Source: Sialis fuliginosa
Lineage: Eukaryota > Arthropoda > Insecta > Megaloptera > Sialidae
DNA length: 64,000 nucleotides
NCBI GenBank assembly: GCA_961205875.1
Contig: OY540821.1
Span: 17,781,782 to 17,845,781 of the forward strand
Reading direction: 5' to 3'
A program made the translations under genes and the position numbers. How positions within the stretch are numbered: the stretch's first letter is position 1; every line of letters starts with the position of its first letter. Positions 1 through 64,000 of this stretch are shown here, piece by piece. Under the pieces are notes generated by a model. It saw only the letters and a list, made by a program, of their open reading frames with translations, had not been told where the DNA came from and did not search any database.

Positions 1-1331
1 CATTGTCACTAAGTATTAGTCCGTAAGTGGTTCATATCGAGCCAGAAATTTTAATTGTCGTTATCACTAAATAGTAGTCCGTAAGTGGTCCATATCGAGT
101 TAGAAATTTTAATTGTCATTGTCACTAAGTATTAGTCCGTAAGTGGTTCATATCGAGCTAGAAATTTTAATTGTCGTTATCACTAAATAGTAGTCCGTAA
201 GTGGTCCATATCGAGCTAGAAATTTTAATTGTCATTGTCACTAAGTATTAGTCCATAAGTGGTCAATATCGAGCTAGAAACGTTAATGTCGTTATCAGTA
301 AATAGTAGTCCGTAAGTGGTTCATATCGAGCTAGAAATTTTAATTGTCATTGTCACTAAGTATTAGTCCGTAAGTGGTTCATATCGAGCTAGAAATTTTA
401 ATTGTCGTTATCACTAAATAGTAGTCCGTAAGTGGTCCATATCGAGCTAGAAATGTTAATTGTCATTGTCACTAAGTATTAGTCCATAAGTGGTTCATAT
501 CGAGCTAGAAATTTTAATTGTCGTTATCACTAAATAGTAGTCCGTAAGTGGTCCATATCGAGCTAGAAATTTTAATTGTCATTGTCACTAAGTATTAGTC
601 CATAAGTGGTCAATATCAATCTATAAACGTTAATTGTCGTTATCAGTAAATAGTAGTCCGTAAGTGGTTCATATCGAGCTAGAAATTTTAATTGTCGTTA
701 TCACTAAATAGTAGTCCGTAAGTGGTCCATATCGAGCTAGAAATTTTAATTGTCGTTATCACTAAATAGTAGTCCGTAAGTGGTCCATATCGAGCTAGAA
801 ATTTTAATTGTCATTGTCACTAAGTATTAGTCCATAAGTGGTCAATATCAAGCTATAAACGTTAATTGTCGTTATCAGTAAATAGTAGTCCGTAAGTGGC
901 CAATATCGAGTTAGAAATTTTAATTGTCATTGTCACTAAGTATTAGTCCGTAAGTGGTTCATATCGAGCTAGAAATTTTAATTGTCGTTATCACTAAATA
1001 GTAGTCCGTAAGTGGTCCATATCGAGCTAGAAATTTTAATTGTCATTGTCACTAAGTATTAGTCCATAAGTGGTCAATATCAATCTATAAACGTTAATTG
1101 TCGTTATCAGTAAATAGTAGTCCGTAAGTGGTTCATATCGAGCTAGAAATTTTAATTGTCGTTATCACTAAATAGTAGTCCGTAAGTGGTCCATATCGAG
1201 CTAGAAATTTTAATTGTCGTTATCACTAAATAGTAGTCCGTAAGTGGTCCATATCGAGCTAGAAATTTTAATTGTCATTGTCACTAAGTATTAGTCCATA
1301 AGTGGTCAATATCGAGCTAGAAACGTTGTTT
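1..1331. repeat. 58-bp satellite, partly dimeric, about 23 copies
   Basis: Head-to-tail 58-bp monomers fill the first 1.3 kb and continue off the left edge. Two variants tend to alternate: one contains 'gtcactaagtattagtcc', the other 'atcactaaatagtagtcc', so the effective unit is often about 116 bp. Both share 'gtaagtggtcatatcgagc'-like cores ending 'gaaattttaattgtc'. A third variant with 'caatatcaatctataaacg' recurs at about 605, 840 and 1075, hinting at a longer higher-order period. The array lies in the intron just downstream of the last visible exon of the receptor gene (1404-1719, minus). Confidence 0.95.
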
Positions 1332-1403
1332 TCACTTGTGTTAGTAGTAGTCTGGTAACGTCGAGTCGTTAATATCAAGGTAAAACTAAATGCGCGCACT
1401 CAC

Positions 1404-4400
1404 CAACAGATTATGCTGCGTCGGCCTGACCGGCACAACTTTCCACTGGTGTCGTCCATCATCGTCCGGCTTGTACTTGACGACGTAGTTCTTGAGCACG
1501 CCGTTGACGAGGGTAGGTTCCCTCCACTCTATCCTGAGTCTCGTGCCGTTGACAACCTTGTAGCCGAGTTTCTGCACGGCCGTCGGCACGCCCTCGAGCG
1601 TGGTGCACTCGACTATCTGAGAGAACACGCTGTGAGTTTGAAGCGAGGCGTGGCCGCGCACGCGGAACTTGTAACGCGTTAGTGGGAGAAGGCCGCCGAT
1701 CGCGATGTTTGTCGATTGGCTGAAATGGGGTCAAAAATGGGTATCTGGCGAGTTTTTCCAAATACAGTTTTTCGAAACAGAGTTTTTTGAAACACAATTT
1801 TTCGAAACACAATTTTAAGAAACACAATTTTAAGAAACACAATTTTTCGAAACACAATTTTAAGAAACACAATTTTAAGAAACACAATTTTTCGAAACAC
1901 AATTTTAAGAAACACAATTTTTCGAAACAATTTTTCGAATCACAATTTTTCGAATGAACAATTTTTCGAAAAAATTAAGTTTTGGGTTTTTTAAATTATG
2001 TTTTATACAAAATTTGATAAAGTAGGTAGAAATGAGAAAGAATAAAGAAAATGCAAAACAATTTGTTGTTCAAACTTTTATTTAGTAAATGAAATATAAA
2101 GTAAAGTAATATTTGGACATTTTACGAAATATATTTAAGTTGTATTTGCATGTTTTTTGAAAATTGGTTTATTAATAAATTCAATTTAAGCGATTTTCTT
2201 TTATGTTTTTTAAATCCCAATAATTAGTTTATTGATGAGAGGATTAGCCAGCCCTCTCACAAACTGCATATGTATTAACATATGCATGTATGTACCTAAA
2301 TAAATTACATGATGATTCGAAAAATTGTGTTTCGAAAAATTTACACCAAACCGTCGTATCGTTCAGTTCAAATGACGTAAGTATTTAAAATGGTTATTCA
2401 TAAGCGCATCTAGTAGACAAAATTAAAATATGAATTTGTATCGTTAACTGTCAAAAAACATGACAGATTTGTATTTTGTTTCACTTTTACCCCAGTTGAC
2501 TCTAAAACATACCACATTAAAACTAATGAAAAGGTTTTTGATTTCAACAATAACCTATTAAAATATCTAGCCCCCCCCCCCCCCTTTCGAAATATATCCA
2601 AAATAAAAACAGTTTTAAATTTCAATTTATTTCCAGCTGAATTTTAAGTAGAAACACAGTAGATAAATTAAAAGTATTATATATCTTCATGAAGCCAATG
2701 AAACGCTCAAAACAAAACAAAACACCCCATCCCCCTACCCACCCCCTACACACCATCAAGATATCCATTTACAAAATATATATATTTTGTCATTGTCACA
2801 AATCAACAAAACCGGCGAGGCTAACTTTACTGACTTGTAACAAACCTGTAAGGAACATAAATGAAGAAACGCACTTTAATTTAATTCAAACTGTATCTAA
2901 ATAAACCCCCCCCCCCTCCATTTTTTCTCGAAACCATGTTTTCGAAGTCGGTGATCACTGTAACTTGAGAACGGCTTTGCCGATCGGTTTGAAATTTTTC
3001 TCACTTATTCTATACATAATTGTCCTCCGGATGAACCAAGGATTTTTTTTTTTGACGATTATTATTTTTTTTATAGCCGAAAATGCGAGTGAAATTTGAG
3101 TCGAATAAAGAACTTTGACTTTCAATATCCGCCATTTTGTGAAAATTCAAAATTTTTCAAATCCCTTCGTTCATCCGGAGCATTACGTCATTAGCTAATG
3201 ATCCCTTATGTTTTTTTTTATTTCAGATGATCTAGTGACGAGCAGCAGTGATCACAACAAAACACTTTTTTTTGACCCCTCCCAAATTTGCTTATTTTTT
3301 AATATTTTGCCATAAAAAAATTACAATGTTTTCTGTAAATACATATCTTTCATGTGGAAAAACATTTGTTATTAATTATTTTAATGCGTGGCCAAAAAAT
3401 TAATTAATAAACTTACCTTTCGACAAGTCGTTCTCCGTTGCATTCTTCGACGAGGTCTTCTTCCATATAACATATGACGTAGAACCTCACACCCACGCTG
3501 TCGCCCACCCACGTGACGTTAATAACACCCTCAGATACAGGCATTGCCTCGATCTGAGTCGGCGGCAACAAAACATCCGAAAACGTTTCGTTCGTAGCTG
3601 AAAATATATCATCTGTGGTCAGATTGCTTTCATTCGTGTTGGGTGGGAGCGAGATGTTGTGGTTGGCGTCGGTGTGGGCCGAGTACAGAGTGTCGGGCAT
3701 CGTGAACGACGTCCAGGGAACCGACGAGTCCTCCTGCTGTTGAGATACCGACGCTGAAGTTGTAAGAATACGAAATTCGTATTTTTGCTTTGGTACAAGA
3801 TCTATAAAAAAGTGTTTTTTAATATGAAATTCTACTCGATTCTGTAATTAAAATGTGTACCATTGATCTGAAAGTAATGTGTGCTCCCATTGACACTGTT
3901 AGCTAGATTACTGGGATGTCCGTAACGACGCCACTGAACTTTGTAATCGGAGAGACCCTGGCAGGGCATGTCGTCGCTCAGAACAGACCAAGAGATCCTC
4001 AAAGAACTCGGAGATACGGGATGCAGAGTGATCTCTCTATCCCCTGGATCGACTGTAAAAAAACAGTAATAAAACAACTTCGAAAAGGTCTGAAAAACTA
4101 GTTTTATTTGTTAAAAATTCAATTTTTTTACGAGTTACAGCACTTTTTATGAAATTATTTTCATGTTGAGATAAAACCTAAACCAAATGTCCGAAAAAAA
4201 TTCCCGACCCCTGTAAATGTTCCACAAAGATCCAAAATTGTGATGAAATAATAAAATGCAAAGAATAAACGATCCGGATGTAGCTAATATTAGCTAAAAC
4301 TTACCTCCAGAACAGTTAACGTAAGCTGAAGGCTCGCTGGCAATCAATTTGTAGGCCCTAACGTAGAAAGTGTACGTCGTGTTTGGTTTAAGATTCTGGA

Positions 4401-7400
4401 TCAACACGTCTGTTGTTTTAATAAGAGACAGAGTCTCTTTATGAGTCCCATCTGAAATAGAAACACTCGAATGTAACACACTTCAAAATTAAAACATTTT
4501 TTTTTTAAACTTGACAATTTTTCAAACAGTTATATCTCCGCAAAAAATAATTGTATTTGCACGATTCAAAGCTCATTCGTAAGTTTGTACTTCCTAGTTT
4601 TTGAATCAAGAGCTCAATATTTTTTATCTGTCCCAAGAGTTCGGAAAATTATCCCTTAATTTTTTATAAACTTTTTCACTGAAAAAAAATATTTGCACCC
4701 CATTTTCAAAGTTAGGGATAATTTTTGTGTATACCTTTTTTAACCCTTCGCAGGGGACGATAGAAATGATTGAGCTCTTGATTCAAAAACTAGGAAGTAC
4801 AAGCTTACGAATGATCCTTTGAATCGTGCAAATCCAGATATAACTGTTTGCAAAATGTGGACCTATTCGAGTGTTAACATACCTGCCGGGAAGTAGTGGT
4901 AAGTATAGGCCAGGTCTGTGTAGCCTTCCGGCGCGCCCCAGGTCAAGCAGACGCTTGTGTCGGAGCGCGGGCGGCACGCGACGCCCCAAGGAGGCGCCAG
5001 CACCGCCTGCTTGCGCACAATCACCGCCTGTGCGACCGCGCGTGCCTCGCCCGCAGAATTAGAGGCCACGCACTCGTAGAAGCCCGAGTCGTTGTTCTGC
5101 GTGGCCGTCAGCACGAGTCTGTTGTCGCTGATGTACTTCCTCGAGTCGAGAACGAGCGGTTGGCCGTCTTTCAGCCACGACACCGACGGTGGAGGGTGGC
5201 CCTGCGCCGAGCAGTTGAAACGTATCGTTTGCGGCGGAGGGAAGTCCACGGATAGAGGTTTGGACGTCAGGTACGGTGCTACGTTTACAGAGTATTCCTG
5301 TTCAGAAGCCAAACTGAGTAACTGTGCTCCAGATTATTTATATACTACATTTTAAACAACTCTATTCAGATTGAGATAAAACCTAAACCGAGTGTCCCAG
5401 AACAATAATTTTAGTCTTAAAATGTTAACAAAGATCCGCTCTTTTAATTGAATATGTTTATTATTAATTAAACCCCCTGAAAATAGCGTGAATCTTAGCA
5501 TATCTATAATACTATAGATAAATTCATGAAAAGATTTTCAAATTGAGTTAAAACCTAAACCGAGTGTCCCAGAACAATAATTTTAGTCTTAAAATGTTAA
5601 CAAAGATCCAATTTTTAAAATGAACACGTTTATTATAAACTAAACCCCCTGAAAATAGCGTAAAACATAGCATATATTTAATATCATAGACCAATTCATG
5701 AAAAGATCTTCATATTGAGATAAAACCTAAACCGAGTGTCCTAGAAAAAAATATACAATTTTAAAATGTACGTAATGAGGCACTCTTTCAATTGAATACG
5801 TTTATTATTAATTAAACCCCCTGTAAACAGCGTAGAACATAGCATATATTTAATATTATAGATCAATTAATGAAACTATCTTCAGATTAAGATAAAACCT
5901 AAACCAAGTAAATCAGAACAATGAATCTAGTCTTAAAATGTAGATAAAGACTTAATCATTTATAAAAACATCAGTAAAATTCGTTGATAATTCGATTAAA
6001 TCAATTTAAGTGAAGTTATTTCAGGAACCGAAGCGACTAAATCCACGTGTATCAAATAGAACGCGAATTTAAAGCACAGAATGTACTTTGGCTGAGTTAT
6101 TTGTTGTCTATTCAAGGGAATCTCTCTAGCGGGTATCAGTTTCAAGGTTAGAAAAGACGCACATACAGGGTGTCCCGCATGTTCAGACATAATTTTATTG
6201 TTAATGGTCATTTACATAATTTTAAAACTAGTAAGTAGCAAAATAGTAACTTTCGGGATTATTCAGATAAATGTATAACTGGAAAACTAGAAAACTTAGG
6301 CCCAAACTTCGCAAGGCGAATTTGTAGGTAACATTACGATGCACCGAAATAATGATAAAAAATATCACATATTGTAGGTACTTTTGGAGAAAAATGTCAT
6401 TTTCATAAAAATTTTCAAAAAAATGAACATAGTTTTTGACTTTGATGAGAAATAATTCTGAACTGGAAACACGGTTAGAAATAACTCTAATACTGAAAGA
6501 TACGTTAGTTAATTGTCTATGAAACTGACTCATTGTGATTGCTCTAGTTACGTTACTTTTGAAGTTATGAAGTTATGAGATAATCTTTGTTTGTAAGTAC
6601 TAGTTTTTAAACATCCTGTAGCTCAGAGGGTGTTGGAGATAGACCCCACCTTCCCGTACAATGTTTTACTCACAACGAGTCAAGGAATCAGCCCTTAACC
6701 CTAGAAAGACGGGAGCAGTCATTTGACGGTAATTTCAATTTCAATATTGAATAATTCAAAAACTATTTGACTTTCCGTACTGAGACTTTGTGACTTTTAT
6801 TAATACTAGTAGTTAAATGATACTATCTATCAAAATAATTCACATGTCAGCAGTCTTTTAACGGTTATGATCTGATAAATGTTTTTAATTGTTGTATGTT
6901 TTTAATTGTTGTTGAGAGGGTACAACAATAAATACGTATATGAATTGTTTTTATTGTATCAGTCAAAGGAGTGGTCAGTATAGTTTCGACCGCCTATAAT
7001 TGATATTATTGTGAGTAATTTGTGAAAAAATGTCTCGAGGGCTTCGAGATAACGAAATACTTTCTATTTTGCAAAATATACCCGAAGATGAAATGTAAAA
7101 ATTGTGTGTGAATATTAAAATTAGATCTTGTTTTATTTCTTTACTTTAAATTTTTTTCGCCACTCATAAAAAAAGATATTTAGTAAATTTGTAGTCATTT
7201 GACCGGTCGCCGTCTTTGTAGTGTTAAAGTATCCTAAAAGCGGACCACCCTGTGTATGTAGGTATCTGTTGCAAAAGTGCCGAATGTGCATACTACACAT
7301 GTCGCGTCTTCCGTTGTTGGTGATAATACCGCGACGCAGCAATCCGCGAGTTTACTGTTACAGTTCCTGTGTCTGTGTTGTTGTTTGTTTATCTCTACAA

Positions 7401-10001
7401 TTTATTATTTTCTTGCAGAATTGTGTGGAAATATCAAATATCGATTCGATTGTATGAAATGTGCATTGTTTTATTCTTTGTATGCGTTATTTGATATATT
7501 ATGTAGTTGAAACAAACGCAATTAAATAGATTGTTATATTAATACAGTTAATTTGTAAGACTCACCGCATTCACAGAACCTTTAGAATTGCGAGCAGAGC
7601 AAATGTAAACACCGGCCGTTTGTTCGTTGATGTTAGTCAGTTGTAGAATACTCGCGTCTCTTATAAATATATTGTGAGTATCTGCAAATAATAATAACAA
7701 TTACGATGATTCACACAACACACAACCACCCTTCATTAATATATGCCCCTTCTGTTCTTTTCCAAACAAATTCGTATCAAAAAAACTCATAAATATTATC
7801 TGTTTTTTTTAAATCATTTTCCGGAAGTTCTACTATATTAAACTCATACATATTATACATCAATTTAAAAGCCAATGAAACACACTTTAATTTAAACTAC
7901 TACACCCCCCCCCCCACCCCATTCGTCTGTTCTCTTTCGTATGCAAAATCCTATTTTTTTCTAAAAATCATTTTCCAGAAGTCCTACTATAATAAACTCA
8001 TACATATTATATATCAACTTCTAGCCAATGAAATACACTTCAATTTAAACAACCTCTCATTAAAATATCCCCTTCTGTTCTCTCCCAAAAAATCCGTATC
8101 CAAAAAACTAATTTTTTGAAAATAAATATTATATATAATCATTTTCCGGAAGTTCTACTATAATAAACTCATGCATATTATACATCATTTTAAAAACCAA
8201 TGAAATACACTTTAATTTAAACTACCCCCCCCCCCCCTTTACTCCATTCTTCTGTTCTCTTTCGTATCCAAAATCCTAATTTTTTAAACTAATTTTTTCT
8301 AAAAATCATTTTCCGGAAGTCCTACTATAATAAACTCTTACATATTATATATCATCTTCTAGCTAATGAAATACACTTCAATTTAAACAACCTCTCATTA
8401 AAATATCCCCTTCTGTTCTCTTCCAAAAAAATCCGTATCCAAAAATTACATATATCGATTTTTAAAATTTTTTATTTTTCCCTTTTGAGTGTCACATCTT
8501 CGTCAGATTTTGATGAAATTTATATGAGATCACCTCAGAAGTATACTCTTTAAAACAAACAAAAAAACGCCCTAACATACAAGAATCATCCCTTTTTAAA
8601 GTCGTTTTTTAAAACTCACCGTTAAACTTCTTTTCCCAGCGAACAATCGGTTTCGGGCGTCCGTTAACAACGCAATACAGCGTCACGTTAGCCCCAACGC
8701 CAACGGGTACCTCCGTATCCGTCACGTCGACAATTTCCGGAGCACTGGGCTCCGTGTGTTTAGCAGAAACCACCTCTAAAATACCTGGAGAGCTGAAACG
8801 TGTTTTCTTGATTATTTCGTTTGTCGCCACGCAAACGTAAGATCCCGCATCAGATTGTTGGGTTTGTAAGACCAACAGCGAACCGGAGTCGAGTAAAATT
8901 TGTCTAAAATTGAATTTCCAATGTGTGATACATCCATTTTTAACATCATATACAAGTTTGAGTTATTTACCTATGAGTGTAGTTTAAACTGAGGCCATTT
9001 TTCTCCCAACGTACTTTAGCTTTGGGTATAGAGGTTATTGTACAAGGGACAACGGCCGAATCCCCTTCTATCACAGTAAGATTCATTACAGTAGCTCTGC
9101 TTAAAACTGAAATAATGCATACATTCTTATAATACATACTCAAATATAGCTTTCAAAAGTATTGGTCGCTTTAAGAGCAAGACATACTGTTTTTTGAGAT
9201 TAGTGGGCTTCTTCCCGTAATTAAAACCAGTAATGGACACTTGCTAATGATTATAAAATGATAAGTATAAAGACACAAAAGTTATCGTAAAATTGTAAAC
9301 AATGTAAAGCAGTTGCTATGATAATATAATAATTAATTAATAATTTATACTAAAATTGTCCACCATTTTGACACCAATTGGCCGATTGTCATCAAATTAA
9401 GCCACTTTACAGTTAAGTGTCTATAGATTATGATTCAGTTATCAAAAATCAACGAATATTTCTAATTTAGTACATTTAATGGGTAATATAAAGATCGTTA
9501 TTTAATTAATTAATTCACCTGCTGCCTTGACGTTGATAGGCTCGCTGACGACGACACCCACGTCGTTCTTGACGACGCATCTGTAACGACCCTCTAGCGT
9601 GGCCGCTTTCTTGCCAGACAATTTAGAAATGACAAGGGTGCCGTCTTTTTTGTTAACCTGACGTCTAACATCATCATTGGTTATAGCTGTCGAGTGTCCG
9701 CTGTCGTCGTTCTACAATCGTATTTAATTATAACACTATACCATTTAATAATTACATTAATTAACACTGACCTTTTGTCCGTTGTTGTTGTTCTCGTGGT
9801 ACCACTCGTACTTGACAGAGGGCGGCTGCTGCTGATGCGAGCCTTGGGCTCCTGGAAGCGCGGGGCCGGCGGGACACTGTAAGTGCACCGCGCGGCCCCG
9901 CGCCCCTGTGACTGAGGCCCGCGCCGGGGCCCAAACGCGCAATGACGAGTTGTCACTGTATGTGGCGAGCCCGACCTGGAAGATGTGCGGGTCTTGGCTG
10001 G
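1404..10001 (-). CDS. DCC/neogenin/protogenin-like Ig-FN3 receptor (partial, 10 exons)
   Basis: Ten minus-strand exons, in transcript order: 10001-9772, 9711-9519, 9106-8971, 8903-8620, 7681-7566, 5297-4883, 4451-4305, 4052-3861, 3801-3417, 1719-1404. All have AG/GT borders and all phases join without a stop, giving about 804 residues. The order is four Ig domains (Cys pairs with W and YxC, e.g. 'VRWEKNGLS', 'GSYVCVATNE', 'VSWLKDGQPL', 'GFYECVASNSAGEA') then at least four FN3 domains ('LTWGAPEG', 'LRISWSVLSDD', 'INVTWVGDS', 'LRIEWREPTLVNG'). Four Ig plus several FN3 is the plan of DCC/neogenin/protogenin single-pass guidance or adhesion receptors. N-glycosylation sequons are frequent. Missing: signal peptide exon(s) upstream of 10001, and the remaining FN3, membrane and cytoplasmic exons beyond the left edge. 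Whether it is frazzled or a protogenin/IGDCC member is not settled here. Exon 10001-9772 is markedly GC-rich. Confidence 0.8.
1738..1980. repeat. 15-bp minisatellite beside an exon
   Basis: Tandem 15-bp units of two kinds, 'ttttaagaaacacaa' and 'tttttcgaaacacaa', ordered roughly as one 'cg' unit followed by two 'aa' units (45-bp period). It starts about 20 bp inside the intron upstream of exon 1404-1719. It opens long meaningless frames on the minus strand (Lys-Ile-Val-Phe runs). A single inverted unit-like stretch lies near 2320-2335. Confidence 0.9.
1981..3416. other. Intron: AT-rich, poly-C tracts, weak inverted repeat
   Basis: Non-coding intron of the receptor gene. It has C-homopolymers at about 2571-2584 and 2906-2915. 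The block at 2685-2935 shares 'gccaatgaaac' and 'cactttaattta' with the poly-C repeats at 7722-8455. Between about 2945 and 3265 there is an imperfect inverted arrangement: 'gtgatcactg' near the left, 'gtgatcac' near the right, and 'tcctccggatgaacc' opposed to 'gttcatccgga'. This suggests an old miniature element. Confidence 0.5.
4513..4861. mobile_element. Fold-back MITE in receptor intron
   Basis: The left arm (about 4513-4640) and right arm (about 4750-4861) are reverse complements. Both contain 'caaacagttatatct', 'tttgcacgattcaaag', 'gtacttcctagtttttgaa' and 'tcaagagctcaat'. The roughly 100-bp loop is AT-rich. The element fills most of the intron between exons 5297-4883 and 4451-4305. No coding capacity. 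Superfamily not determined. Confidence 0.85.
5365..5965. repeat. 172-bp tandem repeat, about 3.5 copies
   Basis: The marker 'aaacctaaacc' recurs at 5378, 5551, 5723 and 5895, a steady 172-173-bp period. Each unit also holds 'gtgtcccagaacaataat', 'taaaccccctg' and 'agcatat' segments. A single diverged partial copy sits in another intron at about 4160-4230. It lies in the intron between exons 7681-7566 and 5297-4883. Non-coding. Confidence 0.9.
6699..7223 (+). mobile_element. piggyBac-like mini-element with TTAA target site
   Basis: Direct TTAA sits at 6695-6698 and 7224-7227. The left end reads CCCTAGAAAGACGG and the right end, reverse-complemented, CACTACAAAGACGGCG, close to the CCCTAGAAAGAT-type ends of piggyBac. 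Subterminal 'gtcatttgac' occurs near both ends in opposite orientation. At 525 bp it is far too short to be autonomous. A 22-codon frame at 7030-7098 (MSRGLRDNEILSILQNIPE...) looks like the very start of a piggyBac-type transposase, followed by a stop and AT-rich sequence. This is an internally deleted derivative inside a receptor intron. Confidence 0.75.
7722..8455. repeat. Tandem 155-170-bp repeat with poly-C tracts
   Basis: Four monomers are marked by 'catttttccggaag'-like cores (7815, 7969, 8140, 8307), alternating as dimers of about 325-338 bp. Odd units carry a homopolymeric C run (about 7905-7919 and 8225-8239) after 'cactttaatttaaacta'. Even units carry 'aacctctcattaaaatatcc'. It lies in the intron between exons 8903-8620 and 7681-7566. 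Confidence 0.85.
9150..9490. mobile_element. MITE copy (GGCACCAGTCTTGG family), ends decayed
   Basis: The interior matches the element at 15354-16793 ('cgctttaagagcaag', 'cagtaatggacacttgcta', 'aatgtaaagcagttgctat', 'gtccaccattttgacacc', 'gtacatttaat'). Its termini are not recognisable. Importantly it lacks the Helitron that interrupts the 15354 copy: 'gcagttgctatgataat' runs straight on to 'gtccaccattttgac'. It lies in the intron between exons 9711-9519 and 9106-8971. Confidence 0.75.
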
Positions 10002-11565
10002 CTGTGGACACACAAACAAAACACAAATGTTATATATTATATTATTATACCTACAAAGGGTCAAACAAAACACGAATGTTATATGTTAAATGTTATATTA
10101 TTATATCTAATAAGGGTGCTGCGGACAGAGAAATAAAACACGACTGATGATTTTTAAAGTTATTACACCACCTATGTATTACATTTAAAAAATTGTTACT
10201 AAAATTTAATAAATTAACTTCAATAATCACGTACAATGTTCACTGTCAGGGTTACGTATAAGAAAGTCCAGTGGCTCCCATGGCAGATATTTTATTTAAG
10301 TTCGGCCATAACTCCAATAAATATACATGCACAGATTTGGACGTTTTTTTTTATTGATTATTATTAAAAAACATTTCAAGAAAGGAAAAAATACAACTGA
10401 CTTCAAAAATTGTTAAATTAATTTATAATATAGTTTTCTGTGTTTTTAAAGTTTCTTATTTTTTAAAAGTTTTATTTTATAACATTTAGACTAGTTTTTT
10501 GCACGTAAGTCCGTTATATCGAGTTTTTTTTTTACTGTATTGTATTATACATGTTAATATTCAATATATATTTTTAGGGATGAAATAAAAATAAAATAAA
10601 TACGTGCAAAAGAGTTCCAGTTATTAAAAAGGAAGTCGAGCAACGACAAATAAAAACTGGATTGGTTAATTCACAAAACTGGAAATGTATACAAATATTT
10701 TTATTTTATTTTTTAACAGAATAAGAAAAAAGTTGTATTCAATAAATTTAAATAATAATAATAATTGCAGCACTGAAATTATTCAACTGTTACAGAAGGG
10801 TAAAAAACCGTTATAAATAAGCACATGTCCAGTGGTATTTAAAAGTTTGCATGACCGACCACCCTTAAAATAATTTAAAAAGATAAAATCTTCTGAATTC
10901 CACAAATTAGATTCGGTTATTCGACACACTATATTTATGTTCGCCAATTACGTAATTGCTTCAATAAACTACAGCGACCACCGCGGAAGTTAAACTATCA
11001 TTACTTGTAGTATTGTTTTTTTTTTAAGTGTCAAAAATTACTTTTTTCGCATAATTTTTCAGTTTAACAATTGTACTGTTGTGGGCACATTAGAGGGTAG
11101 TTTTAACCCCCTAATATATGTGTGTGAAACAGGGTATTTGATTGGACTACTACGACCATCGCAGAAGATTTTGCAGTATTGTTTTTTTAAAGTTTCAAAA
11201 ATTACTTTTTTCGCATAATTTTTCGGTTTAACAATTGTACTGCTGTGTGCACAATAGGGGGTAGTTTTACCCCCCTAATGTATGTGTGTGAAACAGGGCC
11301 TACACGTGTAGTATTGGAACAGTCGCAGCAGCCGCCAGTGCTATTGGATAACGGTAACTGAATTCTTCACTACCACCTAGCAAACCAGCCGCATTCCGCG
11401 AGAACATTTAACTACACACACACACAATATATTATAATATAGGTACATAGTAGCTATTTAAATATAAACACATTTGTCGATTACAGAAGAAGCTATATTT
11501 TGAACTTGATTAACGAAATAAAAGTAAGAATAAGGATTTCAGATATTTCTTCTCCTGCTGGTATA
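10002..11565. other. AT-rich non-coding tract with local duplications
   Basis: No exon is supportable. Presumably this is intron or upstream sequence of the receptor gene, whose 5' exon must lie at higher coordinates. A short duplication occurs at 10030-10115 ('acaaatgttatatatta' and 'acgaatgttatatgtta'). See the separate entry for the repeat at 11007-11300. Confidence 0.6.
11007..11300. repeat. Tandem duplication, about 169-bp spacing
   Basis: Two copies of a block containing 'aattacttttttcgcata', 'gtttaacaattgtactg', 'gggtagtttta', 'cccctaat' and 'tatgtgtgtgaaacaggg', starting at about 11007 and 11176. Non-coding and moderately diverged. Confidence 0.85.
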
Positions 11566-11813
11566 AAGTACTGGCACCAGTCTTGGACGCTTTAAGAGCA
11601 AGTTATACTGCCATGAACTAATGTTACTAATAAAATAGGTAACTCTTTATTAAATCAATTTAATTACCAAATTTTTTATTTTATTTTGTTTACTTTTTTC
11701 TCCAGCTGTTTTAGATAAAGTGTCAGTTATCAAATATCATCAACAAATATTTCTAATTAAGTACAAGAGCCCAACACTGGGGTATTATTCAAGACTGGTA
11801 CCAGTACCAAAAA
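11566..11813. mobile_element. MITE, GGCACCAGTCTTGG family, both ends present
   Basis: About 250 bp bounded by inverted ends: left 'aaagtactggcaccagtctt', right (reverse complement) 'ggtactggtaccagtcttg'. It shares 'gctttaagagcaag', 'atgttactaataaaat' and 'caatttaattaccaaa' with the larger copy at 15354. Non-coding. Superfamily not assigned. Confidence 0.75.
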
Positions 11814-14800
11814 TTACTTCTCGTAAATTTGACGCATGATCCAAATTTATTGTCAGAAAGTTATTTTTACAAATAATTAATAAACAGCAGTTTTTATTAA
11901 ATATTTGTAAGAACTTCTTTTGTTGTTTACGGCCAAACCCGAGGATAAAATCTCGATCTGACGATAAATGTGGATCAAGCGTTAAATTCACAAGAAAAAC
12001 TGTACTTGGGAATTTGTTTGCAACATCAACAGGAGAACAAATAATAGAATGTGTCTGCTTAAATCCATGTATGTACCATATGTATATGTTATAATATGAA
12101 TGTTTTAATTATTACTGTCAGTAGGCTGCGGAATATTGCAAGCAATTCAAGGACAATTAAATAGAATAACAATAATCACGGCCAAAACTAATTGAAACAA
12201 ATTTAGTTTGTGTAGTAGAGTTAAAATACTGCGTAAAACGGTGTTAGTATTATTCACAAGCAGGGGGGTGGGGGGGGGGGGGATATATGACCTGGGTTCC
12301 TGGAAGCCTCAGGGGCCCCGAAATTTATTTATATTTTTACACAAATATTTATAATTCATATTATCTTACATATTTATTTAAATTATTATTTATTAAAAAA
12401 TTCATTACGCTCGAAACGAAGAGGTTTGGGCCCCAGAAATGTTGTTTGGCCCGGGCCCCATTGAAGGTCTCTCAGAGTATATTTAATACATTAGGAAATC
12501 TGTTATTCCAGAAGACACATACAGATAATTGTTCTGCTAGCAAATATTATAGAAAACTCGCTTGTAAATTTACTACCAACGCCATAAACAACAAAACAAG
12601 TTCAAAATAGTGTACGTTTGTGAATTTAGCACTAAAAGTTACAAAAGTAGTTCTGGATAGCAAAAATTAGTCAATTTAACCCCCCTTCTAATCAGTTTTT
12701 GAGAGTTCAATTATTTTAAATATATACGATAACTAGAATTCACATTTTTTCCTATTTTTCGTAAGGTTATAGTTTTTTTTTGTATAATCAATTCACCATT
12801 TGAGGACTACTGCTTTACCTAATATGTATATTATATTTGATATCTATTACACTTATCTTTCCGTTAACATTTTATTCGCGGTATTTCCGGTTCTATAAAT
12901 TACAAAAAAAAAATACGCACAAATATTTTTAATGTTAATATTATCAATTACTTATATAAGTAATTTCCTTGTTTGACTTGAATACTATATAAAAAATACC
13001 ATCTAAATATTAAAAAAAGTAATGAATGGTCAGAAAACATACAAATATATACATACATACAGGGTCAATTAAAAGTAAAGGACATTGATTAATTCTACAA
13101 CTTAAAATAATTTTATAAATATATGTTTTTTTTTTATAATTATTAATTATTCTTAATTATTGCATATTTCAAATATATTTTTATAAAAATATTGAGTGGA
13201 ATTAAAAAATACTTGCTTCTGTTCGACTCATATCCATTAAACCTCCTCCCTGTCATTTCCAAAAAAGTCCAGAGAAAGTAATAATAATTATTTTTGAAAA
13301 ACCAAAACATTAATTGATACAAGATTAGAATTTAATTTTTTTAAATTTTGAACGGTGTGTATGCACCCCCCCCCCACCCCCCTCCTATATATATAGAATC
13401 TGTAGTTATCGGTAGTTAGTAACTAGAGAAGATGCAAGTAGTTTTTATACAAGTACATGTCAGAAAAACACTATATAGAGAATAAAATATTCAAATTTAC
13501 GTGAACCCATTGCTTATGCACATAAATGAAAATTTCTATGTCCGCCCAGACAGACAGATTTGTTGGTTTCTGATCAACAATGAAACAGTGGCGTTCACTA
13601 AATTAAACACCAAAAAAATTACATATACAGGGTGTTTGGTTCGGCGATACGAATATTTTTATGCTACACTATCAGATCAAAATAAAATTTATGAATAGCA
13701 AAAATAAAAAATTGGCTGCAGTTTAAAAAACTCATTTATAAAATTATTTCTTTAAAAAATATTTTATAAAATCTAGTACACTTACAGATGTTCAGATCAT
13801 TACATACAGATAAAAAACATTATAAGTATTACGTCATCAATGGCATTTTTTTTTCTCGTAAAAAAAACATCGACTCTACTAAAATAATAATACAAATGTC
13901 AATATCTTGATATTTTTGTATAAATAATAAAATATACAGTCATATTAAAAAATCTCCCACTCGAGGACTTTCTTATACGTCAATAAAAAAACTGTGAATG
14001 TTTAACAATCAAAATTGAGTCACTAAAAAGTTGAAAAGCTTCATATATATTTACGTATAATATCTGAGACTACGTCACTGTGTTTATCTTTTAAGTTCAC
14101 TTTCAAATTGATTTAATTTTAATATACAATCTGCCACCCAAACTATTTTCAGTTGTTATTTCTATAAATTATTCATATTTTTGTCTAGAACATAGATATA
14201 TTCAATTCGTCTGGATTTTATATCGAAAAATAAGATTTTTCTAACAAAACTGACTCATTCAGTTGTATTGACGAATGCAAAAACATCAAAATAGTTAAAT
14301 ATAACTAGAAAACAACCCCCCCCCCACCTTCCACACCCTGTTAAAGAAACATTAACATATCAAGAAATGCTTTGCTTTAAAAATATATATAATAGTCTTA
14401 TAAAAAAACCAATAGAAATTATTAATCAAAATCAAGAAAATATTGCCGAGATAATAAAAAATCAATTAAAATGACCCGGTATTATTAACCAATTTAAAGC
14501 TCCTTTAGCTCTTAAAGTTTCTTAACCTAAATTGTATATTACAAACGTGATTTAAATCAATATTTAGGCTCTCAATGAAAAATGAACATAATATCCGTTG
14601 TAAAAGTGTCGTAAATTAAAAAACCCATTTAATTTAATGTATATATTTATTCTGTTAATAATATGACAGTTAGTTAACGGAGCATTTAGTTAACCTTGAT
14701 AATACCGAGCGTTATTCAACTTAATTCAACTACATTTTTTGTTAATTCTACGCGAGCGAAGCCGCGGGCACAACTATAGTTTAACATAATTCCTGACACC

Positions 14801-15353
14801 TAGATATACCCGGGAACGCATTAAACTCTATCAAGAGAGGGGCGCGGGGGGTTACTACCCCTAAAACCAGGTCACACCTCTACTCTCGACACTACAATTT
14901 AGGTTGTCCTATGCCACCATTGCATTCTATGTGTATATATGGATCAATACATTCACAGTTTTGGTAGAAGAGGGTTGAGGGGGGGAGGGGAGGGGAGGGG
15001 AGGGGGTATAAAGATACCCCGAACATACAGCGCGCGCTACGCGGTGCAGCGTGAAACTAAATCTTGTATGCAAACCTTTTATATTATATACTAAAGCACA
15101 GTGAAACTTCTCCAAAAACTATATAGTAATAATATTTCAAATACAAATCCCCTAACCATAAAAATTGTAAGAGTTTAGACTTACACGTGTTTCAATAGCA
15201 ATGCTGTCATCATCAGAGTCCTAAAAGTGTCTTTAGTTATACAGTAATAATATTTTACTTTATTTTTTTTAAAAGCTGAAAATTCATATTTTTGTTTAAA
15301 AAAATATTCGCAGAACGGTAATTAAAAAACTGTTTTAAAGCTTGTAGCCTCTA
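11814..15353. other. Gene-poor AT-rich tract with homopolymers
   Basis: No gene is recognised. It holds a G run near 12264-12283, followed by a piece ('atatgacc', 'cctcaggggccccgaaa') that resembles 52785-52850 ('atatgacc', 'ctcaggggccccaaaa'). There are C runs near 13369-13382 and 14317-14326. A Helitron-like terminal remnant sits at 14745-14782 ('acgcgagcgaagccgcggg'). The 107-codon frame at 12287-12610 looks like chance. Confidence 0.5.
14971..15006 (+). other. G-rich quadruplex-capable run
   Basis: Four to five closely spaced runs of four or more G separated by single A bases ('gaggggaggggaggggagg') in an AT-rich setting. This satisfies the usual G4 motif. Function unknown. Confidence 0.7.
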
Positions 15354-15694
15354 AGGTAAAGGCACCAGTTATGGCCGCTGTAAGAGCAAGTTTTTTGTGG
15401 ATTATAATGGGCTTATTTTTTTGTAATTCTCATGAACTCATGTTACTAATAAAATATATTTATTTAATTAATATATTTATTTAATCAGTTTAATTACCAA
15501 AGTCCACAAATATAGTTTGTTTTTTATTTTGTTCATGTTGTAATGGCAAAGGTAAAACCAGTAATGAGCACGCAGTGTTGGACACTTGCTAATGATAAAT
15601 ACTACGACACAAAAGAATCGTCAAATTTGAAACAATGTAAAGCAGTTGCTATGATAATATAATAATCCTTAATATATATAAAGCTCAACGTCTC

Positions 15695-15736
<42 letters not shown>

Positions 15737-16793
15737 CGTTAGTTACCTTATCACTCGAGAACCACTTATCCGATTTACGAGTTTTTTTTTTTAATTCATA
15801 GGTACGTTCTCTGGCCAGGTTATAGGCTATATTTTATTACGTTAGGTAACATAACAACAAAGCAGTGACGATAATAGTAAATCAAGTCGGAAAAAATTTT
15901 GCCGTCGGCGCGCTGTTTTGTAATACGCTGCCTAAACCGTTCAATATAGAACAAAATAATGTATTAAAGAATTGTGTAGAATCAAAAGTTCTACAATTAA
16001 GTCAGCGACACGATATGTCTAACTTTTATATTTAAGCCACAATGACTGCTTTTATGTTACAAAAAAAAACATAAAATATTTGGGTTTTGTTTACATGGAC
16101 TTATGACCTGCAAAACATTAATCCTTATTGAAATAAATGATTTCATCGTCATAAGTACTTAATGTAGATATAGTTTGCCATTTACAGCATCCAATTTGGT
16201 CGTATAGTTTAGAAAATATCTTAAAATATATTTATAAAGGTAACATTTTAAATGTATGGTGTCGTGCCGCATCGAAGCGATGTACATCAGACTGGATTCG
16301 CTTACGTTCGGTAGATATTCGGAGTCCCTCGGCTGACGTTTGAGTTAATTTTGTTTTCAATAATTAACATTTAAATTTAATCAGAACACAAATTATTTGT
16401 ACTTTTTTTTTCTGATTCGTTTTTGTTAGGTAATTTAGGTATTGATAAATTATTATTACAATAATAACTAATCGTGTTTGTACTTAATTAATTAAACTAT
16501 ATTTTTCAAAAATCCTAAACAATAATTCCGTAGTCTACGCGAGCGAAGCCGCGTGGGCCCAGCTAGTGAATAAATAAATTACACTAATAATTAGTTTAAA
16601 TGTCCACCATTTTGACACCTATTGGCCTCATGTGATCAAATCACGCTGTAAGACAGTTAAATGTATATAGATTAATATTCAGAAATGGTAGTAATCAAAT
16701 ATCAGCACATATTTCTGATTCAGTACATTTAATTTAAAAATTTCCCATTACTGGGGTCCTTGCCAAGACTGGTGCCACTACCTTACTTGTTAA
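15354..16793. mobile_element. MITE, GGCACCAGTCTTGG family, split by a Helitron
   Basis: Inverted ends: left 'aaggtaaaggcaccagttat', right (reverse complement) 'aaggtagtggcaccagtctt'. Without the inserted Helitron (15666-16566) the element is about 540 bp. The paralogous copy at 9150-9490 shows the uninterrupted sequence. Further partial copies are at 11566, 20990, 28520 (end only) and 32340. Confidence 0.8.
15666..16566 (+). mobile_element. Non-autonomous Helitron, copy 1
   Basis: Begins TC ('tccttaatatatataaag') after an A and ends CTAG before a T, the A|TC...CTAG|T arrangement of Helitrons. The 3' end carries the hairpin-forming 'acgcgagcgaagccgcg' just before the terminus. A (CTGT)n microsatellite lies 30 bp from the 5' end. 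No RepHel protein is encoded in its 901 bp. It is nearly identical to 50599-51485 apart from microsatellite length and scattered changes, indicating fairly recent activity. Confidence 0.85.
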
Positions 16794-17333
16794 CGCTTCT
16801 TCCTGATTTAAATTCAATCGATGTTTTTTAAAATTTTATCAAGTTTTTTAAACGTCCTCATATAGTTCGAGTGAGATTATAATAAGTTAATATTTTCATA
16901 CACTGAATATACTAGATAATAGAACTATTCAACAATGTGTGTTATTTATATATTATCTAAACAAGAAGACAATTGTTATGCCAAATATATTTATAATCGA
17001 GGCCCCAACTAGTAATGTTTACAAGCAACGTGTCTACGATTTGAAATTAAACAATAATAACACACTCAGATGTATTTTAACACCCAAAATATTTATATGC
17101 GAGTACTCAATTTACGCTCTCAATACGTTCCAGAGGTTTCAGAGCAAGTAAAAATGCCACCAGAGGATTTTTTATACATCTTTATATCAGTGGCGAGACG
17201 TGAAATTTTTATTAAGCATATTTTGTCAATCCTCTCCCTCCTATTAACAAAAAAAAACTATTAAACACCTTAAGTTCAAGCTTTTACTGTTTTAAATAAA
17301 TTCTTATATATTTATATAGTAAACTAAATGATT

Positions 17334-18079
17334 CTACGTCTTATTTTCTTGTATTTGAGTCGATATTTGTATGACGAGTTGAAGTTCACTGTAGGAAAAT
17401 TCACTAAAAAACTTTGAATTTTTAATTTCGTTAAAAGTATGTTTATTGTATAGAAAATGACGTGAAAAGTTGTTTGGTTCAAACCGCAGGTCTGTATCTC
17501 AAACCGTTCTCGAGATATAGCCTCTCAAAGTTTCAATTTTTTCAAAATTTTGAAGAAAAATGGCCATAACATTTGAACGTGTGGTCGGAATTGATTTTAG
17601 TTGACGGATTTGGAATCAGCGTATCAAAATCTATATAATGACATGTATAATACTTTAAAATCCGACAAAAAAATTTTGATCAAAAATCGACATTTTTTTA
17701 AGGTATACCCCTTTGAATTTTTTCGATTTTTCGCGAAATTTTTTTTCTCGAGTTTTAAGGTATTATACATGTCATTATATAGATTTTGACACGCTGATTC
17801 CAAATCCGTCAACTAAAATCAATTCCGACAACGCGTTCAAAAGTTATGGCCATTTTTCTCCAAAAATTTGAAAAAACTAAAACTTTGAGAGGCTATATCT
17901 CGAGAACGGTTTGAGATACAGACCTGCGGTTTGAACAATTCAACTTTTCACGTCATTTTCTATACAAAAAACATACTTTTAACCTAATCAAAAATTCGAA
18001 ATTTTTTAGTGAAATTTTCTCCAGTAAACTTCAACTCGTCATACAAATATCGACTAAAATACAAGAAAATGAGACGTAG
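17334..18079. mobile_element. 746-bp fold-back element
   Basis: Near-perfect palindrome. The left arm begins 'ctacgtcttattttcttgta' and the right arm ends with its complement ('acaagaaaatgagacgtag'). The arms meet near 17705. Because of the symmetry both strands show the same chance 62-codon frame. A half-copy occurs at 29735-29978. Superfamily and target duplication are not clear. Confidence 0.9.
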
Positions 18080-18671
18080 AGGCACTGCTTTATATAGGAA
18101 CAAATTTCGAAGTTTTTACTTAAAGGGAACCACCATTGATGGATAAAAAAAACGATTTTTTTAATAATATTTTCTTATAGTACATGCATTCAAAAATATC
18201 TCCAAAAAATTTCAAGTAAAAATTTTAAAAATTGACAAAGATACAGTAAGTAATATTATATATACTTAAACTTTGCTGTAATTACTTATCTATCGATTAA
18301 ATTGATTTTTTTGATTTGACTGAAGTATTTGTGATTTATAGTTCCAGAGTACTATGTCGACAAAAACATTACTAAAAAAAATACTACGCAAAATATTCAG
18401 ACTTCCTTTAAAAATATATATTTTTATTTTAATTCATTGTTTAGGAAATGAAAAAAAGCAGTGCGTTTATAAGAAACAAGCGATGCTCATATATCAAGTG
18501 TGAAAAAAAATTAGGACATTTTTTTGTTCGCAAAAAATCAACAGTTCAGTTCTCATGAAGAAGATATTTATAATGATTTTAATTCATAAGTCAGTACTAT
18601 TTATATACACATTATACAGGCTGATTATCAATGTATTGTTCAAATACCATGTGAAAAATTAATAAATAAAA

Positions 18672-18748
18672 CATCTGCCAAGTAAATGCACAGTGCTTCC
18701 TCGTGCTAAATTCACCAAAGGTAGTTAATTATTCAACAATTTAAATAA
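18672..18748. repeat. 77-bp dispersed repeat, copy 1
   Basis: Identical over 77 bp to 26844-26920, starting 'catctgccaagtaaatgc' and ending 'caacaatttaaataa'. The flanks differ. Non-coding and of unknown origin. Confidence 0.9.
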
Positions 18749-20989
18749 AAACCTGGAAGTACTTTTCAGTAAAAAATTTAAGTCAGTTAAATTTTTTTCT
18801 TAAAATGTTTTTTAACCATTCCCTTGATACGCGCCTGGTGATTCCTCAGTCACAATATTGACTACTGTGTGATCATTATTTTGATATTACTTAAGACAAT
18901 AAATAAGTAATATCAATTACTTAAACCATAATAAATAAACAAATATATTTATAGAACACAATTAAAGGCACTGTATTTTTTTCAACAATCTCAATAATAA
19001 TAAATAATTGATACTTGAAATAACAAACAAAGATTTGTTATTGTGTCTGGGCTTCGGTATACTTTTGCAGAAGCTAATATCCATCAATAAACACATATTA
19101 ACTGAACAATGATAGATTTATATATTATAAAATATTATTAAAATCGTATTTTCGAGTCAATAGGTGCCCTATTTTAATAACAAAACTAACAATAAGTCAT
19201 ATCGACAACTGGATGACTTAAGTATCATTCCATAACGAATGTATAAAATAATTTAGATATATTTTACTAGTAGATATATTTCTGTGTCTAAATTGCAATT
19301 CATATGACGTACCAACTGACAGTTCATAATTGCACTATTAAAAAGACATTAATATTAGTTGGTAACCGCGTGTACTTAGAATGTGCGTGTATACGTGTGT
19401 CCACTGGCGCCCGCAGTGAGGGGGACACAGGGGAATTCGTACCCCACATCTTTAATTATTTTAAATAATAAATTGCATGCAAAAAAAATTATAAATAACG
19501 AAAAAATGTATATAACATAAAATATAGATGATTATATTCTCTGTGATGCTCGTCAAAAATAGTAAGTGCCCTAAATTCTAAAATAAATTCACAGATAATA
19601 TCACAAAATTAATACCCCATTGAAAGTGCTTATTAGGTTTTTTATAATACCGGATATCAGACTCTTAAAATGTATTTTGTTCATTCAATACAAATAATAA
19701 AAGATCAAATCCACACAGTAGTTTTTTTTTCAATACAAAGATAGTGTTTTGTTTTTACTCCAAAAATAACATTTTTTTACATTCTCGATCATTTTCTTCG
19801 AAATGAAACAAAAACAAAACACGATTGGAAATTTGAGCAAAATCGAATCCATGTTCAGTGGCTCTAAAAATATTCCGAGTCTTTACAATACAATACAGTA
19901 GTTCCCAAACTGTTCACAAGTCTTTAACATATGTTACGAAGTATAGACTAAAGGACACGCATATGATAGGGTTCCGTACTCATTCTCACTACGATTTATA
20001 AAAAATACTCATTCCAAAATTTTTCATAAACTATTTTTACTACAGTGTTCGTTATAACGCATATATATCGTGGCTGAAGGGTTAAAATTAAATAATCTAA
20101 ATACATTTTTTGTTGCATTTTAGGAGACCTATCTAAATTTTTGAAGTCGATGCGAAGGGGGTTAAAAAAAGTTTTTTTTAAATATCATCATTGCTGTTTT
20201 TGGGTTATATGGACAGACAGACAGACAGAACGAAACTATAAGGGTTCCTATTTTTCTACAGAACTAAAGTACTTGTAGTAAAAATAGTAGAATATTTGAG
20301 ATAGTAGAGCCTAGTCCAGTGGTTCCCAAACGACGTATTGCAACACACGTTATGAATAACTCCCGGCGAGTGGGGTTGGGGGGGGTGGGGGGTGGAGCGA
20401 AAGGGGTAGATTGGGGTATGTTTACTAGAGGCACGAGACGCGCGTGCGCGTACTACGACAACAAGAAATAAACACAGCGATTGTTTTTATCGATTAACGT
20501 GGGTTTCACAAACTCGAGCTCTGTTCGTAGGCTTCAGAACCGACTGTTCGTTTCTCTCTAGCCCACTCTTTCTGCAACACGTGCCGTCTCTCTCGCACAC
20601 TCCACAGCGTACAACGATGCGTAATTTCGTTTGTGGTGTGCTAGTCGTTGGCCGTTTATTTTCTAACCCAATTTTTTTATACATAGTAGTCAGTAAGCTA
20701 AAGAAGTAACACAGTATTAATTTTTTTTAAATAAGATACTGGCCCAAGACATGGGCTTCTTTTTAGGGTTCCGAAGAAACCATATTAATCTCACTTTATC
20801 GTCCGTCCGTCCGTCCTTTTCAGTCAAAGCAAAATATCTCGTAAACTATATAAGCTAGAAACTTAAAATGATACCCTCTAGTAAAAGTTGAAAAAATCAT
20901 TTTTCAGAAGTGTTTTTTCTAAATCAATAATGGTGCCTGTAGGGGGTTTTAAAGCAAATCAAAAAAATTGGATATATTTGAATCCACTA

Positions 20990-21195
20990 CTACTATTTTT
21001 CTATTGCTACGATAATATAATAATTAAATATTGGCCGATTTTCATCAAATTAAACTGTTTTACATTTAACTATCTATAGATTATGATTATGCAGTAATCA
21101 AATATCAACAAATATTCCTAAATTAGTACATTTAATTAAACAAGAGTCCAACACTGGGGTATATGATCCAAGACTGGTGTCGGTACCTTATGTAA
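20990..21195. mobile_element. MITE fragment, GGCACCAGTCTTGG family
   Basis: The right half matches the 9150 and 15354 copies ('ttgctacgataatataata', 'ttggccgattttcatcaaa', 'aatatcaacaaatatt'). It ends with 'ccaagactggtgtcggtacc', the family terminus. The left part is missing. Confidence 0.7.
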
Positions 21196-23400
21196 CGTAA
21201 TTTTCAATAAATCAATTTACGTACAACCATATCCATAATTTTAAGCACAATGTAAGCTAGCACACAAAAACTATATAGATTTGTGAGATAATTCATATCA
21301 GACCATTATATTATTGCATGGGAACATTTATGATATCATATAGCAGTAAATACCCTATTCACTTGCAACGAGAGTACGGATATAACGAGATAACGTCTAT
21401 AACGAGTAAAGTTTTTCAAATAAAAAATAAAATAAAAACAATTGTTCAAAGATAGTCAGAATTTGAAGACATAATTTTTTATGCTTGGTGCATTATGGGT
21501 ACTATATATGTAGAGTAGCACTAGCCCATTAAAATTAATAGAACAGATTAAAATGGTAAGAGAGGAACACATGCATTTCAAATGTCGGCGAATTTGTGTA
21601 TCTAGAAGTTAATCTAGGTAGCGAAATTCATAAAAAATATTTATAATTAGTTTACAAGAAGTAATAAATGTTTACGATAACAGCGCTGTTTACTTGTTTT
21701 ATCTAAAGTGCATGGCATAATTTTTTTCCAGCAGAGTGGAATTAGAAAAAAACACTTAACTATATTTTTGAAAAAAAAAAATTAGTTAAGAATATATGTA
21801 TTTCCCTACACATCTTTAAAAATAATGTAAATATACTATAATGATTTTTTAACATTTTTTAGGGGGAGAGAGGGCGCCAGATTTGCCAGCACTGATAATG
21901 ACCTCGAAACATAAAAATATGTTGAAATTTTTGATTTTCGGACCGATTACAATAACTTTTTATTGGGAAGTTAATAAAAATGCATATGAATGATATTTCT
22001 CAGAATAAATAAGTCACTACCTAATGTTAGGTCGTGTTGCATATTTAACATTTATCTGTACATTAACAAATCATCTGTAAGTGAAGTGTTTTGGTGGCTG
22101 TAAGTTGTGCGAACGCCAAAGAGAAATGATCTCTATACATATATTTATTATTCAACAGCTGTTTTTGTCAATTCTAGACACTGGCCGCTGTTTTTCATAT
22201 GTATTTTATTCATACAAGTTATTAATTTTTCGTCCAATGTACTATTAACCTTTTCAAAAACATCAGTGTATAAAAATATTAACAGGGTACGTAATACAAA
22301 TAATCATTTTTAACCGACATAAAAAAAACTTAAAAATATACATAGTAATTAAAACTTTTTTATAAAAAAAAAATATAAAACCGATTTCAAAAACTGTGAA
22401 ATTTAATTTTTGGGTATATTTCCTGTGTTTTTTTTTTCTAATTAACTACTTTTTGTCCGAAAAAGTAATACAAAAATATTTTTTATTGTTTTTTAAAAAG
22501 ATTGATTTAAATTTTGACGAGACTTAAGATTATGTAAATAAAATATAGTTTAATTGACATTGATTTAGTACAACACATTGTATCGTTGATATAATTATTG
22601 TATGTATTTATATGTATATATTCACGGTATTAGAATGTATATTATTATCATTTTTTGCAGCTGAATTTCTTTAATTAATCATAGACAATTATAATTCGTA
22701 ATAACATCTGTACCTTTATAAAAAAAAACACGTGGTCTTTTTACAATATATCAAAATTTAAACATAAAATAAATAACAGTACTGAAGAGAGGAACTAAAG
22801 AACTTAGTACTTAATTAGTATCTCTATAAACAAAAGAAAATCATATTTTGGATTCAATTTATCAACAAATAATGAACAAAATAAAATATATAAATAATAA
22901 TATATTTATTTTATTTATTTCTAGATTCATTTTAAATTAAATTATTTCAACACCTGGTGTAAACATTTGTTGTGTTATAAATAACATTATTATTGATATT
23001 AAATATGTAGTTATTTAAAAATGCACAAAATATTAAATAAAATAATTATTATAATTTAAGTTTTTTAGTAGTTAAGTTTAAATTTGAATAAAAAATAAAC
23101 ATTTTTTTTTCAGGAACGGCTAGAGCTATCAAATTGAAATTAAAATCAAATACTCAGGACTATCAGGACTACAGCCTCATAGCCCTGTAAAAAATTGAAG
23201 ATAATTTGTAAAGCAGATATCGGTGCTTACGATACTTAAAAAAAAACAATGTTGGATACAATTATACGATAGTCAAAGTTTAAACAGATTTTTTAGCAGG
23301 AAAGAGAACTTCGTCGCTTACGATAATTTACCTTGTAGGGGACGATATATGTACCTACTTATTACATATAATATTTAAATGTATAATGTATGGTATTATG

Positions 23401-23671
23401 AAGGAGCCCGCAAAATTGCTAGCTTGCAAGCACTCTCAAATGAGATATCAAACTTATATGACAGTTCTTTTGGAGTTTGTTGAAGACTTTGACAAGTTTC
23501 GCGTTGTAGTAAGTAAATACCAACGGTATTAAAACATAGTATGAAAATTATTTTGTACGGTCAAAGATGCCAACTGTGGTTACAATTAGTTGAAGTATCA
23601 CTGCTCTAAATTCCATAGATACTAGTACAGAGTTCATACCTCATTTGAGAGTGCTTGCTAGCTAGCTCCTT
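23401..23671. mobile_element. 271-bp MITE with about 40-bp inverted ends
   Basis: The left end runs 'aaggagc' ... 'gctagc' ... 'aagcactctcaaatgag'. The right end is the reverse complement ('ctcatttgagagtgctt' ... 'gctagc' ... 'gctcctt'). The interior is unique and non-coding. Target duplication not convincing. Confidence 0.85.
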
Positions 23672-26600
23672 TGTAACATCGGACATATTGTCTATAAAAT
23701 ACTGAGAACATTTTTTTTTTTTTTTGATAACCGCTGTTGTAAAAACAAGGCACCCGAGTGTAGACCGTTTGGGTGGCACTGTCACAAAACTGCGTATTGG
23801 AGAAGCCGCTTATTTAGACCAATTCGCATATAGGAAGAAATTACTCTCCAAGGTTACATCAGCAAACTAACTCTAGCTAATAGCAGCTGTTCACTTCGAT
23901 CTATCACAACAACACAAAATCTCCTCTGTATGTGTGTTTGTTATCTGTTAATTATCTCTACACGCACTAGATCTGCGCACTAATATCTACAAACTCGCCG
24001 GCCTTAGCAAATCTCTCTCCCCCTTCAAAAAAATCTTAAAAAATCACCGAAAATGTCAAATTGATAAATTAACAAATAAGTTGAATAGTTCATATCTCAG
24101 CTTGGCGCGATCCTACAGACTCAAACTTTTTTTTTAAATATAGCTTACATCATTAACTTTAAGACAATCAAATGCCCTAAGACCGTCGAGACCTCCTTCC
24201 CCTATTATGAACAAATTAAAATTGATAGATCAACAAATAAGTTGATTAGTTAGTATCTCAGCTAATACCTTGTCAAAGGTTTTCTGGGTTGCCGAATAAG
24301 TATTTGTTAGTTAGCAGCTATCAAATAATCGATTTTTTTTTACAAATTAACATTGTTTGTATTTAGTTAGTTTTACAGATCGACAAAAATTTAAAGATAA
24401 AAAAAAAGTTTACTCAAAAATTGAACCAAAAAAGTGACTTATGCTCCATTGTGCACCGCCCTACCTGGCCTGGCGCCCCGGGCGGTCGCCAAAGTTTGCA
24501 ATACGCTTAAATATTGAACAATATAATGTAGTAAAGAATTGTATAAAATAAAAATATCTAAACAAATTTAATAATTTGTAAAAATTCCGTAGTCCACGCG
24601 AGCGAAGCCGCGGGCACAGCTAGTGTATATATAATATAAGACCGTGTGAACGCGCCCTAACATTTCTCTATGATTGAATGCTTACTTCCGTTGGAGAGAG
24701 ACAAAAAAACATTAAAATTTGTAATACACTTGCTTCGTGTTTTTTGTACTCTACACTAATTACACTTAAAGTGTTATGTTGTAATAAATCAACAAACAAA
24801 TAAAATTATCAGTGAAATAATGCAGCACTTGTTAAAAAAATAAAATAAATTCATGTCTCATTTTTTGCACGGTTTAAAAGTATTGGATAGGTCGCAAAAA
24901 ACGTCTCATAGAAACTTAAAAATTTAATTAATTTTCAATCATGTAGAATTTCCCATATTGTTTTATTTTCAAAATATCTCAAAAACGACGCGTGTTACGG
25001 TAAAATTGTATAGAATCTTTTTTATAGATCGTTAAATTCTCTATAAAGTAATTATAACACTTTTGTAATCTTTACCAAGATTTCTCTCCGTTTGTAGAAT
25101 TTAACATAAGATATTGTTAAATAGCAGTGCAGTTTGAGAACCACTGATATTGTTATATGTGTTCATACTTATTTTTTAATACGTTAATTAATTTAAACAA
25201 GTTAATTAGTTAATTAAGCGATCATTGGACTGCAAATTACAATGTTTATATAAATTATAACAACTGTAAAGCTACAATAAAATATTAAATAAATATTTTT
25301 TATTAAAAATTATATAAAACACATTAAAAATTACAATTTTACTAATTTTAATTTGATTTTTTTTTAAATATATAAGATAATTGTACAAATATACAAATCT
25401 ACTGAAATTAAAAAAATGTATTTATTATATAAATCGAATTTTTTAATTGTCTCAAAGAACAATTTTAAACAAGTAATTTGAAATATTTTTCGTACATATT
25501 AGAGCAACCAGTCACGCTAGAATTCACCGAAATAAAAGTAAACGTGTATCAGAAATAAAAATGTATTAAAAAAATCATTTGCAAGAGTTCATTCAATAAA
25601 TATTTCAGCAAATAAACAACTATGTATTAAAGAATGAGTGACAAGGACAGGTACATACCTCCTCGCCCTCTCTCACTTACTCTTTACAACATCGAATATT
25701 ACATTAACCAATCATTAAAATGATTCAATTTTTGTATGTTGGTATGCGTGATTGAAGAATGGAATGAAAAAAATCATTCTAAGAACGCTAATTTTTCGAA
25801 TACAAAAAATTTATTAGGTTATTATTATAATTATAAAGAGCATGTTATATTATTTATATGGCCATTTATCTATATCTCAAATACAACGTACATATGTGCT
25901 GTTCAGTGGGCAGATAGATTAACAGCCAAGAAAATATTATTAACTCTTTTTGAGGCATGGAATTTTAGAAAATTAAAAAATATTTTATTAAAATTAACAA
26001 TAATTAATAATGACGTAAAAATACAAAAGAAACCCCCAACAGTAAATAAAAAGTAATTTACGTGTTTAATTTATTGACGACATAGAACCTTGTAACTATA
26101 AATCTCAGAATACAGTTATAGTTTTACTTACTTATTAATATTATAACCAACATTTAAGTAAAGTAAGTGTAACTCCTTAGCTACATATCTAATTGATTTG
26201 AAATTTGAATATGTAATAGTAGACTATATGAGTAACATTTTAAAACTAATCTGAAGTTTGTGTGATTTATAGTTCCAGAGTTCTATGTCACCAAACTTGT
26301 TACTATTTTTTAATATATCGATTTAGAGTATTTAGACCTAGTGAGTCAAAATACATACGAAAAAAGTTACAAGACCTTTGTTTTACTGAATATAAAAGAA
26401 GTAAAATACTCAAATGACTTATAATTAAGTCATGTGACTTATCTAAATAAATATATTATTAATTCAGTTTAGAAAAATCAAATGTTTTTTATTGAGTAGA
26501 CTTGAGTGCCCTTTACCTAACAATAAGGTAAGGTACTGGTACTTTGGGGTAAGTAGTACCTAGTGGTGTGTCCAGCAGTACCTAGCCAGTGTAGCGGGTA

Positions 26601-26843
26601 CCTCTCTATCCACACATAGAGATCATTGAACGTGTTTATCCTTGAATACTACCTGACTAGAGGGGCCCGCGTGTGTGTATGTGTTAGTCATCTAGTGTAT
26701 TTGATATTGATTCGTTAAATACGTTATTATAATAGAGTAAGGCCTAAGATATACTGAATGGGTACTACAATGTTAAATAACGCATTTACTGACCGCGGTT
26801 TTACAACAAACAGTGAATGCCGGCGCGACTGGATGTTCTCTAT
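23672..26843. other. AT-rich tract, no gene recognised
   Basis: Contains a Helitron 3' fragment (separate entry) and long A/T runs. The 106-codon plus-strand frame at 25736-26056 has AT-driven composition and no family resemblance, so I do not call it a gene. Confidence 0.5.
24497..24623 (+). mobile_element. Helitron 3'-end fragment
   Basis: Ends 'cacgcgagcgaagccgcggg' followed by CACAGCTAG|T. Upstream, 'aacaatataatgtagtaaag' parallels the interior of the full copies at 15666 and 50599. The 5' part is lost. Confidence 0.75.
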
Positions 26844-26920
26844 CATCTGCCAAGTAAATGCACAGTGCTTCCTCGTGCTAAATTCACCAAAGGTAGTTAA
26901 TTATTCAACAATTTAAATAA
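26844..26920. repeat. 77-bp dispersed repeat, copy 2
   Basis: Exact match to 18672-18748. See that entry. Confidence 0.9.
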
Positions 26921-27178
26921 GAACCGATAGTGTTTATATAAATTGCCTGGAATTGGTTAACCATTTAATTTTTATACAATTTTACTAAAAATATTAGTTC
27001 GAAATTCTTCTTAAAACGCACCTGAATAATTTTTCATATATTTTTAATTTTTTGGAAATTTCAATCTAAATCTCAATTCAGGGGACAGACGGACGGACAC
27101 ACGGAGGGACAGACAGACAGACACGGAACGAAAAGTGTTTGCGTTGACGTGAAACGAATAAATCAATTTAAAATTTTA

Positions 27179-27341
27179 AAATCGGAGAACATTTTTTTTG
27201 TCTCAATCTGAAACGATCACAAAGCTTCTCGTATCTTCGATATTGCGAGGAAGCAAAAGATCAATTGTACATTGCTTCCTCGCAATATCGAAGATACGAG
27301 AAGCTTTGCGATCGTTTTAAAAAAAAAATCTCCGATTTCAT
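27179..27341. repeat. Palindrome with about 75-bp arms
   Basis: The arms share 'cttcctcgcaatatcgaaga' and 'tacgagaagctttgcgatcg' in opposite orientation around a 9-12-bp centre ('gatcaattgtac'). A single-arm copy is at 29110-29178. Likely a MITE or its remnant. Confidence 0.85.
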
Positions 27342-30017
27342 ATTATACATTAATGTTTTTTTCCAATTTATGTTTTTGAACTTGATAAAAAAACTACAGA
27401 ACATATTTTGATAAGACTTTCACTGTTCGAAAGCCAAATACCCTTGGATTAGTTTTTCTAATAAATGTTTTCATTTATATTTATTTCGCGGGTGAAACCG
27501 CGTGTTATTTCTTCCAGTATTATATAAGAATTGCGATGACCTTGTCTATAATAATAATATAATTAGAATATAGGTACACCTGTACCTAATATAAATACGT
27601 TACACATTGTTAAAATTAACATATATTATTATGATATTCTTCGCTGGCCCTTTCGTGAATAATTTAAACTCTAATTTGCAAGAGAATTCAATTTTTCTAC
27701 AATAATAACGACCACATAGACACCATATAGGCGAAACTGTTATTTTCTATAAGAAAAAAATAACATCTGCAAGTTTAGGTTTGAGATCTTTTACCTGATG
27801 TTGAAAAAGGATGAACAGAGAAAGACAGAGACAGATAGTTTGGTATTTCCTTGTTTAGGTATCAGCCAAAGACCCTTTTTGGTTGCGTGGGTACGTACAC
27901 GAAACATTCAGTAGCCAATACGGTTAAATATATATATTATTTCGTATCAGTTTAAATTTGGTGACATAGTACTCTGGAACTACAAATCGCACAAACTTCA
28001 AAATACTCTACAAATGTTTGTTATATAGTCTACTTTCATGCATTATAATTTCAAATCATTTCAATGAATTGTTTAGTAGTTACAACAATTTAAATAAATT
28101 ACATAAAAAAACATTATTTTTTATATCAAGTATGTATTTTTAAACATCCTGTATATACTGACTAACTAATGAGACAATATGTAATTACTAAGCGTAAATA
28201 CGCCGGACAGAAAGCTACGTGTTCTTAGCATTTATAGTTTCTTAGAACGCGATACAAAAATAATATGTAAAATAATATATTGTTGATAAATATTAGCATA
28301 TAAATGAGAAATATCAAATCTGTATACAGTACTTATTGTTTGTAGGTCCTTGGTCCCTGTGCACAAGCAGAGTCTCAACACATGGTCATCAGAAATAATC
28401 CAAATAAATGCATTTACATTATTATAAATTTATTACCCCTGCTTTAAAATATCGAGCAATTTAATACCTAGCAGATAGCGTTAGCTGGAAGCAAATTTGC
28501 GTACGAATTCTTTATAATACAAAGACTGGTGCCAGTACCTTTTAACACAATATCAATTTGAAGTTGGCGAGTTCTATGTCACCAAACAATGGTAATATTT
28601 AATTATCAGATAATAATTAATATTTTGTATGAATTACGGATAGATTGGCTAACTTGTGGTTGGTTTGATGACCCTAATTAAAAGCGAAACGCTCAATGGA
28701 GTTCACGGGAACATGCCTCTGTTAATGAACGTTGTTCTCTACGTACGTATTGTGCATATATTGTTGTTACACACAATGTGTATCAGCTAAAATAGCGGAC
28801 AAACATCGAGAATATTACATATATAAAGAAAAACCCACTGTGAGTAATCGTTTTATACATATTAACCCTCCGGCGGTGGCGTCCTATCTAATCAAAACTA
28901 TATCAGATACGATTTTTAACCCACATATGCCCAACATATAAATTTACTTTTCGAAATGAATATTGCACTCATTTTTACTTCCATGTTTCGAAGGAAATGG
29001 AAGTATTGTAAATACCGTGATAATAACAGGTTCCGACTGTACTAACTTCAAAACTTATAGAAAAGTTAATTTCCGCATGGCGGCTGTAAGATTAATTTTA
29101 AAATTTTGAATTTTTTTTGTCTCATTCTAAAACAATCGCAAAGCTTCTCGTACCTTCGATATTGCGAGGAAGCAAAACGTTTTAATTAAAATATGTGAAA
29201 CATATTATTATATCATATATTTACTTTTCTATTAAAAAAAGTCATGTGGTGGCCACAACCAGGACCGGAAGTTATTTAAAAAAACTTAAATATATTAAGT
29301 AATATTTTAAAAATTAAATTTAAATTTCGATTTTAATAATTTTTTTAATTTTATTTATAAAGTTGACTGTCAGCCAACTTTTTCCCAATTCCAGTCCACT
29401 GTAATAACAAATTGCGTGTCCAAGGCATCCTAGATTAACCGAATCAGTTTGTGTAACTAAATTGTATATCACGGAATACCCCCTATAAATATATCGTGCC
29501 TTTTAAATATGAACATGTAACATAGAAATATATTTGTTTAATTAAAAAAAAATCAGATGAAAACACGCAAAAAATATATAAATAATAACAATTATAAAAG
29601 TAAAAAGTAATTGTTGTGAACTTTACATCAATAATTAGTACTATTTATCATATGAAATAAAAAATGGGTGTGACTGTGTCGCAACAAACATTATTTAAAA
29701 ATAAAAACCAAAATACATAACGTTGTTTTTCATTTATGACGAATTTTTGATTTCGTTAAAAGTATGTTAATTATATAGATATTGGCGTGAAAAGTTGAAA
29801 TTTTCAAACCGCAGATCTGTATCTCAAACCGTTCTCGAAATATGGCCTCTCAAAGTTTTAGTTTTTTCAAATTTTTGGAGAAAAATGGTCATAATTTTTG
29901 AATGGGTGGTTGGATTTGATTTTTGTCGACGAATTTGAAATTACAAGTAGTGAACTACAAAAAAATAAGACGTAGAGGTATTATAGTTTTATAATTGAGC
30001 GTGTAAATTAATATTAA
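27342..30017. other. AT-rich tract with MITE fragments
   Basis: No gene seen. It holds a one-arm copy of the 27179 palindrome at 29110-29178, a half-copy of the 17334 fold-back element at about 29735-29978 (both list 'caaaccgcagatctgtatct' type sequence), a Helitron-like hairpin remnant near 27485-27505, and a MITE terminus near 28522-28546. Confidence 0.5.
29735..29978. mobile_element. Half-copy of the 17334-18079 fold-back element
   Basis: Shares 'gatttcgttaaaagtatgtt', 'gatctgtatctcaaaccgtt', 'gcctctcaaagttttagtt' and the terminal 'aagacgtagagg' with the larger element, but the second arm is mostly absent. Diverged by many substitutions. Confidence 0.75.
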
Positions 30018-31671
30018 ATGGTATTTTTAATAATATTTTTAAATTATTTATTAATTGAAAACACAGTTTTGTATTATTTTGCCCATAAAGTAAGGGAAGC
30101 ACTGCTTCCCCTGATCCATGGACGTTTCGTCACTGAATCTGATATAAAGATACAATCATGTATTAAACATAAAATGTTTGGATGCCCCCTGGACCAGAAA
30201 TTATGGATTTTACAACTTTTGATCAGCACACTTTTAACTATCATATCCACAAAAAATTTCAACCAAAAAGCAAAATTCAGTACTTTTGTGCGGTGTCCTC
30301 TCATGAAAATTTGTCGATATTTTTACGGGACATCCTGTATATGTAAATATCAGTTCAATAAAAACATAGCTAAAGGGAAATTTAAAACATGCATTAAAAC
30401 AAAACATTCCAAAAATTCCATTACCCTCAATTTTATAAACATTTTCCAACTAAAAAATAGATTTAAAAAATGTTCAATTTCATTGTCAATATTTAAAATA
30501 AAATACAATACAGAAAATTTGCATTCCCATTTGTTATATTTGACAACCCCTACTCAAAAAATCTCTATTCATCTCAAAAACTACACAAATCCAATAATAA
30601 ACTTTACAAAACGCATGTCAAAAGCATGGAACACACGGCTTTCATCTAACCCCTCTCCCCCCAGTCATTCAAAAACCTATAAAATCACTCCTAAAACCAA
30701 AATATTTAAATATATAAAATAATAGCATACGTTTGACATTTCATCCCAAAAAATGTCACCTACCCCTTTCAAAATTAAAACTATCACTTCAAATCTCTCA
30801 AAAAAACCTATACACACTCTTTATATATTATACCCCCCAAAAAATATAACTAAAACCCTAAATATCCCATCTGTCTTCTTCAAAATTTACAAGACCAACA
30901 CAAACCTTCTCAATAAACTTGCTCAAATGTACAAAAAATCAAAATAACAGCATGTGCAAAGCATGTCAAACACGCCTTTAACACTACACGTCAAAAACAC
31001 CCCCTTGAAACTCTCAAAATCTATTCCATACGTTTCAAAAACCCTTTAAAATCATTCGAAATCGCCTCAAACACTTTAAAAATCTGTTAAAAATGACAAA
31101 AAATGCAAAAACATGAGTTCAAAACAAATTCCGCCATGTTGTTTTTTTTCCTCGTATACACAAACATTTCATATTACATGTAATATCCAATAAAATATCA
31201 ATATTAAAGAATAACTGACCTTTTACATGTATTATTCCAATTGTTAATATTATTATGCACAAAATTCTTGCTTGAAATTTGACTTGAAACGCCATATATG
31301 AGTAATCATTTGGGATAATATGATCGTAGTATGTTTTCAACTTCAAAAACAAAACACTATTCACTATTTTTTAAATTCACAAGCACACAGCACACTCTGT
31401 TTTATAAATTCACATGTATGCACTATATACTTTTATTTACACACTTGTTATATTATTATGTCACGCTTTAGCACGTTACGTCACGTCGCGTTACGACACG
31501 TACTGGTTCAATGTTACACTAAAACTGAAGTCGGTTTTGTAATGTTATGTTGGGCCTCTAATGTTTTGCCATTGAATAGGTAGATTGCGCGTGCGCATGC
31601 GCCGAACAGGTAGACAGTGTCGTATTTAGCCTGTTGGAAAAAAATACATGTAAATTATATTAATAAAAACA
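30018..31671. other. AT-rich tract, no convincing gene
   Basis: A 234-codon plus-strand frame (30018-30722) is open, but it is dominated by Lys, Asn, Ile, Thr and Ser from A/C-rich sequence and I see no domain. The strand asymmetry (A and C over G and T) from about 30340 to 31090 suggests a degenerate repeat. 'gggacatcctgtata' near 30328 is a motif also seen, in variants, near 6166 and 13628. Confidence 0.45.
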
Positions 31672-31800
31672 TCCTTAATATATGTATATAAAGCTAAACA
31701 TCTCTGTCTGTCTGTCCGTTAGTGAGCTTATAGCTCGAGAAACACTTAACCTATTTACGTGTTTTTTTGTGGACTTATGACCTGCAAAATATTAAGTTTT
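31672..31800 (+). mobile_element. Helitron 5'-end fragment
   Basis: Starts A|TCCTTAATATATGTATATAAAG, followed by a short (CTGT)n and 'ccgttagtgagcttat', as in the full copies. It then jumps to 'ggacttatgacctgcaaaa', an interior segment. Internally deleted and lacking the 3' hairpin. Confidence 0.75.
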
Positions 31801-34430
31801 TAATTAATTCAAAATTCAAAAAAAGTCTTAGCAGTACTATCTTGAAATTAATTTTTATTTTAAAACTTACTTATTTTTAAAGTTATTTTTCTATTGTTTA
31901 TAATGTAAAATAAATAAATTACTTCGATGCTTGGAGAAGAAGCAAACCTTATATTTTATCTATATTATTATTAGTTATCTTACAAAAATATGTAAACAAC
32001 TTTTAATTATTAATGTTATCATATATTTTTATTAAAACAATTCAATTTCTATTTTTAAAGAATTTCCAAACAATTCTTATAATAAGCCTCCCCCCAACCC
32101 TGGAATAAAAAATATCTCACCACCACTGGATGAACGTATGTTATACTTATTACTAACTACAGTTTTATATTTCCTAGAATTAATTTTATATTTAAAATCG
32201 TTACTCCAATTTTTTGTAAACTGTGATCAGTCATCTGTGATATTATAATGAAGAAATATTACTAATTATCATCAAAAATGTATGTTGGTGGGTTCTCTTC
32301 ATAAAGAACATATAACATTTTAATTTAATTAACTATAGATAACGCAATGGCACCAGTCTTGGATCATACCCCAGCGTTGGACTCTTGTTATAATTATAAT
32401 AAATTAGAAATATTTATTTATATTTGATGACTGTCAGGGGGCGCTTGCCACCCCCCCCCCTCCCACCAAGCTTGTGCTTAAAAAGTGACAAGTAAATCAG
32501 TATATTGACTAAACAGGGATATTTCTAGACAAAAAATAATGATTGTGGAATATAGGCCCCATTAGATTTCTATTGAATTACACCCTGTATATATAATACA
32601 CACTATATAGAATGGCCACTGACTACCACTAGCTATGTGTTAGACAGAGAGCGAGCACACACCAGCAGTACATTGTAGAATGGCTCTCTCTCTCTTTCTA
32701 AACCACCCTACATATGGGGCCTCCGCATACCCACTCGCACTTAACCTAGCTTAACATACGACATATTATAGAACACACGTGTTTATTTGTATACATGTTT
32801 TTATTTTCAAATTCTTTTTACTTTTTACGTTGTTTTAAGTATAATATTCAATAAACATCAAATTACTTATTTTCAGCCGAATTTAAAACTTTAACGTATG
32901 AATATAAAAACAAGGAAGAAATGTCGATATTAAAAATACATATTTAAATTTAAATAATATAATTATAACATTATTCCAAATTATACAAATTAATATGAAA
33001 TGTGATTTAAAAAATCATTCGTATAGAAAAAACTGTCAACAGTAATTATTCACGGAAAAGTTGGTAATTCAAAACTTCTGTACTGTATAACAATATTAAA
33101 TTAACAATTAATCAATAAAAAATCGGATACGTAATTTTTAATAAAAATCAAAAACACTTTTTACCTACATAGGCAACTTTTTATACACGTTAGTAATATT
33201 CGGTTGCATATATAGGACAACAATACAATATTTATTATTTTGTAAACAATTTAAATACATATGATGATTAAATGATATATTAATCTACTAGTTGATTAAT
33301 ATATGATTAAATTAAATTATTATTATTATTATTAAGTTAATTTTACAGATCTCTACATGTATAAACGAAATAAATTCTATATTATCTTGTATCAAAAATG
33401 TAAAATACACAAGTAATTATTTACGTATAATATCGCCGAGATTTTTAAAAGAGAAATGAAATTAATACAACACGGATTTTTAAAACTAGTTATTATTTCA
33501 AATATAAATCATCCTTACCTTTAAACGTATCATATTTAAGGATGAAAACAAACTTATTTGACTTTTAAAATGAAAATACATACATAACCTCAAAACTGAT
33601 ACTCGCGAATACATATTGTTGTTTGGAATATTTTATAACAAATTACACTTCACTTAACACGCAGGACACACGCAAAACGATCCTGTTTATTATTTCTATC
33701 GAAATAATGTTTAAAATACTGTTTATTAGACATATTCAACACAAGAACTGTTTCAAATCCTACAAAATACTATGTTTACATGGTGATTTAGTCTTACAAA
33801 TACATTTTATGCAAATTAAAACACTTAAATATTAAATTATGTTTAATTTGTTGTATTATTTGAATTAAGAGAATTCTAACGATCGTTCTATATACGATTA
33901 TTTAGCATATTTTAATCAAAAAAGATAATTTTCTTTGGTTGGAAATTAAAACACGATCGTGTAAACGAGGTAATGTAGTTTATTGACATTTCACAAGATG
34001 GCGTCACTACAGCGCGAATTTTAAAAATTAATAATAAAAAATATTAAATAAATAATATATGACTATCTACTCATAAAATGACGATATTTTCGGTATAATA
34101 GTTTGATTTTTTATGTGTATTTTTAAATTTAATTCATATTTCTAGTATTTTATTTATGAAATACAATATCCACGAGTCGTTTTAAAGTATGTATATTTCG
34201 TGTTGTAAATGCTTCAGTATGTGACAAGTTATAACAATTGAAATCAAGAAAAATCCCGCCAATTTTGGACTTGAAGTTTTTTTAAATTTATTCATTGACT
34301 TAATATCGACAGCTATAAATATTGTGTTCTCCACATAATTGAATATGTGTATTAAACTGTAAAACATATAAATATGTACATAGTTAGTTATTTTAATTAA
34401 AAACGTGAAAAATAAATCACGTATTCATAA
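31801..34430. other. AT-rich intergenic tract
   Basis: No gene seen. It includes a reversed partial MITE (GGCACCAGTCTTGG family) at about 32340-32440, a C run at 32446-32462, and very AT-rich sequence at 32880-34000. Confidence 0.5.
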
Positions 34431-34433
34431 AAA

Positions 34434-34960
34434 ATGGCTTCCACATATATGAAGGTCAGTTTTATTTCATTTTATAATACAATTGAGTCGTAATATACAA
34501 TGATTTTATGTTATTTACTTAGTAAAGACTCTGTATAAAACGGATAAATATTAGTGCATGGGTAAAAATCATTGTTTTTTAACATTACGAAAAAAAGATA
34601 TGCTGTCAATGTAATTTGTCAATATTCATCTCATTTTGCATTATCAACAGTTATTATAGTGTTATAGGATGTAATTATTGATGATTTATTTAGTAATATG
34701 AGTTTAATAAATTAACGTTTTCTGTTTATCAAAATAAATAGGATACATGACGCGTGTTATTCTGTACTGGTAAATAATATAATGATTTTTACAAACTCTA
34801 ATTAATTGTATTTTTGTTATTTCAGATAGTTTTCTTCGACATTGGGGTCTAGTTACTTACTTGCAACACGTCTTTCTCCGAAGTGTCGTTCTTAAAGAAG
34901 ACAATACAACAATATTTATAATGATAACGTTTTGCTTTATTTTAAACAATAAATAAATCG
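34434..34960 (+). other. Doubtful tiny spliced plus-strand transcript
   Basis: An ATG frame of seven codons (34434-34454, MASTYMK) ends at a good donor (AAG|GTCAGT). An acceptor follows at 34825 (ttatttcag|ATAG), then a polyadenylation signal at 34948. Spliced, it would encode only about 15 residues before a stop. The layout resembles a short transcript converging on the cyclophilin gene, but no homology is recognised and it may be chance. Confidence 0.2.
34948..34957 (+). terminator. Plus-strand polyadenylation signal
   Basis: Overlapping AATAAATAAA on the plus strand, just before the minus-strand signals of the cyclophilin gene. Consistent with convergent transcription ends. Confidence 0.4.
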
Positions 34961-34975
34961 TATACCTACCGTTTT

Positions 34976-34986
34976 TTTATTTTATT
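34976..34986 (-). terminator. Polyadenylation signals of the cyclophilin gene
   Basis: Two overlapping AATAAA hexamers on the minus strand, about 115 bp past the stop codon at 35098-35100. The position suits the 3' end of the SR-cyclophilin transcript. Confidence 0.6.
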
Positions 34987-35097
34987 GATAACCTTTCATC
35001 ATTTATATATATTTATTAATCCACATTACACAATCAAGGAGAGAGAAAAAACAAAAATTACAAAAACTTCAACACCTATAATCCAAAATAGAAACAA

Positions 35098-38000
35098 TTA
35101 CTTTCGTTTGCTTCTGCGGTTTCTGGAACGACTCCTGGACCTGGAGGACGCGCTGCTGGACGAGCTATCCGACCTCTTGTTACGCGACCTCCGCCTGCGT
35201 CTGTTAGATCCACCGCCGCTCGAGCTCGACGACGACGAGTCTCTCCTGCGCATCTTAGATTTACTCGTCACGTCTTTGAGAACGGTCAGTTTCTCGAGCA
35301 GCTTCAGCTTGTCCTTGTCCTTCTCCAGCTTGAGCCTCTTCGCCCTCTCCAGCATCTCGGCCTCTTCCTTGGCCTTCCGCTGTTTCTCTGCAATCAGCTG
35401 TAATCAAACGATTAGTTAAATTCTACGATGTATTAGATTTCAAACTGACCTCTTTCTCTTTCCGCTTCTCCTCGGCGACCATCTTCTGCCTTTCCCTCTC
35501 CAGCATCTCGAGCTGCATCTTCTTCTTGAGTATCAGCAGTTGCTCCGCTCTGCGTTTCAGTTTCTCCGCCTGGGACTTGTCCATCTTTCCCTCGGATCCG
35601 GACCGTTTGCTTCTCTCCGAGTCCTTTCTGACACGTTTCTTGTCCCTGTCGTCGCGTCTCTCCCTCGACCTTGATCTTCTCTCTCCCCGTTTAACCCCGT
35701 CCCTTGACTTTGACCTTCTGTCTTCGCGTTCTCTTGATCTTCTAGCTTCTGGTCTTTTTGCACCATCTCTGGATCTAGATCTTCTTTTCTCTGGATCTTT
35801 AGATCTGGATCTACCCCGTTTCACGCCGTCTTTTTCTCTTGATTTTGATTCACGTTCCCTCGACCGTCTGTTGTCTCTCTTCGAACCTTCTTTGGAATTC
35901 GACCTTCTCGAGTGTTCTCTTGATTTTGAACGACGTCTCGGACCCCCCCCTCCTCCTCCACCGCCGCGACGGTTATCTTTATATCTGTCGTTTCTAAACC
36001 TTCTCTGTCTCCAGTCATCTCTCCTAGAGAACCTCTGTTGTTCCCTCTTGATCCCGCCCTGCCACTGTCTCCTGTTAAACTCCATTCCGGAGACGTCCGG
36101 TTTGTCCCTTTCTGACTTGTGCCTGTCGTACCTCTCCCTGTCGTCCCTCTCTCTGATGTCCGCCTGTTTCTGTTGCACCCCCGATGTTTCCTCCGCCGTT
36201 GTTTCAACTGGTTTAAAACGACTCTGCACTCGCTCAGTGAACCTGTCTTTCTTCACAAACCCTGACATCTGCTGCGACATGTTATTGTTATGTGAATTAA
36301 CGCCATCTCCGTCTTCTTTGGTCTTTATCTGGACCCCGAATGCCATCGCCATTATTTCTGATTTCTTGTTGTTTGAAGTAGAATCGTCCGGCATGTGAGA
36401 GATTGGTTTTAAAAGAGCTATAAAATCAATGAAACACATACACTTACTTTCATTAAAAAATATCAATGATTAAAAAGGCCTCAAGTTTGACAACATAGAA
36501 CTCTGGAAGTATACAACTCAGAAAGTTGGGAGTAGACTTAAAATGTCCGTTATTTAATCTAGTTTAATATATTCTAGTTTCAACTCAATCAGACAAATAT
36601 TTTTTTAGTTACAGTCGTTTACGTAAAATAACAAACAGTAAAACACTTACTCTCAGTTTCATCTTCGTTATGTTTCTCTGTAGCGTCATCATCTCCCCCC
36701 CTTCTCTTGTACGCACCAGGCGGCGGGTACTGCACAATCTTCATATTCGGCTCGTGCTCATAATCAAGGGCATTATAATCAACATCCCCCCCTCCGGCCC
36801 CGAGACCTTCAGCGACAGCAGCATTGCTAACAGACGTTGTTGCTGCTGCATTATCAGAATGTCTGCGCTGTTTCTTGTTATTAGCACCGCCGCCGCCGCT
36901 GCCTTCATCATCAACGCGTCTAGTTGATGACGCACCATTATTGTCTACTTCGCGCTGTTTCCGGTCGTGCTCCTTCCGCTCAAAGTCAGACAGTTTGATG
37001 ACGCCGTGTTGCGCTTGTTTCCAGTGAGGCGGCGTCGCTGAACGAGACCGGCTACGTGAAGGAGTCCTGTATCTCTGCAGAAACAAACAACCAATGATAA
37101 GATAACAAGTTTGTTTGTATCTGAAATATACTCACAAATACTCCACGCCCTTTGATTACCCTCCCACTTTTGGTCAGAGGTTGCCTCCTGTCACTGAAAC
37201 GGCCACCTCCGCCCCTCCACTGGTTCCTGCCAAAGCCTCTTTGGTTATAATCATACCTTCTAGATTCACGATCGTTTCCATAGTCCCGCTCATTTTCTAC
37301 ATCAGATAAAACACGCAACAAATAACATTTATAAAGTAATCATTCAAATTTTGTACATTGAAACAATTTTGTGTTTTATTAATTGTTAAAATATCGTGAA
37401 TTATAATTAAATAACCAATATAGTATAAATAAATAACTTGATTCACGATTAATCGCGATCTAGAATCTTGAAATTTACTATGCAAGAAGCACACTCCACT
37501 GAATATTTATTTTTTAATTGCAAACAGTTAGATTATTTAATTTTGTAAAATACCTTATGGACTTATTAATTTTCAATGTTTATTTATCAAAATGTACAAT
37601 TTAATATTATTATACTTTGTTTTGACTGACAATATAATCTTCGTTATATAGGGTATTTCCTGTTGACCTAGAATCTTGAAATTTGACACAAACAAAGGTT
37701 TTACAGTATAAGTTAAGAAAAAAATCCGAAACACATTAAATTCTATTTTATATGGAATTATAAACAATAAATATAGTGTTTACCATGCAAGAAGCACACT
37801 CCACTGAATTTTTAATTTCAATTAAATCGTACCTTTGTTACGTCTGTTCCGGCCCCTCCTATCCCCACCATCTGAAGGCTCTCCTCTCATCAAGAACTTG
37901 TTAGTAGGGACATCAGGAATCTCATCTGGATCTATCTTAGTCACGGATGCCAGCGGATGCATCGTGCTGTCATCTCTCAGCTCACCCTCTTCTTGCTCTT

Positions 38001-40162
38001 CTTCTTCATCATCATCACCACCAGCATCACGAGCACTTGATTTCTTCTGACGCCTGCAACAAAAACACTCAACAACAATTCCGCAGACGACTGAGCCACA
38101 ATTGACTTACTTTTTCTCCTTTTTTATCTTCCTTTTGAGCTTCCTGTCGTCGTCCGACACTTCCTCGCTCTCTGTTTCATTCTCTGACACCCGTTTCTTC
38201 TTCTTCTTCACCTTTTTGGCCGCTGCAAACACAAACAGTAAAAAATATCAATGATAAAAAAGGCCTCAAGTTTGACAACATAGAACTCTGGAAGTATAGA
38301 ACTCAGAAAGTCAGAGGTGGGTTTATAATGTCTGTTAGTTAGTCTAGTTTAATGTATTCTAGTTTCAACTCAATCGGATGAATAATTTTTTAGTTACAAT
38401 AATTTACGTAAAATAACACAACGGGAACTTACGTTTCTGCTGCCTGACGAGTTCACCGCACTTAGTGACCCTGGCATCCTGCAAAGGTCTCGAGTTCCTG
38501 TCGACCGGAAGTGACTCGACCTGTCTGACAATGTCCGCACCAGACACTACTTGCCCAAACACGACGTGTACGCTGAAACGCAAACAGAACTGTCAGTATA
38601 TGTGTCGCTAACATCGCCAGCAGAGCACACAGATAAAATACTTACTTATCGAGGTGAGGCGCCGGCTGTGTAGTACTATAACAAAAGATGACATGATATG
38701 ATCAGCGGGGCACAGATACTGTGTGTGTGAGAGAGAGAGACAGTGGACACTACCACCGGACCACTGCGTAACAACAGAACACACCTACACTGTAAATAAC
38801 TTCAACAAAAACATACAACAAACAACAGCAGTAGTAACTAACTCTATACGTATCGGGTGGATAAAAAAAACAACACATTTAATATTTATTAAATAGTCTA
38901 GTCATTGAAATTCAAACTTTTCAAATATAGGCTCTTTACATAAAGTTCTGTAACTTCTAAATGATTTATTGAAATGTTTTGAAATTTTAATACATTAAAC
39001 TAAACTAAATAACAAACATTATAAGCCTAGCTTTAACTTTCTGAGATGTATATTTCCAGAGTTCTATGTTGTCAAACTTGAGGCCTTTTAAATCATAGAT
39101 ATTTTTTGTTATTTTACATAAATGACTGTAACTAGATAAATATTTGTCTGATTAAGTTGAAACTAGAATACATTAAACTAGACTAAATAACAAACATTAT
39201 AAGCCTAGCTCCAACTTTCTGAGATCTATACATTCAGAGTTTTGTGTTTCTGAACACGAGATTTTTTTTTATCCACCTGGTTATATTAAATGTAACATAA
39301 CAGTATTTCTCAAACTGTAAAACATTATATTTATAAAAGAAATATATGATTAAGGCTTCATAGATTGCAATGGATATCTTCACAATTGTATAAAAATGAT
39401 AGCAATTTTTCGTTATCCCAAATTAAAAATAATATTTAAATTACCAAAAAATCCCCATAGAAATTTATTAAATTTATCAAATTATTAAAAAAATGTATTT
39501 CCGCCAAGAAAAAGTCACTATAAAAAAATAGGTTAGATTAGTTTGTATTCTGTAATTTCTACGTAAAACTTACATAAAAAACTGGGAACCATTTGTGTTC
39601 TTGCCTCGGTTAGCCATGGAAAGAAGAAACGGCTGTGTGTGCTTCATTTCAAAGTTCTCATCTGTCATAAAAGAAAGGAAGGAAATAATATACTAAAAAC
39701 AAACTTCATTTTTTTACTTACCTTCAAAACAGCCCCCGTAAACGCTCTCACCACCTGTTCCATTACCGTTAGAAAAGTCACCCCCTTGGATCATAAAGTC
39801 TTTTACAACCCTGTGGAAAACTATCCCCTAAAAAAAAAAATACATTTATAAACATTTATAGGTTATCTGCCTTTTTGTCTGAAAATAAAAATAACATCGC
39901 CAACAGCTAAAAAAGATACAGGTTTACATACACGTAAATAAAATACTAAAAACGAATCACTTACTTTGTAATGTAGAGCTTTTTCTGTTGTTTCTCCAAT
40001 ACCTTTCTCACCTGTGCACAGACACCTGAAATTTTCAGCAGTTTTTGGGACCACATCGTTGAAAAGCTCGAATATTATCCTTCCTGAAGGAAGGCCTCCA
40101 ATGCTTATATCAAAAAAACATCGAACACGATCGACAGAAAATTTCTGTTCTTCTTCTGACAT
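35098..40162 (-). CDS. Moca-cyp: Nuclear SR-rich cyclophilin (Moca-cyp / PPIG / NKTR type), complete
   Basis: Eleven exons: 40162-39965, 39827-39722, 39661-39574, 38675-38646, 38572-38433, 38222-38111, 38053-37833, 37296-37136, 37074-36651, 36417-35450, 35397-35098. Together they make 2748 nt, exactly 916 codons with stop, and all phases agree. Residues 1 to about 185 are a peptidyl-prolyl isomerase domain: '[19 protein letters not shown]', '[15 protein letters not shown]' (catalytic Arg present), '[10 protein letters not shown]', '[10 protein letters not shown]'. 'APHLDNVHVV' has His where CypA has Trp121, as in PPIG-type enzymes, which lowers cyclosporin binding. Then come a Lys/acidic linker, '[13 protein letters not shown]', '[18 protein letters not shown]' (a family signature) and long RS/RD/RE stretches with a coiled-coil-like Glu/Lys segment. 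Expected role: nuclear-speckle splicing or RNA-polymerase-II-associated isomerase. An acceptor abuts the ATG (ccatttcag|ATG), so the 5' UTR has an intron and the promoter is upstream of about 40330. Confidence 0.9.
36458..36635. repeat. Intron-filling repeat, copy 1
   Basis: Covers most of the 233-bp intron between exons 37074-36651 and 36417-35450. Shared marks: 'aaggcctcaagtttgacaac', 'atagaactctggaagtat', 'ttctagtttcaactcaatc' and 'tttacgtaaaataaca'. See 38240-38420 for the sister copy. Confidence 0.9.
38240..38420. repeat. Intron-filling repeat, copy 2
   Basis: Occupies about 180 of the 210 bp of the intron between exons 38572-38433 and 38222-38111. It matches copy 1 in the same orientation with modest divergence. 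Confidence 0.9.
38985..39255. repeat. Inverted and partly duplicated copies of the intron repeat
   Basis: In the 898-bp intron between exons 39661-39574 and 38675-38646 the same repeat appears in opposite orientation ('agttctatgttgtcaaactt', 'gaggcctttta', 'gttattttacataaa'). A second adjoining partial copy repeats 'aaataacaaacattataagc' and 'aactttctgagat'. Confidence 0.85.
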
Positions 40163-40818
40163 CTGAAATGGAAAAATTAATTCTGTATCTACTGTTCAAT
40201 TCCGTATATGTATATTTAAGTTTCTATATATGTTTAATTATACATACTGTTAACTGAAAATGAGTTGAACGTCAATATATTAAAGAAAAACCTTAAAAAC
40301 GACTGAAATATTAACTTTATTTATCAATCTTTATAAACTTCAATAACTGAATCCTCCATTTTGATTTTACGTATCGGTTCAAAAAGGATTGTGGGTAAAT
40401 TTCATAGATAAAGTATATGTGTCAAAGTTTTCTATTATTATTCTAACCACGGCCGTCCAACTCTTACCGACTGTGAATGGAGAAATTTTTCTCAATGTAA
40501 ACGTCACATTTCATGTTTGAGGTAGTGGACAGATGGAAGCACCAGTATTAAATCGAGATTAAAAAATTAGTTTCATTTTTGTATAGGCAATATCCTTTAC
40601 ATTTATGTTATTTAAGTAACAGACAAATTTTTTTACAGTTTGTAGAAACTTTACGTTACAAGGGGTCGAAGGGGTGGAGAGATGAATCAGTTGTTTAGAA
40701 CATTTGAAAATGATTGTAGCAATTGTATTATGTATTAGTCGCATAATAGGTAATTATGCTAAAAACAATGTGTTTCGACTTTGAGTTTAGACTAATTTTA
40801 AATTTAAGTAATTTGAAA
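40163..40818. other. 5' region of the cyclophilin gene
   Basis: Expected to hold the non-coding first exon and promoter of the minus-strand cyclophilin gene. A minus-strand block at about 40330-40390 contains a short ATG frame (MEDSVIEVYKD). No TATA box is convincing. 'aaccacggccgtccaactct' at 40446-40465 resembles, in inverted orientation, 43455-43475 (see findings). Confidence 0.4.
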
Positions 40819-40922
40819 ATGTCTGATCAGTTTACTGCTTATAAACATTGTTGTAATTGTGTAATGTGTAATCAAAAACGAGATGGAGTAAAATTTCATA
40901 CATTACCTCGTAATTTGAAACA
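40819..40922 (+). pseudogene. THAP-domain-like first exon, isolated
   Basis: An ATG frame of about 35 residues (MSDQFTAYKHCCNCVMC, then 'VKFHTLPRNLK') ends at a consensus donor (CA|GTAAGT). The CxxC pattern followed by FHxLP is the start of a C2CH THAP zinc finger. The expected downstream Trp and Cys-x-x-His parts are not found in phase: the best acceptor near 41655 leads to a stop after about ten codons. Likely a remnant of a THAP-type DNA transposon (P-element kin) or of a domesticated THAP gene. Confidence 0.45.
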
Positions 40923-42013
40923 GTAAGTAAAACTTTATTTTGAATTTTAATTAATTATATACCTAGGTACATATTAGGTATATTGAAATAAAAAAAATAT
41001 TGAAAATAACTAGATTTAATCGAAATCGTAAATTTATGTTTAATGATTTTAATGTGATTGTTTCTTATAAAACCATAAAGATTTTTTTTAACTTGCTTGA
41101 AACATTCCTATATTTCTGTTAACTTTAATTTAGGGCATTATAATACGGGCATGATACATAAAGATAAAGAGAATAAAATAAATAAGATAGTTTATGGTGT
41201 AAATAACGTTTGTATGGGAATATGTGTTATTTCCCTTTTCATTGCAACCAAATTTGATTATACTGCTTTGTATATAAATTCATATCAGTCATCCTTACAG
41301 ATCTAGTAGGCATCTCGCAATTAAAGTGATCCTTAAAGAATACCATAGGTGTTGTTTTGTGTTACAGCATATTGAAGCGTCTTCAAAAACATGAATTTTC
41401 ATATTGAAACAGTCACATATTGGGCATTATTGGGTCGTTATTGTTATTTGTTAAAATTGACGTGGTGTATGCTTTAAAAACATTCATTTTTGCATTGTCT
41501 AAAACAATGATAACAAAATCGAAGCATTCTTTGAATATGCTGCCACAAAAAAATATACAATTTTAGTTGATCTAAAAACATTATTTGAAATTAGATAAAA
41601 TACATGAAAAGAATAATTTCGGAATTTTATCAATATATTTTTGTTCTTATTGCAGGAGAACTATTAACTTGGGAAATCAATAGAATACTGTATCGGACAA
41701 CAAGAATTTTGAGAAAACTCCAATATCAAGACAAGACCTAGTATGTGCACATATATCGATGCTTGTTACAATAATTAGTACGTTTTATTTTCTCATGATA
41801 TTTTTCCACGAAAAGTAGCACATTTTATTTTCCACTACAGAAACTAGCATTTATGATTACTAGATGCAAATTTCAAACGTTCTAGTTTTTATAAGAAGTT
41901 TTAATATGATAGTTTTCATAAAAAAATCAAAACATGCTAGTCTTCATAACGAGTGTCGATATCTTATACCAAAAATACAAATTATAACAAAAACTTGAAA
42001 TTTGGGTTGCGGC

Positions 42014-42088
42014 CACACCTACTGCTCATACGAGTAGTATTTTCTTCAAGTACATAGCGTAATACTATATGTTCGAGCAATAGGTGTG
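42014..42088. repeat. 75-nt imperfect hairpin
   Basis: The arms 'cacacctactgctcatacg' and its near complement 'gttcgagcaataggtgtg' extend to 'gtagtatt'/'aatactat', about 27 bp each side around a roughly 20-nt loop. It may be a small MITE remnant. Its size is in the pre-miRNA range, but the arms have several mismatches. Confidence 0.6.
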
Positions 42089-43235
42089 ATCACAGTTTAT
42101 GTAAAATAAATGATATCAATAATTAAAATGTTATATTATTGATAACATTATAGTCGCTGCATTTGCTATGTTCAGAAAGTGCAATTTTTAAAATTTTGAA
42201 TTTTAATGCCAAGTGATACATTTCTCAATACTGCCTTCATGTACCTCTCAAATCCATTTTCTAATATTTAATATAAAACCGGTTTTTCTAAATCATTTTG
42301 TACTCTTACTGTTAGAAAAATATGACATGTATAATCAGTGTTTTACGTTTCCTGAAAAATTGCTCAAAATGATGTAATTAATTTTAAATTTGGCAAGTGC
42401 AGCAACAATATTTGATTAATGTAGTAGGTATATTGATTTGCTAATTTTTATTTTATTAATTACTAACATTAAACTTATAATTTATTTAGTCTTTCTCTTA
42501 TGATTAATTAATGTAAAAGGCTTCTTGAGTAACTTCGAGAGCAAAGATTTTAAGAAAAAATGTTTTTTTGATTGAATCGGCTAACTTAATTAAATCTCAA
42601 ATTAAAAATTATTATTATTAAAAATGATATTACATATTTGAATATGTATTATTGATGATTTATCTACATATGCGCTTATGTAGTTGCCTATATTGAAATT
42701 CTAAAAAGATATTTTAAATTAATTTTTGGTTTTTATATTTATAGCTTTATTGTTTTTTAGTTTTATATAAACACAATGTAATTGTAATTATAAAAAATAT
42801 TAATTGTAAAAAAATCAATATAGAGTATATAATATACATATAAATGCTTATTCTAAAAGAAAGTTAAAAGACTAGAAAAAAATCACTGTTAGTAAATAAT
42901 TTATAACATTGTTTACATAATAATAACTAGCAAATGTAAATTATTAAATACCAGAAATATTATTAAGTTATTAAATAAATATATCTAATAAAAAAAACTA
43001 TGAAGTTAGTACTAAATTTGTATGAATATTAAAAGCTTACTTTAAATTTTGTATTAATTAAATATTCTAAATATTATTTAAAATATGGGTAAATCTTACA
43101 ATTACTGCAAATCATTATTTTTAAAATAATCTATTTATTTGATGTTTGCATACTTACTCGAAACATATGTTAATAAATACATTTTTAATAAATACTGTTA
43201 TGTTTTATTTTAATTATTGTTATTACAGATTTGCA

Positions 43236-43323
43236 GTTTAGATGCAAAATATTGTGATTTCAATAAATTATATCTTGAGTGGGTGATATATTTTATTGAA
43301 GTTACAATATTTTGCATCTAAAC
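43236..43323. repeat. 88-nt hairpin
   Basis: 'gtttagatgcaaaatattgt' opposes 'acaatattttgcatctaaac' almost perfectly, and 'ttcaataaa' opposes 'ttttattgaa' further in. AT-rich loop. Confidence 0.75.
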
Positions 43324-44140
43324 TTTTGAATTTTAAATATGTATTATATTGAAATGAAAGTACATTTAAATTTCGCGCCTCGAATATTAGAGATTTTTGA
43401 GATAGCAAGTAGATGGCAGCACAAGTGGCTTGTCAAAATATTTTAACCAAGAGTTGAACCCCCGTGGTTCATACAATATATACTAGATGGCGCCAAGAGT
43501 AATAAATATAACCAATAAACGTTCTATTAAATTTCTATCGAATAAATTTGAAACGAGGATTAATTGATATTTGTAGTGCTCGTGTTTAAAAATCTATTGT
43601 TTGTGATTAAATGTATTTTATGTTGAAAATGCTTCGTTTTGTGAATATTTACGATAGTTAAAATCTAGAAACACGTGCCAAAATTTTAACCTACAATTTA
43701 CGTTTGTAATTTTTATGTGTTTGAAAATACATAATGCGATCTTCATGTGAATTAACTCGTGTATCAAATTGTAAAATGCATTAAGTAAATTGTTTTAAAT
43801 CTGCAATCGTTATAATAAATTGTTTTGTTTTCAGGATTATGAGAATGACAAGCTTCACATGAATGCAATATACCCACACAGCACCCAATATTGCTACAAT
43901 ATTTCTGAACCATTACAATATTACAGGTGTTTTGCAATATTTTAAAATGATTGCAGTAATATTGCAAAGTATTAATTACTTTTAAAATATTTCATAATGA
44001 TTGCAGAAATATTATATAGTTATGTTGCACAGAAAATGTTGTAGACAGATTGTTGCATTATTAAAATGCAACAATAACATTAACGCGGAATTTATTGTAC
44101 TAATTTATATAGTTAATACAATTATTATTTTAGGTAAATA

Positions 44141-44477
44141 CGGAGACTCTGGGGGTCCTCTGTCAAAAACTCTAAAAGTCACGTGTTGATGTGTTAGAAT
44201 AGAGTAGAGTATGTTGTATCTATGTTAATATATTATTTAGTGCAATTAATAAACCTAACCTAACCCTACCTGAAAGGGAACCAAATCTACCTGGACTACT
44301 CTAACTTAAACTAAATAATTAAATATAACACAGCTAAACGTGGCCAGTCGTTTTATAAAATGCGTGATTTATAAAAGTTGTTAACACTGATCTAGTCACG
44401 CATGCGCGTCAACCCTATTCTGAATAACTATATACGTGATTTTTCACAAATCTGACAGAGGACCCCCAGAGTCTCCG
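44141..44477. mobile_element. 337-bp MITE with TA target site, nested in the CACTA-like element
   Basis: Ends CGGAGACTCTGGGGGTCCTC and its complement, about 27 bp inverted, flanked on both sides by TA. A TA duplication suggests the Tc1/mariner group. No coding capacity. It sits between the transposon's left end and the transposase. Confidence 0.85.
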
Positions 44478-45223
44478 TATTAGCCTTATTTTATTCTACT
44501 TATTATTATTATAAGAGGGTATCTATACATTAAAAAATATTATGGATTCATAAATGGTACGTCAACACCGTCAACACCATCTCCAGCATATTACATAAAC
44601 GTCAGTGTTTGGAACAGTTCTACTGCGCATGCGCCTATAGCAGTATTTTGATTGGCTGAAATCATGTAAGTGCGGTTGTTAAGAATTATGCCGTAGTCAT
44701 ATAATTGCATATAATTAAGTATGTCGTACTGTCGTAGTAGTGCTAGTGTATGCAGTAATTAAGTGCGCATAACGAATATTTTGTGATTTCTGTATATTCT
44801 TTAAATTGTTCCATGGGTTCTATGATAGTGCGTTTGAAGATTTTGAATGAGCTACATTAATAATATATCAACAGTTCGTATTGTTCAAGAAAACAAGTTT
44901 ATTATATATATATATATATAAAGTAAGTAAAATTAGTTAATTATTCTGCATTTTTACGTTCTAAAATTTCTAATATCTATGACAGGTCAGACAGGTGTAT
45001 AATTCAAAAATAATCCTAACAATGCCTCTTTTGTTCACATTGTTTTATTAAAAAATTACGTTATAATTATAACCTCACTTTCGGTCACATGTTTTTAACA
45101 TTTTAGTTAATTACATATAATAATATGTTACTGATATTACTGTAATATTATCTCTCTGTTCTTTAGTTACCTACGAGCATATAAAAATTGTTTTAACCTA
45201 GTTTATTTTTTTAATAATTAATC

Positions 45224-47368
45224 ATGAGTGAAAAATTTAACAAATTAAAACGAAAATACTCAGGGAGACATATTCGGCGAATTATTCAAGCTGAAACGAA
45301 TTCAGAATTAGAAAAAATAGGTATATATAATCAACAACTAATAAGTCATCAGGAAAATGTTTCATTGAAAAATAGCGAGTCAATGAGCGATTCAAGTATT
45401 ATTTCTAATGATCATAATAAGCAGCTCTTCGACAATATTAATAATTATTTTGATAACAGCATTGAGACTAATTTACTAAGTGATTGTAATAGCATTTCAT
45501 CTTCTATAAGTAGTTATGAATCTGATGAGGAAATAAATATTAATATGCCTAGCTCTAGCTCCTCATCTTATATTAATGTTTCAAATGACTGCATGGTAAA
45601 TAATGAGGATAGGTGCAAAGAATTTAAGAATGCTATAGCATCATGGGCCATAGAATATAATGTTCCCCATAATACTTGCAATGGAATTTTGGCTATAATA
45701 AATGAATATACAGATTATAATATTCCAAGGGATACAAGAACTCTACTCAAAACTCCGAGAAAAACTAAAGTGCATCTAATAAAAGGTGGAAAATATTGTC
45801 ATTTCAATTTTAATGATATCATCGAAGAAATGTGTGTCAATACCAAAGATATAAGTACTATTAATCTTTTAATAAATATTGATGGACTTCCACTGTCAAA
45901 ATCATCTATAGCTTGTTTGTGGCCTATACTATGCTCGAATGATGTGTCAAGTAAGGTGTATATTGTTGGAGCATTTTATGGAAATGGAAAACCCGAAAAT
46001 TGCAATGAATTTCTTCAGTTATTAACTAAAGATTTAATTGATTTTATTAATAACGGATATTATACAAATGAAAAACATATCCAGATAAGACTTAAGGCTT
46101 TGATATGTGATGTACCGGCAAAGTCATTTGTTTTATCGACAAAAGCACACACAGGATATTACAGTTGTTCAAAATGTATAATTGAGGGAATTTATAAGGA
46201 TAATAGAATTTGTTTTCCGAAGACAGATGTAAACCATTGTTTGAGAACAGATGAGCTGTTTGCGACAAATTCATATGAAGATTATCAGTCAGGATATACT
46301 ATATTAAATACAATTCCACATTTTGGGCCAATTACAAATGTGCCACTAGATTACATGCATCTAGTGTGTTTAGGTGTTGTTAAAAAAATGATTTTACTTT
46401 GGTCAGCATCTAAACGTCCGTTAATTCGTCTCTCTGCAGAATCAATTAAAATGATTTCTAATTCTTTGGATCTATTGAATGATACGATGCCAACAGATTT
46501 TGCTAGAAGACCACGGGGTATCCATCATGTTAAGCACTGGAAGGCGACTGAATTTCGTACTTTACTTCTGTATACTGGTCCTTTAGTTTTAAAAGAAGTA
46601 TTGAAAAAAGATGTTTATCAAAACTTTTTAACACTACACGTTGCTGTCACGATTTTAGCAAGTCCAGTACTTTGCAAAATTAATTTTTATCTTGAATATG
46701 CTCAGAGCTTATTAGAACATTTTGTACTCTCTTTCCAAATATTATATGGTAAGCAACATGTTTCCCATAATGTACATAATTTGCTGCATCTCTGTGCAGA
46801 TGTAAGAAAATATGGATCTTTGGATCAATTTAGTGCATTTCGCTTTGAAAACTATTTGTTTTCTGTTAAAAAACTGATAAGAAAGAGTGAAAAGCCACTA
46901 GAACAATTGGCTAGAAGATATTCTGAAATTCATACAAGCTCATCAAAATCTCATAGATCAAATCAGTCGGAAAGTTTTGAACCGCACTTTAAAAATATTC
47001 ATTCAAATGGTCCATGTGCTGCTTTGCGTCATGTTCGATTTCAGTATAAAATTATGTCAAATAATTTATTCAGCATGAATTGTGATAATCAGCGAGACAA
47101 CACTTGTATTTTGAAAAATAAAGAGTGTGTAGATGTTAAAAATTTTGTTAAAGGACAGGATAATGTTATGTATATAGTTGGAAAACAATTGAAATTTGTT
47201 GATAGTCTTTACCTTTCTCCATGCGATTCTAAGGAATTTGACATTCAAATCGTATCTTCACATTCCGAGAGAATGAATTTTTGGCCTGTCACTGATATTA
47301 AATACAAAGCATGGAAAATGTGTTTTGAAAATAATTATATTATTTTCCCAGTTATTCATACGGTGTAA
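45224..47368 (+). CDS. TNP2/CACTA-like transposase, 714 residues
   Basis: A single uninterrupted frame. The N-terminal ~130 residues are Ser/Asn-rich and low-complexity. The core carries candidate acidic catalytic positions: D220 in 'LINIDGLPL', D376 in 'VPLDYMHLVCLG' and E542 in 'FRFENYLFSVKKL'. 'LDYMHL' with the downstream 'KHWKATEFR' is typical of TNP2-type CACTA transposases. A Cys pair in 'HTGYYSCSKC' (309-318) may bind zinc. Expected activity: cut-and-paste transposition of the element at 43873-51728. The start at 45224 follows AT-rich leader sequence and the stop is at 47366. The intact frame suggests a recent or still functional copy. The assignment to CACTA rests on motifs and element structure, not on a database search. 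Confidence 0.75.
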   Translation: MSEKFNKLKRKYSGRHIRRIIQAETNSELEKIGIYNQQLISHQENVSLKNSESMSDSSIISNDHNKQLFDNINNYFDNSIETNLLSDCNSISSSISSYESDEEININMPSSSSSSYINVSNDCMVNNEDRCKEFKNAIASWAIEYNVPHNTCNGILAIINEYTDYNIPRDTRTLLKTPRKTKVHLIKGGKYCHFNFNDIIEEMCVNTKDISTINLLINIDGLPLSKSSIACLWPILCSNDVSSKVYIVGAFYGNGKPENCNEFLQLLTKDLIDFINNGYYTNEKHIQIRLKALICDVPAKSFVLSTKAHTGYYSCSKCIIEGIYKDNRICFPKTDVNHCLRTDELFATNSYEDYQSGYTILNTIPHFGPITNVPLDYMHLVCLGVVKKMILLWSASKRPLIRLSAESIKMISNSLDLLNDTMPTDFARRPRGIHHVKHWKATEFRTLLLYTGPLVLKEVLKKDVYQNFLTLHVAVTILASPVLCKINFYLEYAQSLLEHFVLSFQILYGKQHVSHNVHNLLHLCADVRKYGSLDQFSAFRFENYLFSVKKLIRKSEKPLEQLARRYSEIHTSSSKSHRSNQSESFEPHFKNIHSNGPCAALRHVRFQYKIMSNNLFSMNCDNQRDNTCILKNKECVDVKNFVKGQDNVMYIVGKQLKFVDSLYLSPCDSKEFDIQIVSSHSERMNFWPVTDIKYKAWKMCFENNYIIFPVIHTV

Positions 47369-47558
47369 ATATATTTTATAAATACCATCATATCAATAGT
47401 TATTAAATTTTATATTGTGCCATTCTTTTTAAAAATTTAGTTATAATATATTCTCCGTAACTACTTAAAATATCTACAAATATATTTTTTTTAAAATGTA
47501 AAATCATTAAAATAATAAATTATGCTTTCATATTTATGTTATAATTTTGTAATTACAG

Positions 47559-49273
47559 ATGTCCAAATTCACCATAGTAGATTTCGAAGATGGTTTACAT
47601 TTAGTACCAACACTGTGGTTGTCTGATGATAAAACCTGTTGCTTGTGGCCAGATCATTATAAAACACAATATCGAGTAAATAACGCAGTTATACAAGAAA
47701 TTATGCCTGATGCCACAGATAATTGGCCATCACTAACCGTCAAGAAAATTTTAGGTACAGCAGGTATGACTAAAACACATCGTCCATATACTTTATATAT
47801 TTATATCTTGTTCATATATATATATTATACATGGCATTCAATTTATTATTTGTCAACTTAATAATATGATAGATAGCTATCATGTTGGAATGAGAAAACT
47901 AAAATTAGCCGAAGAAACATCAAATTTAGAAGATTTAACACAATCGGATAACGAAGAACAAATGAAGATGAGTAGAAAACGGAGACATAGTCGATCGAAA
48001 AAGAGGTACTCTTCATCAGAAGCAGAAGAATTGCTTGATAATATTGATACACTGATTGTCAGTAAGATACCACCAGTTCCAGTACTTTCGCAATATAAAA
48101 ATAAAAGAAACTATAGTGTCACAAAACCATTGATAATTGATGGTACGTATTAATTAAAAATGATTCAATGTAGATTAAAATAAAGTCATTTATAAAAATT
48201 ATAATACTACTGTTTGTTATATTTAAGAAAATGCATCTACTTCACGTGCCTCGCAGTCTATATCAACCTCACATTTTACAAGTGAAAATAGACAAACTAG
48301 AACAAACGATAGCTATAGTGTCACAAAACCATTGATAATTGATGGTACGTATATTAATTAAAAATAATTGAATGTAGATTAAAATAGTCATTTATAAAAA
48401 TTATAATATTACTGTTTGTTACATTTAAGAAAATGAATCTACATCACGAGTCTCACAGTCTATTTCAACTTCACATTTTACAAGTGAAAACAGACAAACT
48501 AGAAGAAATGATTTAGAGGAATTTCACTCAACGATTGGTTTGTATATATTATGTATTCTGACGTACATCATTTATAATATTTTGTATATTTAAATTTTGT
48601 AATATCTTGTTCCAGAGTATAGATATATCAAAACTAAACCAAGCAAACTACAAATTAAGAAACATTGAGGAAATACTTGGTAGAGTTGAGGAACTTTATC
48701 ATGTTAATAATAATAGCGGATTAGATTCGGATGAAGATGTCAATATTCCCATGAACGACGTAACAGGTTTATTGGAGTTCAATGATAAATTAAAAGAATC
48801 AAATTTCTTTGCAAAGATGGTAATAAAATAATTATTATATAACTAAAAATTAAAACATTCGATTTTGTTTGGTATTATTTAAACTAACATATAACATAAA
48901 TGTATTTCAGATAAAAATATTGAAAAGAATTGGAGGTAATGATGTCAGTGGAGTAATTAAAGGCATGCTCAAACACTTGTTAACAAATGAACTAGCAGAA
49001 AAATATAGTTGGGCTGGATTTAAAGGAAAATTACCCTTTAATAATTTAATACACGTTACTCGACTGGTGACAAGTAAGTAATTTATTGAATTTACAGAAA
49101 GGATTGTTTAGTAATTATTGCCATTAATTTTTATAGAGGTTGCTAGAGTACATATACCTCAAACAACAGATGGAGTTTTAAACGAGCACATCGGAAAATG
49201 GTTAGCTCAAGCAACACTTAGAAAGACGAGAATAACCGATAAGCAACTAAAAACGAAACAGTTATCTAAATAG
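47559..49273 (+). CDS. DUF4806-like accessory protein of the transposon, multi-exon
   Basis: Starts 190 bp after the transposase. Exons: 47559-47754 (MSKFTIVDFEDGLHLVP, 'CCLWPDHYKT'), 47873-48142 ('GMRKLKLAEETSNLE', Lys/Arg-rich 'RKRRHSRSKKRYSSSE'), 48228-48344, 48430-48537, 48616-48819, 48911-49073 ('SGVIKGMLKHLLTNELAEKY', 'WAGFKGKLPFNNLI') and 49137-49273 ending TAG. Exons 1-4 and 6-7 join in phase. The 48430-48537 to 48616 junction does not continue the 'SIDISKLNQANYKLR' frame, so a splice choice is unresolved or a frameshift is present. Exons 3 and 4 are a tandem duplication. The last two exons match my memory of the DUF4806 domain of insect and cnidarian proteins. Biochemical role unknown; a DNA-binding or regulatory partner of the transposase is a guess. 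Confidence 0.6.
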
Positions 49274-50598
49274 TTTCATTATTTATTTCTTTTAATTTAT
49301 CATGCACACATTTAAAATAAAAAACTAATTATTTGTTTAATTTTTTTTTAAATTTAACTTAGAGATTATTTAAAAAATTTATTATGCACTATTATAAAAG
49401 TAAACTGTTGTTTATATTATATTTATATTAGTTTCATTGTTTTATTTTATTTTTTAATTATCATGCACACATTTTAAAAACTAACTAATTATTAGTTTTG
49501 TTATTTGTTTCTTTAATTTTTTTTTGATTTATCGCATGCGCACATTAATTAATTTATTTATTTATTTATAAGCAGTTTGATACATCAAATAAATAATGTG
49601 TAACATTGTCACGTATAAGAAATTTACAAAATATTATAAAAGTAATTACATAAAATACATATTCAAATAGTCATGAACTGGAAAAATGAAATAAAAGCAG
49701 TTTTCTAGTAAAATATATTTAATGGACTTTAATGGAATTTTTTATAAGGTAGTGTTTTGATTTGCAAAGGAATGCAATTGTATGGTTTCAGAGATTGGTA
49801 CTCATGATTGAACTGAGTTTTACTCTTATGAAGAGATAAAACAATTTTGAAATTATTTTGTGATCTCTAAATTGTGCATGTGATATGATAAATTAATTAA
49901 AACAAAATACTAATTATTAGTTTCATTATTTGTTTGTTCAATTTTTTTTTAATTTAAGTTAATTATTTTTTTAAATTTATTATGCACTATTATAAAAGCA
50001 AACTTGTTTATATTATATTTATATTAGTTTCATTGTTTTATTTTATTTTTTAATTATCATGCTCACATTTAAAAAAACTAACTTATTATTAGTTTCGTTA
50101 TTTGTTTCTTTAATTTTTTTTTTGATTTATCGCATGCGCACATTAATTAAAACGTAATACTAATTATTAGTTTCATTATTTGTTTGTTCAATTTTTTTTT
50201 AATTTGTTATATGCACATTATAAAAATGCAAATAACTATTAAATAAATAAATTTTTGTTTATTTAAGTTGAATTAATTTTTTTTAATTTATCTAATGCAA
50301 TATATCATAAAAACAAAAAACTTAAATCAGCATTAAAATCAGTGCGCGAGCTGTATTCATGTGAGGCATGTTTGGATTTTGTCGTGTCTTCCGAGGTAAC
50401 AATTTTCTACCATTATTATTGACTATATATATATATGTCTGATCTTAACTTAAAAAACTAGAGCTAGCTGTAACTAGATTCGCATGAATATAGCTTGTTG
50501 ATTAAAATATACATAATATGTAATAAAATGTAATATAATGTAATTTTTTTGTACAATAAATATCATTTTTAAAAGTCAGTGTATCATTACAACTATAA
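49274..50598. repeat. 3' non-coding part of the transposon with about 600-bp direct repeats
   Basis: A block at about 49379-49553 ('tatgcactattataaaag', 'ttgttttattttatttttta', 'tttatcgcatgcgcacatta') recurs at 49977-50150. Further short copies of 'aatactaattattagtttca' lie at about 49908 and 50158. Otherwise AT-rich, with no ORF. Confidence 0.8.
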
Positions 50599-51485
50599 TC
50601 CTTAATATATATAAAGCTCAACGTCTCTCTGTCTGTCTGTCTGTCTGTCTGTCTGTCCGTTAGTTACCTTATCACTCGAGAACCACTTATCCGATTTACG
50701 AGTTTTTTTTTTAATTCATAGGTACGTTCTCTGGCCAGGTTATAGGCTATATTTTTTTACGTTAGGTAACATAACAACAAAGCAGTGACGATAATAGTAA
50801 ATCAAGTCGGAAAAAATTTTGCCGTCGGCGCGCTGTTTTGTAATACGCTGCCTAAACCGTTCAATATAGAACAAAATAATGTATTAAAGAATTGTGTAGA
50901 ATCAAAAGTTCTACAATTAAGTCAGCGACACGATATGTCTAACTTTTATATTTAAGCCACAATGACTGCTTTTATGTTACAAAGAAAACATAAAATATTT
51001 GGGTTTTGTTTACATGGACTTATGACCTGCAAAACATTAATCCTTATCGAAATAAATGATTTCATCGTCATAAGTACTTAATGTAGATATAGTTTGCCAT
51101 TTACAGCATCCAATTTGGTCGTATAGTTTAGAAAATATCTTAAAATATATTTATAAAGATAATATCTTAAATGTATGGTGTCGTGCCGCATCGAAGCGAG
51201 TACATCAGACTGGATTCGCGTACGCTCGGTAGATATTCGGAGTCCCTCGGCTGATCGTTTGTGTTTATTTTGTTTTCAATAATTAACATTTAAATTTAAA
51301 CAGAACACAAATTATTTGTACTTTTTTCTTCTGATTCGTTTTTGTTAGGTAATTTAGGTATTGATAAATTATTATTACAATAATAACTAATCGTGTTTGT
51401 ACTTAATTAATTAAACTATATTTTTCAAAAATCCTAAACAATAATTCCGTAGTCTACGCGAGGGAAGCCGCGTGGGTCCAGCTAG
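50599..51485 (+). mobile_element. Non-autonomous Helitron, copy 2, nested in the CACTA-like element
   Basis: A|TC at 50598/50599 and CTAG|T at 51485/51486, with 3' hairpin 'acgcgagggaagccgcgtgg'. Highly similar throughout to 15666-16566, differing in (CTGT)n length and scattered bases. It landed in the right subterminal region of the transposon. Confidence 0.85.
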
Positions 51486-51728
51486 TATCCTATATGTATA
51501 CATATTATAAAATAAGTAATATTGCAGAAATATCCATTAGTCATAATTATGCAATATATCATTAGCATGTCTCTGCAATATTGCAAAAATATGCTCAGGG
51601 GCGGACATTAGACCATTGATACAATATTTCAATAACATTGCAGCAACATTGGCAATCAAATTTCAATATTTAGAATCTCACAAAGTTATATTTTTGCAAT
51701 GTTTCAGAAATATTGGGTGCTGTGTGGG

Positions 51729-52165
51729 ATGTCTTTCAAAAGGACGTGATTATTATACTATTTTATGACAATCATCAAAAAGGAATGTCACAGATTTTAA
51801 TGAAATTTAAATATATTGCTTATATTACTCTACAGTAAATAATGTTTCAAAATATTCATATATATCGAGGGTTCGATTTAGAAAAAAGATTATTGCAAAT
51901 ATATACATTTAAAAATATCGATCTTGTCTATAAATTAATAACGAATTCAAAATTGCAGCAGTTTGCATTTCTATCCAATCCAATATATCTAAATCAATAA
52001 ATTTTGTCATCGTATAGTTCGGAAAAAAATTCTATGAACTAAAAGAACTAGAAGAACGAACTAGTTCATTAAAGATTACTGAACTATAGGGAGCGCTCTC
52101 TGTCATGAACTAAAATGCCCAACTCTAATTATAATTTACGCCAGTCACAGAACGTCATATATTCA
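51729..52165. other. Spacer between transposon and minisatellite
   Basis: The right flank of the transposon (51729-51770) matches 53335-53375. A 'gaactagttc'-containing piece near 52050-52110 has an inverted counterpart near 53095-53190, hinting at another decayed element around the minisatellite. No gene. Confidence 0.45.
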
Positions 52166-52480
52166 TCAGAACCATGTAGAGAAAACCTTATACCAGGCAC
52201 ACATCTTATATTCATCAGAACCTGTAGAGAAAACCTTATACCAGGCACATATCATATATTCATCAGAACCTGTAGAGAAAACCTTATACCAGGCACACAT
52301 CATATATTCATCAGAACCATGTAGAGAAAACCTTATACCAGGCACATATCATATATTCAACAGAACCTGTAGAGAAAACCTTATACCAGGCACACATCAT
52401 TAATTCATCAGAACCATGTAGAGAAAACCTTATACCAGGCACATATCATATATTCATCAGAACCTGTAGAGAAAACAGCC
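52166..52480. repeat. 48-49-bp minisatellite, about 6.5 copies
   Basis: The unit is marked by 'gtagagaaaaccttatacc' at 52175, 52223, 52272, 52321, 52369 and onward. It creates a short repeating frame (CRENLIPGTHHIFIRT) with no gene context. Confidence 0.9.
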
Positions 52481-53390
52481 GTTTCTAGAAATCGTTTTTT
52501 TGATCTCATCATCGACATACTGTTTATTTTTCTAATTGCAAATTATAAAATATAATGTTTAAAAATAAGTAACAGTTTGAACACTATACTCAGTTTTACA
52601 TATTAAAATAAATTAAACATGAATTAGTAGTATAGTTTGATCGTAAGTTAAAACACTCATATACGTGTTGGTGTTCGTTACAACTCGAGTTTTTCACATT
52701 TTACTAAAAAATCCCAGTAAATACAGTCGATTAGACATAATGTTATATCAAGAACAGATCAGTAGCGTAGATAGCTTTTTGCGATGGGTTAGGGGGGGGG
52801 GGGGGATATGACCAGGGCCACAACTAGAAGCTCAGGGGCCCCAAAATATGTAAAATTTAAAAAAATTATTATAATTTTGAACTGAATAACCTTTTTTTTT
52901 ATCATTTAATTATATAAACTGTAATTAGTTTACTCATTATTACTAAAAAAAGTCATTCTATTGAAAAACAACTGAATACCTTTTTTTCGATGGTATTACA
53001 ATACTTCCATTTATTTCAGAACATGGAAGTAAAAATCAAACGAATACACTCATACACAAAATGTAAGTACACAATTATAATTAGACTTGTGTAGTTCACG
53101 AACGAACTAGTTCAAAAGAGCGCTACCACACGAGAACTAGAGGAACTAGTTCGTATGCGCTCCGTTCTTTTAGTTCAATAGTTCCCGATACACTTCAAAT
53201 ACACTGTTCTAAAAATGAGATTGTACGATTTTTATGTTTAATAATTTATGTTTTCAATACTTTATTACTAATTTGGATTTATTTTACTAAAGATATATTA
53301 TATTAAATTTTTTTGGTTCACATGAATGCAATATGTCTTTCAAAAGGACGTGATTTTTATACTATTTTATGACAATCAACATAAATAATT
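52481..53390. other. AT-rich tract with G run and transposon empty site
   Basis: A G run at 52791-52806 is followed by 'ctcaggggcccc', similar to 12290-12320. The 'gaactagttc' motifs at 53100-53170 are in inverted relation to 52050-52110. The segment 53325-53375 is the unoccupied counterpart of the transposon insertion site. No gene. Confidence 0.5.
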
Positions 53391-54346
53391 TATATGCGGT
53401 CGAAGCCGCGGGCACGCACGCCCGTGTACGTACTGGCTAACACATATGCATGTACGGGCGTTATGACGTGCACGCCTTGACGGCGGCAGTGCGTGCATGG
53501 TCGGTCAGAGGCACGTCTGTCGTGCCCGGTAACACCCTCGGAAAGCACAAAACATACAACACCGAAAGACATATAAGAATTTACGTGCATATGCAGTATG
53601 TACATCGATGTTTGCTGTTTTGTATAGTCGACACATATATATATCAAAAATAAAGTATCAAACTAACAACATAAATCAACCTAACATTATTTGTGCAGAC
53701 AACATAAAATATTTATACGCGGTCGAAGCCGCGGTCTAATCAGAGGTAAAAAACGCGTAATCGAAGCCGCGGTCTAATCCGCTGTCAAAACCGCGCAATC
53801 GAAACCGCGGACGAAGCCGCGGACGAAGCCGCGGTCGAAGCCGCGGACACGCACGCCCGTGTACGTACTGGCTAACACAAATGCATGTACGGGCGTTGTG
53901 ACGTGCACGCCTTGACGGCGGCAGTGCTTGCATGGTCGGTCAGAGGTACTGTCTGTCGAAACCTCCGGTAACACCCTCAGAAAACACAAAGATATGACAA
54001 TAAATAACTTATATAGTAGTAAGTATAAATGAAAAAAACTAACAAAATTTAAAATAAAACAACATAATACACATTTGTTCAGATAACATAAATAATTTAT
54101 ACGCGGTCGAAGCCGCGGGCACGCACGCCCGTGTACGTACTGGCTAACACAAATGCATGTACGGGCGTTGTGACGTGCACGCCATGACGGCGGCAGTGCG
54201 TGCATGGTCGGTCAGAGACACGTCCGTCGCGCCCGGTAACACCCTCGGAAAGCACAAAACATTCAACACCGAAAGACATAAGAATTTACGTGCATATGCA
54301 GTATGTACATCGATGTTTGCTGTTTTGTATAGTCGACACATATATA

Positions 54347-56813
54347 CACTGCTTGTCACAATTAGTGGGACACTTTTTCAATGTTACTCAGTTTTGGTAA
54401 AAATTATCATATTAATATGAAAATTCATAAAAATCATTAGTGTGGTGTTGTTTCAAAGCCCAAAGAGTAAAAACTTTGTGCGTACAACTCTCGGAGGGGT
54501 GAAAAATGGAAAGGAACAATTTCAAGTATTGAAAAAAAAGTTTAAAAACTGTTTATTCCAAGATAATGATAAAATTCACATTAATTATTATACGTAGAAT
54601 TTATTTGAACCCTAAAGGTATAAATTATTTTTTTTAATCAATATTTAATTCTATTTACCACCTGTTATCATCCCCTAAATTTAGGTTATTAGAAATATAG
54701 GAAAACATGGAATAAATTTTAAAAATCTTCAAGGGTTGATAGAAATAATCACAATAAATATAAATTTACAATTTCAATAAAATCCAGTAATTTTTAACCA
54801 CTTTTCTACCCTTTAATATTCAACCCCCTGTGTATTACAATTAATTTGAACAACGTAGGTAAAGATAAATTTTTGAAACTTACAAAATAGGTAGTAAACT
54901 GTATATAAAACGGTATGGTATGTTAAAAAACACAAATAAATTATAAGGGTAGGCATCAACCTTTAAATACTAAACCGCCCCAAATAGTAGAGTAGAATAT
55001 TAAATTTAAGTGTGATTTTATAAGAAATCAATTAATGCTCTTATTAAAAGATTTTTGTGAAAATTTTGTGCACCACAATTCACCCCTACGGATGTAGCTA
55101 CCCTAAATTTAAAAAATATACACTTTTTTTAAAACATCGTATCTAAAAATTCAGTGGAATTTTTTTGTCATCCTTTCGTAATATAAAAGGCCGACATTTG
55201 ATCTTTCCACACCGGTAAAATTAAAACAATACACTATCAGGAACTACCCTTAAATTCTTATTTCTTAAAAATAAAATAAATTTTATTTCAATTAATATTG
55301 AAAATATAGGTATCTATGGAAATTAATGGACAATTTACGAGTTTTTCGTAAGTTTGGCTCAAATTAATTCAATCGTTTTGAGACGTTGAAATTTACTAAA
55401 TGTGTAGTGAACTGTGTATACAACAGAATTGTATGTTAAAAAACACAAATAAGTTATAAGGGTAGTCGTCAACCCTTAAAAACTAAATCACCCCAGATAA
55501 TAGGGTTGTAAATTGAATTCAATTGCGATTTTATGAAATATCAACTAAAGCTGTTATTTAACATTTTTTTTGAAAATTTTGTGCACCACAATTCATCCCT
55601 ACGGATATAGGTACCCTCAATTAAAAAAAATATACACATTTTTTTAAATATGGTATCTAGACAGTCTGTGGTATTTTTGTTTCAATCTTCCGTAATATAA
55701 AAGGCCGACATTTGTTCTTTCGTTATCGGTAAAATTAAAACAATCCATTATCAGAAACGTCTCAAAATGATTGAATTAATTTGAGCCAAACTTACGAAAA
55801 ACTCGTAAATTGTCCATTAATTTCCATAGATACCTATATTTTCAATATTAATTGAAATAAAATTTATTTTATTTTTAAGAAATAAGAATTTAAGGGTAGT
55901 TCCTGATAGTGTATTGTTTTAATTTTACCGGTGTGGAAAGATCAAATGTCGGCCTTTTATATTACGAAAGGATGACAAAAAAATTCCACTGAATTTTTAG
56001 ATACGATGTTTTAAAAAAAGTGTATATTTTTTAAATTTAGGGTAGCTACATCCGTAGGGGTGAATTGTGGTGCACAAAATTTTCACAAAAATCTTTTAAT
56101 AAGAGCATTAATTGATTTCTTATAAAATCACACTTAAATTTAATATTCTACCCTACTATTTGAAGCGGTTTAGTATTTAAGGGTTGATGCCTACCCTTAT
56201 AATTTATTTGTGTTTTTTAACATACCATACCGTTTTATATACAGTTTACTACCTATTTTGTAAGTTTCAAAAATTTATCTTTACCTACGTTGTTCAAATT
56301 AATTGTAATACACAGGGGGTTGAATATTAAAGGGTAGAAAAGTGGTTAAAAATTACTGGATTTTATTGAAATTGTAAATTTATATTTATTGTGATTATTT
56401 CTATCAACCCTTGAAGATTTTTAAAATTTATTCCATGTTTTCCTATATTTCTAATAACCTAAATTTAGGGGATGATAACAGGTGGTAAATAGAATTAAAT
56501 ATTGATTAAAAAAAATAATTTATACCTTTAGGGTTCAAATAAATTCTACGTATAATAATTAATGTGAATTTTATCATTATCTTGGAATAAACAGTTTTTA
56601 AACTTTTTTTTCAATACTTGAAATTGTTCCTTTCCATTTTTCACCCCTCCGAGAGTTGTACACCCACTATCGATGCACGCACAAAGTTTTTACTCTTTGG
56701 GCTTTGAAACAACACCACACTAATGATTTTTATGAATTTTCATATTAATATGATAATTTTTACCAAAACTGAGTAACATTGAAAAAGTGTCCCACTAATT
56801 GTGACAAGCAGTG
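54347..56813. mobile_element. 2.47-kb fold-back element with Tc1-like ends, inserted in the array
   Basis: Inverted ends CACTGCTTGTCACAATTAG, flanked by TA on both sides (54345-54346; 56814-56815). Removing it restores the usual satellite sequence 'cacatatatatatcaaaa'. The arms (about 54347-55384 and 55757-56813) are almost identical reverse complements over more than 1 kb. The 372-bp centre is a diverged direct copy of an arm segment (about 54875-55250). No coding capacity, so it is non-autonomous. Terminal sequence and TA target suggest the Tc1/mariner group. Confidence 0.9.
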
Positions 56814-59689
56814 TATATCAAAAAAAAGTATCAAACTAACAAAATAAATCAACCTAACATTATTAGTGCAGACAACATAAAATATTTATACGCGGTCGAA
56901 GCCGCGGTCTAATCAGAGGTAAAAAACGCGTAATCGAAGCCGCGGTCTAATCCGCTGTCAAAACCGCGCAATCGAAACCGCGGTCAAAGCCGCGGACGAA
57001 GCCGCGGGCACGCACGTCCGTGTACGTACTGGCTATCACAAATGCATGTACGGGCGTTATGACGTGCACGCCTTGACGGCGGCAGTGCGTGCATGGTCGG
57101 TCAGAGACACGTCCGTCGCGCCCGGTAACACCCTCGGAAAGCACAAAACATACAATACCGAAAGACATATAAGAATTTACGTGCATATGCAGTATGTACA
57201 TCGATGTTTGCTGTTTTGTATAGTCGACACATATATATATCAAAAAAAAGTATCAAACGAACAAAATAAATCAACCTAACATTATTTGTGCAGACAACAT
57301 AAAATATTTATACGCGGTCGAAGCCGCGGTCTAATCAGAGGTAAAAAACACGTAGTCGAAGCCGCGGTCGAAGCCGCGGTCTAATCCGCTGTCAAAACCG
57401 CGCAATCGAAACCGCGGTCGAAGCCGCGGACGAAGCCGCGGGCACGCACGGCCGTGTACGTACTGGCTATCACATATGCATGTACGGGCGTTATGACGTG
57501 CACGCCTTGACGGCGGCAGTGCTTGCATGGTCGGTCAGAGGTACTGTCTGTCGTAACCTCCGGTAACACCCTCAGAAAACACAAAGATATGACAATCAAT
57601 AACTTATATAGTAGTAGGTATAAATGAAAAAAACTAACAAAATTTAAAATAAAACAACATAATACACATTTGTTCAGACAACATAAATAATTTATACGCG
57701 GTCGAAGCCGCGGGCACGCACGCCTGTGTACGTACTGGCTAACACATATGCATGTACGGGCGTTGTGACGTGCACGCCATGACGGCGGCAGTGCGTGCAT
57801 GGTCGGTCAGAGGCACGTCTGACGTGCCCGGTAACACCCTCGGAAAGCACAAAACATACAACACCGAAAGACATAAGAATTTACGTGCATATGCAGTATG
57901 TACATCGATGTTTGCTGTTTTGTATAGTCGACACATATATATATCAAAAAAAAAGTATCAAACTAACAAAATAAATCAACCTAACATTATTTGTGCAGAC
58001 AACATAAAATTTTTATACGCGGTCGAAGCCGCGGTCTAATCAGAAGTAAAAAACGCGTAATCGAAGCCGCGGTCGAAGCCGCGGTCTAATCCGCTGTCAA
58101 AACCGCTCAATCGAAACCGCGGTCGAAGCCGCGTACGAAGCCGCGGGCACTCACGCCCGTGTACGTACTGGCTATCACATATGCATGTACCGGCGTTATG
58201 ACGTGCACGCCTTGACGGCGGCAGTGCGTGCATGGTCGGTCAGAGACACGTCCGTCGCGCCCGGTAACACCCTCGGAAAGCACAAAACATACAACACCGA
58301 AAGACATAAGAATTTACGTGCATATGCAGTATGTACATCGATGTTTGCTGTTTTGTATTGTCGACACATATATATATCAAAAAAAAGTATCAAACTAACA
58401 AAATAAATCAACCTAACATTATTTGTGCAGACAACATAAAATATTTATACGCGGTCGAAGCCGCGGTCTTATCAGAGATTAAAAACGCGTAATCGAAGCC
58501 GCGGTCGAAGCCGCGGTCTAATCCGCTGTCTAAACCGCGCAATCGAAACCGCGGTCGAAGCCGCGGACGAAGCCGCGGGCACGCACGCCTGTGTACGTAC
58601 TGGCTAACACAAATGCATGTACGGGCGTTGTGACGTGCACGCCTTGACGGCGGCAGTGCGTGCATGGTCGGTCAGAGGCACGTCTGACGTGCCCGGTAAC
58701 ACCCTCGGAAAGCACAAAACATACAACACCGAAAGACATAAGAATTTACGTGCATATGCAGTATGTACATCGATGTTTGCTGTTTTGTATAGTCGACACA
58801 TATATATAAAAAAAAAGTATCAAACTAACAAAATAAATCAACCTAACATTATTTGTGCAGACAACATAAAATATTTATACGCGGTCGAAGCCGCGGTCTT
58901 ATCAGAGATTAAAAACGCGTAATCGAAGCCGCGGTCGAAGCCGCGGTCTAATCCGCTGTCAAAACCGCTCAATCGAAACCGCGGTCGAAGCCGCGTACGA
59001 AGCCGCGGGCACTCACGCCCGTGTACGTACTGGCTATCACATATGCATGTACCGGCGTTATGACGTGCACGCCTTGACGGCGGCAGTGCGTGCATGGTCG
59101 GTCAGAGGCACGTCTGACGTGCCCGGTAACACCCTCGGAAAGCACAAAACATACAACACCGAAAGACATAAGAATTTACGTGCATATGCAGTATGTACAT
59201 CGATGTTTGCTGTTTTGTATAGTCGACACATATATATAAAAAAAAAGTATCAAACTAACAAAATAAATCAACCTAACATTATTTGTGCAGACAACATAAA
59301 ATATTTATACGCGGTCGAAGCCGCGGTCTAATCAGAGGTAAAAAACGCATAATCGAAGCCGCGGTCGAAGCCGCGGTCTAATCCGCTGTCAAAACCGCGC
59401 AATCGAAACCGCGGTCGAAGCCGCGGACGAAGCCGCGGGCACGCACGGCCGTGTACGTACTGGCTATCACATATGCATGTACGGGCGTTATGACGTGCAC
59501 GCCTTGACGGCGGCAGTGCTTGCATGGTCGGTCAGAGGTACTGTCTGTCGTAACCTCCGGGAGCACCCTCAGAAAACACAAAGATATGACAATAAATAAC
59601 TTATATAGTAGTAAGTATAAATGAAAAAAACTAACAAAATTTAAAATAAAACAACATAATACACATTTGTTCAGACAACATTAATAATT

Positions 59690-61961
59690 TATACGCGGTC
59701 GAAGCCGCGGGCACGCACGCCCGTGTACGTACTGGCTAACACAAATGCATGTACGGGCGTTGTGACGTGCACGCCATGACGGCGGCAGTGCGTGCATGGT
59801 CGGTCAGAGGCACGTCTGACGTGCCCGGTAACACCCTCGGAAAGCACAAAACATACAACACCGAAAGACATAAGAATTTACGTGCATATGCAGTATGTAC
59901 ATCGATGTTTGCTGTTTTGTATAGTCGACACATATATATATCAAAAAAAAGTATCAAACTAACAAAATAAATCAACCTAACATTATTAGTGCAGACAACA
60001 TAAAATATTTATACGCGGTCGAAGCCGCGGTCTAATCAGAGGTAAAAAACGCGTAATCGAAGCCGCGGTCGAAGCCGCGGTCTAATTCGCTGTCAAAACC
60101 GCGCAATCGAAACCGCGGTCGAAGCCGCGGACGAAGCCGCGGGCACGCACGCCTGTGTACGTACTGGCTAACACAAATGCATGTACGGGCGTTGTGACGT
60201 GCACGCCATGACGGCGGCAGTGCGTGCATGGTCGGTCAGAGGCACGTCTGACGTGCCCGGTAACACCCTCGGAAAGCACAAAACATACAACACCGAAAGA
60301 CATAAGAATTTACGTGCATATGCAGTATGTACATCGATGTTTGCTGTTTTGTATTGTCGACACATATATATATCAAAAAAAAGTATCAAACTAACAAAAT
60401 TAATCAACCTAACATTATTTGTGCAGACAACATAAAATATTTATACGCGGTCGAAGCCGCGGTCTTATCAGAGATTAAAAACGCGTAATCGAAGCCGCGG
60501 TCGAAGCCGCGGTCTAATCCGCTGTCTAAACCGCGCAATCGAAACCGCGGTCGAAGCCGCGGACGAAGCCGCGGGCACGCACGGCCGTGTACGTACTGGC
60601 TATCACATATGCATGTACGGGCGTTATGACGTGCACGCCTTGACGGCGGCAGTGCTTGCATGGTCGGTCAGAGGTACTGTCTGTCGTAACCTCCGGGAGC
60701 ACCCTCAGAAAACACAAAGATATGACAATAAATAACTTATATAGTAGTAAGTATAAATGAAAAAAACTAACAAAATTTAAAATAAAACAACATAATACAC
60801 ATTTGTTCAGACAACATTAATAATTTATACGCGGTCGAAGCCGCGGGCACGCACGCCCGTGTACGTACTGGCTAACACAAATGCATGTACGGGCGTTGTG
60901 ACGTGCACGCCATGACGGCGGCAGTGCGTGCATGGTCGGTCAGAGGCACGTCTGACGTGCCCGGTAACACCCTCGGAAAGCACAAAACATACAACACCGA
61001 AAGACATAAGAATTTACGTGCATATGCAGTATGTACATCGATGTTTGCTGTTTTGTATAGTCGACACATATATATATCAAAAAAAAGTATCAAACTAACA
61101 AAATAAATCAACCTAACATTATTAGTGCAGACAACATAAAATATTTATACGCGGTCGAAGCCGCGGTCTAATCAGAGGTAAAAAACGCGTAATCGAAGCC
61201 GCGGTCGAAGCCGCGGTCTAATTCGCTGTCAAAACCGCGCAATCGAAACCGCGGTCGAAGCCGCGGACGAAGCCGCGGGCACGCACGCCTGTGTACGTAC
61301 TGGCTAACACAAATGCATGTACGGGCGTTGTGACGTGCACGCCATGACGGCGGCAGTGCGTGCATGGTCGGTCAGAGGCACGTCTGACGTGCCCGGTAAC
61401 ACCCTCGGAAAGCACAAAACATACAACACCGAAAGACATAAGAATTTACGTGCATATGCAGTATGTACATCGATGTTTGCTGTTTTGTATTGTCGACACA
61501 TATATATATCAAAAAAAAGTATCAAACTAACAAAATTAATCAACCTAACATTATTTGTGCAGACAACATAAAATATTTATACGCGGTCGAAGCCGCGGTC
61601 TTATCAGAGATTAAAAACGCGTAATCGAAGCCGCGGTCGAAGCCGCGGTCTAATCCGCTGTCTAAACCGCGCAATCGAAACCGCGGTCGAAGCCGCGGAC
61701 GAAGCCGCGGGCACGCACGGCCGTGTACGTACTGGCTATCACATATGCATGTACGGGCGTTATGACGTGCACGCCTTGACGGCGGCAGTGCTTGCATGGT
61801 CGGTCAGAGGTACTGTCTGTCGTAACCTCCGGGAGCACCCTCAGAAAACACAAAGATATGACAATAAATAACTTATATAGTAGTAAGTATAAATGAAAAA
61901 AACTAACAAAATTTAAAATAAAACAACATAATACACATTTGTTCAGACAACATAAATAATT
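59690..61961. repeat. 1136-bp higher-order repeat, two adjacent near-identical copies
   Basis: 59690-60825 and 60826-61961 each consist of a 320-, a 432- and a 384-bp monomer in the same order. They share private variants (e.g. 'ctaattcgctgtc' at about 60083 and 61219; 'gtattgtcgac' in the 432-bp unit). Partial further periods extend left (59306) and right (61962, 62280). Confidence 0.9.
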
Positions 61962-63414
61962 TATACGCGGTCGAAGCCGCGGGCACGCACGCCTGTGTAC
62001 GTACTGGCTATCACATATGCATGTACGGGCGTTATGACGTGCACGCCTTGACGGCGGCAGTGCGTGCATGGTCGGTCAGAGACACGTCCGTCGCGCCCGG
62101 TAACACCCTCGGAAAGCACAAAACATACAACACCGAAAGACAAGAATTTACGTGCATATGCAGTATGTACATCGATGTTTGCTGTTTTGTATAGTCGACA
62201 CATATATATATCAAAAAAAAGTATCAAACTAACAAAATAAATCAACCTAACATTATTTGTGCAGACAACATAAAATATTTATACGCGGTCGAAGCCGCGG
62301 TCTAATCAGAGGTAAAAAACGCATAATCGAAGCCGCGGTCGAAGCCGCGGTCTAATCCGCTGTCAAAACCGCGCAATCGAAACCGCGGTCGAAGCCGCGG
62401 ACGAAGCCGCGGGCACGCACGGCCGTGTACGTACTGGCTATCACATATGCATGTACGGGCGTTATGACGTGCACGCCTTGACGGCGGCAGTGCGTGCATG
62501 GTCGGTCAGAGGTACTGTCTGTCGTAACCTCCGGTAACACCTTCAGAAAACACAAAGATATGACAATAAATAACTTATATAGTAGTAGGTATAAATGAAA
62601 AAAACTAACAAAATTCAAAATAAAACAACATAATACACATTCGTTCAGACAACATAAATAATTTATACGCGGTCGAAGCCGCGGGAACGCACGTCCGTGT
62701 ACGTAATAATATGTATATACCCGCGTTGTGGAGTGCACGCCTTGACGGCGGCAGTACGTGCATGGTCGGTCAGAGGTACCGTCTGTGGTAACCTCCGGTA
62801 ACACCCTCAGAAAACACAAAAATATGACAATCAATAACACATATTTATAATAGTATAAACGAAAGAAACTAACAAAATTTAAAGTATAACAACATAATAC
62901 ACATTTGTGCAGACAACATAAATAATTTATACGCGGTCGAAGCCGCGGGTACGACTGCCCGTGTACATACTATAACTTGTATGTACTGTAATAGTGACGT
63001 TCTCGCCTTGACGGCGACAGTGCGTGCATGATCGGCCAAAGGCACGTCTGTCGCAACCTCCGGTAACACCCTCAGAAAACACAAAAATATGACAATCAAT
63101 AACACATATTTATAATAGTATAAACGAAAGAAACTAACAAAATTTAAAGTAAAACAACATAATACACATTTGTGCAGACAACATAAATAATTTATACGCG
63201 GTCGAAGCCGCGGGTACGACTGCCCGTGTACATACTATAACTTGTATGTACTGTAATAGTGACGTTCTCGCCTTGACGGCGACAGTGCGTGCATGATCGG
63301 CCAAAGGCACGTCTGTCGCAACCTCCGGTAACATCCTCAGAAAACACAAAAATATGACAATCAATAACGTACTTCTGTGGTTCTAAACGAAAGAAATTAA
63401 CGAAAGCCACGGTA

Positions 63415-63593
63415 AATAAATGAAAATCAACTAAAATCCACAAAATGCACCGCGAGACGCGACACGTGCACGACGACACTTGACCGGGTGTGTACGCACC
63501 GAGCCGGTCATGTGTCGAGAGCTCCTGAGACTTTGTCAGTATCACCCTCAGATTGGGCACTTCGGGTATGTATGGAGACATGTGTGCACGCAC
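63415..63593 (-). CDS. Unrecognised short ORF (hypothetical)
   Basis: A minus-strand frame beginning near 63593/63581 (MSPYIPEVPNLRVILTKSQ) runs about 60 residues through 'HDRLGAYTPGQVSSCTC' before entering the satellite, where the frame continues by chance to 63192. Composition is about half GC, unlike the AT-rich host background. It starts a few bases after the stop of the ORF at 63597-63974. I recognise no family. It may be chance or part of a larger unseen gene. Confidence 0.25.
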
Positions 63594-63596
63594 GAC

Positions 63597-63974
63597 TTAT
63601 GATGATATAGTGTTGGTGATGCACGTACGTCCTGTACGCTTTACCGCGTCATAATATACAGGCACTGCGTGCGTCCACCTGCAATGTTTAATAGAGTCGG
63701 CCGCTTTATTTTCACTCGCCCGGTGGTTGCCGTTTTTGCTGTACAGTGTGTGGTAGTCGATGTTGTCACTCGATTTGACTTCAGATGATACACACGAAAC
63801 GCAATCGCACACTGCCGGCGTCTGTTGATATGCAAAACCGTGCATGCAGTTGATAGACTGATGATATTTGTGCTCCATGACATGCCGCGATACGCATGGC
63901 CGGGCGCTAGACGCGATGGTATCTTCCCGCTTTGCGTCGCACGTACAGCACGTTACGCTTATGTTGTGTGTCAT
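63597..63974 (-). CDS. Unrecognised cysteine-containing 125-residue ORF
   Basis: A complete minus-strand frame: an in-frame stop lies just upstream of the ATG at 63974. It contains Cys-rich pieces 'VTCCTCDAKRED' and 'VCDCVSCVSSE', 'INCMHGFAYQQ', and a basic C-terminal part. No signal peptide or membrane span is seen. GC content is near 50 percent, much higher than most of the window, and no intron signals are needed. Compact adjoining GC-richer ORFs may indicate foreign or element-derived DNA, but no homologue comes to mind. The gene could also be an exon of something extending past the right edge. Confidence 0.35.
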   Translation of the reverse strand: MTHNISVTCCTCDAKREDTIASSARPCVSRHVMEHKYHQSINCMHGFAYQQTPAVCDCVSCVSSEVKSSDNIDYHTLYSKNGNHRASENKAADSIKHCRWTHAVPVYYDAVKRTGRTCITNTISS

Positions 63975-64000
63975 ACCCCAGCAGTGTGCTCACAAATAGT

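What the first reader, a model, noticed from the sequence alone, without database searches (positions are those of the whole stretch)
43873..51728. Apparently complete CACTA-like transposon carrying a second, DUF4806-like gene
Matching 20-bp inverted ends, motif-rich subterminal regions, a 714-codon open transposase frame with D220/D376/E542-type motifs and 'LDYMHL', plus a downstream multi-exon gene on the same strand. A transposase paired with a DUF4806-like partner suggests that this poorly understood domain family belongs, at least partly, to mobile elements.
Basis: partly seen in the sequence, partly recalled or inferred. Interest (0 to 1): 0.75.

Follow-up and report, generated by a model that had tools for sequence, protein, structure and literature searches.

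The report
Jumping DNA element with two genes
This is a DNA transposon that carries, besides its cutting enzyme, a second gene for a probable DNA-binding protein, which suggests that in this genome at least some genes of a poorly understood protein family belong to mobile DNA rather than to the host.

Summary
Positions 43873-51728 form a 7.86-kb DNA transposon with perfect 20-bp inverted ends, motif-rich subterminal regions (CAATATT 12 hits; 0.7 expected), an uninterrupted 714-aa transposase and a 7-exon, 398-aa gene whose C-terminus passes Pfam's DUF4806 cut-off (E 1.3e-7). Corrections: the conserved acids are D220/D296/E542, not D376; and no target-site duplication flanks this copy. It is best described as TRC-like, the animal branch of CACTA with CCC ends and 2-bp duplications: its end matches 19 of 27 bases of the published Tribolium TRC end. 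A sister family (ends CCCAGATAGCA) has 2-bp duplications in 4 of 4 copies. Pieces of the DUF4806 gene lie beside a related transposase, same strand and order, at 4 of 10 transposase loci of this 392-Mb genome, two of them by weak matches. Nothing convincing was found outside such loci, but the searches could miss diverged exons. A paper passage calls DUF4806 a BEN-type DNA-binding domain. I infer that gene 2 does the job of plant CACTA TnpA: binding the subterminal repeats to assemble the ends. The pairing was not found in the held literature; Repbase was not searchable. A new variant of a known kind.

The parts
43873..43892 (+). left terminal inverted repeat, CCCACACAGCACCCAATATT
   Evidence: perfect inverted match to the right end; first 27 bases 19 of 27 identical to the Tribolium TRC end
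43873..44133 (+). left subterminal region, 6 CAATATT hits (5 separate sites)
   Evidence: degenerate relative on C3, 74%
44133..44484 (.). foreign nested inverted-repeat (MITE-like) insert, perfect 29-bp arms at 44137 and 44481; approximate limits; not part of the element's own machinery
45224..47368 (+). transposase gene, one uninterrupted frame of 714 aa; D220, D296, C315-x2-C318, H518, E542 conserved
47559..47763 (+). gene 2 exon 1 (N-terminal part; a relative lies downstream of the C14:2.93 Mb transposase). An upstream exon is not excluded, since an AG stands just before the ATG
47873..48142 (+). gene 2 exon 2
48228..48344 (+). gene 2 exon 3 (tandem-duplicated with exon 4)
48430..48537 (+). 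gene 2 exon 4
48623..48819 (+). gene 2 exon 5 (start of the DUF4806 match)
48911..49073 (+). gene 2 exon 6 (DUF4806 core)
   Evidence: relics on C6
49137..49273 (+). gene 2 exon 7 with stop codon
51495..51728 (+). right subterminal region, 6 CAATATT hits (5 separate sites)
   Evidence: degenerate relative on C3, 78%
51709..51728 (-). right terminal inverted repeat

Best explanation
A two-gene cut-and-paste DNA transposon of the TRC-like (animal CACTA, CCC ends, 2-bp duplication) kind. Gene 1 encodes the DDE transposase, which cuts at the CCC ends. Gene 2 encodes a DUF4806 (BEN-type) protein that I infer binds the repeated CAATATT motifs in the two subterminal regions, brings the ends together and recruits the transposase, as TnpA does in plant Spm/En. 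Shown by sequence: ends, subterminal repeats, both genes, their recurrence together at other loci, 2-bp duplications in the sister family. Inferred: DNA binding by gene 2, its target, its need for transposition, and any activity of this copy.
For: Inverted ends and subterminal repeats. DUF4806 above Pfam's cut-off. Distant relatives (22% identity in the alignment, 26-31% by search) match Transposase_21. Same order and strand of the two genes at C6 relic A (transposase aa 129-211 at 89%, gene-2 aa 235-300 and 300-346 at 85 and 98%), inside C6 element B between CCCAGATAGCA ends with AC duplications, and at C14:2.93 Mb (exon 1: 0 of 400 shuffles as good; exon 2: 7 of 400). Sister family: 2-bp duplications AC, CT, CT, AA in 4 of 4 copies. 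Pattern CCCANANAGCANCCAAT, drawn from the two families after the fact, occurs 6 times in the genome, all at them, 0 in the reversed control. End 19 of 27 identical to Tribolium TRC, 0 of 20,000 shuffles as good (TRC definition in PMC1636069, passages and section 6). DUF4806 called a BEN subtype in a passage of PMC11075544 citing Pan et al. 2023. In maize Spm both TnpA and TnpD are needed and TnpA binds subterminal repeats (passages of PMC2613891 and PMC1636069).
Against: This copy has no target-site duplication. Its exact ends occur nowhere else, so the window family shows no recent spread. The window transposase has no Pfam TNP2 hit of its own. The C14 and C6-B gene-2 matches are weak one by one, were looked for in stretches chosen after the transposase was found, and none of the pieces matches Pfam; no DUF4806 exon was seen at C14 (354 of 400 shuffles as good). 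6 of 10 transposase loci show no DUF4806 piece by tblastn, a test that also missed C6-B. Word-count control over all 7-mers is passed only if A/T-only words are left out. No DNA-binding evidence; the structure model failed (pLDDT 33.6).
Confidence: 0.65

Rival explanations
1. Gene 2 is a captured host BEN/DUF4806 gene, a passenger that does not serve transposition.
For: Zebrafish and Anopheles have annotated DUF4806 genes (passages of PMC11075544 and PMC11445403). 6 of 10 related transposase loci have no visible DUF4806 piece.
Against: The same pairing, order and strand occur with transposases only about 40% identical, so it is older than one recent capture. No lone DUF4806 gene was found in this genome.
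Confidence: 0.15
2. Gene 2 mainly regulates or protects the element (promoter control, escape from silencing, nuclear import) rather than building the cutting complex. This can hold together with the best explanation.
For: TnpA also controls the Spm promoter (passage of PMC1636069); in PIF/Harbinger elements gene 2 is described as carrying the transposase to the nucleus (abstract of PMC9710019).
Against: Motif hits are at both ends, 6 and 6, not only near the presumed promoter.
Confidence: 0.25
3. The locus is a domesticated pair of genes kept by the host after the element stopped moving.
For: Exact ends found at this locus only, both frames open, a foreign insert in a non-coding part, no duplication at its flanks.
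Against: Perfect 20-bp ends and dense subterminal motifs remain, which a domesticated gene would not need. The comparison with relic A (dN 0.042, dS 0.082; dN 0.053, dS 0.128; non-coding 20 of 428 differing) is too small to show host selection.
Confidence: 0.1
4. The two genes are neighbours by chance, between fortuitous inverted repeats.
For: Missing target-site duplication; other perfect inverted repeats of 18 bp or more exist in the window.
Against: Recurrence of the pair and of homologous ends.
Confidence: 0.02

Closest known systems
TRC elements (SmTRC1 of Schistosoma; Tribolium and Aedes TRC), PMC1636069, passages and section 6 read
   Same: CCC ends, 2-bp duplication (in the sister family here), Transposase_21-related transposase; end 19 of 27 identical to the Tribolium one (the only published end compared)
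   Different: No DUF4806 gene is mentioned in the parts read; [quoted passage not shown]
Spongebob / EnSpm-4N1_HM (Hydra, insects), PMC4298943, passages read
   Same: CCC ends (CCCAGCCAAC...), 2-bp duplication, assigned to TRC there
   Different: Partial copies in insects, broken transposase in Hydra; no second gene described in the passages
Plant CACTA Spm/En, Tam1, Tgmt (PMC2613891, passages read)
   Same: Transposase plus a second DNA-binding protein; subterminal repeats
   Different: CACTA ends, 3-bp duplication reported for Tgmt, second proteins (TnpA, TNP1) that share little similarity even with each other; here DUF4806
PIF/Harbinger (PMC9710019, abstract and outline read)
   Same: Two-gene cut-and-paste element in insects
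   Different: Different transposase family and a MADF partner
RAG1 (residue positions recalled, from no call)
   Same: Order D, D, C-x2-C, paired H, E, with 19 residues from second D to first C and 20 from last H to E here, as recalled for RAG1
   Different: No sequence or structure match was tested; resemblance only

Membership tests
TRC-like (animal CACTA) | CCC at the start of the inverted ends | tested here: met
   19 of 27 to Tribolium TRC
TRC-like (animal CACTA) | 2-bp target-site duplication | tested here: not met
   window copy: TA left, AT right. Met in 4 of 4 copies of sister family B. PMC1636069 reports it in 7 of 14 SmTRC1 copies, so its absence in one copy is not decisive
TRC-like (animal CACTA) | Transposase_21 (PF02992) domain | tested here: inconclusive
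   no direct hit for the window protein nor for the C6-B and C14 pieces; three more distant in-genome relatives pass the cut-off and align through D220, D296, C315, C318, E542. Hence 'TRC-like', not a firm filing
Plant-type CACTA | CACTA end motif | tested here: not met
   ends begin CCCACACAG
CACTA in general | repeated motifs in subterminal regions | tested here: met
   with the reservation; a different motif set in family B (AGAAGTC 4 and 3 hits against 0.2 expected, where the commonest 7-mer, TCATAAA at 9, is within the shuffled range, maximum 11)
CACTA in general | second element-encoded DNA-binding protein | not testable with these tools
   a second gene is present; binding needs an experiment
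DUF4806 (PF16064) | score above Pfam's gathering cut-off | tested here: met
   32.2 bits against 25, E 1.3e-7
BEN domain | BEN fold | not tested
   taken from a passage of PMC11075544 citing Pan et al. 2023; gene 2 is spliced and was not folded

The most novel reading that the evidence does not exclude
DUF4806/BEN-type proteins are the TnpA counterpart in a branch of animal TRC elements, and many 'host' DUF4806 genes in animals (for example the 54-69 domains counted in two Hydra species) are transposon genes or genes tamed from them.
Probability: 0.4. Interest if true: 0.7.

Novelty: new variant of a known kind. Interest (0 to 1): 0.5.

Why it matters
The 2006 TRC paper proposed a TnpA-like role for a Schistosoma protein but found no relatives of it in other animal TRC elements (passages), so which protein plays that part elsewhere stayed open there. 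A BEN-type partner is a concrete, testable candidate. It also warns that DUF4806 expansions or enrichments in genome papers (Hydra, Trypodendron; passages) may be transposon copies.

Tried and rejected
Pfam family search of the genome for PF16064 found nothing, not even the window's own copy (the domain spans introns), and its 14 controls were silent too; it is no evidence of absence. NCBIfam: one sub-threshold hit, not used. Sub-threshold Pfam hits not used: Toxin_YhaV for gene 2 (E 0.047); DUF1258, Plavaka (E 0.00095) and others for the distant relatives. PDB sequences: nothing below E 0.55. Viral contigs: no relative of the transposase or of gene 2's C-terminal part. AlphaFold2 on the single transposase sequence: mean pLDDT 33.6, not used. 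Three genomic places with the end at 2 mismatches (C3, C5, C6) show no similarity beyond the 20-mer region and no partner end in the 3 kb held; not counted as copies, although the reversed control gave 0. The relic comparison of dN and dS was too small to use. Scan for ends around the three distant Transposase_21 loci and C14:2.93 Mb: no clear pair; at C10 a 13-bp ATTGCAAATATTT pair with TTT on both sides and an 11-bp CACTG pair without duplication, neither followed up.

The idea that D376 is the catalytic acid was rejected on conservation. Plant-type CACTA ends were rejected.

Full report
WHAT WAS CHECKED. The window lies at G000:C13:17781782-17845781 of a 392-Mb genome in 20 contigs; no name is given, and I did not identify the organism. 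The reported element was read directly. Its ends are a perfect 20-bp inverted repeat (43873-43892 and 51709-51728). Other perfect inverted repeats of 18 bp or more exist in the window, so the ends alone are not proof; the case rests on ends, motifs, genes and relatives together.

GENES. The transposase frame runs 45224-47368, 714 aa, no intron. Gene 2 was rebuilt by hand from splice sites: exons 47559-47763, 47873-48142, 48228-48344, 48430-48537, 48623-48819, 48911-49073, 49137-49273, six GT-AG introns, frame kept throughout, 398 aa. Exons 3 and 4 with their introns are a 202-bp tandem duplication, 91% matching. Pfam places DUF4806 at aa 272-352 (E 1.3e-7, 32.2 bits, cut-off 25). No transcript evidence was available, and an exon upstream of 47559 is not excluded.

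TRANSPOSASE KINSHIP. The window protein has only a sub-threshold DUF4218 match (E 0.12). The genome search returned 15 matching rows, which I group into 10 loci: window; C6 relic A; C6 element B; C14:2.93 Mb; C14:6.08-6.10 Mb (a cluster of four rows, counted once); C14:5.95 Mb; C11:638 kb; and three distant open frames at C11:624 kb, C10:1.74 Mb and C14:1.73 Mb. The last three match Transposase_21 (E 3.5e-10, 1.7e-12, 1.6e-9); the C6-B and C14:2.93 Mb pieces do not. In a six-row alignment D220, D296, C315 and C318 are invariant in the 5 rows that cover them, H518 and E542 in the 5 that cover them, H522 in 4 of 5, while position 376 is D in 2 and E in 4 of 6. D220/D296/E542 is therefore the better triad, by conservation only. 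From recall, the spacing of second D to C-x2-C and of the paired H to E resembles RAG1. The AlphaFold model was unusable.

ENDS. CAATATT gives 6 hits in the left 261 bp, 6 in the right 234 bp (10 separate sites in all) and 6 in the 7361 bp between; the shuffled mean for the two ends is 0.68. Over all 7-mers, shuffles averaged 4.5 for their commonest word and once or more reached 14; leaving out A/T-only words, 0 of 1000 reached 12. The ends with up to 2 mismatches occur at the window's two ends and at three single places elsewhere that I do not accept as copies. The subterminal sequences recur together, degenerate (74 and 78%), at C3:17682402-17683828, in a relative of about 1.45 kb in which I saw no transposase or gene-2 match and whose right tip is lost. 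A sister family, B, has ends CCCAGATAGCA; its four copies found (C6 3760 bp, C10 1497, C11 1141, C3 1464; main pieces 94.7-99.2% identical to the C6 copy) are flanked by 2-bp duplications AC, CT, CT and AA, 4 of 4. The pattern CCCANANAGCANCCAAT, which I drew from these two families, is found 6 times in the genome, one end of each B copy and both ends of the window element, 0 in the reversed control. The window end is 19 of 27 identical to the Tribolium TRC end, B's 16 of 27 to it. The window copy's own flanks (ATA, ATG) show no duplication.

CO-OCCURRENCE. DUF4806-gene pieces lie downstream of a transposase, same strand, at 4 of 10 loci. C6 relic A: transposase aa 129-211 at 89% and gene-2 aa 235-300 and 300-346 at 85 and 98%, with deletions, stop codons and foreign DNA. 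C6 element B: a transposase about 40% identical runs, after a deletion, into stretches matching exons 6 and 7, inside the CCC ends (1 and 2 of 400 shuffles as good); tblastn had missed these. C14:2.93 Mb: a 40-42% identical transposase followed by a match to exon 1 (0 of 400 as good) and exon 2 (7 of 400), with no DUF4806 exon seen (354 of 400). The other six loci showed none by tblastn in the fetched flanks; three are fragments and three distant. Searches for gene 2 elsewhere returned the loci above and two chance-level places, at E 9.46 and 3.49. Diverged or intron-split copies could be missed.

MECHANISM. Two element-encoded proteins, one a DDE transposase and one a putative DNA-binding protein, with motif arrays at both ends, are the layout of Spm/En, where TnpA binds subterminal repeats and both proteins are needed (passages of PMC2613891 and PMC1636069). 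DUF4806 is described as a BEN subtype, a DNA-binding domain (passage of PMC11075544). Family B has other subterminal motifs (AGAAGTC 4 and 3 hits, 0.2 expected), as plant CACTA families differ among themselves. I therefore infer that gene 2 reads CAATATT-type motifs; no binding was tested.

KNOWN OR NEW. TRC elements with CCC ends and 2-bp duplications are known (PMC1636069, PMC4298943). The link to DUF4806 was not found in the held library: DUF4806 or its accessions appear in 4 papers, none making the link in the passages read; BEN domain with CACTA and transposon gave one paper, where BEN stands in the reference list; a five-term search with BEN and EnSpm gave none; a looser one listed 20 of 1,407 papers. 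One search shows DUF4806 among domains expanded in Hydra (69 and 54, against 0-6 in five other species), in a table that also holds transposase domains, which fits. Most subscription papers and Repbase are outside these searches, so prior knowledge is quite possible.

VERDICT. A real, structurally complete two-gene TRC-like transposon; whether this copy is active is unknown. The pairing is solid in this genome at two loci of one family (window and relic A), good at C6 element B, suggestive at C14.

Noticed in passing
window 44133-44484: Nested MITE-like insert with perfect 29-bp inverted arms; 40 other genomic places matched its left part (a lower bound, 40 of 309 candidates scored).
   Followed up: partly
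window 54342-56818: Long, near-perfect inverted repeat with arms of about 1 kb (perfect stretches of 142, 480 and 383 bp).
   Followed up: no
window 52155-52476: 48-bp tandem repeat, 6.6 copies, about 430 bp outside the right end; the window ends about 62 kb from the end of contig C13.
   Followed up: no
window 50611-51490: Stretch with GTCT repeats at one side and a GCGAGGGAAGCCGCGTGGGTCCAGCTAGTA-like end at the other; looks like a Helitron-like or similar insert in the element's 3' part (by eye).
   Followed up: no
L047:7319-10000, L050:6039-8282, L052:5834-8311: Three long open Transposase_21 frames (933 aa across L047-L048, 748 and 826 aa) elsewhere in the genome, a distant clade with no DUF4806 partner seen by tblastn.
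   Followed up: partly
L011 and L013, at position 1501 or its complement: Two single-ended places share CCCACACAGCAnACAnTATTCAAG, longer than the searched 20-mer, perhaps ends of a third family.
   Followed up: no
L043 (C6:4.81 Mb): The family B element and relic A of the window family lie side by side in one 10-kb stretch.
   Followed up: partly
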